From positions 1-44,206 of the forward strand of contig SUVT01000013.1 of the NCBI GenBank assembly GCA_015061845.1: a stretch of 44,206 nucleotides of DNA, read 5' to 3'. Shown in pieces: positions 1 through 44,206 of this stretch. A program made the translations under genes and the position numbers. The DNA comes from Lentisphaerota bacterium. GTDB lineage: Bacteria; Verrucomicrobiota; Lentisphaeria; Victivallales; UBA1829. Every line of letters starts with the position of its first letter. Position 1 is the stretch's first letter. A model generated the notes under the pieces. The model made no database searches. It saw nothing but the letters and a program-made list of their open reading frames with translations, and had not been told where the DNA came from.

Positions 1-2
1 AT

Positions 3-632
3 ATGGAAGTTATTGAAGCCGTAACCGATGTGGTCAAAGCTCACCATTGGCAGATTCTTGACGAGAACTTCGGTCTGGCTCGTGAAGGACAGAAGATGTT
101 CGGCGTAATGCGGATCAACAAAAGCAAAAGTTCCGATTGGAGCCGTTGTATCGGTCTCAGAAATAGCCACGACAAAAGTTTTGCTGTCGGACTGTCGGCA
201 GGTATCAATGTTACGGTGTGCAGTAATCTTGCATTTGGAGGAACAACGGTCATTAAACGGCGACATACCAGCAGAATCGAATTGACCGAACTTGTCGATG
301 TCGCAGTAACTGAACTCGAAAACGAATTTCTGACATTGGAAACGGTTTGCGAAGATCTAAAAGTCATTTATTTGAAGAATGACGATGAAGCCAGAAGCCG
401 AATTGTCAGAGCGGCGGAATTGGGGGCAATCAACAGTTCTGATATTCTGCCCGTCTTCCATGAGTTCAAGAACCCCACCCATGAAGCTTTTGCAGAACCG
501 ACCAGATGGAGTTTGTTGAATGCGTTTACTCAAGTGAACCAGAAGTATACACCTCTGCGTGCTGATCAATCGTTCTCTGCATTAAACAAATGCTTTGGTC
601 TTGACGGTAATAGACCTTTACTTTGGAGCTGA
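3..632 (+). CDS. DUF932-type phage/plasmid-related protein, probably 5'-truncated
   Basis: This 209-residue reading frame begins at the window edge, so the true start probably lies outside. The middle carries VGLSAGINVTVCSNLAFGG followed by a basic RRHTSR stretch. Near the C-terminus is a THEAF...RWSLLNAFTQVNQKY block. Both patterns are typical of DUF932 (TIGR03299-like) proteins, which occur mainly on phages, plasmids and integrated elements. Family members have no settled biochemical role, so I give none. The next gene on the same strand is the small membrane protein at 945, after about 310 untranslated bases. It supports the view that the left end of the window is a mobile or formerly mobile region. 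Confidence 0.7.
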   Translation: MEVIEAVTDVVKAHHWQILDENFGLAREGQKMFGVMRINKSKSSDWSRCIGLRNSHDKSFAVGLSAGINVTVCSNLAFGGTTVIKRRHTSRIELTELVDVAVTELENEFLTLETVCEDLKVIYLKNDDEARSRIVRAAELGAINSSDILPVFHEFKNPTHEAFAEPTRWSLLNAFTQVNQKYTPLRADQSFSALNKCFGLDGNRPLLWS

Positions 633-944
633 AAGATCCGACCAAGTCTGCCGGTTTATACTGGCAGAACCCAACAATACAAGACGTGATGCACCTTGTA
701 TTACAGCTCAACTTGGCATCCGGAGAGTCGAAGGAGTACAAGCCTTCCTCCCGGCTGTTATGAGGTTACGAAATGATATAAAATCTGTAACACCAGAGGT
801 CCGCCAACGCTGTAACAACATAGCGCCCGGGAAACCGGAGACCTACAGCACAACCGGTACGGAAGTGATGCAACCGTGCTGTATTAAGTCATCCCGGGAG
901 CGTAAAAACTCCCGGTCTTTAACCTCAAACATAAGGAGAGATCA
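633..944 (+). other. 312-base gene-free stretch with short hairpins
   Basis: I see no convincing gene here; the one long frame (from 595) overlaps the DUF932 gene out of frame and has no family features. Two small inverted repeats are visible. TCTGCC at 647-652 pairs with GGCAGA at 663-668. CCGGGAG at 894-900 pairs with CTCCCGG at 909-915 around an 8-base loop, followed by TCTTT, so the second may be a weak terminator. The stretch ends with the AAGGAG ribosome-binding site (933-938) of the 50-residue gene. Confidence 0.4.
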
Positions 945-1097
945 ATGGAGAATGAAGATGAGAACCGCGACCATAATCCGCTTAAGGATAATCAAGATGA
1001 TTCTTGGATTATTACTGCATTGACAACCGCTTTTGTCGCCGGTGTCGGAGCAACTATCGCAGCGATCAAGCTGGTCAGCAAGCTCGTAAACAAATAA
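945..1097 (+). CDS. 50-residue single-span membrane miniprotein
   Basis: ATG at 945 follows AAGGAG with 6 bases between, and the frame runs 50 codons to TAA. The N-terminal 20 residues are acidic and polar (MENEDENRDHN...). Residues 22-41 form one hydrophobic, glycine- and alanine-rich span (WIITALTTAFVAGVGATIAA). The tail is short and basic (IKLVSKLVNK). That layout fits a single-pass inner-membrane peptide with N-out or N-in topology undecided. A strong intrinsic terminator begins 5 bases after the stop, which supports real expression. I do not recognise a family; toxin-like, holin-like and small regulatory peptides of phage elements share the same general shape. Confidence 0.6.
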   Translation: MENEDENRDHNPLKDNQDDSWIITALTTAFVAGVGATIAAIKLVSKLVNK

Positions 1098-1102
1098 CCA
1101 CA

Positions 1103-1146
1103 CCCCTCTGCCGGAGCTAATCCGGCAGAGGGGGCATCTATTTTTT
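1103..1146 (+). terminator. Intrinsic terminator after the 50-residue gene
   Basis: CCCCTCTGCCGGA (1103-1115) pairs perfectly with TCCGGCAGAGGGG (1121-1133) around a 5-base loop. The stem is followed by a T tract (1141-1146) a few bases downstream. The T tract is on the plus-strand side only, so it ends the small gene rather than the opposing operon. Confidence 0.85.
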
Positions 1147-1160
1147 GCCACATACAAATG

Positions 1161-3044
1161 TTATAATGTAAATATTCCTTTGGGCGGAGTATAGTTATGA
1201 TATTTGAATTTACCTATTGTAAAATCTTGTATAATAGCCTTCATTCTTAAAGTTTCTGCTGTTATAAAACTTGCAAGATCAAGGATATATTCTTCTTTTT
1301 CTCTTGGGGCTTGATCACGCAGCTGATTTGTTACTCCAACAGCAAGTTCTGAAACAGCTTTGTATAAGGCTTTATTGAGTTTCTCCTGCCATTTATCCAA
1401 CTCACTGCGTTCAAAATTGACAAGATACGATTTCATCCACAGGGATTTTCCGCGACGTTCAGTTGTGCTGGCAGATTCCAAAAATACTTTTATTTGCTCA
1501 AGATAAGCATTGATTGCATCTTCTGCTTTCTGGGAACAACACAACAGTTTCCTGATCTTTTGAATATCCGGAGATATCGAGTCAACATCCTGCATAATTA
1601 TTTTACCGCAAATATCCGACTTCCAATCTTCTGCTTCAACAGACCCTTTCAATTCAGCCAGAGGAGTATTATCATCAAGATTGCTGCTTTTGTATATTGC
1701 CTGATAAAGATCAATCAAAAGGCATCGGATACGGCCTTCAAAGTATTGACCTATGGAGTTGAATAATTGGTTCCCGTCAAGATATTCTTTCAGGTCTTGC
1801 CTATAACAATCCTCATCCCATGGAAGCAAATTATTATAAACGAAAGGCGTCTTTTGTCCGATACAATCTTTGAGCAGATCATATTTCAGTTTTGCATCTT
1901 TCGCATTCGATTCTTTGTAAATCTGACTCAATGCCATTCCATTCAGATCGGCATTATAGTCTTCATGCAGCAACAATTTAAGACAGTATTCTGCAGACTG
2001 CCGACATCCCATCGCCTGTTCAGTTTGTCCTTTGTCGGCAAACATCTTAATAAGTTGGCAGTAGCGAAATGAGCAAGTTTGGATTATTTCCAAATCAAAT
2101 CCGGCGATCTTGCGAGCATAGTCGATTCTTCTCTTCATTTCTTCAGGATTATCTTCGTAAAACAGGGATGAATCGATATAGGCCGAGGCCGCAATTATAT
2201 CTTCCCGCAAAAGTTGAACTTCACTGTGTTTGGCGACAAATTCATCCAGTGCCGTTTTTGCTTCATTACGATAATAATTATAAATACCACTGTTGGGCTT
2301 TCTGGGATTGATGCGGCGTTCCTTTTCATCTGGTCCTAATTTACGATAAAGCTCCGAAGTCTCCAGAGCCGCTCTGGCAAGATAATACCAAAATAAAGGA
2401 TATGCTTGAAATTTATCCCTCAACAAGTCCAAACGAATATAACGACTCTGTGGATCGGGATCTGCAACCGCATTGTTGTAAATAGTTATCTGCTTTTCGG
2501 TCAACCGTAATTCATCCGGAAACTTATAGTGATCTGAAAGTCTCCAAGCTGTTTCAAAAAGAGTTCTGCGTAAATTATGAAGTTGTTCCAAGGCACTTTT
2601 CTCCAGTTCCCATGCCTCGGCTTCATTTTCCATCAACGCTTTATTCTTCTCCGATTTATAACTTATTACAGCAGCTCCCAGCATAATTCCTGCTGTTGCT
2701 GCAATGCTCCAGGGATTAGGATTACTGAAGATTGCAATTACCCGACCTCCATTTGCCAAGGCATTTGTGAGAGCACTTTTCATACGGGCTGCTTGCTTCT
2801 TTTTCAACAACTCCTTATCTTTCTCATGAAGGATGTAAAAATGGCAGGTGTCGAGAATCTTTTTCAATGCTTCAAGCATTGCTTCATCCTTGATAATATT
2901 CTCTATATTCAAATTATTGAGTATGGCATCATATTCCTGTTTGAGAATATTTATATCATTATAATCAACGATTTGCGACAATGACACCATGCACATATTT
3001 AATGCATAAGCGGCTTTCAATTGTTCATTGTTTGTTGTATTCAT
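1161..3044 (-). CDS. Unknown 627-residue helical protein with one membrane segment
   Basis: I do not recognise the family. The protein is rich in Leu, Glu, Lys and Ala and looks almost entirely alpha-helical. A basic helix (about residues 75-95) leads into one clear hydrophobic span (about 112-129, IAATAGIMLGAAVISY), followed by a long helical C-terminal part with repeat-like Ala/Leu/Tyr patterns that could be TPR-like. There is no signal peptide. It is the last gene of a three-gene operon, starting 14 bases after the EEP enzyme, with AGGAG in the gap (the plus strand reads actcctg near 3050). One possible job is a membrane platform for the EEP enzyme, but that is inference from gene order alone. 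Confidence 0.75.
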   Translation of the reverse strand: MNTTNNEQLKAAYALNMCMVSLSQIVDYNDINILKQEYDAILNNLNIENIIKDEAMLEALKKILDTCHFYILHEKDKELLKKKQAARMKSALTNALANGGRVIAIFSNPNPWSIAATAGIMLGAAVISYKSEKNKALMENEAEAWELEKSALEQLHNLRRTLFETAWRLSDHYKFPDELRLTEKQITIYNNAVADPDPQSRYIRLDLLRDKFQAYPLFWYYLARAALETSELYRKLGPDEKERRINPRKPNSGIYNYYRNEAKTALDEFVAKHSEVQLLREDIIAASAYIDSSLFYEDNPEEMKRRIDYARKIAGFDLEIIQTCSFRYCQLIKMFADKGQTEQAMGCRQSAEYCLKLLLHEDYNADLNGMALSQIYKESNAKDAKLKYDLLKDCIGQKTPFVYNNLLPWDEDCYRQDLKEYLDGNQLFNSIGQYFEGRIRCLLIDLYQAIYKSSNLDDNTPLAELKGSVEAEDWKSDICGKIIMQDVDSISPDIQKIRKLLCCSQKAEDAINAYLEQIKVFLESASTTERRGKSLWMKSYLVNFERSELDKWQEKLNKALYKAVSELAVGVTNQLRDQAPREKEEYILDLASFITAETLRMKAIIQDFTIGKFKYHNYTPPKGIFTL

Positions 3045-3058
3045 AGAAAACTCCTGTT

Positions 3059-4108
3059 TTAAAAGCTGATTTTCATTTTAATCGGGATATGATCGGAAAC
3101 AGTTACTGTTTTATTTGATTTATTTAACGTAAAATTATCATTTTCTACGCCTATTGTTTTAGCTCCGTCATGGACAAAATTCGCTATCCTCTCTTCATTA
3201 TAGGCGAAATGGTCATAATTACTTTTAAACGTCATACTGTTTTGTTCCGCATCCCACTTACACGTGGAAGGAGCATTTTGAACCGTTATCATTCCTTCTA
3301 TGGAATTGCCTATTTCAGCGGCACTTAAATTGAAATCACCTGCTACAAATGTATATACTGAATTGAAAGATCCCGTACGCAATTCATTGACCTTATTGTG
3401 CAATGTACGTTGGATAAAATTCATCTCTTCCATACGTATTTGCTTTGCAGTCTTTTCATCACTTTTGCCCTTGCTCCACTGGGTATGCGTATTGATAATC
3501 CTGATCTCATGAAGTAAAGAACCGAACATACCTGATGGTCTGAAGCAGGCGATTAATGGCGGACGCAACGTTTGATGCAGTGTATTGCGAAGTGTCGAAC
3601 GGTATTTGCTCAAAGCTTCTCCTTGAGGCAACCTTGCGAAAAGCCCGGAGTTCAAACCGGTTTGACTGGTCATGCTTTTGTAAGTTTCCACCAGAATATC
3701 AATGAGATGTTCGATGAATGAATCCCATTCCTTCTTTTCGATGTCATCTAACGCTTTATAGAGAGCTTTATCTCCATAGAGGTATACTTTGTCGGTGTTC
3801 CAAATAAAACCGTAATCACTCTTAAATTTAGCTCCATTACGGTTTAATATTCCGGCATCATTCAGTTCCTGATATAAAGATCCGCAATGACAATATTGAT
3901 ATGGAGATTCGTTGTCGTTGCCATTTAGGTAATGAATAATTCTCGAAACGGCATCATCCGTTTGGATTTCCTGAAGTGCAATAATATCAAATCCTTCATG
4001 ACGTATGATGTCAGCAATTTTACGACATTTGTCTTCTTTGAAATTGCTCTTTTCGTCATCTTTTGTGTTAAGATTCAAAACATTAAAGGATCCTAAAATG
4101 ATATCCAT
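3059..4108 (-). CDS. Endonuclease/exonuclease/phosphatase (EEP) fold enzyme
   Basis: The 349-residue protein has the full EEP signature in order: FN at 8-9, the metal-binding Glu in LQE (E47), NTH with H208, GDFN with D258 and N260, NYDH at 297-300, and the C-terminal SDH with D339 and H340. All expected catalytic and metal ligands are therefore present and the enzyme is probably an active phosphodiesterase or nuclease. The fold alone does not tell DNA, RNA, phospholipid or inositol-phosphate substrates apart. There is no signal peptide, so it acts in the cytoplasm. An insert at about 100-195 separates the two halves of the core. It sits between two membrane proteins, 7 and 14 bases from its neighbours, so the three are surely co-transcribed. 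Confidence 0.9.
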   Translation of the reverse strand: MDIILGSFNVLNLNTKDDEKSNFKEDKCRKIADIIRHEGFDIIALQEIQTDDAVSRIIHYLNGNDNESPYQYCHCGSLYQELNDAGILNRNGAKFKSDYGFIWNTDKVYLYGDKALYKALDDIEKKEWDSFIEHLIDILVETYKSMTSQTGLNSGLFARLPQGEALSKYRSTLRNTLHQTLRPPLIACFRPSGMFGSLLHEIRIINTHTQWSKGKSDEKTAKQIRMEEMNFIQRTLHNKVNELRTGSFNSVYTFVAGDFNLSAAEIGNSIEGMITVQNAPSTCKWDAEQNSMTFKSNYDHFAYNEERIANFVHDGAKTIGVENDNFTLNKSNKTVTVSDHIPIKMKISF

Positions 4109-4115
4109 TTCAGCC

Positions 4116-4763
4116 TCAAACGTTTAGAGTGTCCCATGTAGTCAAAACAGCTTGTTCTTCCTCTGAATATTCACCGTCACAGCAACTTATCATAATTATC
4201 AAATTACGGAATATATCCTTGTCGCAGCCAGGAACGTCATTTATATATTCAATGGCCTCTTGCAATTTGGGCGGATGACTTAGAAAATCATTGATTCTAT
4301 CCTTTCGGCTCTGTGCCATATTGGAGGCTTGTGCGGATTGTATAATAGCAGCCAATTTGGACTTTTCATCATCCGAAATGTGCCCATCATATCCGGCAGT
4401 GGCAGTTGCTATTGCCGCCAAAGCGAACAACATATTTTCACGCTCGTCATCGTTGCAATTATCATCAAAAGCCGAGTAGCGCTCAACAAATTGTTTTTGA
4501 GCCTCTTCGAATTTTGCAATAACTTCAGCCTTTTGCTGCTCTGCTTCTGCATTGGCAGCAGCATCTTGAGCTTTCTTCTTATCGACAAAATGTTTAACAG
4601 CCAACCCACCCACTATACCTGCTGCCGCAACAGGAGCAATAGAGATTGCAGCCACTCCCCCTGCTATGTAACCGGCAGTTTTCAAATTCTCTTTCAGGCC
4701 TTCTTTATTTTCAACAACATCCTTCTTTATTTTCGCAACAGCTTTGTCAAAAAAACTCTTCAT
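4116..4763 (-). CDS. TerB-like membrane protein
   Basis: Start chosen at 4763: GGAG lies 7 bases upstream and the protein becomes hydrophobic-then-helical at once. The open frame continues upstream to 4940, but those 59 extra residues have no ribosome-binding site and an odd Cys/Trp/Arg-rich composition. The 215-residue product has a basic amphipathic N-terminus, a glycine/alanine membrane segment (about 31-57), a charged coiled coil (about 60-95) and a C-terminal TerB-like domain (about 105-215). The TerB domain shows the paired acidic motifs YDGHISDDE (D126, E133) and CDGEYSEEE (D196, E198). TerB proteins bind divalent metal and act at the inner face of the membrane in stress and tellurite/phage-resistance modules. 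It is the first gene of the operon with the EEP enzyme. Confidence 0.8.
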   Translation of the reverse strand: MKSFFDKAVAKIKKDVVENKEGLKENLKTAGYIAGGVAAISIAPVAAAGIVGGLAVKHFVDKKKAQDAAANAEAEQQKAEVIAKFEEAQKQFVERYSAFDDNCNDDERENMLFALAAIATATAGYDGHISDDEKSKLAAIIQSAQASNMAQSRKDRINDFLSHPPKLQEAIEYINDVPGCDKDIFRNLIIMISCCDGEYSEEEQAVLTTWDTLNV

Positions 4764-5050
4764 CTCGTTTCTCCGTTTCAACACAGATCCGGACCAATAA
4801 AGAGGGCGTACATCAAAGCTCGGGTAAGAGGTACGCCAATACCCACAACACAAACAATGAATACGCCCGAATAACATCGGACGCATCCTTTCCATTGTTG
4901 TGTTGTAGAAATAATTTGGCGTTTTCTTATCATTCAACAAAAAAGATACGAATCAATCTATCTTCAATTTTATTTTTAATGCAGCTTCTCTATTTCGTCA
5001 ATAATCTGCTTCTCCTGTTTAATGATACCGGACCACCCGGAATCTTTCTC
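4764..5050 (-). other. Long 5' leader of the TerB/EEP operon with repeated GGCGTAC sites
   Basis: If the promoter at 5052-5079 is right, the operon has a leader of about 280 bases. It contains an inverted repeat GGCGTAC (4805-4811) / GTACGCC (4831-4837) with a 19-base spacer, plus a third related copy TACGCCC near 4862-4868. These could bind a regulator or fold in the mRNA. No gene with a ribosome-binding site is apparent in it. Confidence 0.35.
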
Positions 5051-5051
5051 T

Positions 5052-5079
5052 AATATACACCTTGAAATCTGAAATTCAA
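5052..5079 (-). promoter_or_regulatory. Candidate promoter of the TerB/EEP operon
   Basis: On the minus strand TTGAAT (5079-5074), a 16-base spacer and TATATT (5057-5052) match the promoter form used throughout this window. Transcription would start near 5045 and run into the TerB-like gene. Confidence 0.5.
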
Positions 5080-5128
5080 TAAACAACTCCATAATAGTTC
5101 TACAAAATCCGTGGCACCTATCAAGCAG

Positions 5129-5163
5129 CATAGCGGGGAGCCGTTGTTGCGCTCCCCGCTATG
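5129..5163. repeat. Hairpin 1: 13-bp arms, 9-base CGTTGTTGC loop
   Basis: The arm at 5129-5141 pairs perfectly with 5151-5163. The loop is the same nine bases as in hairpin 3 (5234-5266). The arms differ from those of hairpin 3 at four positions, and each change is matched on the other arm. No T tract follows on either strand, so a simple terminator is unlikely. Confidence 0.8.
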
Positions 5164-5176
5164 GAATAAAAAGAGA

Positions 5177-5210
5177 GACTTTCCCGGCTGCAATCAGAGC
5201 CGGGAAAGTC
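5177..5210. repeat. Hairpin 2: perfect 13-bp arms, 8-base loop
   Basis: GACTTTCCCGGCT (5177-5189) pairs with AGCCGGGAAAGTC (5198-5210). On the minus strand the stem is followed by TCTCTTTTTATT, so it might act as a terminator in that direction. Its loop differs from those of its two neighbours. Confidence 0.7.
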
Positions 5211-5233
5211 ATAACAGGAGAATGTATGATAAA

Positions 5234-5266
5234 ATGGATGGGAACCGTTGTTGCGTTCCCATCCAT
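5234..5266. repeat. Hairpin 3: perfect 12-bp arms, 9-base CGTTGTTGC loop
   Basis: ATGGATGGGAAC (5234-5245) pairs with GTTCCCATCCAT (5255-5266). The loop is identical to that of hairpin 1 and the arm is a compensated variant of it (8 of 12 arm bases shared). A 16-codon frame with AGGAG upstream (ATG at 5226) runs through it, but its coding status is doubtful. Confidence 0.8.
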
Positions 5267-5289
5267 GGGATGTTAAAGACACATAGGAT

Positions 5290-5319
5290 ATTGCGGGGTA
5301 GAGCAGTGGCAGCTTGTCA
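5290..5319 (+). repeat. Inverted half-copy of the tRNA-fMet gene
   Basis: These 30 bases match the 5' half of the intact tRNA-fMet (5637-5608 on the minus strand) with a single T-to-C change. The match covers the base before the gene, acceptor strand, D arm and the start of the anticodon stem, then stops abruptly. It lies in the opposite orientation about 240 bp away. It may be the remnant of a second tRNA gene broken by integration or a tRNA-derived attachment-site relic. Confidence 0.75.
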
Positions 5320-5520
5320 AATAAATAAGATTACTTGACTTTTGTCAAAGATGGTGTTATTGTAATATCAGGCGGGATTTTGCACACATTTTGCACACAG
5401 ATTGAACACAAAAGACAGCAAATTACCCGATTTTCGGTATCAACAGAAGATAATCTTAATACAACAAAGGCAGCGTGGAAAAACAAGGCGTTTCTGCTGT
5501 AACTTTCTGAATTTGAACAT
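5320..5520. other. Short gene-free gap between tRNA half-copy and tRNA-fMet
   Basis: Nothing with gene features is visible. The piece TTTTGCACACA occurs twice in close succession (about 5380-5400). Confidence 0.4.
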
Positions 5521-5551
5521 AAAAAAAGGGATTTACGACTTGTAAATCCCT
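5521..5551 (-). terminator. Intrinsic terminator of tRNA-fMet
   Basis: On the minus strand AGGGATTTA (5551-5543) pairs with TAAATCCCT (5535-5527) around a 7-base loop and is followed by a run of T (5527-5521). It lies about 10 bases beyond the tRNA 3' end. Confidence 0.85.
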
Positions 5552-5561
5552 GGATTTTCGA

Positions 5562-5636
5562 TGGTAGCGGGGGTTGGAATTGAACCAACGACCTTCAGGT
5601 TATGAGCCTGACAAGCTACCACTGCTCTACCCCGCA
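5562..5636 (-). tRNA. Initiator tRNA-fMet (CAT)
   Basis: A 75-base cloverleaf with encoded CCA. The anticodon loop is CTCATAA. The first acceptor base is T and faces T at position 72, so the end pair is open, as in bacterial initiators (C1-A72 in E. coli). The D stem has the initiator-type A11-T24 pair (GAGC/GCTT). The T stem is GTTGG/CCAAC. The anticodon stem has two, not three, adjacent G-C pairs next to the loop (CAGG/CCTG), a deviation from the usual initiator. A consensus promoter lies 35-70 bases upstream and a terminator directly downstream, so it is a single-gene unit. Confidence 0.9.
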
Positions 5637-5677
5637 ATAACTCAAATCATATTAACATGATTCGTTCAATATCCAGT

Positions 5678-5706
5678 AATATACAGCATCTTTATTCATT
5701 TGTCAA
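5678..5706 (-). promoter_or_regulatory. Promoter of tRNA-fMet
   Basis: Minus strand: TTGACA (5706-5701), 17-base spacer, TATATT (5683-5678). It is the closest match to the sigma-70 consensus in the window and lies about 35 bases before the tRNA once the start point is allowed for. Confidence 0.8.
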
Positions 5707-5783
5707 GTTGAATTATAAAAAAAATGTAAAAAATATCAGAATTATCAATTGAAAAAGTAAATGCACAGGAAAAAATTATTTAG

Positions 5784-5936
5784 TGCGTTAAGTCTTACAA
5801 AAAGAAAAAGTGCATTAAGTCCTACAAACAAATCTTTGTGCATTAAGTATTGCAAAGGGTAGAAAAATCAGAAAGAAAATAGATAATCTTAACAGGTTCC
5901 CCTCCCGGGAGGGGATTGTGCGTTTAGTGTTACAAC
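5784..5936 (+). repeat. Four direct repeats upstream of the IS30-type DNA-binding gene
   Basis: Related 18-base units begin at 5784, 5811, 5839 and 5919, with consensus TGC(A/G)TTAAGTNNTACAAA. The first three are spaced 27-28 bp; the fourth is 80 bp further, just before the ribosome-binding site of the small gene at 5955. They may be binding sites of its product or relics of IS30-type terminal repeats. Confidence 0.7.
5899..5914. repeat. 16-bp perfect palindrome between repeats 3 and 4
   Basis: CCCCTCCCGGGAGGGG has no spacer, which suits a dimer-binding DNA site better than an RNA hairpin. It stands out in otherwise A/T-rich DNA. Confidence 0.6.
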
Positions 5937-5954
5937 AAACAGAGGAGATCAATT

Positions 5955-6092
5955 ATGGCGCATCTCACAAAGGAAGACCGATTAAGAATCGAAAACATGC
6001 TGAATGCCGGAGTAGCAGCAACAGAAATGTCAAGAAATCTTGGGGAAAGTCACACCACGATCAGTCGGGAGATCAAGAAATATCCGGCATAA
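5955..6092 (+). CDS. Stand-alone IS30-type helix-turn-helix domain (45 residues)
   Basis: ATG at 5955 follows AGAGGAG with a normal gap. The 45 residues match the N-terminal DNA-binding domain of IS30-family transposases: HLTKEDRLRIENML, then a helix-turn-helix ending in HTTISREIKKY. In full transposases a zinc-binding or linker region and the DDE nuclease follow; here the frame stops at once and no DDE domain is found downstream. The good ribosome-binding site and the array of repeated sites directly upstream make either a domesticated DNA-binding protein or a decayed IS30 element possible. Sequence alone does not decide between them. Confidence 0.65.
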   Translation: MAHLTKEDRLRIENMLNAGVAATEMSRNLGESHTTISREIKKYPA

Positions 6093-6177
6093 ATAATTTT
6101 CAATGAAAAATAATCTTCTATCAAAAATAAATACAGGATAGATTGGTAAAATAAAGATTACAAGAGGTAATTTCAAT

Positions 6178-6223
6178 AAAAAAATAACTTTGCAGAGATT
6201 ATTATGAAAATATCCTGCAAAGT
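6178..6223 (-). terminator. Terminator of the CapA-to-Dabb operon
   Basis: ACTTTGCAG (6187-6195) pairs with CTGCAAAGT (6215-6223) around a 19-base loop. The minus strand runs into a T tract (6184-6178). A shorter T run on the plus side (6225-6229) could make it bidirectional. Confidence 0.65.
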
Positions 6224-6240
6224 CGTTTTTCTGAATCCTC

Positions 6241-6549
6241 TTACTTGATTTCAAAATCAAGACAAAGCCGGACTTCCGTGAAAGGACAGACAAAGGTGTC
6301 GGCAGCCGCAACGTGGGCAGGGTGAACGGCATAACCTTTCAACGCTTCAACACTTTCCAGTGTGGAGTCAAGCATAAGATCCGCATTGGAGGATTCAAGA
6401 ACATTTTCACAGTTGACTTTGATATCAACCAATCCGGGGACAACCCCGGCAAGCGCTTCCAGGTTCTTTTTGATCCCGGCAAGGACTTCTGCTTTTTTGT
6501 CAGTGGAATATTCCGGTTTCAGTTTCCAGAGAATAATGTGTTTGATCAT
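6241..6549 (-). CDS. Dabb-family (stress-responsive A/B barrel) protein
   Basis: The 102-residue protein opens with MIKHIILWKLK and has the alternating strand-helix pattern and AHPAHVAAADTF segment of Dabb dimeric alpha/beta barrels. Members include small enzymes such as olivetolic acid cyclase and many uncharacterised bacterial proteins, so a specific reaction cannot be read off. AAAGGAAG lies before the ATG. It is the last gene of a five-gene minus-strand operon and starts 18 bases after the amidotransferase; a terminator follows. Confidence 0.85.
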   Translation of the reverse strand: MIKHIILWKLKPEYSTDKKAEVLAGIKKNLEALAGVVPGLVDIKVNCENVLESSNADLMLDSTLESVEALKGYAVHPAHVAAADTFVCPFTEVRLCLDFEIK

Positions 6550-6567
6550 TTTGATCTTCCTTTCCTG

Positions 6568-7275
6568 TTATCGTTCATTGTGAAATTTTTCTGATTCTTC
6601 TTTCAGCATGGAAAAAATCAATGGTCCAAGATCGTCCATCCGTTCCGGGTGAAACTGAACGCCAAGAACCATTCTCTGACCTTCCTGCTCAATCGCTTCG
6701 ATACTTCCGTCAAAGGCTTTTGCCGTGACTTTGAACCCGTTGCCGACCGATTCCGGAGAAACTGCCTGATGATGAAAACTGTTCACCGTTACATTGTCGC
6801 CTGCACGAAGTTTCAACGCTTTGGAAAAGAAACCGTTGCTCAAAAGCTCCGCAGAATGAAAAACTCCATTGCGGTGTTCCGTTGCGTTATCCAGATGCTG
6901 GATGAGTTTGCCGCCGGAAACGATGTTGAGCAGCTGGCATCCGGCACAGATCCCAAGAACCGGCATTCGGCGTTTGAGGACTGCTTTGCCAAAAGTAATA
7001 TCAAAGTGCGGACGCATCCGGTTCATCACAGTTTCCGGGTGAGCGGGCTCCCCGTAATCTGCCGGATCATAATCACGTCCGCCAATCAGAAGAACTCCAT
7101 CTGCCAGATCCAGCAGCGTTTCAATATTTTCCACCTTCTCAATGGAGGGAATAAGCATCGGAACGGCTCCGGAATCGCTGATCCGCTGAACATATTGGCT
7201 GATGACAACATCGTTTTCCCTGCCATTGATCACATCAACAGCCATATTGACGAGAATAACAGGTTTTTTACCCAT
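6568..7275 (-). CDS. Gamma-glutamyl-GABA hydrolase-like class I amidotransferase
   Basis: Start placed at ATG 7275, with GGAG 7 bases upstream; a GTG at 7293 is open but has no such site. The 235-residue protein has the class I glutamine-amidotransferase nucleophile elbow GICAGCQ (Cys110), the LLIGGRDYDP loop typical of the PuuD/peptidase C26 group, a SFHHQAV segment and the catalytic His-Glu in QFHPE. Family members cleave gamma-glutamyl amide bonds, for example gamma-glutamyl-GABA. It overlaps the end of the ATP-grasp gene by 8 bases, so the two are translationally linked. The neighbours (racemase, ATP-grasp ligase, CapA) suggest a gamma-glutamyl or D-glutamyl compound as substrate. Confidence 0.9.
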   Translation of the reverse strand: MGKKPVILVNMAVDVINGRENDVVISQYVQRISDSGAVPMLIPSIEKVENIETLLDLADGVLLIGGRDYDPADYGEPAHPETVMNRMRPHFDITFGKAVLKRRMPVLGICAGCQLLNIVSGGKLIQHLDNATEHRNGVFHSAELLSNGFFSKALKLRAGDNVTVNSFHHQAVSPESVGNGFKVTAKAFDGSIEAIEQEGQRMVLGVQFHPERMDDLGPLIFSMLKEESEKFHNER

Positions 7276-8245
7276 TCGCACGCTCCAATGCACAGCGGAC
7301 GATCGTGCCGATCAGTGCGGTATAAGTATCTCCCTCCGGATGATAGAGGGAATAGATTTGGGGACTCCAGCTCTTGACAGGTTTCAATCCGGGGATCCCG
7401 TTGACTTCCATGATCCGGAGCTTGCCGTCTTTGCCTTCCCGCATGTCGATCCGGACATGGTCATCGCAATTCAGCGCATCGCAGGCGGCGTTAGCCAGCG
7501 CAACAGCCTCTTCCTGATGTTCCTCCGGAATGGAAACATGAGTCAGACCGACTCCGCGCAAATCACTGCGCAATACAGGGAATTTGCCGTAATGTTTCGG
7601 GTCGACGGTCACTCTTCCGGGAAGAACTTCCCGTTTGCTGCCGTTTCCGATCACCATGACGGTATATTCGTTGCCGGGAAGGTATTCTTCTACAAGTGCT
7701 GCCTGCTGCAGCTCTTCCTGTATGAACCGGAGCTGTTTTTTTAACGCCTCTTTGTTTTCAACAACACTGTTTTCGTTGATTCCGACGGAACGGGATTCTC
7801 CATTGGGTTTGACGAATGCCGGAAAATAGTCGATATCATCTGCTGTTGCAGGCGGACAGAGGACGTGCCGCGGCACGCTGACGTTCGCTTTGGCAAGGAT
7901 TTCATGAGTATCGAACTTCCCGATCAGATTTTTCATGGTTTGAGCAGAGGGTCCGATATAGGGGATCTTCAGTTCGTCAAGCACATCGGCAACCCATACG
8001 GCATCCGGCGGGATCCCGATGATATCTTCCCTGTCAGAGAAGAAGTAGAGGCAACTCCAGACGATGGAGCAGGGGCCGTTTTGCAGTCCTTTTATCATTT
8101 CTTCCCGATTTTCGGCGAGGATAATACGGCAATCGTAACCATTGGCGATGATTGCCTCACGGACAGATTCTGTTACCTGCATATTCCCCCAGCCCTGGGC
8201 ATCCCCGCCGGCTCCGGTAACAAGAATAACACATTGTTTTTCCAT
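7268..8245 (-). CDS. D-Ala-D-Ala-ligase-like ATP-grasp enzyme
   Basis: The 325-residue protein has the order of the D-alanine-D-alanine ligase group: an N-terminal domain with YIGPSAQTM, an ATP-grasp core (FVKPNGESRSVGI, then LVEEYLPGNEYTV) and C-terminal metal/ATP ligands in RIDMR and IMEVNGIPGL. True Ddl has EVNTMPG or similar; EVNGIPG and the weak N-terminal match suggest another amino acid or peptide as acceptor. It starts 1 base after the racemase stop with AAAGGAG upstream, and its 3' end overlaps the amidotransferase. That pairing with a D-amino-acid-type racemase points to use of a D-amino acid made next door. Confidence 0.85.
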   Translation of the reverse strand: MEKQCVILVTGAGGDAQGWGNMQVTESVREAIIANGYDCRIILAENREEMIKGLQNGPCSIVWSCLYFFSDREDIIGIPPDAVWVADVLDELKIPYIGPSAQTMKNLIGKFDTHEILAKANVSVPRHVLCPPATADDIDYFPAFVKPNGESRSVGINENSVVENKEALKKQLRFIQEELQQAALVEEYLPGNEYTVMVIGNGSKREVLPGRVTVDPKHYGKFPVLRSDLRGVGLTHVSIPEEHQEEAVALANAACDALNCDDHVRIDMREGKDGKLRIMEVNGIPGLKPVKSWSPQIYSLYHPEGDTYTALIGTIVRCALERANG

Positions 8246-8246
8246 T

Positions 8247-9107
8247 TCAAATTTCTCCTTTTGTAAATTTGAACAGTTCTGGTTCGCTTTCCGCAGATTT
8301 CAAAGCCTCTGAAATCTGCGGAGATCGTTCCTCAAAATAAGTACTCATACTTTCCCGTGCGCCCGGGAAAAAATCAATTTTGGAATGGTAACTGAATGCC
8401 GCCGCTGAAAAATCCGTTCCAAGCAGATCATTGGGGTTGACCAATCCGGAAAAATTGGAAAAATGTCCAGAAAACTCTTTCTGCCATATTTCCGATGCAA
8501 AACCGAAATGGGTACAGCAGAGCGCACAAAACAACTGTTCCGGCTCTGATTCAAAAAGCCCTGCAGCTTGCTCTGCATACCGGGCAATGCTTTTCTGAAC
8601 CTCATCCGCTGCCGGATCGGATTCCAGCAAAGTTGCCAAGCCCGGACAGCCAAGCCCTTTGATCCGTTCCGGCGCAATTCCTTTTGCTGCAAGCTTTTGT
8701 GCATAAACTCCTGACTCAACTGTAGATTTTGTGCCGAGGATCAGCATGGAAGCGGAAGGATTCTTCTGCAACGTTTCAAACATTCCGTTTACGGCGGCAT
8801 CCACGATCCCGGAAACTTCAAAATCCGGCTGATACCATTTTTTCAAACGGTCATAGACAATGGAAAGCGTATTGCATGCAATCAGACAAAGGTCCGGAGA
8901 AAATCTCTTCATTCCTTCAAATACATCTCTGAAGACCTCCTCCTGCTCCCGTTCTGACGAGAGTTTATTGAACCCGCACTGTTGGGATGGATAGGCATTG
9001 AAATAGATCAATTCACAGGGTTCCATTTCACTCTTCCCCGCAGTAAAAAAACGGGAGGCAATATTTAATCCGCCCAGTCCGGAATCACAAACAATAACTC
9101 TCTTCAT
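8247..9107 (-). CDS. Aspartate/glutamate racemase family (MurI-like)
   Basis: The 286-residue protein shows the two-cysteine racemase pattern: CDSGLGGLNI near the N-terminus (Asp8, Ser9), ACNTLS with Cys78, GTKSTV, and CCTHFG with Cys198-His200. GIVDAA in the middle matches the MurI core. Both proton-transfer cysteines are present, so it should be active, most likely giving D-glutamate. It is slightly longer than typical MurI and departs from the usual LGCTHYP, so it may be a second, dedicated racemase rather than the cell-wall enzyme. It lies 3 bases after the CapA-like gene and 1 base before the ATP-grasp gene. Confidence 0.85.
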   Translation of the reverse strand: MKRVIVCDSGLGGLNIASRFFTAGKSEMEPCELIYFNAYPSQQCGFNKLSSEREQEEVFRDVFEGMKRFSPDLCLIACNTLSIVYDRLKKWYQPDFEVSGIVDAAVNGMFETLQKNPSASMLILGTKSTVESGVYAQKLAAKGIAPERIKGLGCPGLATLLESDPAADEVQKSIARYAEQAAGLFESEPEQLFCALCCTHFGFASEIWQKEFSGHFSNFSGLVNPNDLLGTDFSAAAFSYHSKIDFFPGARESMSTYFEERSPQISEALKSAESEPELFKFTKGEI

Positions 9108-9110
9108 CTT

Positions 9111-10277
9111 TTACAACTCTCTTGTCATGAACTCTTTCACTGTTTCAATCATTTCTGCCGGAGCATCCTGAATCTTGCCTTCCATGATCCTGGTCATGCC
9201 GTCGATCCATTGGGAACTGTGCTGAATACATGTGACCCGGTTCCGGAGCATCGCAGCACCCTTTGCAGGGGTCTCCCGCATCGTGGCAAGAATTTTTTCC
9301 AGCTCATTCTGAAACCCTTGCAACCCGTTGTATGCAAGAACTGCATTCCATGCTTCCCGGGCAGATTCCGGCGAGGAAAGAGGAGCAGAGAGCTTGGTAA
9401 AAAGCGTTTCAAAGTCAGCTTTTTCTTCCGGTTTGAGCAGACGGAGATTTTTTTCTTCTATGCGGTAAGGGATTGCCTTGTGGGCAGTGATCCCGTTTGC
9501 ATCTGCTTCGATTTCAAGAAAATAACCGGTTTTGCGATGCAGAAATTTTACCGGTTGGTAGAAGACAAAATTTCCCAGACTGAAGTATGCAGGCGTTTTC
9601 CCGAAACAGGTCATCCCCTGCGGCACATGTGGATGATGTCCGATGATCATATCTGCTCCGGCATCTGCCCAGAGTTTGAAGGCTTCGTAGACATAAAAGG
9701 AGGGGTAGGGCTGATATTCCAGACCGCAATGCGCTGAAACCAGAATAATATCATACCGGTCACGGGCATTGCGGATATTTTCTGCCAGTTTTTCCACATC
9801 CCATGGACTGACTCCATAAGAATTTTCCGTTGCTCCCAGCATATCTTCCCCCTCGGAAATCGCAAAAAGGGCAAATTTTATGCCGTTGACTTCAAAGGAA
9901 AGCTCCTTTTGTGCCTCAAAAATATTTTCACCTGCACCAACTGTTGAAATCTGATTCCGGTTGAGAAGATCCCGGGTGTTGCGGAATCCTTCCAACCCGC
10001 TGTCGAAGGTATGATTGTTTGCACAGACAACAGCTTTGAAATTTCCGGCTTTGATGGAAGCGATATGTTCCTCTTCTCCCGAAAAAGCAGCACCGCTTTT
10101 GGTGATCAACCCGTTGGGACAGCTCAAAGGGGCTTCCAGATTGACAATACTGTAGTCCGCTTGCTGCAGGTGCGGGAGCAGATCACCGTAAACTGCCTGA
10201 GGCTCCTCTTTCATGATCTGAGCGAACCCCCGGATGGGAGCTAAATCAGAAGCGAAAAGTATCTTTGCCCTTTTCAT
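9111..10277 (-). CDS. CapA-family protein (poly-gamma-glutamate-synthesis type)
   Basis: The 388-residue protein has the CapA/PGA_cap metallophosphatase-like core: FASDLAPIRGF, IVNLEAPLS, VCANNHTFDSG, VSAHCGLEY, then GADMIIGHHPHVPQG and YFSLGNFVF. These are the Asp, Asn-His and His-His metal ligands expected of the calcineurin-like CapA fold. Unlike Bacillus CapA it has no membrane anchor or signal peptide, so it acts in the cytoplasm. It is the first gene of the operon, with AAAGGAG before the ATG and a promoter at 10335-10362. Known roles of the family are in poly-gamma-glutamate capsule synthesis; no capB or capC lies in this window. Confidence 0.9.
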   Translation of the reverse strand: MKRAKILFASDLAPIRGFAQIMKEEPQAVYGDLLPHLQQADYSIVNLEAPLSCPNGLITKSGAAFSGEEEHIASIKAGNFKAVVCANNHTFDSGLEGFRNTRDLLNRNQISTVGAGENIFEAQKELSFEVNGIKFALFAISEGEDMLGATENSYGVSPWDVEKLAENIRNARDRYDIILVSAHCGLEYQPYPSFYVYEAFKLWADAGADMIIGHHPHVPQGMTCFGKTPAYFSLGNFVFYQPVKFLHRKTGYFLEIEADANGITAHKAIPYRIEEKNLRLLKPEEKADFETLFTKLSAPLSSPESAREAWNAVLAYNGLQGFQNELEKILATMRETPAKGAAMLRNRVTCIQHSSQWIDGMTRIMEGKIQDAPAEMIETVKEFMTREL

Positions 10278-10334
10278 TGATTCTCCTTTGAAAGCATTCC
10301 TGAACGTTTTAGCGGCGGTTTGTTCTTCGCATTT

Positions 10335-10362
10335 ACTATATCATAAAAATCATATTTTACAA
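10335..10362 (-). promoter_or_regulatory. Promoter of the CapA operon
   Basis: Minus strand: TTGTAA (10362-10357), 16-base spacer, TATAGT (10340-10335). The start codon is about 60 bases downstream. Confidence 0.6.
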
Positions 10363-10450
10363 GTAAAAATCTGCTGCATGAAGATAATGGTGGATTTTGA
10401 ATTTTCCTCTATAAAATTTTTTGAAAAAATGATATACGACTTTTTTAGAC

Positions 10451-10478
10451 TTGAAAATCAGTGATTTTATGTTATATT
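10451..10478 (+). promoter_or_regulatory. Promoter of the SprT-like gene
   Basis: TTGAAA (10451-10456), 16-base spacer, TATATT (10473-10478), about 70 bases before the start codon. Confidence 0.65.
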
Positions 10479-10546
10479 GATGACACTCAACCATTGATGG
10501 TACGGATTTCGATTTTAATGAAACATTGCGCTGATTCCTTATAAAA

Positions 10547-11203
10547 ATGCTGACAGATTATAAGGCTTTTGTCATAGACACAGCAACTGCCGGTTGGAGC
10601 AGAATGAACCAATCTACTCTGACCGGCGGAAAGAATTTGGGAGAACTCCCGGAGATACGTTATAAAGTATTGAAGGGTGTTCATGGTCTTGCTTATCCGG
10701 ATCATATTGAACTCAATCAGGCTGATATTGATAATCTGGCTGATGACGAGGAAAAATTAAAAGCCTTTTTACATCGGGTGACCATTCATGAACTCGCCCA
10801 TGTGGCGGAATACAAGATCCACAAATCAATGACACACGGTCCGAACTGGCATGCGTTTGATACCGCTGGCGGAGGAGTCGGATTGCAAATCGGCTATGTA
10901 TTGCACGAACACGATTGGGAGCTGAATGAAAAAGATGTTGGTCCAGCCTGGGCAATGTTGCAGTTGTTGAGTGGTTGTGCATTTTCTATGATATTGCTTA
11001 TCATTATGGTCCGCATGATCGGTTATACTTCAAAGTTTGCTGGAATACTGGTTACTGTTTTCGGATTTTTTGCCACGATCGCTCTTGATGCAGTCTGTGT
11101 TAAAGAATCAAAAAATTTAGAAATGTTTGCTGTAATAAAATTTATTGTACTGGTTCCTGCTGCTGTATATCTGATGGGAAAGACTGGCTTGATTCATTTT
11201 TGA
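10547..11203 (+). CDS. SprT-like zinc metalloprotease with three membrane helices
   Basis: Residues 1-120 form a SprT-like domain: the zinc motif HELAH (81-85), then HGPNW (97-101), where His97 is the usual third ligand. After that come three hydrophobic spans, about 134-157, 162-182 and 191-211. SprT/SPRTN proteins are usually soluble and act on DNA-protein crosslinks; a membrane-tethered form is unusual and would have a different substrate pool. The start is not firm: ATG 10547 has a weak ribosome-binding site, while ATG 10604 has GGAG 4 bases upstream. It is a single gene between two convergent or divergent units. Confidence 0.75.
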   Translation: MLTDYKAFVIDTATAGWSRMNQSTLTGGKNLGELPEIRYKVLKGVHGLAYPDHIELNQADIDNLADDEEKLKAFLHRVTIHELAHVAEYKIHKSMTHGPNWHAFDTAGGGVGLQIGYVLHEHDWELNEKDVGPAWAMLQLLSGCAFSMILLIIMVRMIGYTSKFAGILVTVFGFFATIALDAVCVKESKNLEMFAVIKFIVLVPAAVYLMGKTGLIHF

Positions 11204-11223
11204 GTAGGAACTGGAATTTTTTA

Positions 11224-11257
11224 CTGCATGATCAGCAATTTTCAGCTGACCATGCAG
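11224..11257. repeat. Hairpin between convergent genes
   Basis: Thirteen-base arms (11224-11236 and 11245-11257) pair with one mismatch. No T tract follows on either strand, so it is at best a partial terminator for the SprT-like gene or the isomerase gene. Confidence 0.45.
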
Positions 11258-11267
11258 GTAAAGAAAA

Positions 11268-12047
11268 TTACTTCACACCCATTGCTCGCAGGTTGTTGAA
11301 GGAGATCTTCATGGATTCAAAGATGTCGCGTCCCGGGTAGGGGGCATCCTGTTCGATGGAGTACCAGCGGATGCCGGTATCACGGCAAGCCTGAATGATT
11401 TTGTTCCATTCAAGGTTTCCTTCGCCGATTTCGCAGAACACCGGGTTCATTTCGATCATTGCAAAATCCTTGAAGTGAATGACAGGGATACGTCCGGCAA
11501 GTTTGCGGATCCAGGTTTCCGGATTTGCACCGCCGCGCTGTACCCAGTGAACGTCAAGTTCGGAGAACACGCACTTGGAACAGGTTTTTTCATAGAAGAG
11601 TTCCAGTGCGGGCTTGTGGGGTTCCATGTGAGCGAATTCAAAATGGTGGTTGTGATATCCGAGCTTAATGCCTTCCGCCAGCAGTTCCGGTCCTTTGGTG
11701 TTGAAAATATCAATGAGCTGATCAAACAACGCTCTGTCTTTGATATAGTCAAGCGGAGGTGCGCCGAGAGCGACAAAATCACATTCAAGAATGTGCATTT
11801 TTTCGATAAGACGTTTTGTATCGTCCTTGATCATCGGAAGTCCGTCATGGGTTGCACAGCAGAAAAGATTGTGCTTGTCGAGCTGTCGTTTGATCACTTC
11901 CGGTTCAAGAGGGATTGCTGAGACCTGAACAGCTTTGTAACCGATTTCACAAAGTTTATCCAGTGTTGCATCCAGTTCACTTTCCGTTTTGCAATAGTCA
12001 CGCAAGTTGAAGAGGGTGACTGCGATCTGGCTGTCGGGAAGTTCCAT
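11268..12047 (-). CDS. Sugar phosphate isomerase/epimerase (xylose-isomerase-like TIM barrel)
   Basis: The 259-residue protein has the single-domain AP-endonuclease-2 fold: the metal/substrate ligands appear as GYHNHHFEF, SELDVHWVQRGG, PVIHFKDF and SIEQD, the usual Glu/Asp/His/Glu set. Members isomerise or epimerise keto-sugars and inositols; the substrate cannot be told. AAGGAG precedes the ATG, and the gene follows the Gfo/Idh oxidoreductase by 32 bases. Such isomerase-oxidoreductase pairs commonly act in successive steps on an oxidised sugar or cyclitol. It is probably controlled by the divergent regulator at 13455. Confidence 0.9.
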   Translation of the reverse strand: MELPDSQIAVTLFNLRDYCKTESELDATLDKLCEIGYKAVQVSAIPLEPEVIKRQLDKHNLFCCATHDGLPMIKDDTKRLIEKMHILECDFVALGAPPLDYIKDRALFDQLIDIFNTKGPELLAEGIKLGYHNHHFEFAHMEPHKPALELFYEKTCSKCVFSELDVHWVQRGGANPETWIRKLAGRIPVIHFKDFAMIEMNPVFCEIGEGNLEWNKIIQACRDTGIRWYSIEQDAPYPGRDIFESMKISFNNLRAMGVK

Positions 12048-12079
12048 TTTTTTGTTCTCCTTATGTTCTGATTTCTGTT

Positions 12080-13243
12080 TTAGAATGATTTTGACATGTC
12101 CTCAGCAGTAGCGGCTGCAGAAACTGTTTTTTTCTGATAACGGCTGGTCGCAATGAGCTTTTCAAGTTCACCCGCAAATTCATCTGCATCCATGGGCAAA
12201 GTGACGACTTTGTCTTTCAAGCCTGCAAGCAGCATGGAGTTTCCGAGTTCAAGACCCCGGATCCCTTCTTCCATGGGAGCGATGAGGGGAGTATCTTTGA
12301 GAATTGCGTTGGCAACGTTTTCGATGACGTTGCGGTGCTGATGGGTATCGCCATAAAAGGGGATTTCGCACTTCCAGTTATCAGAAATTCCGAATGTCTT
12401 ATCGGTGTTTTTGATAAAATCAGATGTTTCGATTTCGTTACGGATAAAGAGGAGTTCCCCGCGTTCGTAGGTGAGTTTTCCTCTTTCAGCCACGATTTCC
12501 AACCGGTTGGTTCCGGGCATTTCACCGGTGGAAGCAATAAAGTTTCCTACGGTTCCGTTTTCATACTCCATATAGACGTTGACTTCATCTTCGACTTCGA
12601 TATCGTGATATTTTCCGAGTTTGACCACGCCGCGGACGGTTTTCGGGAGACCGAAGAACCACTGCCACAAGTCGAGCTGGTGGGGGCACTGATTCAGCAG
12701 GACGCCGCCGCCTTCACCTCTCCAGCTGGCGCGCCAGTCGCCGGAGTCGTAATATTTCTGGGAACGGAACCAGTCGGTAATGACCCAGTTGATGCGGTTG
12801 ATTTTGCCGAGGTCGCCGTTATCGATGAGCTGTTTGATCTTTTTATGAGCGGGCAGAGTGCGCTGGTTGAACATCAGGGATTTCTTCAGTTCCGGATGTT
12901 TTGCAGCTTCTGCGATCATGCGTTCCGCTTCTTTTTTATGAACGGCAATGGGTTTTTCAACGATAAGATGTTTTCCGTGCTGCATTGCCATGATGGCAAG
13001 ATCCGGATGGGAATAGTGAGGAACTGCAATGATAACGGCATCGATATCAGCTTCTTTGAAAAATGTTTCTGCATCTGTGAAGCATTTGACTTCCTTGCGG
13101 ATTTCCGGTCTCATACGGTCAAACGCCTTGGGATTGATATCGCAGACAGCGGTCAGTTTTGCATTTTTGAGTTCACTGATCGAAATCGTGTGTCCGGTTC
13201 CCATATTACCGATACCGATAATACCGAATTTTACAAAATCCAT
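12080..13243 (-). CDS. Gfo/Idh/MocA-family NAD(P)-dependent oxidoreductase
   Basis: The 387-residue protein starts with a Rossmann fold (GIIGIGNMGTGH, then AVCDINP at the end of strand 2) and has the family catalytic block EKPIA (HLIVEKPIAVHKKEA). A second conserved patch, GGGVLLNQCPHQLD, holds the His/Asp pair of the active site. This group oxidises or reduces sugar and inositol hydroxyls. Strong AAGGAG lies before the ATG. It is the first gene of a two-gene unit with the isomerase and is divergent from a GntR/LacI-type regulator. Confidence 0.95.
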   Translation of the reverse strand: MDFVKFGIIGIGNMGTGHTISISELKNAKLTAVCDINPKAFDRMRPEIRKEVKCFTDAETFFKEADIDAVIIAVPHYSHPDLAIMAMQHGKHLIVEKPIAVHKKEAERMIAEAAKHPELKKSLMFNQRTLPAHKKIKQLIDNGDLGKINRINWVITDWFRSQKYYDSGDWRASWRGEGGGVLLNQCPHQLDLWQWFFGLPKTVRGVVKLGKYHDIEVEDEVNVYMEYENGTVGNFIASTGEMPGTNRLEIVAERGKLTYERGELLFIRNEIETSDFIKNTDKTFGISDNWKCEIPFYGDTHQHRNVIENVANAILKDTPLIAPMEEGIRGLELGNSMLLAGLKDKVVTLPMDADEFAGELEKLIATSRYQKKTVSAAATAEDMSKSF

Positions 13244-13287
13244 TTTCTTCTCCTTGTTTTGCTATGGTTGGAAACTTATTCATTGAC

Positions 13288-13316
13288 AATATACTGCAAA
13301 TATATGAAAAATCCAA
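13288..13316 (-). promoter_or_regulatory. Promoter of the Gfo/Idh-isomerase operon
   Basis: Minus strand: TTGGAT (13316-13311), 17-base spacer, TATATT (13293-13288), giving a leader of about 40 bases. Confidence 0.6.
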
Positions 13317-13340
13317 GATTTTATCACTTTTTTTTGTAAA

Positions 13341-13420
13341 AAAGTTGTCTTGTTGCCTTGTAAAATATTGTAGAAATTCTCATTTTTGAACCTTTTACAC
13401 TTGCAAAACTTGTCTTCTTG
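13341..13420 (+). promoter_or_regulatory. Candidate operator pair in the divergent promoter region
   Basis: AAAGTTGTCTTGTTG (13341-13355) recurs as AAACTTGTCTTCTTG (13406-13420), two mismatches in 15. The second copy fills the spacer of the regulator's own promoter. The 65-bp offset is close to six helical turns, which would suit co-operative binding by the adjacent regulator. Confidence 0.4.
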
Positions 13421-13429
13421 TATTATATT
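13401..13429 (+). promoter_or_regulatory. Promoter of the GntR/LacI-type regulator
   Basis: TTGCAA (13401-13406), 17-base spacer, TATATT (13424-13429); the start codon is 26 bases past the -10 box. Confidence 0.65.
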
Positions 13430-13454
13430 TATTTTAAGGAAAGAGGGATGTAAA

Positions 13455-14465
13455 ATGCTGACAAAAACTTCACTTGTTGAACAATATCTGCAGGATGAGA
13501 TCGGAAAAGGAAATCTGGCACTTAACAGTAAGATTCCGTCACGCAGCCAATTATGCAAAAAATTCAACTGTTCCCGAACCATTGTTGAACGTGCGGTTTT
13601 GCTTTTGACCCGGAAGGGATATCTTTCCGGCAGACAGGGCAGCGGGACTTATGTGATCAATAAAACACCGGAAAGACAGAAGATAACCACCTTGAATATT
13701 CTGTGTGAATTTGAGATCGATCGGCATTCTGTTTCTGTTATGCCTTCTCTCAATTTCGAGGATATGAATATCAGCGTTAACTTCTTTTCTGTGAAGAAAT
13801 TTCAGACGAATTTTGAAAAGTTATGTACTCCGGGAACAGCGGTGATCTATCTCCGTCCGGGTATTGAACGGATCCCGTTCCTTGAAAAATTGCGGAAACG
13901 GAATATTCCGGTACTGCTTCTCAACCGTGATTATGAAGGGTTTGACTATATCATAACCGATCCCCACAGCAGCATCCGGGAAGGGGTGTCGTGGCTTCTG
14001 ATCGAATCCGGACGGGATATCGGATTCATCTCCCGCCGTCCGAGTCTCGCACGCCCTTATCAGGCAGAGCGCATTCTGGCTTTTTATGAGGCGGCGATCG
14101 AGTTCGGAGCCCACCTGAATTCTGAATGGTGTATCAGTAAAAAATTCCGTAATTATACGGAAGATATTGCTGAGGTCGGACAGAAACTTTTCGGTTCAGA
14201 GAAGCATCCATCCGGCTTGTTCGTTCTGGATATCGACCTCGTATTGCCTCTGGTGACTTACGGTCAGAGCTATGGACTTTCTCCGGGGAAAGATTACAAG
14301 CTGTTGACATTTGACCGGGTTTCCGAGTTGGAACAGCGGGGCAACATCGCCATGTTGAAACAGCCGGAACTTCTCTATGAAAAAGAGATCCGCCACTGGC
14401 TGAATTCACTTCATACAGGCGTTCCGTTCAAGTCCGCTCTGAAAACCGAACTCCAGGTGTTTTGA
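13455..14465 (+). CDS. GntR-type winged-helix regulator with LacI-type sensor domain
   Basis: Start at ATG 13455, with AAAGAGGG upstream; the frame is open to a TTG at 13386 but that lies before the promoter's -10 box. The 336-residue protein has an N-terminal winged helix (about 5-70: EQYLQDEIGKG, SRSQLCKKFNCSRTIVERA, then GSGTYV), the GntR signature. The remainder resembles the periplasmic-binding-protein-like sensor of LacI regulators (the LFVLDIDLVLPL and LLTFDRVSELEQR blocks). This is the AraR-like arrangement, usually a sugar-responsive repressor. Divergent from the sugar oxidoreductase/isomerase pair, which it most likely controls. Confidence 0.85.
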   Translation: MLTKTSLVEQYLQDEIGKGNLALNSKIPSRSQLCKKFNCSRTIVERAVLLLTRKGYLSGRQGSGTYVINKTPERQKITTLNILCEFEIDRHSVSVMPSLNFEDMNISVNFFSVKKFQTNFEKLCTPGTAVIYLRPGIERIPFLEKLRKRNIPVLLLNRDYEGFDYIITDPHSSIREGVSWLLIESGRDIGFISRRPSLARPYQAERILAFYEAAIEFGAHLNSEWCISKKFRNYTEDIAEVGQKLFGSEKHPSGLFVLDIDLVLPLVTYGQSYGLSPGKDYKLLTFDRVSELEQRGNIAMLKQPELLYEKEIRHWLNSLHTGVPFKSALKTELQVF

Positions 14466-14480
14466 TCCCCGATACGATTG

Positions 14481-16184
14481 TCAATTTTCCGGAACATGCT
14501 GGAAAATATCTGCATCGAACACTCCTTTATCAGTGAGTTTCAGATGCGGGATCACCGGCAGGGCAAGAAAAGAGAGCTGCTGAAACGGCTCCTGTAACGT
14601 ACAACCGGTTCCGGCAGCGGCGGTCATGACTTTTTGCAACCGGGAGTTGAACTCTTCCGTTTTGCAATCGGTGAACAAACCGGCGACCGGGAAGGGGAGG
14701 GCTGCTGTTACCTGACCGTTCTGCACCACAACAAGTCCGCCTTGCTGTTGGATCAATGCGTTGACTGCTGCTGCAATATCTTCGTCTGTCGTTCCGATAA
14801 CGCAGATGTTGTGGGAATCATGTGCAACCGTTGTTGCCAGAGCCCCGGATTTTATGCCGGAACCATGAACAAAACCAAGTCCGATATTTCCGTTTTTTCC
14901 ATGCCGCTCAATGACGGCTGCTTTCAGAATATCGTTTGCAGGATCGGCATATTTTTTCCCATCTTTCACCGGAAGTTTCCGCATGAGTTTTTCTGTGATC
15001 AGAGAACCGGATTCAACACCAATGACAAAAGTTTCTGTTTTGCCGGAACGTACCGTGAAATCATCGGCGGTCACTTTTTGACACTTGACACTGTTATAGA
15101 ACTCTTCCGGGGCTTTCAGCGTGGAATCCGGCAGGGTCGATGCCTGCTTCCCGCTGACGATCACCTCTTTTATGATACATTTTTCAAGATCGGAAAGCAG
15201 TACGATATCAGCTCTTCTTCCGGGTGCAAGCAAGCCACGGTCATTCAATCCTGCATGTTTTGCGCCTGACCAGGAGGCTGTACGGTAAACTGCAAGCGGG
15301 TTTGCACCGGATGCAATGGCGCGCCGGATCATGGAGTCGATGTGGCCGGATGTGACGATTTCCAGCGGGGAAATGTCGTCAGTACAGAAGGAGATAAACG
15401 GAGAATTTTCCAGTGTGATCAGCGGTAAAAGGGTATCGAGGTTTTTTGCCGCAGAACCTTCCCGGATGAAAACTTGTATCCCCCGGCGCAGTTTTTCTGC
15501 CGCTTCGGCATAGAGCGTACTTTCATGACAATTCACAACACCGGCTGCTGCACAGGCGTTGAGTTCTTTTCCGGAAATCAGCGGACAATGACCGTCGATA
15601 TGATCAAAAAGGGCAGCTTTGGCAAGGACTTCCTCATCTCCAAAGAGCAAGCCGGGAACATTCATCAATTCAGCCAGCGTACTTTCCGGATGAAGTTCTT
15701 TCCACTTTCTGATCGTGACAGAATCAACTTCAGCCCCGGCAGTTTCAAAACCCGTTGCCGGAACGCAGGAACTCAGATTTACGATCAGGGACATGGAGAG
15801 CTTTTCTGCAGCAGAAAAGAAAAATTCAAATGCTTTTTCACCAACCACATTGGCAAGTTCATGAGGGTCGCAGATCGCTGTCGTTACACCGTGAGCAAGG
15901 ACAAGTTTCTCATATTCTCCGGGCAGAAGATGGCTGGATTCCAGATGGACATGGCTGTCCACAAACCCCGGAACTGCAAACAAATCAGTTCCGTCGATCA
16001 CTGTTTTTCCCCTGGAATAGCAGCCCAGTCCGGCAATTTTTCCGTCAATGACAGCAATATCGCATTTTTCGGTAGAGCCATCGGTCAAATGAAAAACATT
16101 TACTCCGGAAATGATAAGATCTGCCTCAATATTTCCCAATGCACAGCCGATCAATCTTTTTTTCTGTTCTGCAGAATGCTTCAT
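14481..16184 (-). CDS. ade: Adenine deaminase
   Basis: The 567-residue enzyme converts adenine to hypoxanthine in purine salvage. It has the amidohydrolase metal site HVHLESS, then CDPHELANV, the GHCPL, NCHEST and CTDD segments, and the C-terminal adenine-deaminase domain with a VAHDSHN block. Length fits the family. ATG 16184 is chosen because AAAGG lies 8 bases upstream and because the promoter places the transcript start downstream of the alternative ATG at 16226. It is convergent with the regulator gene (15 bases between stops) and appears to be a single-gene unit. The MATE gene behind it has its own promoter. Confidence 0.95.
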   Translation of the reverse strand: MKHSAEQKKRLIGCALGNIEADLIISGVNVFHLTDGSTEKCDIAVIDGKIAGLGCYSRGKTVIDGTDLFAVPGFVDSHVHLESSHLLPGEYEKLVLAHGVTTAICDPHELANVVGEKAFEFFFSAAEKLSMSLIVNLSSCVPATGFETAGAEVDSVTIRKWKELHPESTLAELMNVPGLLFGDEEVLAKAALFDHIDGHCPLISGKELNACAAAGVVNCHESTLYAEAAEKLRRGIQVFIREGSAAKNLDTLLPLITLENSPFISFCTDDISPLEIVTSGHIDSMIRRAIASGANPLAVYRTASWSGAKHAGLNDRGLLAPGRRADIVLLSDLEKCIIKEVIVSGKQASTLPDSTLKAPEEFYNSVKCQKVTADDFTVRSGKTETFVIGVESGSLITEKLMRKLPVKDGKKYADPANDILKAAVIERHGKNGNIGLGFVHGSGIKSGALATTVAHDSHNICVIGTTDEDIAAAVNALIQQQGGLVVVQNGQVTAALPFPVAGLFTDCKTEEFNSRLQKVMTAAAGTGCTLQEPFQQLSFLALPVIPHLKLTDKGVFDADIFQHVPEN

Positions 16185-16214
16185 AATCAATGCCTTTATT
16201 TTATATTTTGTTGA

Positions 16215-16243
16215 AACATAGTACATATTTTCTCTGTTTTCAA
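16215..16243 (-). promoter_or_regulatory. Promoter of adenine deaminase
   Basis: Minus strand: TTGAAA (16243-16238), 17-base spacer, TATGTT (16220-16215). Confidence 0.55.
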
Positions 16244-16273
16244 GCAGAGACTGCAGATTTTTTTATCAGAAAA

Positions 16274-16309
16274 AACTGTATTGATCAGGCATTTGAATTT
16301 TTTACAGTT
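16274..16309 (-). terminator. Weak terminator at the end of the first MATE gene
   Basis: On the minus strand AACTGTA (16309-16303) pairs with TACAGTT (16280-16274), followed by TTTT. The arms are short, the loop is 22 bases and the stem overlaps the stop codon. Confidence 0.4.
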
Positions 16310-17660
16310 TTTTGTTTTTCCAGTTCCCGAAATAAAGATAAAGAAAGCAGGATAACAGTACAAATCCCTGATAGAGCCATTCCGAGGTCCATGCTACGGC
16401 GGGTGTCGGATGATTCCTGATGATCACAAGCCATACAAAAAGGATATACAGAACAAGATTGATCAGCTCGATCACAACGATCGTCTTGATAGCACCTGTT
16501 CCGGAGACTGCGTTGAACAGAATAAATGCCGCCACCTGAACAAAACTTGCCACGCACATGACATAAACAGCATTCGCAGAAGAAGCGATCAATGACGGAT
16601 CGTCAGTATAGATCCGCATGGAAAGTTTCGGGCAGAGGGCATAAAATACCAGCAGCGGAACAACGATCGCAAAAGCGGAAATCAGGATTTTCCGGATCAA
16701 CCGCCAGACTTGATCGATTTTGCCTGCCCCGATCAGATTACTCACAAGGGAGTTCGTGGAAGTTGCAAAGGCATGAATAATAATGAAGGGCAGGGCAGAA
16801 AGTGATCTGACAATATTGACGATCGCCAGAGAACGTTCTCCCAGCCGTTCTACTGCTACGAAAAAGAAAAACCACACACCCACAGAGATAAAGGGCTGAA
16901 GCATCATCCAGAAAGAGACAGAGAACACTTTTTTCAAGATATCCGGACTGATGATGGCAGAAACAGAGTTGAAGCCGTACTTCTTTGCATCAATGAATTT
17001 TACAGTATAAAAGACATAGCAGAGCATGGCAATCGCTTCGGCGATACTTGAAGCAAGTGCAGCTCCGGCGATTCCCATTTCCGGCATTCCGAACTTTCCG
17101 AAAATCAGTGCATAGTTCAACAGAATGTTGGAAATCACCATTGCAATGGAACTGTACGTCAGGATCTTTGTCTGGGCGATCCCGACATAGAAGGCGCGGA
17201 AGATCGAGGCGGTAAAGGCAAAAAACAGACCGTACAGCCGCCAGTCGAGATATTCGATCGTTGCTTTACAGATTTCTGCCGACTGGATCATTTTCGGGAG
17301 CAAAACCGGCGAGAGAAACTTGATTGCAAGCATCAGCAGAATGGAGAATATGACCAGAAAGAATCCTCCGGCATAACAGATCTGTCCGGTTTTCCGGTAA
17401 TTTTTTTCACCGTTTCTTCTGGCAATCAGGATCTGGGCTCCGAAACTGAACCCTGTTCCAAGAACAAAGAATGCCAGAAAATAGACCGTTCCCAGAGCGG
17501 AAGCCCCCAATGCGACTTCGCTGACTCTGCCTAGAAATGCGGTGTCGGTCATTCCGATAATATGTTCCATGAGCATACTTAATAAGATCGGAATGGTTAC
17601 GGTACTTATTTTTTTATAGGAATAACATCCTTTTTCGTCGAATTCAGCAACAGTGTTCAT
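16302..17660 (-). CDS. MATE-family multidrug/metabolite exporter
   Basis: The 452-residue protein has about twelve hydrophobic spans in two similar halves. The N-terminal pattern MEHIIGMTDTAFLGRVSEVALGA and the later VSFWMMLQPFISVGVW and FAIVVPLLVFYAL spans fit MATE (multi-antimicrobial extrusion) antiporters, which use Na+ or H+ gradients to export organic cations. The ATG follows AAGG. It has its own promoter (17698-17725). The substrate cannot be inferred; the nearest relative in the window (24173) belongs to a different MATE branch. Confidence 0.9.
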   Translation of the reverse strand: MNTVAEFDEKGCYSYKKISTVTIPILLSMLMEHIIGMTDTAFLGRVSEVALGASALGTVYFLAFFVLGTGFSFGAQILIARRNGEKNYRKTGQICYAGGFFLVIFSILLMLAIKFLSPVLLPKMIQSAEICKATIEYLDWRLYGLFFAFTASIFRAFYVGIAQTKILTYSSIAMVISNILLNYALIFGKFGMPEMGIAGAALASSIAEAIAMLCYVFYTVKFIDAKKYGFNSVSAIISPDILKKVFSVSFWMMLQPFISVGVWFFFFVAVERLGERSLAIVNIVRSLSALPFIIIHAFATSTNSLVSNLIGAGKIDQVWRLIRKILISAFAIVVPLLVFYALCPKLSMRIYTDDPSLIASSANAVYVMCVASFVQVAAFILFNAVSGTGAIKTIVVIELINLVLYILFVWLVIIRNHPTPAVAWTSEWLYQGFVLLSCFLYLYFGNWKNKKL

Positions 17661-17697
17661 TGCCTTGACATCCTTTCCTTGATTGCATAAAGCAGAT

Positions 17698-17725
17698 AAT
17701 ATATTACAAATGTATTTTTTTTCAA
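17698..17725 (-). promoter_or_regulatory. Promoter of the first MATE gene
   Basis: Minus strand: TTGAAA (17725-17720), 16-base spacer, TATATT (17703-17698). Confidence 0.65.
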
Positions 17726-17815
17726 CCTGCGAGACGATTTTCCTGTCATAATAGACCGGAAAAAGTGAAATTCAGGAAAAAAACGTAAAAAAATGAAAAA
17801 AAATGAAAAACTTGC

Positions 17816-17843
17816 TTGCATTTTCAATTTACTGTGATATATT
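17816..17843 (+). promoter_or_regulatory. Promoter of tRNA-Lys
   Basis: TTGCAT (17816-17821), 16-base spacer, TATATT (17838-17843), 25 bases before the tRNA. No terminator hairpin separates the tRNA from gmk, so gmk-coaC may be read from here too. Confidence 0.7.
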
Positions 17844-17868
17844 ACGAAATCTTCAATATGGAAGATGT

Positions 17869-17944
17869 GAGTCGTTAGCTCAGTCGGTAGAGCATCGCCC
17901 TTTTAAGGCGGGTGTCCAGGGTTCGAGTCCCTGACGACTCACCA
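17869..17944 (+). tRNA. tRNA-Lys (TTT)
   Basis: A 76-base cloverleaf with encoded CCA: acceptor GAGTCGT/ACGACTC, D stem GCTC/GAGC, anticodon loop CTTTTAA (anticodon TTT), T loop TTCGAGT. It ends 31 bases before the gmk start; only a T run, no hairpin, lies between. Confidence 0.97.
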
Positions 17945-17975
17945 TTTTTTTTACCTTTTTTCCGGAGTTGTACCT

Positions 17976-18608
17976 ATGAATATGGACAAAATCCCCGAAC
18001 AATGCGGTGTTTTGATCGTCCTTTCCGGACCAAGCGGTGCCGGAAAATCTTCTATTCTCTCCCAAGTCATGAAACAGCGTCCGAATCTTTGTTTCTCTGT
18101 TTCCTGTACAACCAGATCTCCCAGACCGGGAGAAGAACACGGCAAAGCATATTATTTTCTTGAAAAAGAAGATTTTGAAGCCAGAATCGCTGCCGGAGAA
18201 TTTCTCGAACATGCCTGTGTCCACGGGAACTATTATGGAACGCTCAAGTCCGAAGTAACAAACAGACTGCTGCAGAATAAAGATGTTGTTCTGGATATTG
18301 ACGTTCAAGGTGCGATGATTTTGAAAAAACTCTGTGCAGAAGATCCCCTGCTTTCCAGATGCGCCGAATTTGTCTTTGTTTCCCCGCCTTCCATGGAAAT
18401 ACTGGAAAAGCGTCTGCGCGGACGCGGAACAGAAACAGAAGAAGTGATCCTGCGCCGTCTTGCCAATGCAAAAGGGGAAATCGATCAGCTGGAAGAGTAT
18501 TCCTATCTGATTCTCAATGATGAACTGGAAAATGCGGTAACCGCATTTCTGGCAATGTACGACACCTTCAAACTTTCCCTCAAACGTTGGAAAGGAGCTG
18601 TAAAATGA
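17976..18608 (+). CDS. gmk: Guanylate kinase
   Basis: The 210-residue enzyme phosphorylates GMP to GDP in the cytoplasm. The P-loop GPSGAGKS is at about 18-25, followed by the GMP-binding block SCTTRSPRPGEEHGKAYYF and the EFLEHACVHGNYYGT segment, with the lid arginines in RLRGRGTETEEVI. Length is standard. GGAG precedes the ATG. The stop overlaps the coaC start (ATGA), so the pair is translationally coupled. This gmk-coaC order is common in bacteria, often followed by rpoZ, which is not seen here. Confidence 0.96.
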   Translation: MNMDKIPEQCGVLIVLSGPSGAGKSSILSQVMKQRPNLCFSVSCTTRSPRPGEEHGKAYYFLEKEDFEARIAAGEFLEHACVHGNYYGTLKSEVTNRLLQNKDVVLDIDVQGAMILKKLCAEDPLLSRCAEFVFVSPPSMEILEKRLRGRGTETEEVILRRLANAKGEIDQLEEYSYLILNDELENAVTAFLAMYDTFKLSLKRWKGAVK

Positions 18609-19144
18609 GCAAGAAATGTATTCTTTTAGGAGTTTCCGGCGGAATCGCAGCATACAAAGCGGTGGATCTCTGTTCCAAACTTTCCTCTCAGGGATATGAT
18701 GTCAATGTGGTTATGACAGAGTCTGCCCGGAAATTGGTTTCCGAATGTCTTTTCCGGACTCTTTCCAAAAATCCGGTTCTGACCGATTTGTTTGAATCTC
18801 CGGACTGGAGACCGGGACATGTTGCGCTGGCAGAAAAGGCGGATCTTATGGTTGTTGCGCCTGCGACTGCCAACTTTATCGGAAAACTCGCCAACGGGAT
18901 CGCTGATGATGTGTTGAGTACGTCAGCTATTGCTTTCTATAAAAAGGTTTTGATTGCCCCGGCAATGAACACCCACATGTGGCGGCATCCGGCTGTTCAG
19001 AAAAATTGTGAAACGCTCCGTTCCTGGGGTGTTGAGTTCGTGGGTCCTGCCAGCGGGCATCTTGCCTGTGGTGATGTGGGCGAAGGCAGAATGGTGGAAG
19101 TTCCGGAAATTCTCGAAAAGATCAACGAACTTTTGAAAGATTGA
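18605..19144 (+). CDS. coaC: Phosphopantothenoylcysteine decarboxylase, CoaC-only flavoprotein
   Basis: Start at ATG 18605, in an ATGA overlap with gmk and behind AAGGAG. The 179-residue protein has the HFCD flavoprotein features: GVSGGIAAYKA at the N-terminus, GHVALAEKADLMVVAPATAN with the catalytic His, the PAMNTHMW substrate-recognition clamp and the ACGDVGEGRM cysteine motif. It decarboxylates 4'-phosphopantothenoylcysteine in coenzyme A synthesis. Most bacteria have a CoaBC fusion of about 400 residues; here the CoaB ligase half is absent and is not encoded next door, so it must be elsewhere. Confidence 0.9.
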   Translation: MSKKCILLGVSGGIAAYKAVDLCSKLSSQGYDVNVVMTESARKLVSECLFRTLSKNPVLTDLFESPDWRPGHVALAEKADLMVVAPATANFIGKLANGIADDVLSTSAIAFYKKVLIAPAMNTHMWRHPAVQKNCETLRSWGVEFVGPASGHLACGDVGEGRMVEVPEILEKINELLKD

Positions 19145-19174
19145 TCCCGACTTCAGCAAATAGAATTTTTCATG

Positions 19175-19207
19175 ACCGGTAAGGAAATTCCTTATCGGTT
19201 CTTTTTT
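19175..19207 (+). terminator. Terminator of gmk-coaC
   Basis: ACCGGTAAGG (19175-19184) pairs with CCTTATCGGT (19190-19199), one G-T pair, then a T tract (19202-19207). Confidence 0.85.
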
Positions 19208-19282
19208 GTTGGATACCTCTTTTTCCTGAGATTCCTGTTGCGTAGATCTGCCGGAAAATCCTTTTTTCAGAACGTATTGGAA

Positions 19283-19312
19283 ACATTTTGACTGTCTGCT
19301 GTGTCAAAATGT
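19283..19312 (+). promoter_or_regulatory. Inverted repeat upstream of the clpB sigma-54 promoter
   Basis: Ten-base arms ACATTTTGAC (19283-19292) and GTCAAAATGT (19303-19312) are perfect, with a 10-base spacer. It ends about 35 bases upstream of the -24 box, a workable place for an enhancer-binding activator or a repressor. The geometry recalls CIRCE but the sequence does not match it. Confidence 0.6.
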
Positions 19313-19346
19313 CTCAAAAAAATGCCCCCTTTCTGCGAAAAAAAAG

Positions 19347-19363
19347 TTGGCACGGTTTTTGCT
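19347..19363 (+). promoter_or_regulatory. Sigma-54 (RpoN) promoter of clpB
   Basis: TTGGCACG - GTTT - TTGCT fits the -24/-12 consensus TGGCACG-N4-TTGC(A/T) at every fixed position. The GG and GC doublets are 12 bases apart as required. A start near 19375 leaves a leader of about 55 bases, which includes a GGGTGAT/ATCACCC palindrome at 19396-19410 just before the ribosome-binding site. Confidence 0.8.
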
Positions 19364-19395
19364 CAATGATTTTATGCAGACAAAAAAAGAAAAAT

Positions 19396-19410
19396 GGGTG
19401 ATGATCACCC
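19396..19410. repeat. 15-bp palindrome in the clpB leader
   Basis: GGGTGAT and ATCACCC flank one central base, 6 bases before AGGAGG. It could be an operator or a dimer site; the one-base loop makes a stable RNA hairpin unlikely. Confidence 0.5.
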
Positions 19411-19428
19411 GGAATCAGGAGGCATATT

Positions 19429-22023
19429 ATGGCAGATATGGAAAAACTTACAACAAAATCTAAAGAGGCAATGCTGTTTGCTCAGCGGATCGCAACGGAA
19501 CGGGGAAATTCTGAGATCCGTCCCATCCATCTTCTGAATGCTCTGGTGATGCAGGAAGATGGACTTGTTCCTTCTCTTTTCAAACGGATGAATATTGAAC
19601 TCGGTCCAATGATCCTTGCTTTGGAACAGGAACTTGTGAAACTTCCATCGGTTTCCGGAGAAACTGCACAGAATCCCTATCCATCCCGTGATTTCAATCA
19701 GGTCCTGATCGAAGCCGCAAAAGCTGCAGAACACATGAAAGATGAATATATCAGCGTGGAACATCTGCTGCTTGCAATCATTGAAAAAGACAGCAAATGT
19801 GCCAAACTTCTTTCCGGTTTCGGGGTCGATAAAAACAGCGTTCTGAATGCCCTGAAATCTGTTCGGGGGAATCAGCGTGTCACAAACGATTCGCCGGAAT
19901 CTTCCTATGAAGCATTGGAAAAATATGGAAGAGATTTGACACAGGCGGCTGCTCAGGGAAAACTTGACCCGGTGATCGGACGGGATGATGAGATCCGTCG
20001 CACCATCCAGATCCTGTCACGGCGCACGAAAAACAATCCGGTTCTGATCGGGGAACCCGGCGTTGGAAAAACCGCAATCGTGGAAGGGCTGGCACGGCGG
20101 ATCATGGATGGCGATGTTCCGGAAGGTCTGAAAAATAAAAAACTGGTGGCTCTTGATATGGGCGCATTGATCGCCGGTGCCAAATACCGCGGAGAATTTG
20201 AGGAACGGTTGAAAGCTGTTCTGAAAGAGGTTGCATCATCCGAAGGCGCAATCATCCTTTTCATTGATGAACTCCATACAGTTGTCGGAGCAGGCGGCGG
20301 AGGTGAAGGAGCCATGGATGCCGGAAACCTGCTGAAACCCATGCTTGCCCGCGGGGAACTCCATTGTATCGGTGCGACAACCCTGGATGAATACCGGAAA
20401 TATATAGAGAAAGATGCGGCTTTGGAACGGCGATTCCAATCGGTTCTTGTTCCGCAGCCCGGCGTGGAAGATACGATCTCCATATTGCGGGGATTGAAAG
20501 AACGGTATGAAACGCATCACGGCGTGAAGATCAAGGATACCGCACTTGTTGCGGCGGCAACACTTTCTGACAAGTACATCACGGATCGTTTTCTGCCGGA
20601 TAAAGCTATCGACCTTCTGGATGAAGCTGCGGCAAAGCTGCGGACAGAAATAGACTCCTGTCCGGTGGCGATCGATGAACTTTCCAGAAAGCAGATGCGG
20701 ATGGAAATTGAACTTGCCGCTTTGAAGAAAGAGACCGATTCCGCCAGTGTTGCAAGACGGAGTTTGCTGGAACAGGAACTTGCAGAGGTGAAAGAACGCT
20801 GCAGTACCTTGAAAGCCGCCTGGGAAGCGGAAAAGAAATCCATTGTTGATCTGCGTGATATGCGGGCAAATCTGGAACTTGCAAAGACAAATCTTGCCAA
20901 AGCGGAACGGGAATATGATCTGAACCGTGCCGCTGAACTCAAGCATGGAGTGATCCCCGGTCTGGAACGGCAGATCTCTGCTATGGAAGAGAAGATCCAC
21001 ACGGAAAAGAGTTCCCGCATGGCGAAAGAGGAAGTCACGGATGAAGATATCGCCGAAATCGTGTCACGCTGGACAAAAATCCCTGTCAGCAAACTGGTTC
21101 AGGGGGAACGGGAAAAACTGTTGATGCTTCCTGAAAAACTTCATGAACGTGTTGTTGGTCAGGATGAGGCGGTGGATGCTGTTTCAGATGCGGTTCTCCG
21201 GGCAAGATCCGGCTTGAAAGATCCCAACCGTCCCATTGCTTCCTTTATCTTCCTCGGTCCCACTGGTGTAGGGAAGACTGAACTTGCCAAAGCGTTGGCG
21301 GAGGATCTTTTCGATGATGAACGGGCGATCATCCGGATCGACATGTCTGAATATATGGAAAAACACAGTGTCTCCCGTCTGGTTGGCGCACCTCCGGGGT
21401 ATGTCGGCTATGATGAAGGCGGTCAGTTGACCGAAGCTGTACGGAGACGTCCTTACTCTGTTGTTCTGTTCGATGAAATCGAAAAGGCGCATCACGATGT
21501 GTTCAATATCTTTCTTCAGATCCTGGATGACGGAATGTTGACAGATTCCCGTGGAAGAACGGTGAATTTCAAGAATACCATTATCATCATGACCAGCAAT
21601 CTTGGCAGTGATCTTCTGCTGGAAGCTGCAGGAAAAGGTGACGGTAATGAAGCGGTCAGAGAAAAAATGACTGCATTGCTGCGTCAGTATTTCCGACCGG
21701 AATTCCTGAACCGGATCGATGAGACACTGCTGTTCCGGGCATTGACTCAGGAAGATATTGAGCGGATCCTTGAAATTCAGATGAAACATTTTACGTTCCG
21801 TTTGAAAGAGATGGGAATTTCTGTTGAGCTTACATCCAAGGCGAAAAAACTGCTGTCGAAAAAGGGGTATGATCCTGATTTCGGGGCAAGACCATTGAAG
21901 CGGACATTGGTCCGGGAAGTGGAAACGCCTGTCTCCCGGATGCTCATCGCCGGGGATCTTCCGGAAGGTTCGACATTGAAAATCGATGTTTCCGGTAAGG
22001 AATTGCACTTCTCGCGCGCATGA
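19429..22023 (+). CDS. clpB: ClpB disaggregase (Hsp100)
   Basis: The 864-residue AAA+ chaperone resolves protein aggregates with DnaK/DnaJ/GrpE. It has the Clp N-domain (1-145, two repeats), NBD1 with Walker A GEPGVGKT (208-215) and the [16 protein letters not shown] pore region, a long coiled-coil M-domain (about 405-530, what separates ClpB from ClpA/ClpC), and NBD2 with Walker A GPTGVGKT (from 610) and the GYVGYDEGG pore loop. Length is normal. AGGAGG precedes the ATG. It lies behind a sigma-54 promoter and is followed by grpE with its own sigma-70-type promoter. Confidence 0.97.
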
Positions 22024-22027
22024 GGTG

Positions 22028-22056
22028 TTGAAAAGTACGCGATTAGAGTGTATATT
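22028..22056 (+). promoter_or_regulatory. Promoter of grpE
   Basis: TTGAAA (22028-22033), 17-base spacer, TATATT (22051-22056), 39 bases before the start codon. It directly follows the clpB stop. Confidence 0.7.
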
Positions 22057-22094
22057 ACCCGATCATAACGAAAACAGAAGGAAATATTACAGAT

Positions 22095-22697
22095 ATGAGT
22101 AAAGAAGAACAGAAACAGGAAGAACAGAATACCGCAACTGAAGAAACTGTCAAGGCTGCAGAAGCAGAACAGAAAGCAGAACAGAAAGCAGAACAGAAAG
22201 AACAGGTTCCTCCGACACCGGAACAGCTTCTGGAAGAAGCAAGATTGAAACTGGAAGCATCTGAGAAGAAGTATCTGCTTTTGCTTGCTGATATGGAAAA
22301 TCTGCGGAAACGCTGCATGAAAGATATGGAATCCACCCGGTACAATACCATGGCAGATACCATTACTCCGTTCCTGCAGGTGTTTGACCACTTCGGAATG
22401 GCTGTGAAAGCATCCGAACAGTCTGACAATCTGAAGATGCTGCTGGATGGTATGAAGATGATCCGCAGCGAATTTGATAAGGCATTCCAGGAACTCGGTG
22501 TCGAGTGCATTGATGCCGTTGGAAAAGATTTTGACCCCAATGTACACGAGGCGGTTTCTCAGGAAGCCTCTGAAACCGTTCCCGCTGGAAAAGTGATCCG
22601 TCAGTGGAACTGCGGTTACAAAACCGGCTCCCGTCTGCTGAAACCCGCTATGGTGGTTGTCAGCTCCGGGAAACCGGAAGAAGCCGCCAAGGAATAA
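22095..22697 (+). CDS. grpE: GrpE nucleotide-exchange factor
   Basis: The 200-residue protein releases ADP from DnaK. It has a long charged N-terminal region, the GrpE coiled coil with ENLRKRCMKDMESTRYN, and the C-terminal beta domain with FDPNVHEAV and KVIRQWNCGYKTGSRLLKPAMV, the family signature. The N-terminal tail carries three identical AEQK blocks coded by a 12-base tandem repeat. AGAAGGA precedes the ATG. It is followed by a DnaJ-type gene 26 bases on; dnaK itself is not in the window. Confidence 0.95.
   Translation: MSKEEQKQEEQNTATEETVKAAEAEQKAEQKAEQKEQVPPTPEQLLEEARLKLEASEKKYLLLLADMENLRKRCMKDMESTRYNTMADTITPFLQVFDHFGMAVKASEQSDNLKMLLDGMKMIRSEFDKAFQELGVECIDAVGKDFDPNVHEAVSQEASETVPAGKVIRQWNCGYKTGSRLLKPAMVVVSSGKPEEAAKE
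22164..22199 (+). repeat. 3 x 12-bp tandem repeat in grpE
   Basis: GCAGAACAGAAA repeats three times without change inside the acidic-basic N-terminal tail of GrpE; copy number could vary by slippage without a frameshift. Confidence 0.8.
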
Positions 22698-22723
22698 ACC
22701 GGTTCCGGAAGGACAGGTGAAGT

Positions 22724-23689
22724 ATGGCAAACGAAGATTATTATGCAACGCTTGGAATCTCAAAATCTGCAACGGCAGATGAGATCAAAAAAGCGTACCG
22801 GAAACTTGCGATCAAGTATCATCCGGACCGGAATCCCGGGAACAAACAGGCAGAAGAGAAGTTCAAGAAAGTCTCTATTGCCTATGAAGTTTTGAGTGAT
22901 CCGGAGAAACGCAAAAATTACGATCAGTTCGGTTCCGATTACTTCCAACATGCCGGAGCAGGCGGTTTCGGCGGCGGTCAGGGCGGGTTCCATGATCCCC
23001 GGGATATTTTCAGTCAGTTCTTCGGCGGAGCAGGCGGCTTCAGAGGCGGTCAGCGCTCAACAACGATCAACCTCAACGATTTGTTCGGCGGAGCAGGCGG
23101 CTTCGGCGGCGGGTTCGGCGGACCGCAAAAAGGTTCCGATATGGAAACGGAACTCACCATTACCTTTGACGAGGCATTCCATGGCGTGGAAAAACAGTTC
23201 CGGACAGACCGCGAGCTGACGATCCGTATTCCTGCCGGGATCAAAGACGGACAGAAAGTCCGGGTTGCCGGAGCAGGGGGAGCAAGTCCCATGGGCGGTC
23301 CCGCAGGGGATCTGTTCGTGGTGATCAAGGTTGCTCCGAACTCCGTGTTTTCCAGAGATGGTCAGAATCTTATCTGTGAATTGCCGATCTCTCTTGAGAC
23401 AGCTGTCAATGGCGGGATCGTGGAAGTTCCTTCCATGAAAGGGAAAGTCCGGATGAAGGTTCCTGCCGGATCCCAGACCGGAAATATTCTCCGGATCCGC
23501 AACAGCGGTTTCCCCGGTTCAAAAACGAAACCGCAGGGGGATCAGTTGGTGAAGTTGAAAGTGGAGATCCCGTCCGGGCTTTCAAAACAGCAGAGTGATC
23601 TTCTGAAATATTTTCTGGATTCTCTGACAGAAGAAAATTCACCGGTACAGAAACAATTCGCAGCGGAAGCTGCAAAATACATGGGTTGA
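22724..23689 (+). CDS. DnaJ-type co-chaperone without zinc finger (CbpA-like)
   Basis: The 321-residue protein has a J domain (5-70) with HPD at 33-35, a long Gly/Phe-rich linker (about 75-135) built from GGAGGF-like repeats, then the two DnaJ C-terminal beta domains (about 140-300). The four CXXCXGXG zinc motifs of true DnaJ are absent, so it is a class B protein like CbpA. It stimulates DnaK ATPase and delivers substrates. It follows grpE closely and ends 1 base before smpB, so grpE-cbpA-smpB are probably one transcript. Confidence 0.93.
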
Positions 23690-23690
23690 T

Positions 23691-24161
23691 ATGAGCGAAA
23701 AGAAAAAAGAATTTGCAGAAGGTACCGATCTGGTAAGAAACCGCAAAGCGTTCCATGATTTCACGATCCTGGAAAAGTATGAGTGCGGTATTGTGCTTGC
23801 CGGAACGGAAGTCAAGAGCTGCCGTGCAAGATCCGTCTCTATTCAGGAGGGGTATATTCAGGTGGTGAAAGGAGAACTTCTGATTTACGGAATGCATATT
23901 GCACCTTACGGGTTCGGGAACCGGTTCAACCATGTATCGGTCCGCCCCCGCCGATTGCTGATGCATAAACGGGAGATCCTGAAACTTTCCCAGAAAGTCA
24001 AGGAGAAGGGGGTTACTCTTGTTCCGCTCTCCCTGTATCTGAAAAATGGACGTGTCAAAGTAGAACTTGGCGTTGCTAAAGGAAAGACATTCAGCGACAA
24101 ACGTGAAACTTTGAAGAAAAAACAGGATGACCTTGAAGCGCGCCGCGCCATGGCTCATTGA
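23691..24161 (+). CDS. smpB: SsrA-binding protein SmpB
   Basis: The 156-residue protein binds tmRNA and brings it to stalled ribosomes for trans-translation. The beta-barrel signatures are clear: RNRKAFHDFTILEKYECGI, LAGTEVKSCR, YGMHIAPY and LVPLSLYLKNGRVKVELGVA, and it ends in the basic tail that reaches the decoding centre (KTFSDKRETLKKK...). Length is standard. No tmRNA gene was identified in the window. It starts 1 base after the DnaJ-type stop. Confidence 0.97.
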   Translation: MSEKKKEFAEGTDLVRNRKAFHDFTILEKYECGIVLAGTEVKSCRARSVSIQEGYIQVVKGELLIYGMHIAPYGFGNRFNHVSVRPRRLLMHKREILKLSQKVKEKGVTLVPLSLYLKNGRVKVELGVAKGKTFSDKRETLKKKQDDLEARRAMAH

Positions 24162-24172
24162 GGAACCGCAGA

Positions 24173-25597
24173 ATGAATTTGACCTCCCAACTTCTCCCGA
24201 ACGCCCGCAAACCAGGCGGACTTTTTCAGGTTTTGAATATTTCTATCCCCCTGATCCTTGCATCAGCCGGACATGCAATGAACCTGTTTTTTGACCGTGT
24301 CATGCTTGCGAAATATTCCCGGGATGCTGTGAACGCTGCTCTTCCTTCCGGGTTGACCAGCTTCACGATCTGCTGCTTTTTCCTTGGTGTGATCGGATAT
24401 GCCAACAGTTTTGTTGCGCAGTACACCGGAGCAGATGCGGAACACCGGGTCGGACCTTCCATCTGGCAGGCTCTCTGGCTTTCTCTGCTTGGCGGGGTTC
24501 TGCTTGCCTCAGGCTATTTCTGGGCAGAACCCATGTTCCGGGCAATGGGACATGCGGAGTCTGTGCAGGAACAGGAGATCGTCTATTTCCGGATCCTTTC
24601 CGTATTCTCTTTCATTCCCCTGATGCAGAGTGCATTGTCTGCATTCTGGGCAGGGCGCGGAAAGACGGTTTTTGTGATGATCAACAACTTTGTTGTGACC
24701 GGTTTGAACATTCCGTTGAACTATGCGTTTATTTTCGGGAGCTGGGGTGCGCCGGAGTTGGGAATCGCCGGTGCTGCCATCGGAACCATCGGTGCTGCAC
24801 TGGCTGGTCTGCTCCTGTATATGATCTGTTTTCTCCTGAAACGGGAACGGAAGCGTTATGCGACCTGGCCCCCGGTGTTCGACAAAGATCTTTTCAGACG
24901 GATGCTGAAGTTCGGAACGCCCAGCGGGGTTCAACTTTTTCTTGACCTGCTGGCATTCAATATTTTTGTGATCATGCTCGGCTGGGTCGGTTCTTCGGAA
25001 GAAGAACGTCTGATCACTCAGGAGGCTTCAACGATTGCGCTTTCGATCAACTCCATCTCCTTCACCCCCATGATCGGGCTTGGTCAGACAGCAACGGTGC
25101 TGGTCGGTCAGTGTGTCGGGGCAGGAAAAATCGCTGATGCCTGCCGTGCAGTCAGGACGTGCCGGACTCTCACGATCATGTACACCGGAACAATGGCTCT
25201 GCTGTTTTTCTTCTATCCGGATCCATTGATCAATCTGTTTGCCCGGTCAGGCGATGCGGGGCAGGCGGAGACAATGGAAGTTGTCCGGATGTTTATGCGG
25301 TTCATTGCGGCATTTACTGTGTTTGACGGACTTGTGATTGTCTTTTCCGGAGCGGTCAAAGGTGCCGGAGATACAAAATTTGCCATGTATGCCAATGTCG
25401 GTCTTGCCTTTTCGTTGTGCGTTCTGCCCTGTATTCTTGCATGGTACATGAAGTGGCCAGCCATGGCATATTGGATCATTCTTGATGTCTATATCACAAC
25501 ATGTGCGATCGTTTTCATCAGCCGGTACATCCATGGGAAATGGAAAAAGATGCGTGTGATCGAAGACGAGTTTGCAAAACAGACTTCAGAGGAGTGA
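24173..25597 (+). CDS. MATE-family (NorM-like) exporter
   Basis: ATG 24173 follows GAGG with a 9-base gap; an upstream TTG at 24158 is in frame but less likely. The 474-residue protein has twelve hydrophobic spans and the NorM-type N-terminal block (ISIPLILASAGHAMNLFFDR) and the repeated MIGLGQTATVLVGQCVGAG segment. It would export cationic compounds in exchange for H+ or Na+. It starts 11 bases after smpB and the OppB-like permease gene follows 6 bases after its stop, so these are likely co-transcribed. Confidence 0.9.
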   Translation: MNLTSQLLPNARKPGGLFQVLNISIPLILASAGHAMNLFFDRVMLAKYSRDAVNAALPSGLTSFTICCFFLGVIGYANSFVAQYTGADAEHRVGPSIWQALWLSLLGGVLLASGYFWAEPMFRAMGHAESVQEQEIVYFRILSVFSFIPLMQSALSAFWAGRGKTVFVMINNFVVTGLNIPLNYAFIFGSWGAPELGIAGAAIGTIGAALAGLLLYMICFLLKRERKRYATWPPVFDKDLFRRMLKFGTPSGVQLFLDLLAFNIFVIMLGWVGSSEEERLITQEASTIALSINSISFTPMIGLGQTATVLVGQCVGAGKIADACRAVRTCRTLTIMYTGTMALLFFFYPDPLINLFARSGDAGQAETMEVVRMFMRFIAAFTVFDGLVIVFSGAVKGAGDTKFAMYANVGLAFSLCVLPCILAWYMKWPAMAYWIILDVYITTCAIVFISRYIHGKWKKMRVIEDEFAKQTSEE

Positions 25598-25603
25598 TTC
25601 AGG

Positions 25604-26638
25604 ATGAAACCGGGGCTTTGGGAATATTTGGTAAAACGAATTCTGCTTGCAGCGGTTACCCTTGTCCTGATCCTGCTGACCAGTTATGTTCTGCTCCGGG
25701 TTGCCCCGGGTGACCCGGTGAAATCTTCCATGATCGGTTCCGGCGGTGCTGGAGCGACGGGGCTTTCTTCCGATAAGCCGGAACTGACTGAAAACGAGGT
25801 CATGAAGAAGAAACTCAACTTTGATAAGCCGATTCTGACCGGTTTCGTTCTCTGGATGAAAGATGTCTGCCGCGGAGATTTCGGGACGTCAGTCTCCTTT
25901 GACAAAGGGCGTCCGGTGACAGATTTGATCCTGGAACGTCTTCCGGTGACATTGCGGCTGAATATCTGTGCGATTCTTCTGGTTTACCTTTTAGCGATTC
26001 CGATCGGCTTGTTTTCGGGGGTGTTCCCGGAAGGGAAGTTCGATAAAGTCACGACAGTTGTCCTGTTTTTCCTGTTTTCCATGCCTGTACTCTGGGTCGC
26101 ACTATCACTTCAGGCACTTGTCTGCAAGGGCGGTGCTTTTCCAATTTTCCCGGTAAAAGGGCTTGAGCCTGCGACGACATACGGGCTGAGTACCTGGCGC
26201 ATTGTCTGGGAAACTCTTTTGCACTATATTCTTCCGGTTCTCTGTATGAGCTATGCAGGTTTTGCCGGACTTTCCCGGTTTACCCGTTCTGCAATGATCG
26301 ATACCTTGCGTCAGGAATATATCCGGACCGCCCGTGCCAAAGGCGTTTCCGAGTTTGATATCGTGTTTTCCCATGCGTTCAGAAATATCCTTGTGATTAT
26401 GGTGACTCTGCTTGCGGGGCTGCTGCCGGGGCTGATTTCCGGCAGTTTGCTGATTGAGTATATTTTTGCGATTCCCGGGATGGGGGATCTCTCCATGCGT
26501 GCGTTGAGCAGCCGGGATATTCCTCTGATCATGGCACTCTTTTCTTTCAGCGGATTCCTTACCCTGCTGGGATTCCTGATCTCTGACATTCTCTATGTCT
26601 TTGTCGATCCCAGAATTTCCTTCCGTTCAAGAATATAA
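25604..26638 (+). CDS. Oligopeptide/dipeptide-type ABC permease (DppB/OppB-like)
   Basis: The 344-residue inner-membrane protein begins with the OppB/DppB N-terminus (YLVKRILLAAVTLVLILL, then VAPGDP). It has about six spans and the EAA loop EYIRTARAKGVSEFDIVFSHAFRN that docks on the ATPase, plus LLIEYIFAIPGMG near the end. Partner genes (DppC-type permease, two ATPases, binding protein) would be expected alongside; none is present within the window, and the next gene is citrate synthase with its own promoter. An extra Ser/Gly-rich stretch (GSGGAGATGLSSDKPE) follows the first periplasmic motif. Confidence 0.9.
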   Translation: MKPGLWEYLVKRILLAAVTLVLILLTSYVLLRVAPGDPVKSSMIGSGGAGATGLSSDKPELTENEVMKKKLNFDKPILTGFVLWMKDVCRGDFGTSVSFDKGRPVTDLILERLPVTLRLNICAILLVYLLAIPIGLFSGVFPEGKFDKVTTVVLFFLFSMPVLWVALSLQALVCKGGAFPIFPVKGLEPATTYGLSTWRIVWETLLHYILPVLCMSYAGFAGLSRFTRSAMIDTLRQEYIRTARAKGVSEFDIVFSHAFRNILVIMVTLLAGLLPGLISGSLLIEYIFAIPGMGDLSMRALSSRDIPLIMALFSFSGFLTLLGFLISDILYVFVDPRISFRSRI

Positions 26639-26653
26639 AATCATCTGTTTTAA

Positions 26654-26682
26654 TTGCATTTTTCCCTTTCAGGGTGTATATT
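26654..26682 (+). promoter_or_regulatory. Promoter of citrate synthase
   Basis: TTGCAT (26654-26659), 17-base spacer, TATATT (26677-26682), with AAAGGA and the ATG about 40 bases on. Confidence 0.75.
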
Positions 26683-26723
26683 ACTTTCTGATAAAAGAAA
26701 TAACACGGAAAGGAATTACCACC

Positions 26724-28004
26724 ATGAGTGAAAATCAGGCTGTTTTGAAGATAGAAGGCAAAGATATTCCGTTGCCGATCGTGCAGGGGACAGAGGGCGA
26801 AAAAGCCCTGATGATCGCCGGTTTGCGGCAGAAGACCGGATATGTCACCCTTGACCCCAGTTTTATGAATACTGCTGCCTGTTTCAGCAAAATCACATAC
26901 GTCGATGGAGAAAAAGGAATCCTCCGTTACCGCGGGATCCCTGTGGAAGAACTGGTGAAGATCGGCTCTTTCGTCCAGACCGCATATTTGCTCGTGCATG
27001 GTGATCTGCCGGATGAAGATCAGAAAAAGAGCTTTTCGGCACTGTTGAACCAGCACTCTCTGATCCATGAAGATATGCGTCACTTCTTCGACAGTTTCCC
27101 CCGTGGTGCGCACCCCATGCACATCCTCTCCACCATGATCAACGCATTGGCGGCATTCTATCCCAATGTTGACTTGCTTTCTCTGGCAGAAGATATCGAA
27201 ATTTCCTCTGCCCGACTGATCTCCATGATCCGTACCATGGCGGCAATGGCTTACAAAAAGAGTGTCGGCGAACCCATCGTTTATCCCCGCCGCGACCTCA
27301 GCTATTGTGCAAACTTCCTGAACATGATGTTTGATTCCCCGGTTGCACCGTATGAGATCCGTCCGGAAACAGTCCGCATTCTCAATACACTTCTGATTCT
27401 GCACGCTGACCACGAACAGAACTGTTCAACGACAGCTGTCCGTACACTCGGCAGTGCCCAGGTGAACTTGTATGCAACGATCTCTGCAGGAATTTCTGCG
27501 TTGTCCGGTCCGCTCCATGGCGGAGCAAACCAAGCTGTGGTGGAAATGTTCCGCACGATCCGGAAAGTCGGCAGTGCAAAGGCATTCCTGGAACAGGTGA
27601 AAGATAAGAGCAATCCGCAGCGACTGATGGGCTTCGGTCACAGAGTTTACAAGACATTCGATCCCCGTGCAAAGATCATCAAACAGGAATGTCACAATTA
27701 TCTTTCTGCAATGCACATCAACGATCCGCTTCTTGATATTGCGCTGGAAGTGGAAGAGGCTGCACTGCATGATGACTACTTCATTTCCCGGAATCTTTAT
27801 CCGAACGTGGACTTCTACTCCGGTATCGTCTACCGTGCCATCGGAATTCCGGAAAACATGTTTACCGTGATGTTTGCACTGGCACGTCTGCCAGGCTGGA
27901 TCGCTCACTGGCGCGAAATGATCGGCACAGATACAAAGATCGTGCGTCCGCGTCAGATCTACACCGGACATGGATTGCGCCATGATGAAAGAAATTGGAG
28001 ATAA
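26724..28004 (+). CDS. gltA: Citrate synthase
   Basis: The 426-residue enzyme condenses acetyl-CoA and oxaloacetate. Start at ATG 26724, with GGAAAGGA upstream and the promoter just before; the frame is open further upstream only by chance. Active-site pieces are clear: HADHEQNCST, GPLHGGAN (His265), GFGHRVYK (His306) and the FDPRAK segment with its Asp/Arg. Length and the N-terminal domain (YRGIPVEEL) fit the large hexameric bacterial type. It is a single-gene unit, followed convergently by tRNA-Cys. Confidence 0.95.
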   Translation: MSENQAVLKIEGKDIPLPIVQGTEGEKALMIAGLRQKTGYVTLDPSFMNTAACFSKITYVDGEKGILRYRGIPVEELVKIGSFVQTAYLLVHGDLPDEDQKKSFSALLNQHSLIHEDMRHFFDSFPRGAHPMHILSTMINALAAFYPNVDLLSLAEDIEISSARLISMIRTMAAMAYKKSVGEPIVYPRRDLSYCANFLNMMFDSPVAPYEIRPETVRILNTLLILHADHEQNCSTTAVRTLGSAQVNLYATISAGISALSGPLHGGANQAVVEMFRTIRKVGSAKAFLEQVKDKSNPQRLMGFGHRVYKTFDPRAKIIKQECHNYLSAMHINDPLLDIALEVEEAALHDDYFISRNLYPNVDFYSGIVYRAIGIPENMFTVMFALARLPGWIAHWREMIGTDTKIVRPRQIYTGHGLRHDERNWR

Positions 28005-28033
28005 TGGGAAATGCGGAAAAAGGGCAAAAAAAA

Positions 28034-28110
28034 TGGAGGCGTGAGTGGGAGTTGAACCCACCAGAACCGGTTTTGCAGACCGTTGCCTTAGCCGCTCGAC
28101 CATCACGCCT
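28034..28110 (-). tRNA. tRNA-Cys (GCA)
   Basis: A 77-base cloverleaf on the minus strand with encoded CCA: acceptor AGGCGTG/CACGCCT, anticodon loop CTGCAAA (anticodon GCA), T loop TTCAACT in stem GTGGG/CCCAC. An eight-T run follows the CCA directly. Confidence 0.93.
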
Positions 28111-28124
28111 CGTGATAGGGATGT

Positions 28125-28152
28125 AATATAACACAACCTTTGAAAAATGCAA
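28125..28152 (-). promoter_or_regulatory. Promoter of tRNA-Cys
   Basis: Minus strand: TTGCAT (28152-28147), 16-base spacer, TATATT (28130-28125), ending 15 bases before the tRNA. Confidence 0.75.
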
Positions 28153-28196
28153 GGCGATTTTGAAAAAAAAACGAATTTTTTCGGGAGAAAGTGAAT

Positions 28197-28877
28197 ATGG
28201 AAGATAAAATTATCTGCGGGGCTCTGGATTTTTCATGGGGCGAAGCCGCTTTTGCTATGATGCAGGGGGATCAATTACTGGTACGGGAAAATCATCTTTT
28301 CTCCGGACATGATGCTTCCCGACTGCCGGAATGGATCGCAGAAGCAGCCGCAAAAGCCGGCGGCGTTGAGCAGATCCGGGAGTGGACTGTCGGTGCCGGA
28401 CCCGGAAGTTTCAGCGGACTGCGGATCGCTTCTTCTTATGTAATGGGGCTCGCTTACGGAAAAGAAGGTGTCAGAGTGCGCGGTGTTTCAACTGCTGCCG
28501 CAATGGCTCTGACCGCATTCCCCGATGAACAGAACCGTCCACAGGAAGTGCTGGTGCTGTTCGATGGAAAACGTTCCGAGATCATCGGCTATGGTTTGAG
28601 TTTGCAGGGTACGGATTATGTTCAGAACGGTTACAAAGAGGTGTTCCGTAACGGGGATGAACTCCGCTCCGCAGCGGAAAACAGAGCTGTCTGTGCATTG
28701 GAAAAAGATTCTGCTGCACTGGCTTCCTTTGAGGTGAAAGTCAATTATATACCGTCCATCCATGCCGATGCGCTGATCCGGCTCATGCCCGGGGATTTCT
28801 CATCACCGCCCACAGCTTTAGAGTATCTCCGTGCAGCGGTCTTTGTTCCCCCGAAAACACCGAGACAGATTTTATGA
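28197..28877 (+). CDS. tsaB: TsaB, tRNA threonylcarbamoyladenosine accessory protein
   Basis: Start at ATG 28197 behind GGGAG; a GTG at 28191 is in frame but less likely. The 226-residue protein has the TsaB/YeaZ ASKHA pattern: an N-terminal strand with LDFSWGEAAF, the VGAGPGSFSGLRI motif (the family hallmark), and RGVSTAAAMA. TsaB supports TsaD in making t6A37 on ANN-decoding tRNAs. The last residues do not extend into a RimI or TsaD fusion. It overlaps the next gene by ATGA, so those are coupled. Confidence 0.9.
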   Translation: MEDKIICGALDFSWGEAAFAMMQGDQLLVRENHLFSGHDASRLPEWIAEAAAKAGGVEQIREWTVGAGPGSFSGLRIASSYVMGLAYGKEGVRVRGVSTAAAMALTAFPDEQNRPQEVLVLFDGKRSEIIGYGLSLQGTDYVQNGYKEVFRNGDELRSAAENRAVCALEKDSAALASFEVKVNYIPSIHADALIRLMPGDFSSPPTALEYLRAAVFVPPKTPRQIL

Positions 28878-29638
28878 CAACAGATTCCAGCACAGAATCA
28901 AAGAATAAACGGCGCAAAATTATTTTATGGAGCGTCGGTCCACTCTTTCTGCTTCTTTGTATGACAGCATGTATTCTGATGGCAATGGCGTTTGATGATG
29001 TTCCGATGCCTCTTGACCATTATTATTTGCGCCGTCCAAAGGAGAAAGAGCCGTTCATTCCTTTTTATGTGATGCAGAAGGGCGAGAACAATTATGAGAT
29101 TATGAGGAAATCGAATCCCTATACCCGGGCTTCCATTTCCTACGAGGACGATGAGTTCAACTATATTCTCCGGAACGTTATATTTTCCAATCTTCTGAAT
29201 CAGTCGGGCGCCACAGGCGGAAACCGGATCACTGCCAAACGGACAAGTCTGATCCTGAAAGAAGGTTTGTTCCATCTCAAATATACCATGGAGACTCCCG
29301 GGAATCCTTTCGGAAAATATCTGAATTTGCATCTTGTTATGAAATTGACAGTGAAAGACGGAGTGGATCACATAGAAATCGTATCTGCCAAAGCGGGATC
29401 CCTGAATATACCGAAATTTATTATGGAAGCAAAGGTGAATGAGGTTCTGAAAGAAAATTACCGTGGGACATCGCAGGAAAAACTGGTGAAAGAGTGCATT
29501 ATCGACTTGAAAACGGATGATAAAGGAATTTCTGCTGAGTACCGTCCGTATGTTTTGAGAAAAGAATTGAAAAATGTCTCCGGCGGTGCAACCGGAGAAT
29601 TTCTGGGACAACTCGGGTATGATGACTCCAAAAACTGA
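28874..29638 (+). CDS. Unknown membrane-anchored protein (254 residues)
   Basis: I do not recognise this protein. The N-terminus is basic (KNKRRK) and then a hydrophobic span (about 17-39, IILWSVGPLFLLLCMTACIL) anchors it; there is no clear signal-peptidase site, though MTAC resembles a weak lipobox. The rest (about 45-254) is mixed beta/alpha, with an RRPKEKEPFIPF stretch and repeated short strands, and should lie on the outer face of the inner membrane. It overlaps tsaB by ATGA and the LD-carboxypeptidase by about 20 bases, so it is the middle gene of a tight operon. A role with the carboxypeptidase in the envelope is possible but unproven. Confidence 0.75.
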   Translation: MTTDSSTESKNKRRKIILWSVGPLFLLLCMTACILMAMAFDDVPMPLDHYYLRRPKEKEPFIPFYVMQKGENNYEIMRKSNPYTRASISYEDDEFNYILRNVIFSNLLNQSGATGGNRITAKRTSLILKEGLFHLKYTMETPGNPFGKYLNLHLVMKLTVKDGVDHIEIVSAKAGSLNIPKFIMEAKVNEVLKENYRGTSQEKLVKECIIDLKTDDKGISAEYRPYVLRKELKNVSGGATGEFLGQLGYDDSKN

Positions 29639-30530
29639 CATCTTCGGTTCAACGATCCGTACATTCGGAATTGCTGCACCGGCAAGTTCATGCAAACCGG
29701 AAGAACTCTGTGCCGGAATTCAGGTTCTGGAACAGTGCGGTATCAAAGTGATCACGGGGAAACATCTTTTCCGGAAAGGAACTTTCTCTTATCTTTCCGC
29801 TGATGATTCTTTCCGGATCGATGATTTTAATTCCCTTGCAGAAAATGAATCGGTCGATGCCATTATCTGTACCCGGGGCGGTTATGGAACCCCCAGAATT
29901 CTGGAAAAAATCAATTATGAAGTCCTGAAAGAACGGAATCTTCCTGTGATCGGGTTCAGTGATATCACGGCTCTGCATCTGGCTATGCTGTCGCAGAATG
30001 CCGGACGTTGTGTGGCATCTCAAATGGTCGCGCGCCTGCCGGAATCTATGCTCTCCCGGACAACTCTTTCCGGCATGAAACGGGTTTACCGTCAACTGGA
30101 TGGAACAGGCGGAACATGGAACAAAGTTGGACGGAAGCTGGTCGCTTTGAGTGGCGATCAAACTGTTTCCGGCGGCGTGATCCCGGTCAACCTGACACTT
30201 GCCGCAGCTCTTTGCGGAACAGATTACATGCCTTCAATGAAAGGAAGAATCGTCATCATAGAAGAGGTTGGAGAGCCAGTCCGGAAGATCGACCGGATGC
30301 TGAATCAGCTTTTGTACAGCAAATTTTTCCACGGCGCAGCTGCTGTTGTTTTTGCTCAGTTTACAGATTGCGGAAACTCTGCTGAACGGAATCGGCTGTT
30401 TCTGGATTTTGCAGACCGTGTAAACTGTCCGGTGTTCCGTGGACTGGAATACGGTCACGCTTTGCCTTCTCTGTCCTTCCTGTTTGATGAACCCTGCCGG
30501 ATCGGGGATCGTTCCCTCTTTTTACAGTAA
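29619..30530 (+). CDS. LD-carboxypeptidase, S66 family (LdcA-like)
   Basis: ATG 29619 or the next codon ATG 29622 is chosen; an earlier ATG at 29574 lies inside the previous gene. The 303-residue enzyme has the S66 pattern: CTRGGYG (about 85-91), nucleophile Ser114 in GFSDITALH, then IIEEVGE with the catalytic Glu and EYGHALP with the catalytic His. LdcA removes the terminal D-Ala from muropeptide tetrapeptides during peptidoglycan recycling in the cytoplasm; no signal peptide is seen, which agrees. Its 3' end overlaps the MBL-fold gene on the other strand by 9 bases. Confidence 0.93.
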   Translation: MMTPKTDIFGSTIRTFGIAAPASSCKPEELCAGIQVLEQCGIKVITGKHLFRKGTFSYLSADDSFRIDDFNSLAENESVDAIICTRGGYGTPRILEKINYEVLKERNLPVIGFSDITALHLAMLSQNAGRCVASQMVARLPESMLSRTTLSGMKRVYRQLDGTGGTWNKVGRKLVALSGDQTVSGGVIPVNLTLAAALCGTDYMPSMKGRIVIIEEVGEPVRKIDRMLNQLLYSKFFHGAAAVVFAQFTDCGNSAERNRLFLDFADRVNCPVFRGLEYGHALPSLSFLFDEPCRIGDRSLFLQ

Positions 30531-31319
30531 GATCGTTTTCCCGTCGACGCCCGGAGTGAAAATTTCGATTTCCGGAAGAGCCTTTCTTAAATAGATGATA
30601 GCATTTTCTCCGGTGCAATGGAGCAGATAAAGTTTTTTGATCCCTGATTTTTTCAGATATTCAGCTGTTTTCCGGAGCCGTTCTTCCGGGGCGAGAAGCA
30701 GATGCAAACCGCCGATGACAGTGTGGATCTTTATATCCGGTGCATTCTGTTTGCAATATTCCAGCGTGTTGATGATCCCGGCATGACAGCAGCCCTGAAT
30801 CAGGATCCCGTCTTTTGTCAGCAACGCCTGTTCATCTGAAATTTCATCTCTGATATTACCATCTGCATCGGAGAAAAACGGTCCTCCGCAGTCTTCGCCG
30901 GAAAGACGTGGAATCGCACCGGTCAGAAAAATATCCGGGAGAATTTCCGTAAAGGTATCAACAATCTTGCTTTGACATTGTTTCAGATGTTCAACACAAC
31001 ATCCCGGCATGGTTAATGTGCGGACAGGTTTGCCCGGATGACGGCTGTAATGCGGCTGTGTGATTCCCGGAGTGTGCCAAACGGTCGTTGGATCCAGAAG
31101 ATAAAGTCCGCCGGTATGATCTGAATGTCCATGAGAGAGAATGATCCCGTCCAGAGATGAGAGATCTTTCTTCATGAGTTCGCTATTTCCGGCAAGAACT
31201 GTCCCCGCTCCGGTATCAAAGAGAAGCTGAAGATTCCCATGTTCCAGCAAAAGAGAAAGACCATGTTCCGCTTCAAAGGGGGACACCGCATTGTTTTCAG
31301 CAAGGATCGTTACTTTCAT
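30522..31319 (-). CDS. MBL-fold metallohydrolase
   Basis: The 265-residue protein has the metallo-beta-lactamase zinc site SHGHSDHTGG, further His in CCHAG and IGGLHLL, and LLHCTGENA near the end. Together with the LLFDTGAG strand this fits the branch often labelled dihydropterin/beta-RFAP-synthase-like. The substrate is unknown. AGGGG precedes the ATG. It is the last of three minus-strand genes (DMT transporter, DUF1294, this), 15 bases after DUF1294, and its end overlaps the convergent LD-carboxypeptidase gene. Confidence 0.88.
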   Translation of the reverse strand: MKVTILAENNAVSPFEAEHGLSLLLEHGNLQLLFDTGAGTVLAGNSELMKKDLSSLDGIILSHGHSDHTGGLYLLDPTTVWHTPGITQPHYSRHPGKPVRTLTMPGCCVEHLKQCQSKIVDTFTEILPDIFLTGAIPRLSGEDCGGPFFSDADGNIRDEISDEQALLTKDGILIQGCCHAGIINTLEYCKQNAPDIKIHTVIGGLHLLLAPEERLRKTAEYLKKSGIKKLYLLHCTGENAIIYLRKALPEIEIFTPGVDGKTILL

Positions 31320-31334
31320 GGCAGTTCCCCTGTT

Positions 31335-31679
31335 TTAATGCAGATAAGCGGAAATCAGGGCTGGAAGTGCATGAAATCCCTTCCGGTAAAGGAAGAGTAC
31401 CAGACAGACATGCAGGCTTGTGAAGAGTGCAACCGGAATATAAAAAACAGGTTTTGATGACTTATGACGGATCAGGCAAATGGTAAGAATTGCTCCGAAT
31501 GCCCCTCCGGCAAAAGAGGCAAGATGCAGTGTCATTTCCGGAATTCTCCGTTTGCCTTTGATCGCAACTGCTTTATCATAACAAAAGAGCAGTGCTGTAA
31601 AAATCCCAATAACAATATAGTAGATCCAGATGTTGTACCACAACAGGAGCGTTGTCAGAAGAATGAGAAAGTTCAGCAC
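31335..31679 (-). CDS. DUF1294 membrane protein
   Basis: Start at GTG 31679, with ACGGAG 7 bases upstream. The frame is open back to 31862, but that part overlaps the transporter gene and is Arg/His/Cys-rich noise. The 114-residue product has three to four hydrophobic spans. Between them is the DUF1294 signature: YDKAVA, RRIPEMTLH, GGAFGA and RHKSSKPVF. No function is known for the family. It follows the DMT transporter by 26 bases. Confidence 0.85.
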   Translation of the reverse strand: MLNFLILLTTLLLWYNIWIYYIVIGIFTALLFCYDKAVAIKGKRRIPEMTLHLASFAGGAFGAILTICLIRHKSSKPVFYIPVALFTSLHVCLVLFLYRKGFHALPALISAYLH

Positions 31680-31705
31680 AAAAAAACTCCGTTTCTGCTT
31701 TTTAT

Positions 31706-32593
31706 TTATAATGCGATTACAACGATTCCGGCAAGGCAGAGCAGAACCCCGCAAAGCGCCGGGAACGATAATTTTTCTTTCAACCGGATGGAGGTGTAGA
31801 TCATGAAAATCGCAATGGAGATCCCGACGATCATCGGGTAGGCGATTGCTCCGGCATTGCATTTTGCCAGTCGGTCAAGTCCGATAAAGGTGAAGATCAG
31901 AGAAAGAACCGTGGCAATCGTCATAACAACGGTACTGCTGATGCAGTTTTTCCACTGGAAGATTTTTTTATCGATCAAACCATGGACGAAGAATGTTGCA
32001 AAAATCCCTCCGGAACTCAGTCCGGCACGGAACAATGCGGTCAGAATTCCGCCTGCTTCTTCTTTGATCAGGTAAGAGGGCATGTTCGCACAGCTCTGAG
32101 TTGCACCCGCAACAAGGAATCCGAGAACGGTATAAACGATCCAGATGTAACTGCGTTTTTCCCCTTTGGTTTTTTCATTTTTTCCGAAAACACCCATAAT
32201 GATCATCGCAAGAACCAGCATGATCAGCCCCGCGATTCTTGTAGCTGGACAGGGAACTCCGAAAAAGATAATTCCCATAAGGAACGGCAGAATAAATGCA
32301 CTTTGGATCATCGCCCAAACCAGACCGTTGGGACCTTTCTGCATCGCTTTGTTCATGAGGATAAAGGTCAGATAGTTACCGATCCCGGAAAGGGGAACCG
32401 CAATCAACACCTGATACGGAACAGACATATCCGTCCAAAAATAAAGCGGAAGAGTAAATGCCGCAAGAACGATTGCACCTGCACCCTGAATGAATCCAAG
32501 ATTCAGGTCTTTCTGTGCTGCATGACTGATCACTGCTCCCAGAATCACCCACATGATCGCTGTAATGAAAAGAAAAATAATTCCGACTGCCAT
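31706..32593 (-). CDS. DMT/EamA-type transporter
   Basis: Start at ATG 32593, with AAGGAG upstream; an earlier ATG at 32683 is in frame but lies between promoter and ribosome-binding site. The 295-residue protein has about ten hydrophobic spans in two repeats, with IGNYLTFILMNKAMQKGPNGL ending the first half. That pattern and the C-terminal EKLSFPALCGVLLCLAGIVVI fit drug/metabolite transporters. Rhamnose-transporter-like members are also close, so a sugar or metabolite export/import role is possible. It begins its own unit (promoter 32672-32699) downstream of the carbohydrate operon. Confidence 0.82.
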   Translation of the reverse strand: MAVGIIFLFITAIMWVILGAVISHAAQKDLNLGFIQGAGAIVLAAFTLPLYFWTDMSVPYQVLIAVPLSGIGNYLTFILMNKAMQKGPNGLVWAMIQSAFILPFLMGIIFFGVPCPATRIAGLIMLVLAMIIMGVFGKNEKTKGEKRSYIWIVYTVLGFLVAGATQSCANMPSYLIKEEAGGILTALFRAGLSSGGIFATFFVHGLIDKKIFQWKNCISSTVVMTIATVLSLIFTFIGLDRLAKCNAGAIAYPMIVGISIAIFMIYTSIRLKEKLSFPALCGVLLCLAGIVVIAL

Positions 32594-32671
32594 CTTATTG
32601 CTCCTTGTTTTCAGGCTATAAGGAGATAGTCTCAATCCTTTATCAGAAAGAGATTTCTCCGGGGAGCATAT

Positions 32672-32699
32672 AAGATAGCACAAATTTTCGATTTTTCAA
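32672..32699 (-). promoter_or_regulatory. Promoter of the DMT transporter unit
   Basis: Minus strand: TTGAAA (32699-32694), 16-base spacer, TATCTT (32677-32672). It sits against the stop of the glycosidase gene. Confidence 0.5.
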
Positions 32700-32700
32700 G

Positions 32701-34911
32701 TCAGAAATGCCAGCGCGGATGACGCTGTCTGGAAAAAGTGATTCCGTAATATTTCTGCGGAAGAGCTTTTTCGATCAGCAGCTTTGTGTGCTTCAGCTTG
32801 TATTCGCACATCTCCACGCTGATACCGTAACGGTAGCCGTAGCAGAAAGCGATCCGGTGATTTTCTTTCAGAATTTCCAACGCTGTTTCTGTGTTGGAAA
32901 TTTCAGACAATGCGATTTCCCGCATGGCTTGCAGTTTCTCTTTTGCCTGTTCCGGTGAATAGGCTTCCTGCTGGAAAGAGTCCCGCAGAATGTAGAACTG
33001 AGCCATAGCTTTGGCTGTCCGCAGAAAACACTGGAACAACAGACAGAGCTGTTTGTGTTCTTTGATCTCTTTTGCCAGATATTTATCTTCCGGATGGAGA
33101 GAGAGTTTTTCCAGAATTTCCACGCCCTCGCTCCAATGAGCTTCCAGTTTCGTGACCGCTTTCATGAAAGATTTTACGCCGAAGGGCTCCACAAAAGAGA
33201 GGGTGTTCATAAAGAGCGGACTCCTCCCGTTACGCCAGTAGAAACTGGGCGGAATGTCTGCAGGAGCATCCGTCGTCAGCAGAAGCGGCTGCGCCGGTCC
33301 GATGTAGAACGGTCCTTTGAAATAACCGGCACTTCCGATGGAAAACGGGTGAAAATCAATGGCACGGTCGAATTTTTTCCATGCCAGAAGAAGTGTTGCC
33401 ACGTTATCTTCGCCGAAATGCTGGGCGGCAAGTTTTTTCAGAATGTTTTTCTGTTCTCCTCCGCTCATAAGCCCTGCAAGTTCCTGGGATAATCCCTCGG
33501 TATAACCAACAAATTTCCAGTTGAAAACCGCTCCGGAGGTCCCCATTTTGATGATGTTGGCAAATTTCCGTTCCCATCTGGTCATGGCGGGAACATACTG
33601 CAGAGAACAATATTCCAGCGGCGTTCCGCTTTCACATTTCGCCATCATCTTCATCTTGCGCTTTTGCACGATTGCAGTTTGCGCTTTGTACGGTGAAGAG
33701 GGACCGACACAGGTGAAAGAATAATCAAAATAAGTTCCTTCCGCGCCTTCCAGCTGGAAATCGTCTCCGGTATCAAAGTTTGCCATGACGGTACAATCTT
33801 TGGAGAGATAAGAGACAAATTTTTCACCGAGAACATCGGACCAGGCATGGATCCCATAGTTCCAAACAACGAATTCCGCTTCGGGGGAAACTTCTTTCAC
33901 GCCCGCTGCCATCATATTGAACATATCGGCAACGCTGCGTTCCGGTTCAAGATCACGGCAGCGCGGACACTCACATCTTCCGTCTGGAGTCTGGGCACAG
34001 GCTGTATGACAGTGCAGAAAACCTTCACAACCGGCGATCATCAGCAAACCGCCCAATCCGGGAACTTCCCGGAAGAGCCGTGCAGCCTGCTCTGTATAGA
34101 ACCGGCGCACAAGATCATGGGAACAGCAGCAGACATAAAGATTGTCCGTTCCCACAAGACGGCTTCCTCTGATTTCCGGGTGATTCTGAAACGCCGGATG
34201 ATCTCCTTTGACCGGTTCCAGGTAGTAGGAAAGGTAGACATCCAAGCCGAACCGTTCGGCGCAAGCTACGATCTTCCGCAGCGTTTCCAGATTCTCTTCT
34301 GCGTTCGGATTGTCAAATTCACTCAGAAGATCAGACTTCGCAAAAAGCAGCATCTGAAGATTCAGATGGAATCCGCTGTACAACGTCCGGGCGAGCCGTT
34401 TGAGGTAATTTTCATGATAGGCTGTTGGATAATCCATCTCATTGGTCATGAAAGTGCTGAATGCCAAATACGCCACAGCAGGGGAAAGGTCTTTTGCAGA
34501 ATCGAACGTTCCTTTTGTCAGGAACGGTGCCCGGCGCAGGCGCATCATTGCCTGCAGCCGGAACAATGCTCTCGCTGCGCCGCGGGGCGTTTCCGCTGTA
34601 ATCGTCACCCCGTTTTTCCCAATGGATATGGTATATTTCAAACTTTTTCCGCTTTTCTTTCTGCTGGAAACTTTCAGAAAACAGGTGTTTCCCTCAAATG
34701 TCTCTTCCAGAGAATAGCGGTAAAACGCTTTCAAATCTTCCAGTGCGTTAAGGAGAACTTCTTCCTGACAGGATAACTCAACAGTGATCCCGGAGAAAAG
34801 AATTTCATTCCCCTTTTTCTTTGCACTTTTATTCCGGAGAAAAACATGACCTTCGTCCGTCATCTCCCGATAATTTTCCACTGTAAAAGGTGCAGCTTGT
34901 TCATTCAACAT
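32701..34911 (-). CDS. Glycoside hydrolase with hexosaminidase-like N-terminal domain
   Basis: The 736-residue protein has no signal peptide. Residues 40-135 resemble the small non-catalytic domain found before GH20 and alpha-glucuronidase barrels (the block TPRGAARALFRLQAMMR at 108-124). A TIM-barrel-like region follows (about 145-520), with LMIAGCEGFLHC (291-301) and a Cys-rich CECPRC (313-318) that recalls DUF4838 proteins. The C-terminal 200 residues are helical. The exact GH family is not clear to me. It starts 3 bases after the GH42-like gene, as the last gene of the LacI-linked operon, and acts on glycans in the cytoplasm. Confidence 0.75.
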   Translation of the reverse strand: MLNEQAAPFTVENYREMTDEGHVFLRNKSAKKKGNEILFSGITVELSCQEEVLLNALEDLKAFYRYSLEETFEGNTCFLKVSSRKKSGKSLKYTISIGKNGVTITAETPRGAARALFRLQAMMRLRRAPFLTKGTFDSAKDLSPAVAYLAFSTFMTNEMDYPTAYHENYLKRLARTLYSGFHLNLQMLLFAKSDLLSEFDNPNAEENLETLRKIVACAERFGLDVYLSYYLEPVKGDHPAFQNHPEIRGSRLVGTDNLYVCCCSHDLVRRFYTEQAARLFREVPGLGGLLMIAGCEGFLHCHTACAQTPDGRCECPRCRDLEPERSVADMFNMMAAGVKEVSPEAEFVVWNYGIHAWSDVLGEKFVSYLSKDCTVMANFDTGDDFQLEGAEGTYFDYSFTCVGPSSPYKAQTAIVQKRKMKMMAKCESGTPLEYCSLQYVPAMTRWERKFANIIKMGTSGAVFNWKFVGYTEGLSQELAGLMSGGEQKNILKKLAAQHFGEDNVATLLLAWKKFDRAIDFHPFSIGSAGYFKGPFYIGPAQPLLLTTDAPADIPPSFYWRNGRSPLFMNTLSFVEPFGVKSFMKAVTKLEAHWSEGVEILEKLSLHPEDKYLAKEIKEHKQLCLLFQCFLRTAKAMAQFYILRDSFQQEAYSPEQAKEKLQAMREIALSEISNTETALEILKENHRIAFCYGYRYGISVEMCEYKLKHTKLLIEKALPQKYYGITFSRQRHPRWHF

Positions 34912-34914
34912 TTT

Positions 34915-36921
34915 TCAGTATTCCACTTTCATGAAATAAGTAGCAACTTCATCTACTTCAAATGTTATCTGATCTGTGTTTTCCCAGACTTTTCCGGTGT
35001 AAAGTTCCGTGACCTTTGCCGCTTTCCGGGGCAGGTTGACGGTGATCGGTTCAAAACCGACGGTGTGGACACAGACGAATCTGCTGGTTGCCCGGATCGC
35101 TGCCGGACGGCTGCTCCAGATGTGGCAGCCAGCCTTAGCCGCCAGATCACGCATGACATTTTCGTTGATGACCTTATCGGTTCGGAACGCATAGGCGGAT
35201 TTCCAGTCGCCCATATCTCTGGTCGGAACTCCATCGGTCCCATAGGGAATACCGCAAACTTTTTCCACATTTTCCGGATTCCATTTTCCATCTTTGCCGA
35301 TGACCGGTCCGTAAATCCAAAGAACGGTTCTGCCGGAGTTGAGAACCTTCTCTCTGAGCAGAGCCATTTTTTCATCGGTGAGCTGGAATTCGTGACAGAG
35401 AACGATCAGCTTGTACTGAGTCATATCCATCTTTTTCAGGTCATTCAGAGAACAGACATCATAAGGAATACCGCATTTTCCGAGGGCTCTACGCGGGTAC
35501 GCATGGAAGGTTCCAGCCCGTTCATTCATGTCATTGATCAGATAAAGGTTTTCCGGATCATAAACGACCAGAGCTTCTTCGATGGATTTTCCCGGATCAT
35601 GGATTTCCTGTTTGTAAATTTCGTGACTCTTTGTCAATGCTTCATAGACTTCATCGTGCTGATAGAATCCGCCCCACATATCGAACCACCAGAGAGAATC
35701 GCCCTGCATCAGAGCCATGGAGGAATCCCGCTTGATCCCTTCCGCTGTGCGCTTGGGGGAGGTCCAGCCGTTGCCGCCGCCGAAGGTAAAATTCTTGGCA
35801 ATATCTTTCCCACTGGCATTTTTAGACCATGTCGCTTCTTCATTCACTTTCGGTGCGGGCAGGGTACAGCAGTCAGACATCACACGGTTGTAACACCAGA
35901 CTTTCTGGTCAAATTCCTGAAGCATCCGTTTGCCGGAAAGTTCAATGGTCTTGTGAACGGTTGCACTGACACTTCCTTCTCCGATGCTGTTCTGGATCAC
36001 AGGTGCGATCACAAAGTCAATATCAGGATTCTGCAGCAGTTTTTCGTATGCAAGATGACATGCGCTCATTGTCCATGATGCCATACAATAGCCGAAGAAA
36101 CAGCCCAGTTCCACATCAGCCGGAATCACAGTTCTCGCCTCTTTCAGGAAGTAGCTGACCGTTTCCACATTGAGTTCCGCACAGAAACGGAGATAATCAA
36201 TGACATCCTGATCTTTTTCCGGAGAACGGAACAAGCCGAATCCATTGGGGAACACGCTTTCATAGGCTCCGCCGGTGGGGTCGTTTCCGTTGTAATAACT
36301 TCCGGTATCTTTGAAATCCATGCAGAAGTCGTAAGAGCCGGAATCGCGACGCATACGCCCCGGAATATCGGTCATTTCCTTTCCGTTGGCTTTCTGCCAT
36401 TTCCGGAACGCATCGAGTTTGTAAATACTCTCTTCGGAACGGGAACGGTCGTGCCACTCTGTCGCGCCGCCGCAGCCGAGAACATAGCCCTCAATGCGGT
36501 CACCATACTTCTTCTGGGCATGTTCCATGACGATCCGCATATATTCAGCGGTGTCTTTCCGCCAGAGTTCGCTGGCACTGATCTTGCCCAGTTCATAGAA
36601 CGAGTCATAACGAACCCCGAACGCTCCAAGATAACGTGTCCACCAGTGAGGCGTATTCAAATCCAGCATAACGAGGAAACGGGCATCGGGGACGACAGAG
36701 ATCACATCATCCAGCTGTTTATCGAAGGCATCCAGATCATAAACACCGTTCCATTTCCAGACGTTTGGATACTTGGTGTAATGGAACCCGAGAGAGTTCG
36801 CGGTGTTGGAGATCATTACGTTATGAACGTTGACCCCGACTTGAGTTTTGAATCTTTTTCTTGCTTCCAGTTCGGGCCAGAAGGACCGATAGGCGTAGAG
36901 TTGTTTTTTTGTTTCGCGCAT
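34915..36921 (-). CDS. GH42-like (clan GH-A) glycoside hydrolase
   Basis: The 668-residue protein has the layout of GH42-related beta-galactosidases: a catalytic TIM barrel (about 1-420) and a beta-galactosidase trimerisation-type domain with Rossmann-like turns (LIVLCHEFQLTDEKM, TVLWIYGP), then a small beta domain. HWWTRYLG follows a barrel strand, and GCGGATEWHD puts Glu155 in a good place for the acid/base residue. I cannot fix the nucleophile with confidence. It lacks a signal peptide. It follows the pseudopilin gene by 26 bases and is 3 bases from the next glycosidase. Confidence 0.7.
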   Translation of the reverse strand: MRETKKQLYAYRSFWPELEARKRFKTQVGVNVHNVMISNTANSLGFHYTKYPNVWKWNGVYDLDAFDKQLDDVISVVPDARFLVMLDLNTPHWWTRYLGAFGVRYDSFYELGKISASELWRKDTAEYMRIVMEHAQKKYGDRIEGYVLGCGGATEWHDRSRSEESIYKLDAFRKWQKANGKEMTDIPGRMRRDSGSYDFCMDFKDTGSYYNGNDPTGGAYESVFPNGFGLFRSPEKDQDVIDYLRFCAELNVETVSYFLKEARTVIPADVELGCFFGYCMASWTMSACHLAYEKLLQNPDIDFVIAPVIQNSIGEGSVSATVHKTIELSGKRMLQEFDQKVWCYNRVMSDCCTLPAPKVNEEATWSKNASGKDIAKNFTFGGGNGWTSPKRTAEGIKRDSSMALMQGDSLWWFDMWGGFYQHDEVYEALTKSHEIYKQEIHDPGKSIEEALVVYDPENLYLINDMNERAGTFHAYPRRALGKCGIPYDVCSLNDLKKMDMTQYKLIVLCHEFQLTDEKMALLREKVLNSGRTVLWIYGPVIGKDGKWNPENVEKVCGIPYGTDGVPTRDMGDWKSAYAFRTDKVINENVMRDLAAKAGCHIWSSRPAAIRATSRFVCVHTVGFEPITVNLPRKAAKVTELYTGKVWENTDQITFEVDEVATYFMKVEY

Positions 36922-36947
36922 TTTTGTAGTACCTTGGTAGTTCTTTA

Positions 36948-37691
36948 TTAAGGTTCATCGCCCCAGAAAGGTTTGAATCCGAGACCTTTATTATTTTTGA
37001 CAACGTAGGAATAGGGGTATGCAGGTCCGGGCCATCCGTTAGATGTTTTGACCACTTCCAGAGAAAGTTTTTCCGGATAATTGTTCTGCATATGCTGAAC
37101 TCTGCCGTCAAGCATCAGCATATTGAATCCGTTTCCATGAGCATTGTAAAAACCCTGCGTACTGTAACGGGCTGTTACAGAAGCCGTAGAGTCTGCCATG
37201 GCAAAAACTGCAGAGGGCTGCAGAATTCTGGAGAGTTTTTTACTGTCTGTGCTTACAATCGTGAGGATCACATCCTCTCCTTTGGGAAATACATGCTCAT
37301 TGACACAATAGCTGTACTCAAAGTAGTTGGAACCATCCCATAATGTCGGCCAGGAATTGATCGGACAATATTTGTTTCTTGTGACAAATACCGGACAAAC
37401 CATAATATTATTTTGGGTACCGTGTTTGACCTGCATTTCATTCATAATGGAAATTTGCACATCACCATGATATTTTCCAGACGTGATAAATCTTGACTTC
37501 GGAAGGGTGTCTCCATTATTTCCTGCATAAAACATAAGCCCCATACCGAGCTGTTTCATGTTGCCGCTGCAGCTGGTAGTCATTCCTTTTTCACGGGATT
37601 TATTCAACGCCGGAAGAAGCATGCCAGCCAGAATTGCAATGATTGCGATAACAACAAGCAGTTCAATCAGAGTAAATTTTTTGATTTTCAT
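36948..37691 (-). CDS. Type II pseudopilin-like protein (prepilin N-terminus, DUF1559-like)
   Basis: The 247-residue protein starts with a short basic leader and FTLIELLVV, so a prepilin peptidase would cut before Phe6 and leave Glu at mature position 5. A hydrophobic helix to [12 protein letters not shown] follows, then the [21 protein letters not shown] segment typical of the many pseudopilins of Lentisphaerota and Planctomycetota, and near the C-terminus the aspartate-glycine turn [10 protein letters not shown] (H-X9-DG type). AAGGAG lies before the ATG. It stands between the secreted DUF4838 protein and two glycosidases, so it may form part of a surface structure used with that carbohydrate system. 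Confidence 0.9.
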
Positions 37692-37755
37692 GTTGACTCC
37701 TTATCTTTGTTAAACAGTACGGAAGACGTTGTAAATCTTCCGTACTATAACATGC

Positions 37756-40689
37756 TTATTCCGCTTTTTCAAACCGGAGACAGTCAACAAATGTCTTATC
37801 CTCAGGATTTTTATGCCATTTTCTCTGGAACATGACTGCTCCGGTGACCAATGACATGTCAGAATCGAATGAAGCTGTTCCGACTTCAAAATCCACATAT
37901 TTTTTGCCGCGGACGACGTTTGCCGGGACGGTTCTGCCGATCACCCGTTTTTTCGCTTTCCAGCTGTGAACGGTGAAAGAGAAATTATCTGCATTTTTCG
38001 CTTCGAGTCTGGTGCGGACGATCAGCTTCAGTTTGCCTTTCGGGAAACATTTCGGGAACGGATAGGAGAGATACCAGGAGTATTTCCCGATCTGCATTCC
38101 GGCAAAACCGTCACTTGCAGCCGGATCCTTGACCTGGAATGTTGCCTGATTCTTCCAGAGATACTTGAAGTCCTTATCCTGAATGGTAAACGGCGTGATG
38201 AAGATTTTTCCGTAGCTGTCCATTCCCTTGTTGCCGCTGACGGTATAGGTGGGCTGCCAGCAGGAGACATGCCACTTCTTGCCGTCATGGCGCATCCGGA
38301 AAAAGTCACAGCTCATGATGTTGTTCTTGAGCGGAAGTCTGTCCCGCGGAATGGAAATGTAAAGGGTCCAGTCTTTGTCAGTGGGAATGGAGACGGATCT
38401 TGACTGGAAGTCATAATCGTTCTGCCGCATACTGTCGTTGATGTTCTGATAGATCTGTCCGACAGGCTTGGAGCCGGCTTTCGGTCCGTGGGCATAATGG
38501 TACATCGGATAGATGGAACCATCGGTGAAGAAAAACTCGATATTTTCGGTCCAGAGTCCTTCATTCAACCACGGCTTGCGGGCATCATGATACTTGAAGT
38601 AGACATATTTGGAGTCAGTTACGACCTGAAGACTGGAGGTGCTGCCGACCTCTTTTCCGTCGATTCCAAGCCATTTTTCTGTTTTGTAAGCCTTGCTCCA
38701 ATCCACTTTCATCGGATCGCCGTTTGCTCCGTCTGCAACCGGGTGAAGCAGCATACTGCGGGGCGGAACCTGATTCTGCTGAAGATAAATATCATGTTCG
38801 CGTCTGCCCTCAAGAGCAGGCTGCCATGCGGTTTTGATAAAACGGTTGAGGCGTTCTTTTTCTTCGGGAGTTTTAACCAGTGTTTTTGCTTTTTCGATCA
38901 GCGCATTCAGCTTTTTGATCCGTTCATGAGAACCGAGATTGAAGTTCACTTCACGAGTCCAGAGGTTTGTACTCCACCAGGGGCTGAAGACCCGTCCGTT
39001 GGGACCGTAGGCAATGTTGGGATCTTTCTTCCAGTCTTTGGGAATGATGGAACCGGACCATGCGGCATCCTGAATGATACGGTAGAGCTGAAGCATGGGT
39101 GTTCCGGCTGCGCCGTAATAATCATCAAAGAATTTGCTGATCAGTTTATCCGGGTTGATGGAGGGATCGTATGCCATCTTGGCAACGATATATGCTTCCA
39201 GATAGTTTGCGGGCATTTTGCATTCAGCGAAGACACCTTTGATGCCGTCTTTGTTGAACCGCTGCATCTGTTTTGCCATCTGCCAGGGATAGAAGAGGGG
39301 GAAGGGTTTGTAAGCACCATAATGAACTCCGGCATCATGCTGGGGTCCGTAGACATAAAGCCAGAGGGTCAGCGGAGCTTTCCCCTTCATGGCGTTCACC
39401 CATTTTTCATAGTTTTTGATACTTGCATTGTAAATCGCCGGATGCCACCAGGCATAGTTGGTGAGACAGAGTTCGACAGACACGTTTTTGTCGATCTTGA
39501 TATCATCCGGGAACGGAAGCGTTTCACCGTAAGCAAGCGTTGCAAAACCGATATTCGCTTTGGGGTCGATTTCCGCAGCACGTTTGGTGATGGCATTCAT
39601 GAATTTGAATTTTGTGTTGGAAAAAGAGTCTCCGACGACCAGTTTCTGACATTCGGGACACTTGCAGAACATTCCGGAGTCGTTCCCTTCATAGGGATAA
39701 AAATAGGGTTTTCCGGGGAAGCGGGGCATGAGATTTTTATCGGGGGACGTGCTGCCCGCAATGTTCATCCAGCCGCCGAGAACATTTTTGCCGTAGAAAT
39801 AGGTCAAACCTTCCCGTGCATAATAATCAATGGTTCCGGGATTGGTATAGCAGAGCTGCGGCGGAAGATCAAGGTCGCCGGGATATTTACTTTCCAGAAA
39901 GACACCGCAAGATGCGCCTTTCCCTTCATAACCGCGGGCAAAGAGTTCCGGGCGTTTACCTTTGAACGCCGCAGAAAGTTTGGGGTGTTTTGCCTTGCCC
40001 CAGTGTGAGAAGTAAATACTGTAAGTGTTGTGATTGACTTTTGCATAAGTCACGCTTGCGCGCCAGCGGAGTTTCCAGAGAAACTGATCCCGCTGTGTCA
40101 GCTTGATGGTGTGACTGCGGAAATAATCGTCATAAAAATCGCGGAATCCATCCATGCCGGGGACAAAATCCCGGTTTTTGACGGTTACACGGAGCGTGGA
40201 GCGTTTTTTGTAGGTGGTATCGTTGGGGGCAAGTCCATAGAAATGAACATCGCAGTAATCTTCAAGGAAGTCGTAGACCGCAAAAAGAGAACCTTTCCAA
40301 TGATAGTTGACGGACGGGAATGTTCCGGGTTTCTTGTAATCAACTTTGCCGTAATCTGCAGTATCGCCGCCGGTGAGCAGGATTCTGTTCTTTGAGAAGC
40401 GGATCCGGGTGGCTTCATCCTTGAAATCACCATTTTCGCCGCCGACTTTGATGACCAGCTTTCCGGCAGGGGCTTCTGTTACGATGGGTAGTTCCGCACC
40501 GGTGATGAGTTTCACATGGTACTGAAGCTCAAAGGCTCCCATCTGGGCACTTCTTGTCGCTTTTTTGTCCAGCAGGATCACGGCTTCGGGTTTTCCTGCT
40601 TTGACCAGAGTGACTTCTGCCGCGTGAATGACTGCTGCTGTGCAGACAAATATTGCCGCAAGAAGTACGGTTAGTTGTTTTTTCAGCAT
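37756..40689 (-). CDS. Secreted DUF4838-type glycosidase with C-terminal carbohydrate-binding region
   Basis: The 977-residue protein has a signal peptide (1-23, cut after VIHA). Residues 25-170 resemble the alpha-glucuronidase-type N-terminal beta domain. The middle (about 170-630) is the DUF4838 region, with a CKCPEC cluster (342-347) and barrel strands such as NIGFATLAYGETLPFP. From about 680 a beta-rich domain resembles family 9-like carbohydrate-binding modules (YVYFKYHDARKPW, the SIYPMYHYAHGP region), followed by another beta domain at the end. It probably works outside the cytoplasm on a polysaccharide. AAGGAG precedes the ATG. It is the first gene of the operon controlled from the LacI-type palindrome. 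Confidence 0.85.
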   Translation of the reverse strand: MLKKQLTVLLAAIFVCTAAVIHAAEVTLVKAGKPEAVILLDKKATRSAQMGAFELQYHVKLITGAELPIVTEAPAGKLVIKVGGENGDFKDEATRIRFSKNRILLTGGDTADYGKVDYKKPGTFPSVNYHWKGSLFAVYDFLEDYCDVHFYGLAPNDTTYKKRSTLRVTVKNRDFVPGMDGFRDFYDDYFRSHTIKLTQRDQFLWKLRWRASVTYAKVNHNTYSIYFSHWGKAKHPKLSAAFKGKRPELFARGYEGKGASCGVFLESKYPGDLDLPPQLCYTNPGTIDYYAREGLTYFYGKNVLGGWMNIAGSTSPDKNLMPRFPGKPYFYPYEGNDSGMFCKCPECQKLVVGDSFSNTKFKFMNAITKRAAEIDPKANIGFATLAYGETLPFPDDIKIDKNVSVELCLTNYAWWHPAIYNASIKNYEKWVNAMKGKAPLTLWLYVYGPQHDAGVHYGAYKPFPLFYPWQMAKQMQRFNKDGIKGVFAECKMPANYLEAYIVAKMAYDPSINPDKLISKFFDDYYGAAGTPMLQLYRIIQDAAWSGSIIPKDWKKDPNIAYGPNGRVFSPWWSTNLWTREVNFNLGSHERIKKLNALIEKAKTLVKTPEEKERLNRFIKTAWQPALEGRREHDIYLQQNQVPPRSMLLHPVADGANGDPMKVDWSKAYKTEKWLGIDGKEVGSTSSLQVVTDSKYVYFKYHDARKPWLNEGLWTENIEFFFTDGSIYPMYHYAHGPKAGSKPVGQIYQNINDSMRQNDYDFQSRSVSIPTDKDWTLYISIPRDRLPLKNNIMSCDFFRMRHDGKKWHVSCWQPTYTVSGNKGMDSYGKIFITPFTIQDKDFKYLWKNQATFQVKDPAASDGFAGMQIGKYSWYLSYPFPKCFPKGKLKLIVRTRLEAKNADNFSFTVHSWKAKKRVIGRTVPANVVRGKKYVDFEVGTASFDSDMSLVTGAVMFQRKWHKNPEDKTFVDCLRFEKAE

Positions 40690-40712
40690 TTTCTGCTCCT
40701 TTCTCGTTGAAA

Positions 40713-40746
40713 ATATATTTAATGAAACGTTTCATATTTTTGCAAA
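40713..40746 (-). promoter_or_regulatory. Promoter of the carbohydrate operon, spanning the operator
   Basis: Minus strand TTGCAA (about 40744-40739), an 18-base spacer that contains the whole palindrome, then TAAATA. A repressor on the palindrome would block polymerase directly. Confidence 0.5.
40722..40735. promoter_or_regulatory. LacI-family operator
   Basis: ATGAAACGTTTCAT is a perfect 14-bp palindrome with the central CG of LacI/GalR operators. It lies between the divergent operon and LacI-type regulator genes, inside the operon's promoter. Confidence 0.85.
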
Positions 40747-40752
40747 AAAAAA

Positions 40753-40780
40753 TTGATTTTTGCCTTTTGTCTGCTATATT
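40753..40780 (+). promoter_or_regulatory. Promoter of the LacI-type regulator
   Basis: TTGATT (40753-40758), 16-base spacer, TATATT (40775-40780), about 80 bases before the start codon. Confidence 0.6.
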
Positions 40781-40859
40781 ATATATCAGATATCGTGAAT
40801 TGGCAAGTGGCTGAAATAAAAAAAATTGATTTTTTTCTTGAAGAAAGGTTGGATGCAGC

Positions 40860-41915
40860 ATGGAAAAACGGATGACGATCAAAGATATTGCACGGCTCGC
40901 CGGAGTATCTGTCGGTGCTGTCAGTACGGCATTTTCAAAAAAAAGTTCCAATGTTCATCTCTCTGAAAAAACACGGGAAAAAATCTTCCGTATTGCTCAG
41001 GAAAATCATTATATCCCCAACATTACCGCCCGTTCCATGCAGTCGCAGAAATCTTATCTGCTGGGATTCTTCTACCGCTCAAACAACCCGTTTCTCCAGA
41101 CAAATCTCCTCAAAGGAATCAAAAAAGTCTGCTATGAACATGACTATGATATCATCGTTTATCCCTGTGATACGCTGGAAGAAGAGGCGCATAACCTGCA
41201 AACGCCTCATGTGAACCAGCTTGACGGGATCATAACAACGCCCATGATCGAAGACGGCAGAACAAACGAAGTTCTCTACCGTTCTCTTTTGGAACGGGGC
41301 ATTCCGCTGGTTCAGCTTTTCGCAGAACTCTGGCAGGATCTTCCGTTCATCGGGCGCGATTACAAACAGATTGGAAATAATGCTGTCAATCTTCTTTACG
41401 AAAACGGACACCGTCATGTGGCAATGATGGTTTTCCCGAACTATACTGACCGCCGGGTCGGTTTGAACAATGCTCTGATGGTGGAAGGGGTGCAGAGTGC
41501 AGTTGATTCTCTGGGGATGGAACTGGAACTTCTGACGATCAGCAATGATGCTCCCCGTGAAGAATATATCCGTGCTGCGGATCGGGAGGCGGAAAAGCTG
41601 CTTCACATGTCCCGCCGTCCGACAGCTTTGATCACTGCATCCGGGCTGCTTGCCTATGGTGCATACTCCTGTTTGAGCCGGAACGGGATCAAAGTTCCCT
41701 CCGAAATGTCGCTTCTTGCCTGTGGAGATGATATTGAACAATTTTCCCAGCTTGCCCCGAATCTCTCTTATTTTCCTGTGGAACTGGAAGAAATGGGAGT
41801 CATGAGCGCACGTTTCTGTTTGGAAAAACGTTCAGGATCACCGCTGAAACACTATTTTACATCCTCTGTCTGCAAAGGGAATACAGTTGCAAACAGGGCT
41901 GGCTCCGGGCGATAA
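40860..41915 (+). CDS. LacI/GalR-family transcriptional regulator
   Basis: The 351-residue protein has the LacI helix-turn-helix MTIKDIARLAGVSVGAVSTAF (5-25), the hinge block NHYIPNITARSMQSQKS, and a periplasmic-binding-like sensor domain (about 60-330; SYLLGFFYRS, QLDGIITTPM, GRDYKQIGNNAVNLLYENGHRHVAMM). Family members bind a palindrome as dimers and release on binding a sugar. The divergent operon with the palindrome ATGAAACGTTTCAT in its promoter is the evident target. ATG 40860 has AAAGG about 12 bases upstream; ATG 40872 is an alternative that also keeps the whole helix-turn-helix. Confidence 0.93.
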   Translation: MEKRMTIKDIARLAGVSVGAVSTAFSKKSSNVHLSEKTREKIFRIAQENHYIPNITARSMQSQKSYLLGFFYRSNNPFLQTNLLKGIKKVCYEHDYDIIVYPCDTLEEEAHNLQTPHVNQLDGIITTPMIEDGRTNEVLYRSLLERGIPLVQLFAELWQDLPFIGRDYKQIGNNAVNLLYENGHRHVAMMVFPNYTDRRVGLNNALMVEGVQSAVDSLGMELELLTISNDAPREEYIRAADREAEKLLHMSRRPTALITASGLLAYGAYSCLSRNGIKVPSEMSLLACGDDIEQFSQLAPNLSYFPVELEEMGVMSARFCLEKRSGSPLKHYFTSSVCKGNTVANRAGSGR

Positions 41916-41943
41916 CGGCATCGCTCTTCCGGCGATCACACCG

Positions 41944-41978
41944 GGTGTTTTTTGCCGGGGTGCGCAATAAAAAACACC
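41944..41978 (+). terminator. Inverted repeat after the LacI-type gene, possible terminator
   Basis: GGTGTTTTTT (41944-41953) pairs with AAAAAACACC (41969-41978) around 15 bases. The T run is in the stem rather than after it, so it may work as a two-way A/T-rich terminator or may not terminate at all. Confidence 0.4.
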
Positions 41979-42018
41979 TTTAATTTTCCGGAATATCGCA
42001 AAAAAAACAAAAAACAGC

Positions 42019-42046
42019 TTGAACTGGAAATTTTTTGTGATACAGT
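42019..42046 (+). promoter_or_regulatory. Promoter of the pilin-domain fusion gene
   Basis: TTGAAC (42019-42024), 16-base spacer, TACAGT (42041-42046), 60 bases before the start codon. Confidence 0.55.
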
Positions 42047-42105
42047 ACAACAAAAGATGTGAAAGTCTTGTCATCAGTCTGTAATTACAGAAAGAGAGGT
42101 CAAAA

Positions 42106-43623
42106 ATGAGAAAAAGCGTAGTTTTATCCGTTTTGTTCTGCGGATTGTTCCTGTCGACATTCTGCTTTGCGAACAGCGACCGGGAAAATTTTGTGAAAAC
42201 AACAAAGTATATTGATGCCTATGGAGAGATGTATCAGTATTCCAACACCCGTGGAATCGAGGTGTTTTTCAATGAGAAGATTCCGGCATTGATCAAGATT
42301 TTTACCAAAGAATCACCGGAAATCGATAAGGAAATTACTCCGATCGTGGATGCGGTCCGCAATTCTCTTAATGTTGGAGCTTTCAAGGCATACGCTTCCA
42401 GTTCCGTTGATGCCGGAAACGGGGTCTATGTGGCGAAGAGTTTTATTCTTTTTGACAGAAAAGCGCAGAGTATTTTTATTGATCCCAAGGCATCGAACAA
42501 GCCATTGAACTGGAAATCTCTTCCTGCCGATACCCGTTTGGCATTCAAAGTGGATGTCAATCTTGCCCATGTCTGGGCGATTCTCAAGAAGGAATTTTCA
42601 AAAACATCGATTTATAAAGAAGTTGCGGAATTTGCGGAAAATCCGGAAATCAATGCAATCCTCAATAATTTCCATGGAGATGTTGAGTTTCTTCTGACAG
42701 GGACATCACTGGATAACTGGGCGTTCAGAGCTGCGATCCCGGATAAAAATGGTCGGATCGGAGCATTGATCCGGAAACATGCCGGAAATGCAGTCAAGAA
42801 TGATACGGCAGAGATTCCCCTTGATGCAAATGTCAAGATCGTTGTCAAACTCATGAAAGATCAGATTGTTGCCTATTCCTCCCGCAAGACTGTTGCCCAG
42901 CCGCAGAAGACACTTGCTTCCAAGCCATTGTATCAGAGCTATGCCAAATATCTGCCGGAGAATGGCAGCGGTTATATTGTAATGGATATTCCGCAGGAGG
43001 TAATTACACTGCTGAAAAACCTTGTAGAAGATCCTGAAATTTCCCAAATCATAGATCTTTTCCTGAAACCTGTCTCAATTGTCAGTGTTTCAACGGTTGA
43101 AAAAGACGGAGCGTTTTCTGTTTGTGCTGCAAATATTTCCTTTGCGCAAATCTCTCAGGTTGGTCCGATGGTCGGAGTTCTTTCCGTGGGAGCAGGGATG
43201 CTTTGGCCTGCTTTGGAAAGTGCAAGAATCAGAGGACGATTGGCGAACTGTTCTGCCAACATCAAACAGCTTGGAACCGGTATTTTCCAATATATGTATG
43301 ATAATGACGGATATCTCCCGACCGATTTGAAGGAGCTTGTCAAAAAGGCTTATGTTGCTCCTGCAGTTCTGAATACTATTATTTATGTCGGACCTTATGA
43401 AAAGACCAAAGCATCACAGATTAAGAACCCTTCTTCTTACATTCTGGCGGTTTGTCTTGATGAAGGACATAAAGATCGTATTGCCATTCTGTTTGCAGAT
43501 GGTCATGTGGAAAACCTTGAGCTGAACGGGGAAGAACCCGTCAAATTCCTGCAGAACGAGTTCAAATTGAATGCTGCGGATGTCACCCGGATTTCCAAAC
43601 GGTTGAAAGAAGCCAAAAAGTAA
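42106..43623 (+). CDS. Secreted protein with C-terminal pilin-like domain
   Basis: The 505-residue protein has a signal peptide (1-22, cut near FCFA-NS). Residues 25-345 are an unrecognised mixed alpha/beta region. At about 351-475 the sequence follows the pseudopilin pattern: the hydrophobic MLWPALESARIRG matches [13 protein letters not shown] of the pseudopilin at 36948, then NCSANIKQLGTGIF, a DNDGYLP loop and the late AILFADGHVENLEL turn (DG motif). The FTLIEL prepilin peptidase site is missing, so this domain cannot be processed and assembled like a normal pilin. GAGAGG precedes the ATG; a strong terminator follows. It is a single gene. Confidence 0.75.
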   Translation: MRKSVVLSVLFCGLFLSTFCFANSDRENFVKTTKYIDAYGEMYQYSNTRGIEVFFNEKIPALIKIFTKESPEIDKEITPIVDAVRNSLNVGAFKAYASSSVDAGNGVYVAKSFILFDRKAQSIFIDPKASNKPLNWKSLPADTRLAFKVDVNLAHVWAILKKEFSKTSIYKEVAEFAENPEINAILNNFHGDVEFLLTGTSLDNWAFRAAIPDKNGRIGALIRKHAGNAVKNDTAEIPLDANVKIVVKLMKDQIVAYSSRKTVAQPQKTLASKPLYQSYAKYLPENGSGYIVMDIPQEVITLLKNLVEDPEISQIIDLFLKPVSIVSVSTVEKDGAFSVCAANISFAQISQVGPMVGVLSVGAGMLWPALESARIRGRLANCSANIKQLGTGIFQYMYDNDGYLPTDLKELVKKAYVAPAVLNTIIYVGPYEKTKASQIKNPSSYILAVCLDEGHKDRIAILFADGHVENLELNGEEPVKFLQNEFKLNAADVTRISKRLKEAKK

Positions 43624-43637
43624 ATCAATGTTTCAGG

Positions 43638-43672
43638 ACGGCAGAGGATAAAAAACTCTGCCGTTTTTTTTT
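43638..43672 (+). terminator. Terminator of the pilin-domain fusion gene
   Basis: ACGGCAGAG (43638-43646) pairs with CTCTGCCGT (43656-43664), then a nine-T run. Confidence 0.92.
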
Positions 43673-43684
43673 GAAGTGAAAAAT

Positions 43685-43712
43685 TTGAAAAATCTGAATG
43701 ACATGTTATATT
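43685..43712 (+). promoter_or_regulatory. Promoter of the alpha/beta hydrolase gene
   Basis: TTGAAA (43685-43690), 16-base spacer, TATATT (43707-43712), about 30 bases before the start codon. Confidence 0.7.
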
Positions 43713-43743
43713 GAGGAGAATTCAATAGGAGAGAAGCCGGAAC

Positions 43744-44206
43744 ATGATTCGTTTTCTTTTGTTATTTATCTGTATGTTTACAGCCGTGTTTTGTGCCGGA
43801 GGAGAGATGGACGAGCGTTTTAAGGAAAGATTTGTTGATGCCGTAGAGACCGGAGATATCGTGAAATGCTGCCGGAACAGAAACTCATGGTGTGTGCCTT
43901 TTTTTGCGTTCGGCGGAGATTTGATCTGGGAAACTGTGTCCTGCCGGAACTGGAAAATGCAGCGGAACAAATTAACCGGGAACTGGCGGATCGTTGATCC
44001 GAACGGCATCCGCAGGGCATACGGAAAAACACTGCATCATCTGGAAGAATTCTTCCGTGATCATCCGGTGACACTGGATGAGAATTACCGTTTGGAAGGG
44101 AACTGTTTTTACCGTTATCCGGGAACAAACGGGGAGACGGTCATCCTGATCCACGGCTGGAATGTCCGCAGCTGTTATGTCAGCAGAATGGCGGTCTATC
44201 TGCAAT
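43744..44206 (+). CDS. Secreted alpha/beta hydrolase, 3'-truncated by the window
   Basis: ATG 43744 follows AGGAGAG and the frame stays open to the window end (154 codons). Residues 1-19 form a signal peptide (MIRFLLLFICMFTAVFCAG). The last part reads ETVILIHGWNVRS, the strand and oxyanion-hole turn (HGW) that opens the alpha/beta-hydrolase core in lipases and esterases. The nucleophile elbow would lie beyond the window. About 110 residues of unrecognised sequence precede the core, with several Cys, so a disulfide-bonded cap is possible. Its promoter and the terminator before it make it the start of a new unit. Confidence 0.75.
   Translation, partial: MIRFLLLFICMFTAVFCAGGEMDERFKERFVDAVETGDIVKCCRNRNSWCVPFFAFGGDLIWETVSCRNWKMQRNKLTGNWRIVDPNGIRRAYGKTLHHLEEFFRDHPVTLDENYRLEGNCFYRYPGTNGETVILIHGWNVRSCYVSRMAVYLQ

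What the first reader, a model, noticed from the sequence alone, without database searches (positions are those of the whole stretch)
1161..4763. Uncharacterised three-gene operon: TerB-like membrane protein, EEP-fold phosphodiesterase/nuclease, large helical membrane protein
Seen: gaps of 7 and 14 bases, membrane segments in the two outer products, a full EEP catalytic set in the middle one (E47, H208, D258, N260, D339, H340), and paired acidic DG motifs in the TerB-like domain. Known: TerB-like proteins act at the inner membrane in Ter-type stress and phage-resistance modules, and EEP enzymes cut DNA, RNA or phosphodiester lipids. Inference: a membrane-tethered effector nuclease or lipid phosphodiesterase with a metal-sensing partner, perhaps anti-phage or stress defence, in a mobile-looking region. 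I know of no named system with this composition, but could not search.
Basis: partly seen in the sequence, partly recalled or inferred. Interest (0 to 1): 0.8.

Follow-up and report, generated by a model that had tools for sequence, protein, structure and literature searches.

The report
Mobile nuclease and helical-partner gene pair
Two adjacent genes, a DNA-cutting-type enzyme and a large helical partner protein, travel together between unrelated gut bacteria as a fixed pair that matches no catalogued defence system and probably guards cells against viruses, although no activity has been measured.

Summary
The three genes exist as described, but the real unit is two genes. The EEP (endonuclease/exonuclease/phosphatase-fold) enzyme and the 627-aa protein (here LHP, large helical partner) recur as a fixed pair, EEP directly upstream of LHP, in 9 of 9 distinct loci with readable upstream DNA. 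These span Lentisphaeria, a Kiritimatiellae-containing order and Oscillospirales/Bacillota. Their trees have the same topology, and in 145 genomes of one order strong EEP hits fall only in the five genomes that carry LHP. The catalytic residues are invariant, and the closest solved structure by sequence is DNase gamma. LHP has a TPR-like helical middle, a variable C-terminus and only a weak hydrophobic segment. The TM-TerB gene is an accessory: as part of the trio it is found only in a near-identical island of another genus. There the EEP-LHP block is 99.2% identical while the core DNA tested is 72% identical, so the pair moved recently. PADLOC-DB has no model for either protein. In two relatives the pair sits beside a BnzB-like (Bunzi defence) gene; an integrase lies near another. 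Best reading: a mobile nuclease/regulator module, probably anti-phage. Defence is inferred, not shown.

The parts
3059..4108 (-). EEP-fold nuclease, 349 aa, no signal peptide apparent; core gene 1 of the pair
   Evidence: Pfam Exo_endo_phos above gathering; all catalytic residues invariant in 9 distinct homologues; profile matches DNase gamma 3.4e-8
1161..3044 (-). LHP, 627 aa all-helical protein: conserved N-terminal ~290-400 aa, TPR-like solenoid at about residues 200-395, variable C-terminus; core gene 2 of the pair
   Evidence: 9 distinct homologues each directly downstream of an EEP; model pLDDT 70-89 in most blocks of the solenoid, low elsewhere; Foldseek gives TPR proteins, weak E 0.014 and worse
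4116..4763 (-). Accessory gene: Gly-rich hydrophobic segment plus TerB-like domain, 215 aa
   Evidence: DUF533 and TerB just below cut-offs; KD 2.08 segment; as part of the trio found only here and in G028
1152..4063 (-). Block 99.2% identical (22 mismatches) to G028, a genome of another genus; its edges lie close to the ends of the EEP-LHP pair
   Evidence: dS LHP 0.011, EEP 0.060, TerB 0.277; one long core gene 72% identical
945..5652 (.). Island segment shared with the G028 contig end; homology stops just past the tRNA-Met 5' end
5562..5636 (-). tRNA-Met; the island lies on its 3' side in both genomes
1103..1133 (-). Terminator-like hairpin (13-bp stem) 28 nt after the LHP stop codon
   Evidence: consensus scan only
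3..632 (+). DUF932 gene at the window edge, left neighbour of the island
   Evidence: Pfam DUF932 E 2.6e-10

Best explanation
This is a horizontally mobile two-gene module: a DNase I/MnuA-like EEP nuclease encoded directly upstream of a large helical TPR-like partner (LHP). In this island a TM-TerB protein has been added. Shown here: fixed pairing, co-inheritance, intact active site, recent transfer, absence from PADLOC-DB. Inferred mechanism: the nuclease is made without a signal peptide and acts on nucleic acid in the cytoplasm. LHP binds it and keeps it off, perhaps at the membrane through its hydrophobic segment and the membrane accessory protein. When LHP's variable C-terminal region senses phage infection or other invading DNA, the nuclease is switched on and nicks phage or host DNA, so the infection aborts. 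The direction of control by LHP (inhibitor or activator) is unknown.
For: EEP directly upstream of LHP (from 29-nt overlap to 14-nt gap) in 9 of 9 distinct loci with readable upstream DNA. In one order of 145 genomes the five with strong EEP hits are the same five that carry strong LHP hits (about 2e-9 if genomes were independent). Identical tree topologies, Mantel r 0.80, p 1.5e-4. Catalytic residues invariant with DNase gamma/MnuA as nearest relatives. Patchy distribution: 2 of 137 genomes of the own order, 5 strong hits of 162 in another order. EEP-LHP block 99.2% identical between genera. Neighbours: BnzB-like gene directly beside the pair in L048 and, with a TM-S1 gene, just upstream in L006; integrase in L033. 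A distant exported LHP relative is overlapped upstream by a secreted Endonuclease_NS gene in L055.
Against: No phage challenge or enzyme data exist. A BnzB-like neighbour is present in only 2 of 9 loci, and several loci (L011, L033, L049) have ordinary neighbours. No background rate for BnzB proximity was measured. The C-terminal variability of LHP could reflect loose constraint. LHP's membrane association is weak by hydropathy. Most distant LHP relatives have no adjacent nuclease.
Confidence: 0.5

Rival explanations
1. A toxin-antitoxin-like stabilisation module of mobile islands: EEP is a DNA-damaging toxin and LHP its proteinaceous neutraliser, serving island maintenance rather than phage sensing.
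For: Tight two-gene pairing, identical tree topologies and mobility next to a tRNA or integrase.
Against: A 627-959 aa partner is far larger than usual antitoxins (general knowledge), and the variable C-terminus suits a sensor better. The pair was not found on plasmids or phages.
Confidence: 0.17
2. A stress or envelope-linked phosphodiesterase: EEP hydrolyses a lipid, nucleotide or other phosphoester at the membrane, with TerB and LHP as stress sensors.
For: EEP enzymes include non-nucleases (fold hits include Bt3783 mannosyl-6-phosphatase and nocturnin); the TM-TerB neighbour; the DUF533 match.
Against: Sequence profiles put DNase gamma first (3.4e-8) and MnuA nucleases in all 6 members scanned; TerB is not conserved with the pair.
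Confidence: 0.12
3. A nucleic-acid scavenging or housekeeping nuclease of gut bacteria, like mycoplasma MnuA or secreted nucleases.
For: MnuA is the best NCBIfam match; exported LHP relatives exist, one next to a secreted Endonuclease_NS.
Against: This EEP starts at the catalytic core without a signal peptide; the distribution is sparse and horizontal rather than lineage-wide.
Confidence: 0.1
4. The three genes form a Ter-type or Bunzi/Shango-type system with TerB as an essential subunit.
For: TerB is reported in Shango and Bunzi (PMC10952713, PMC10250203); BnzB-like genes adjoin the pair in L006 and L048; TerB-DnaJ genes lie nearby in L012, L048 and L050.
Against: No BnzA/BnzB in the window trio, no helicase or ATPase of Shango in the trio; TerB-DnaJ relatives are found in 98 of 162 genomes, mostly without the pair; L011, L033, L047 and L049 show no TerB homologue of either kind near the pair.
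Confidence: 0.08

Closest known systems
MnuA-family membrane nuclease (NF045851) and DNase gamma/DNase I
   Same: EEP fold with the full catalytic set; all 6 members scanned match MnuA (best 2.7e-13) and the profile matches DNase gamma
   Different: Scores far below the MnuA cut-off (45.6 vs 185 bits); no signal or lipoprotein segment in most members; always paired with LHP
Bunzi anti-phage system (BnzA/BnzB; TerB listed as a domain in PMC10952713)
   Same: BnzB-like genes (E 1.3e-27 and 6e-26) stand beside the pair in two relatives; membrane proteins and TerB domains occur around both
   Different: The window trio has no BnzA/BnzB; no BnzB-like gene was seen beside the pair in the other 7 distinct loci; EEP and LHP match no Bunzi model
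Shango (TerB, ATPase, helicase; PMC10250203)
   Same: A TerB-like gene in a compact three-gene operon on a mobile island
   Different: No helicase and no ATPase; a nuclease and a TPR-like protein instead
Nuclease-plus-regulator immune pairs such as the protease-activated nuclease pair (PMC12799240, title and abstract only)
   Same: A predicted nuclease encoded next to a dedicated partner, acquired horizontally
   Different: Partner is a TPR-like helical protein, no protease domain detected; no adjoining constant sensor module in every locus

Membership tests
EEP superfamily (PF03372) | Profile score above gathering and conserved metal/catalytic residues (N, E, H, D-x-N, D, D-H) | tested here: met
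   26.7 vs 24.5 bits; N9, E47, H208, D258, N260, D299, D339, H340 invariant in 9 homologues
MnuA membrane nucleases (NF045851) | Score above the curated cut-off | tested here: not met
   45.6 vs 185 bits
DNase I-like DNases | DNA hydrolysis activity | not testable with these tools
   Only homology: DNase gamma 3.4e-8, DNase 1 0.0037 by profile
TerB (PF05099) | Score above gathering and acidic DG metal-site motifs | tested here: inconclusive
   23.2 vs 24.4 bits, just below; both DG motifs present in the sequence
Bunzi | BnzA and BnzB genes present | tested here: not met
   No such hit among the three window products; BnzB-like only in L006 and L048
Shango | TerB-like, ATPase and helicase genes together | tested here: not met
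   EEP and LHP have no significant helicase or ATPase match; definition from PMC10250203
Any system in PADLOC-DB 2.0.0 | Significant hit for EEP or LHP | tested here: not met
   None for EEP or LHP of the window at E 1, none for 7 LHP family members at 0.1
TPR proteins | Recognisable TPR repeats or solenoid fold | tested here: inconclusive
   Pfam TPR_2 in 2 members, best E 0.17; model solenoid at about 200-395 and weak TPR Foldseek hits
Anti-phage defence system | Protects cells against phage | not testable with these tools
   Needs phage challenge

The most novel reading that the evidence does not exclude
EEP-LHP is an undescribed family of anti-phage systems of gut bacteria in which a TPR-like sensor or regulator controls a dedicated nuclease, with swappable membrane accessories (TM-TerB, TM-S1 with BnzB) and, in exported relatives, a swapped nuclease (Endonuclease_NS in place of EEP).
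Probability: 0.42. Interest if true: 0.72.

Novelty: new variant of a known kind. Interest (0 to 1): 0.58.

Why it matters
EEP-fold nucleases are common enzymes, but I found none described as the effector of a dedicated two-gene bacterial immune module. The pair is compact, strictly co-inherited and mobile across at least two phyla of poorly studied gut bacteria, so it can be cloned and tested directly. If it protects, it adds an effector and regulator combination that current defence catalogues miss, and LHP becomes a marker for finding more such loci.

Tried and rejected
(1) Trio as the conserved unit: rejected, TerB is not kept with the pair. (2) TerB-DnaJ as a core subunit: it lies near the pair in L012, L048, L050/L051 and as a short remnant in L006, but relatives occur in 98 of 162 genomes and short N-terminal copies sit at locus edges, so it looks like a hotspot neighbour. 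(3) Viral, plasmid or phage carriage: no LHP match in plasmids or phages; viral-contig scans with LHP gave nothing, the EEP scan gave only an unrelated exported EEP (L016), and a motif scan gave five chance matches. (4) G624 LHP hit (E 9.6e-4): false positive inside another protein. (5) Halomonas and Photobacterium plasmid EEPs (24-28% identity): different EEPs, no LHP annotated or matched. (6) PDB sequence search with LHP: nothing. (7) Structure models: EEP mean pLDDT 55 and LHP 56, useful only for fold class; the EEP C-terminal part is poor, probably because only 4 sequences were aligned. (8) Literature: searches for EEP or exonuclease-phosphatase with phage defence found no paper describing this pair.

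Full report
OBSERVATION. The three minus-strand genes are present: TM-TerB 4763-4116, EEP 4108-3059, large protein (LHP) 3044-1161, with gaps of 7 and 14 nt. A terminator-like hairpin lies 28 nt after the LHP stop. EEP passes its Pfam gathering score; the TerB product is just under both the TerB and the DUF533 cut-offs; LHP has no significant match. PADLOC-DB has nothing convincing for any of the three. The TerB product has a Gly-rich hydrophobic segment (KD 2.08), but LHP's best segment is only 1.34; in relatives that segment ranges up to 2.04.

RELATIVES. LHP searches in the own order found only a copy in another genus. A phylum search and the genome collection gave distant relatives, and profile searches around those gave more. 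Reading all loci with EEP and LHP profiles showed that every strong LHP has an EEP directly upstream: window/L008 (Lentisphaeria), L011 (Ruminococcaceae UBA7101), L033 (G543, same order), L047 (G975, same phylum as L011), and L006/L013, L012, L048, L049, L050 (an order that also holds the Kiritimatiellae loci L014 and L015). L051 is cut by its contig end. Junctions run from a 29-nt overlap to a 14-nt gap.

CO-INHERITANCE. EEP and LHP trees of the 9 distinct loci have the same topology; pairwise identities correlate (r 0.80, Mantel p 1.5e-4). In 145 genomes of the G429 order, strong EEP hits occur in G429, G431, G1139, G1133 and G1170, exactly those with strong LHP hits. One marginal EEP hit (G1095, 9e-5) has no LHP. 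In the own class, strong EEP hits are confined to G000 and G028, the two genomes with LHP in the own order. These counts ignore relatedness among genomes and come from draft assemblies.

MOBILITY. The window and G028 share 945-5652 and then diverge, just beyond a tRNA-Met; the G028 contig ends at 945, so the left edge is not known. Identity is 99.2% across 1152-4063, about 90% in the TerB C-terminal domain, about 98-99% over the TerB start and its upstream part, and 76-88% towards the tRNA: a mosaic. dS is 0.011 for LHP, 0.060 for EEP and 0.277 for TerB; one long core gene is 72% identical. So the pair was recently exchanged between genera, with edges near those of the two genes. A DUF932 gene lies at the window edge, and L033 has a tyrosine-integrase gene next to the pair.

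ENZYME. EEP residues S7, N9, N12, Q46, E47, W103, R182, P184, H208, R225, E228, R244, G257, D258, N260, Q277, D299, H300, S338, D339, H340 and P342 are invariant in 9 homologues. Nearest families are MnuA (below cut-off) and, among solved structures, DNase gamma (3.4e-8). Foldseek on a low-confidence model gives EEP enzymes of several kinds. A nuclease is therefore favoured over a lipid enzyme, but substrate is untested. L048's EEP carries an N-terminal hydrophobic segment of its own.

PARTNER. LHP is predicted all-helical. Residues about 200-395 form a solenoid with pLDDT 70-89 in most blocks; the C-terminal third is low. Foldseek hits are TPR proteins with weak E-values. The N-terminal ~290 residues are the conserved part, the C-terminus differs in length and sequence. 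Distant relatives, several with apparent signal peptides (L007, L052-L057), lack EEP; one, L055, is overlapped upstream by a secreted Endonuclease_NS gene (E 4.1e-41).

NEIGHBOURS. L006 and L048 have a 421/429-aa BnzB-like gene (E 1.3e-27 and 6e-26) followed by a TM-S1 gene, upstream of the pair in L006 and 12 nt downstream in L048. SLFN_AlbA_2 or DUF4062 plus HATPase_c_4 genes occur in L006, L048 and L050, macro-domain genes in L012 and L047. TerB-DnaJ genes nearby look like hotspot markers. L011, L033 and L049 have no recognised defence neighbour.

MECHANISM AND VERDICT. Shown: pairing, co-inheritance, intact active site, recent transfer, no PADLOC match. Inferred: control of EEP by LHP, membrane placement, phage sensing, DNA damage as the outcome. 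Defence is the best-supported role (about 0.5), ahead of an addiction module, a stress phosphodiesterase and a scavenging nuclease. The library search found no description of this pair, but it holds only open-licence papers, and PADLOC-DB dates from 2023, so novelty is provisional.

Noticed in passing
window 5129-5269: Three near-perfect hairpins in series between the tRNA-Met and the TerB gene; two share the loop CCGTTGTTGCG (0.02 copies expected in the window) while stems differ in G028 with compensatory changes; fold z-score -8.9. Role unknown.
   Followed up: partly
window 5270-5319 and 5609-5658: Inverted 50-nt repeat, 80% complementary: a copy of the 5' half of tRNA-Met stands inverted about 290 nt away; a degenerate copy exists in G028.
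   Followed up: no
L055:1045-3643: Exported LHP relative overlapped upstream by a secreted DNA/RNA non-specific endonuclease gene, a possible second nuclease-LHP pairing.
   Followed up: partly
L006:5554-8671 and L048:6414-9646: BnzB-like gene followed by a TM plus S1-domain gene (616/654 aa) with no PADLOC BnzA match: a possible Bunzi variant.
   Followed up: partly
L048:10580-11326 and 13073-13190; L006:11958-12065: Short copies of the 5' part of the TerB-DnaJ gene at locus edges, as if the gene start were a recombination site.
   Followed up: partly
L006:4844-5449, L012:5409-5948, L050:6598-7143: A conserved ~180-200 aa protein of unknown family recurring near the pair.
   Followed up: no
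L047:4214-4807: 197-aa protein matching the PADLOC model 'cll' (E 5.4e-16), about 1.7 kb upstream of the pair.
   Followed up: no
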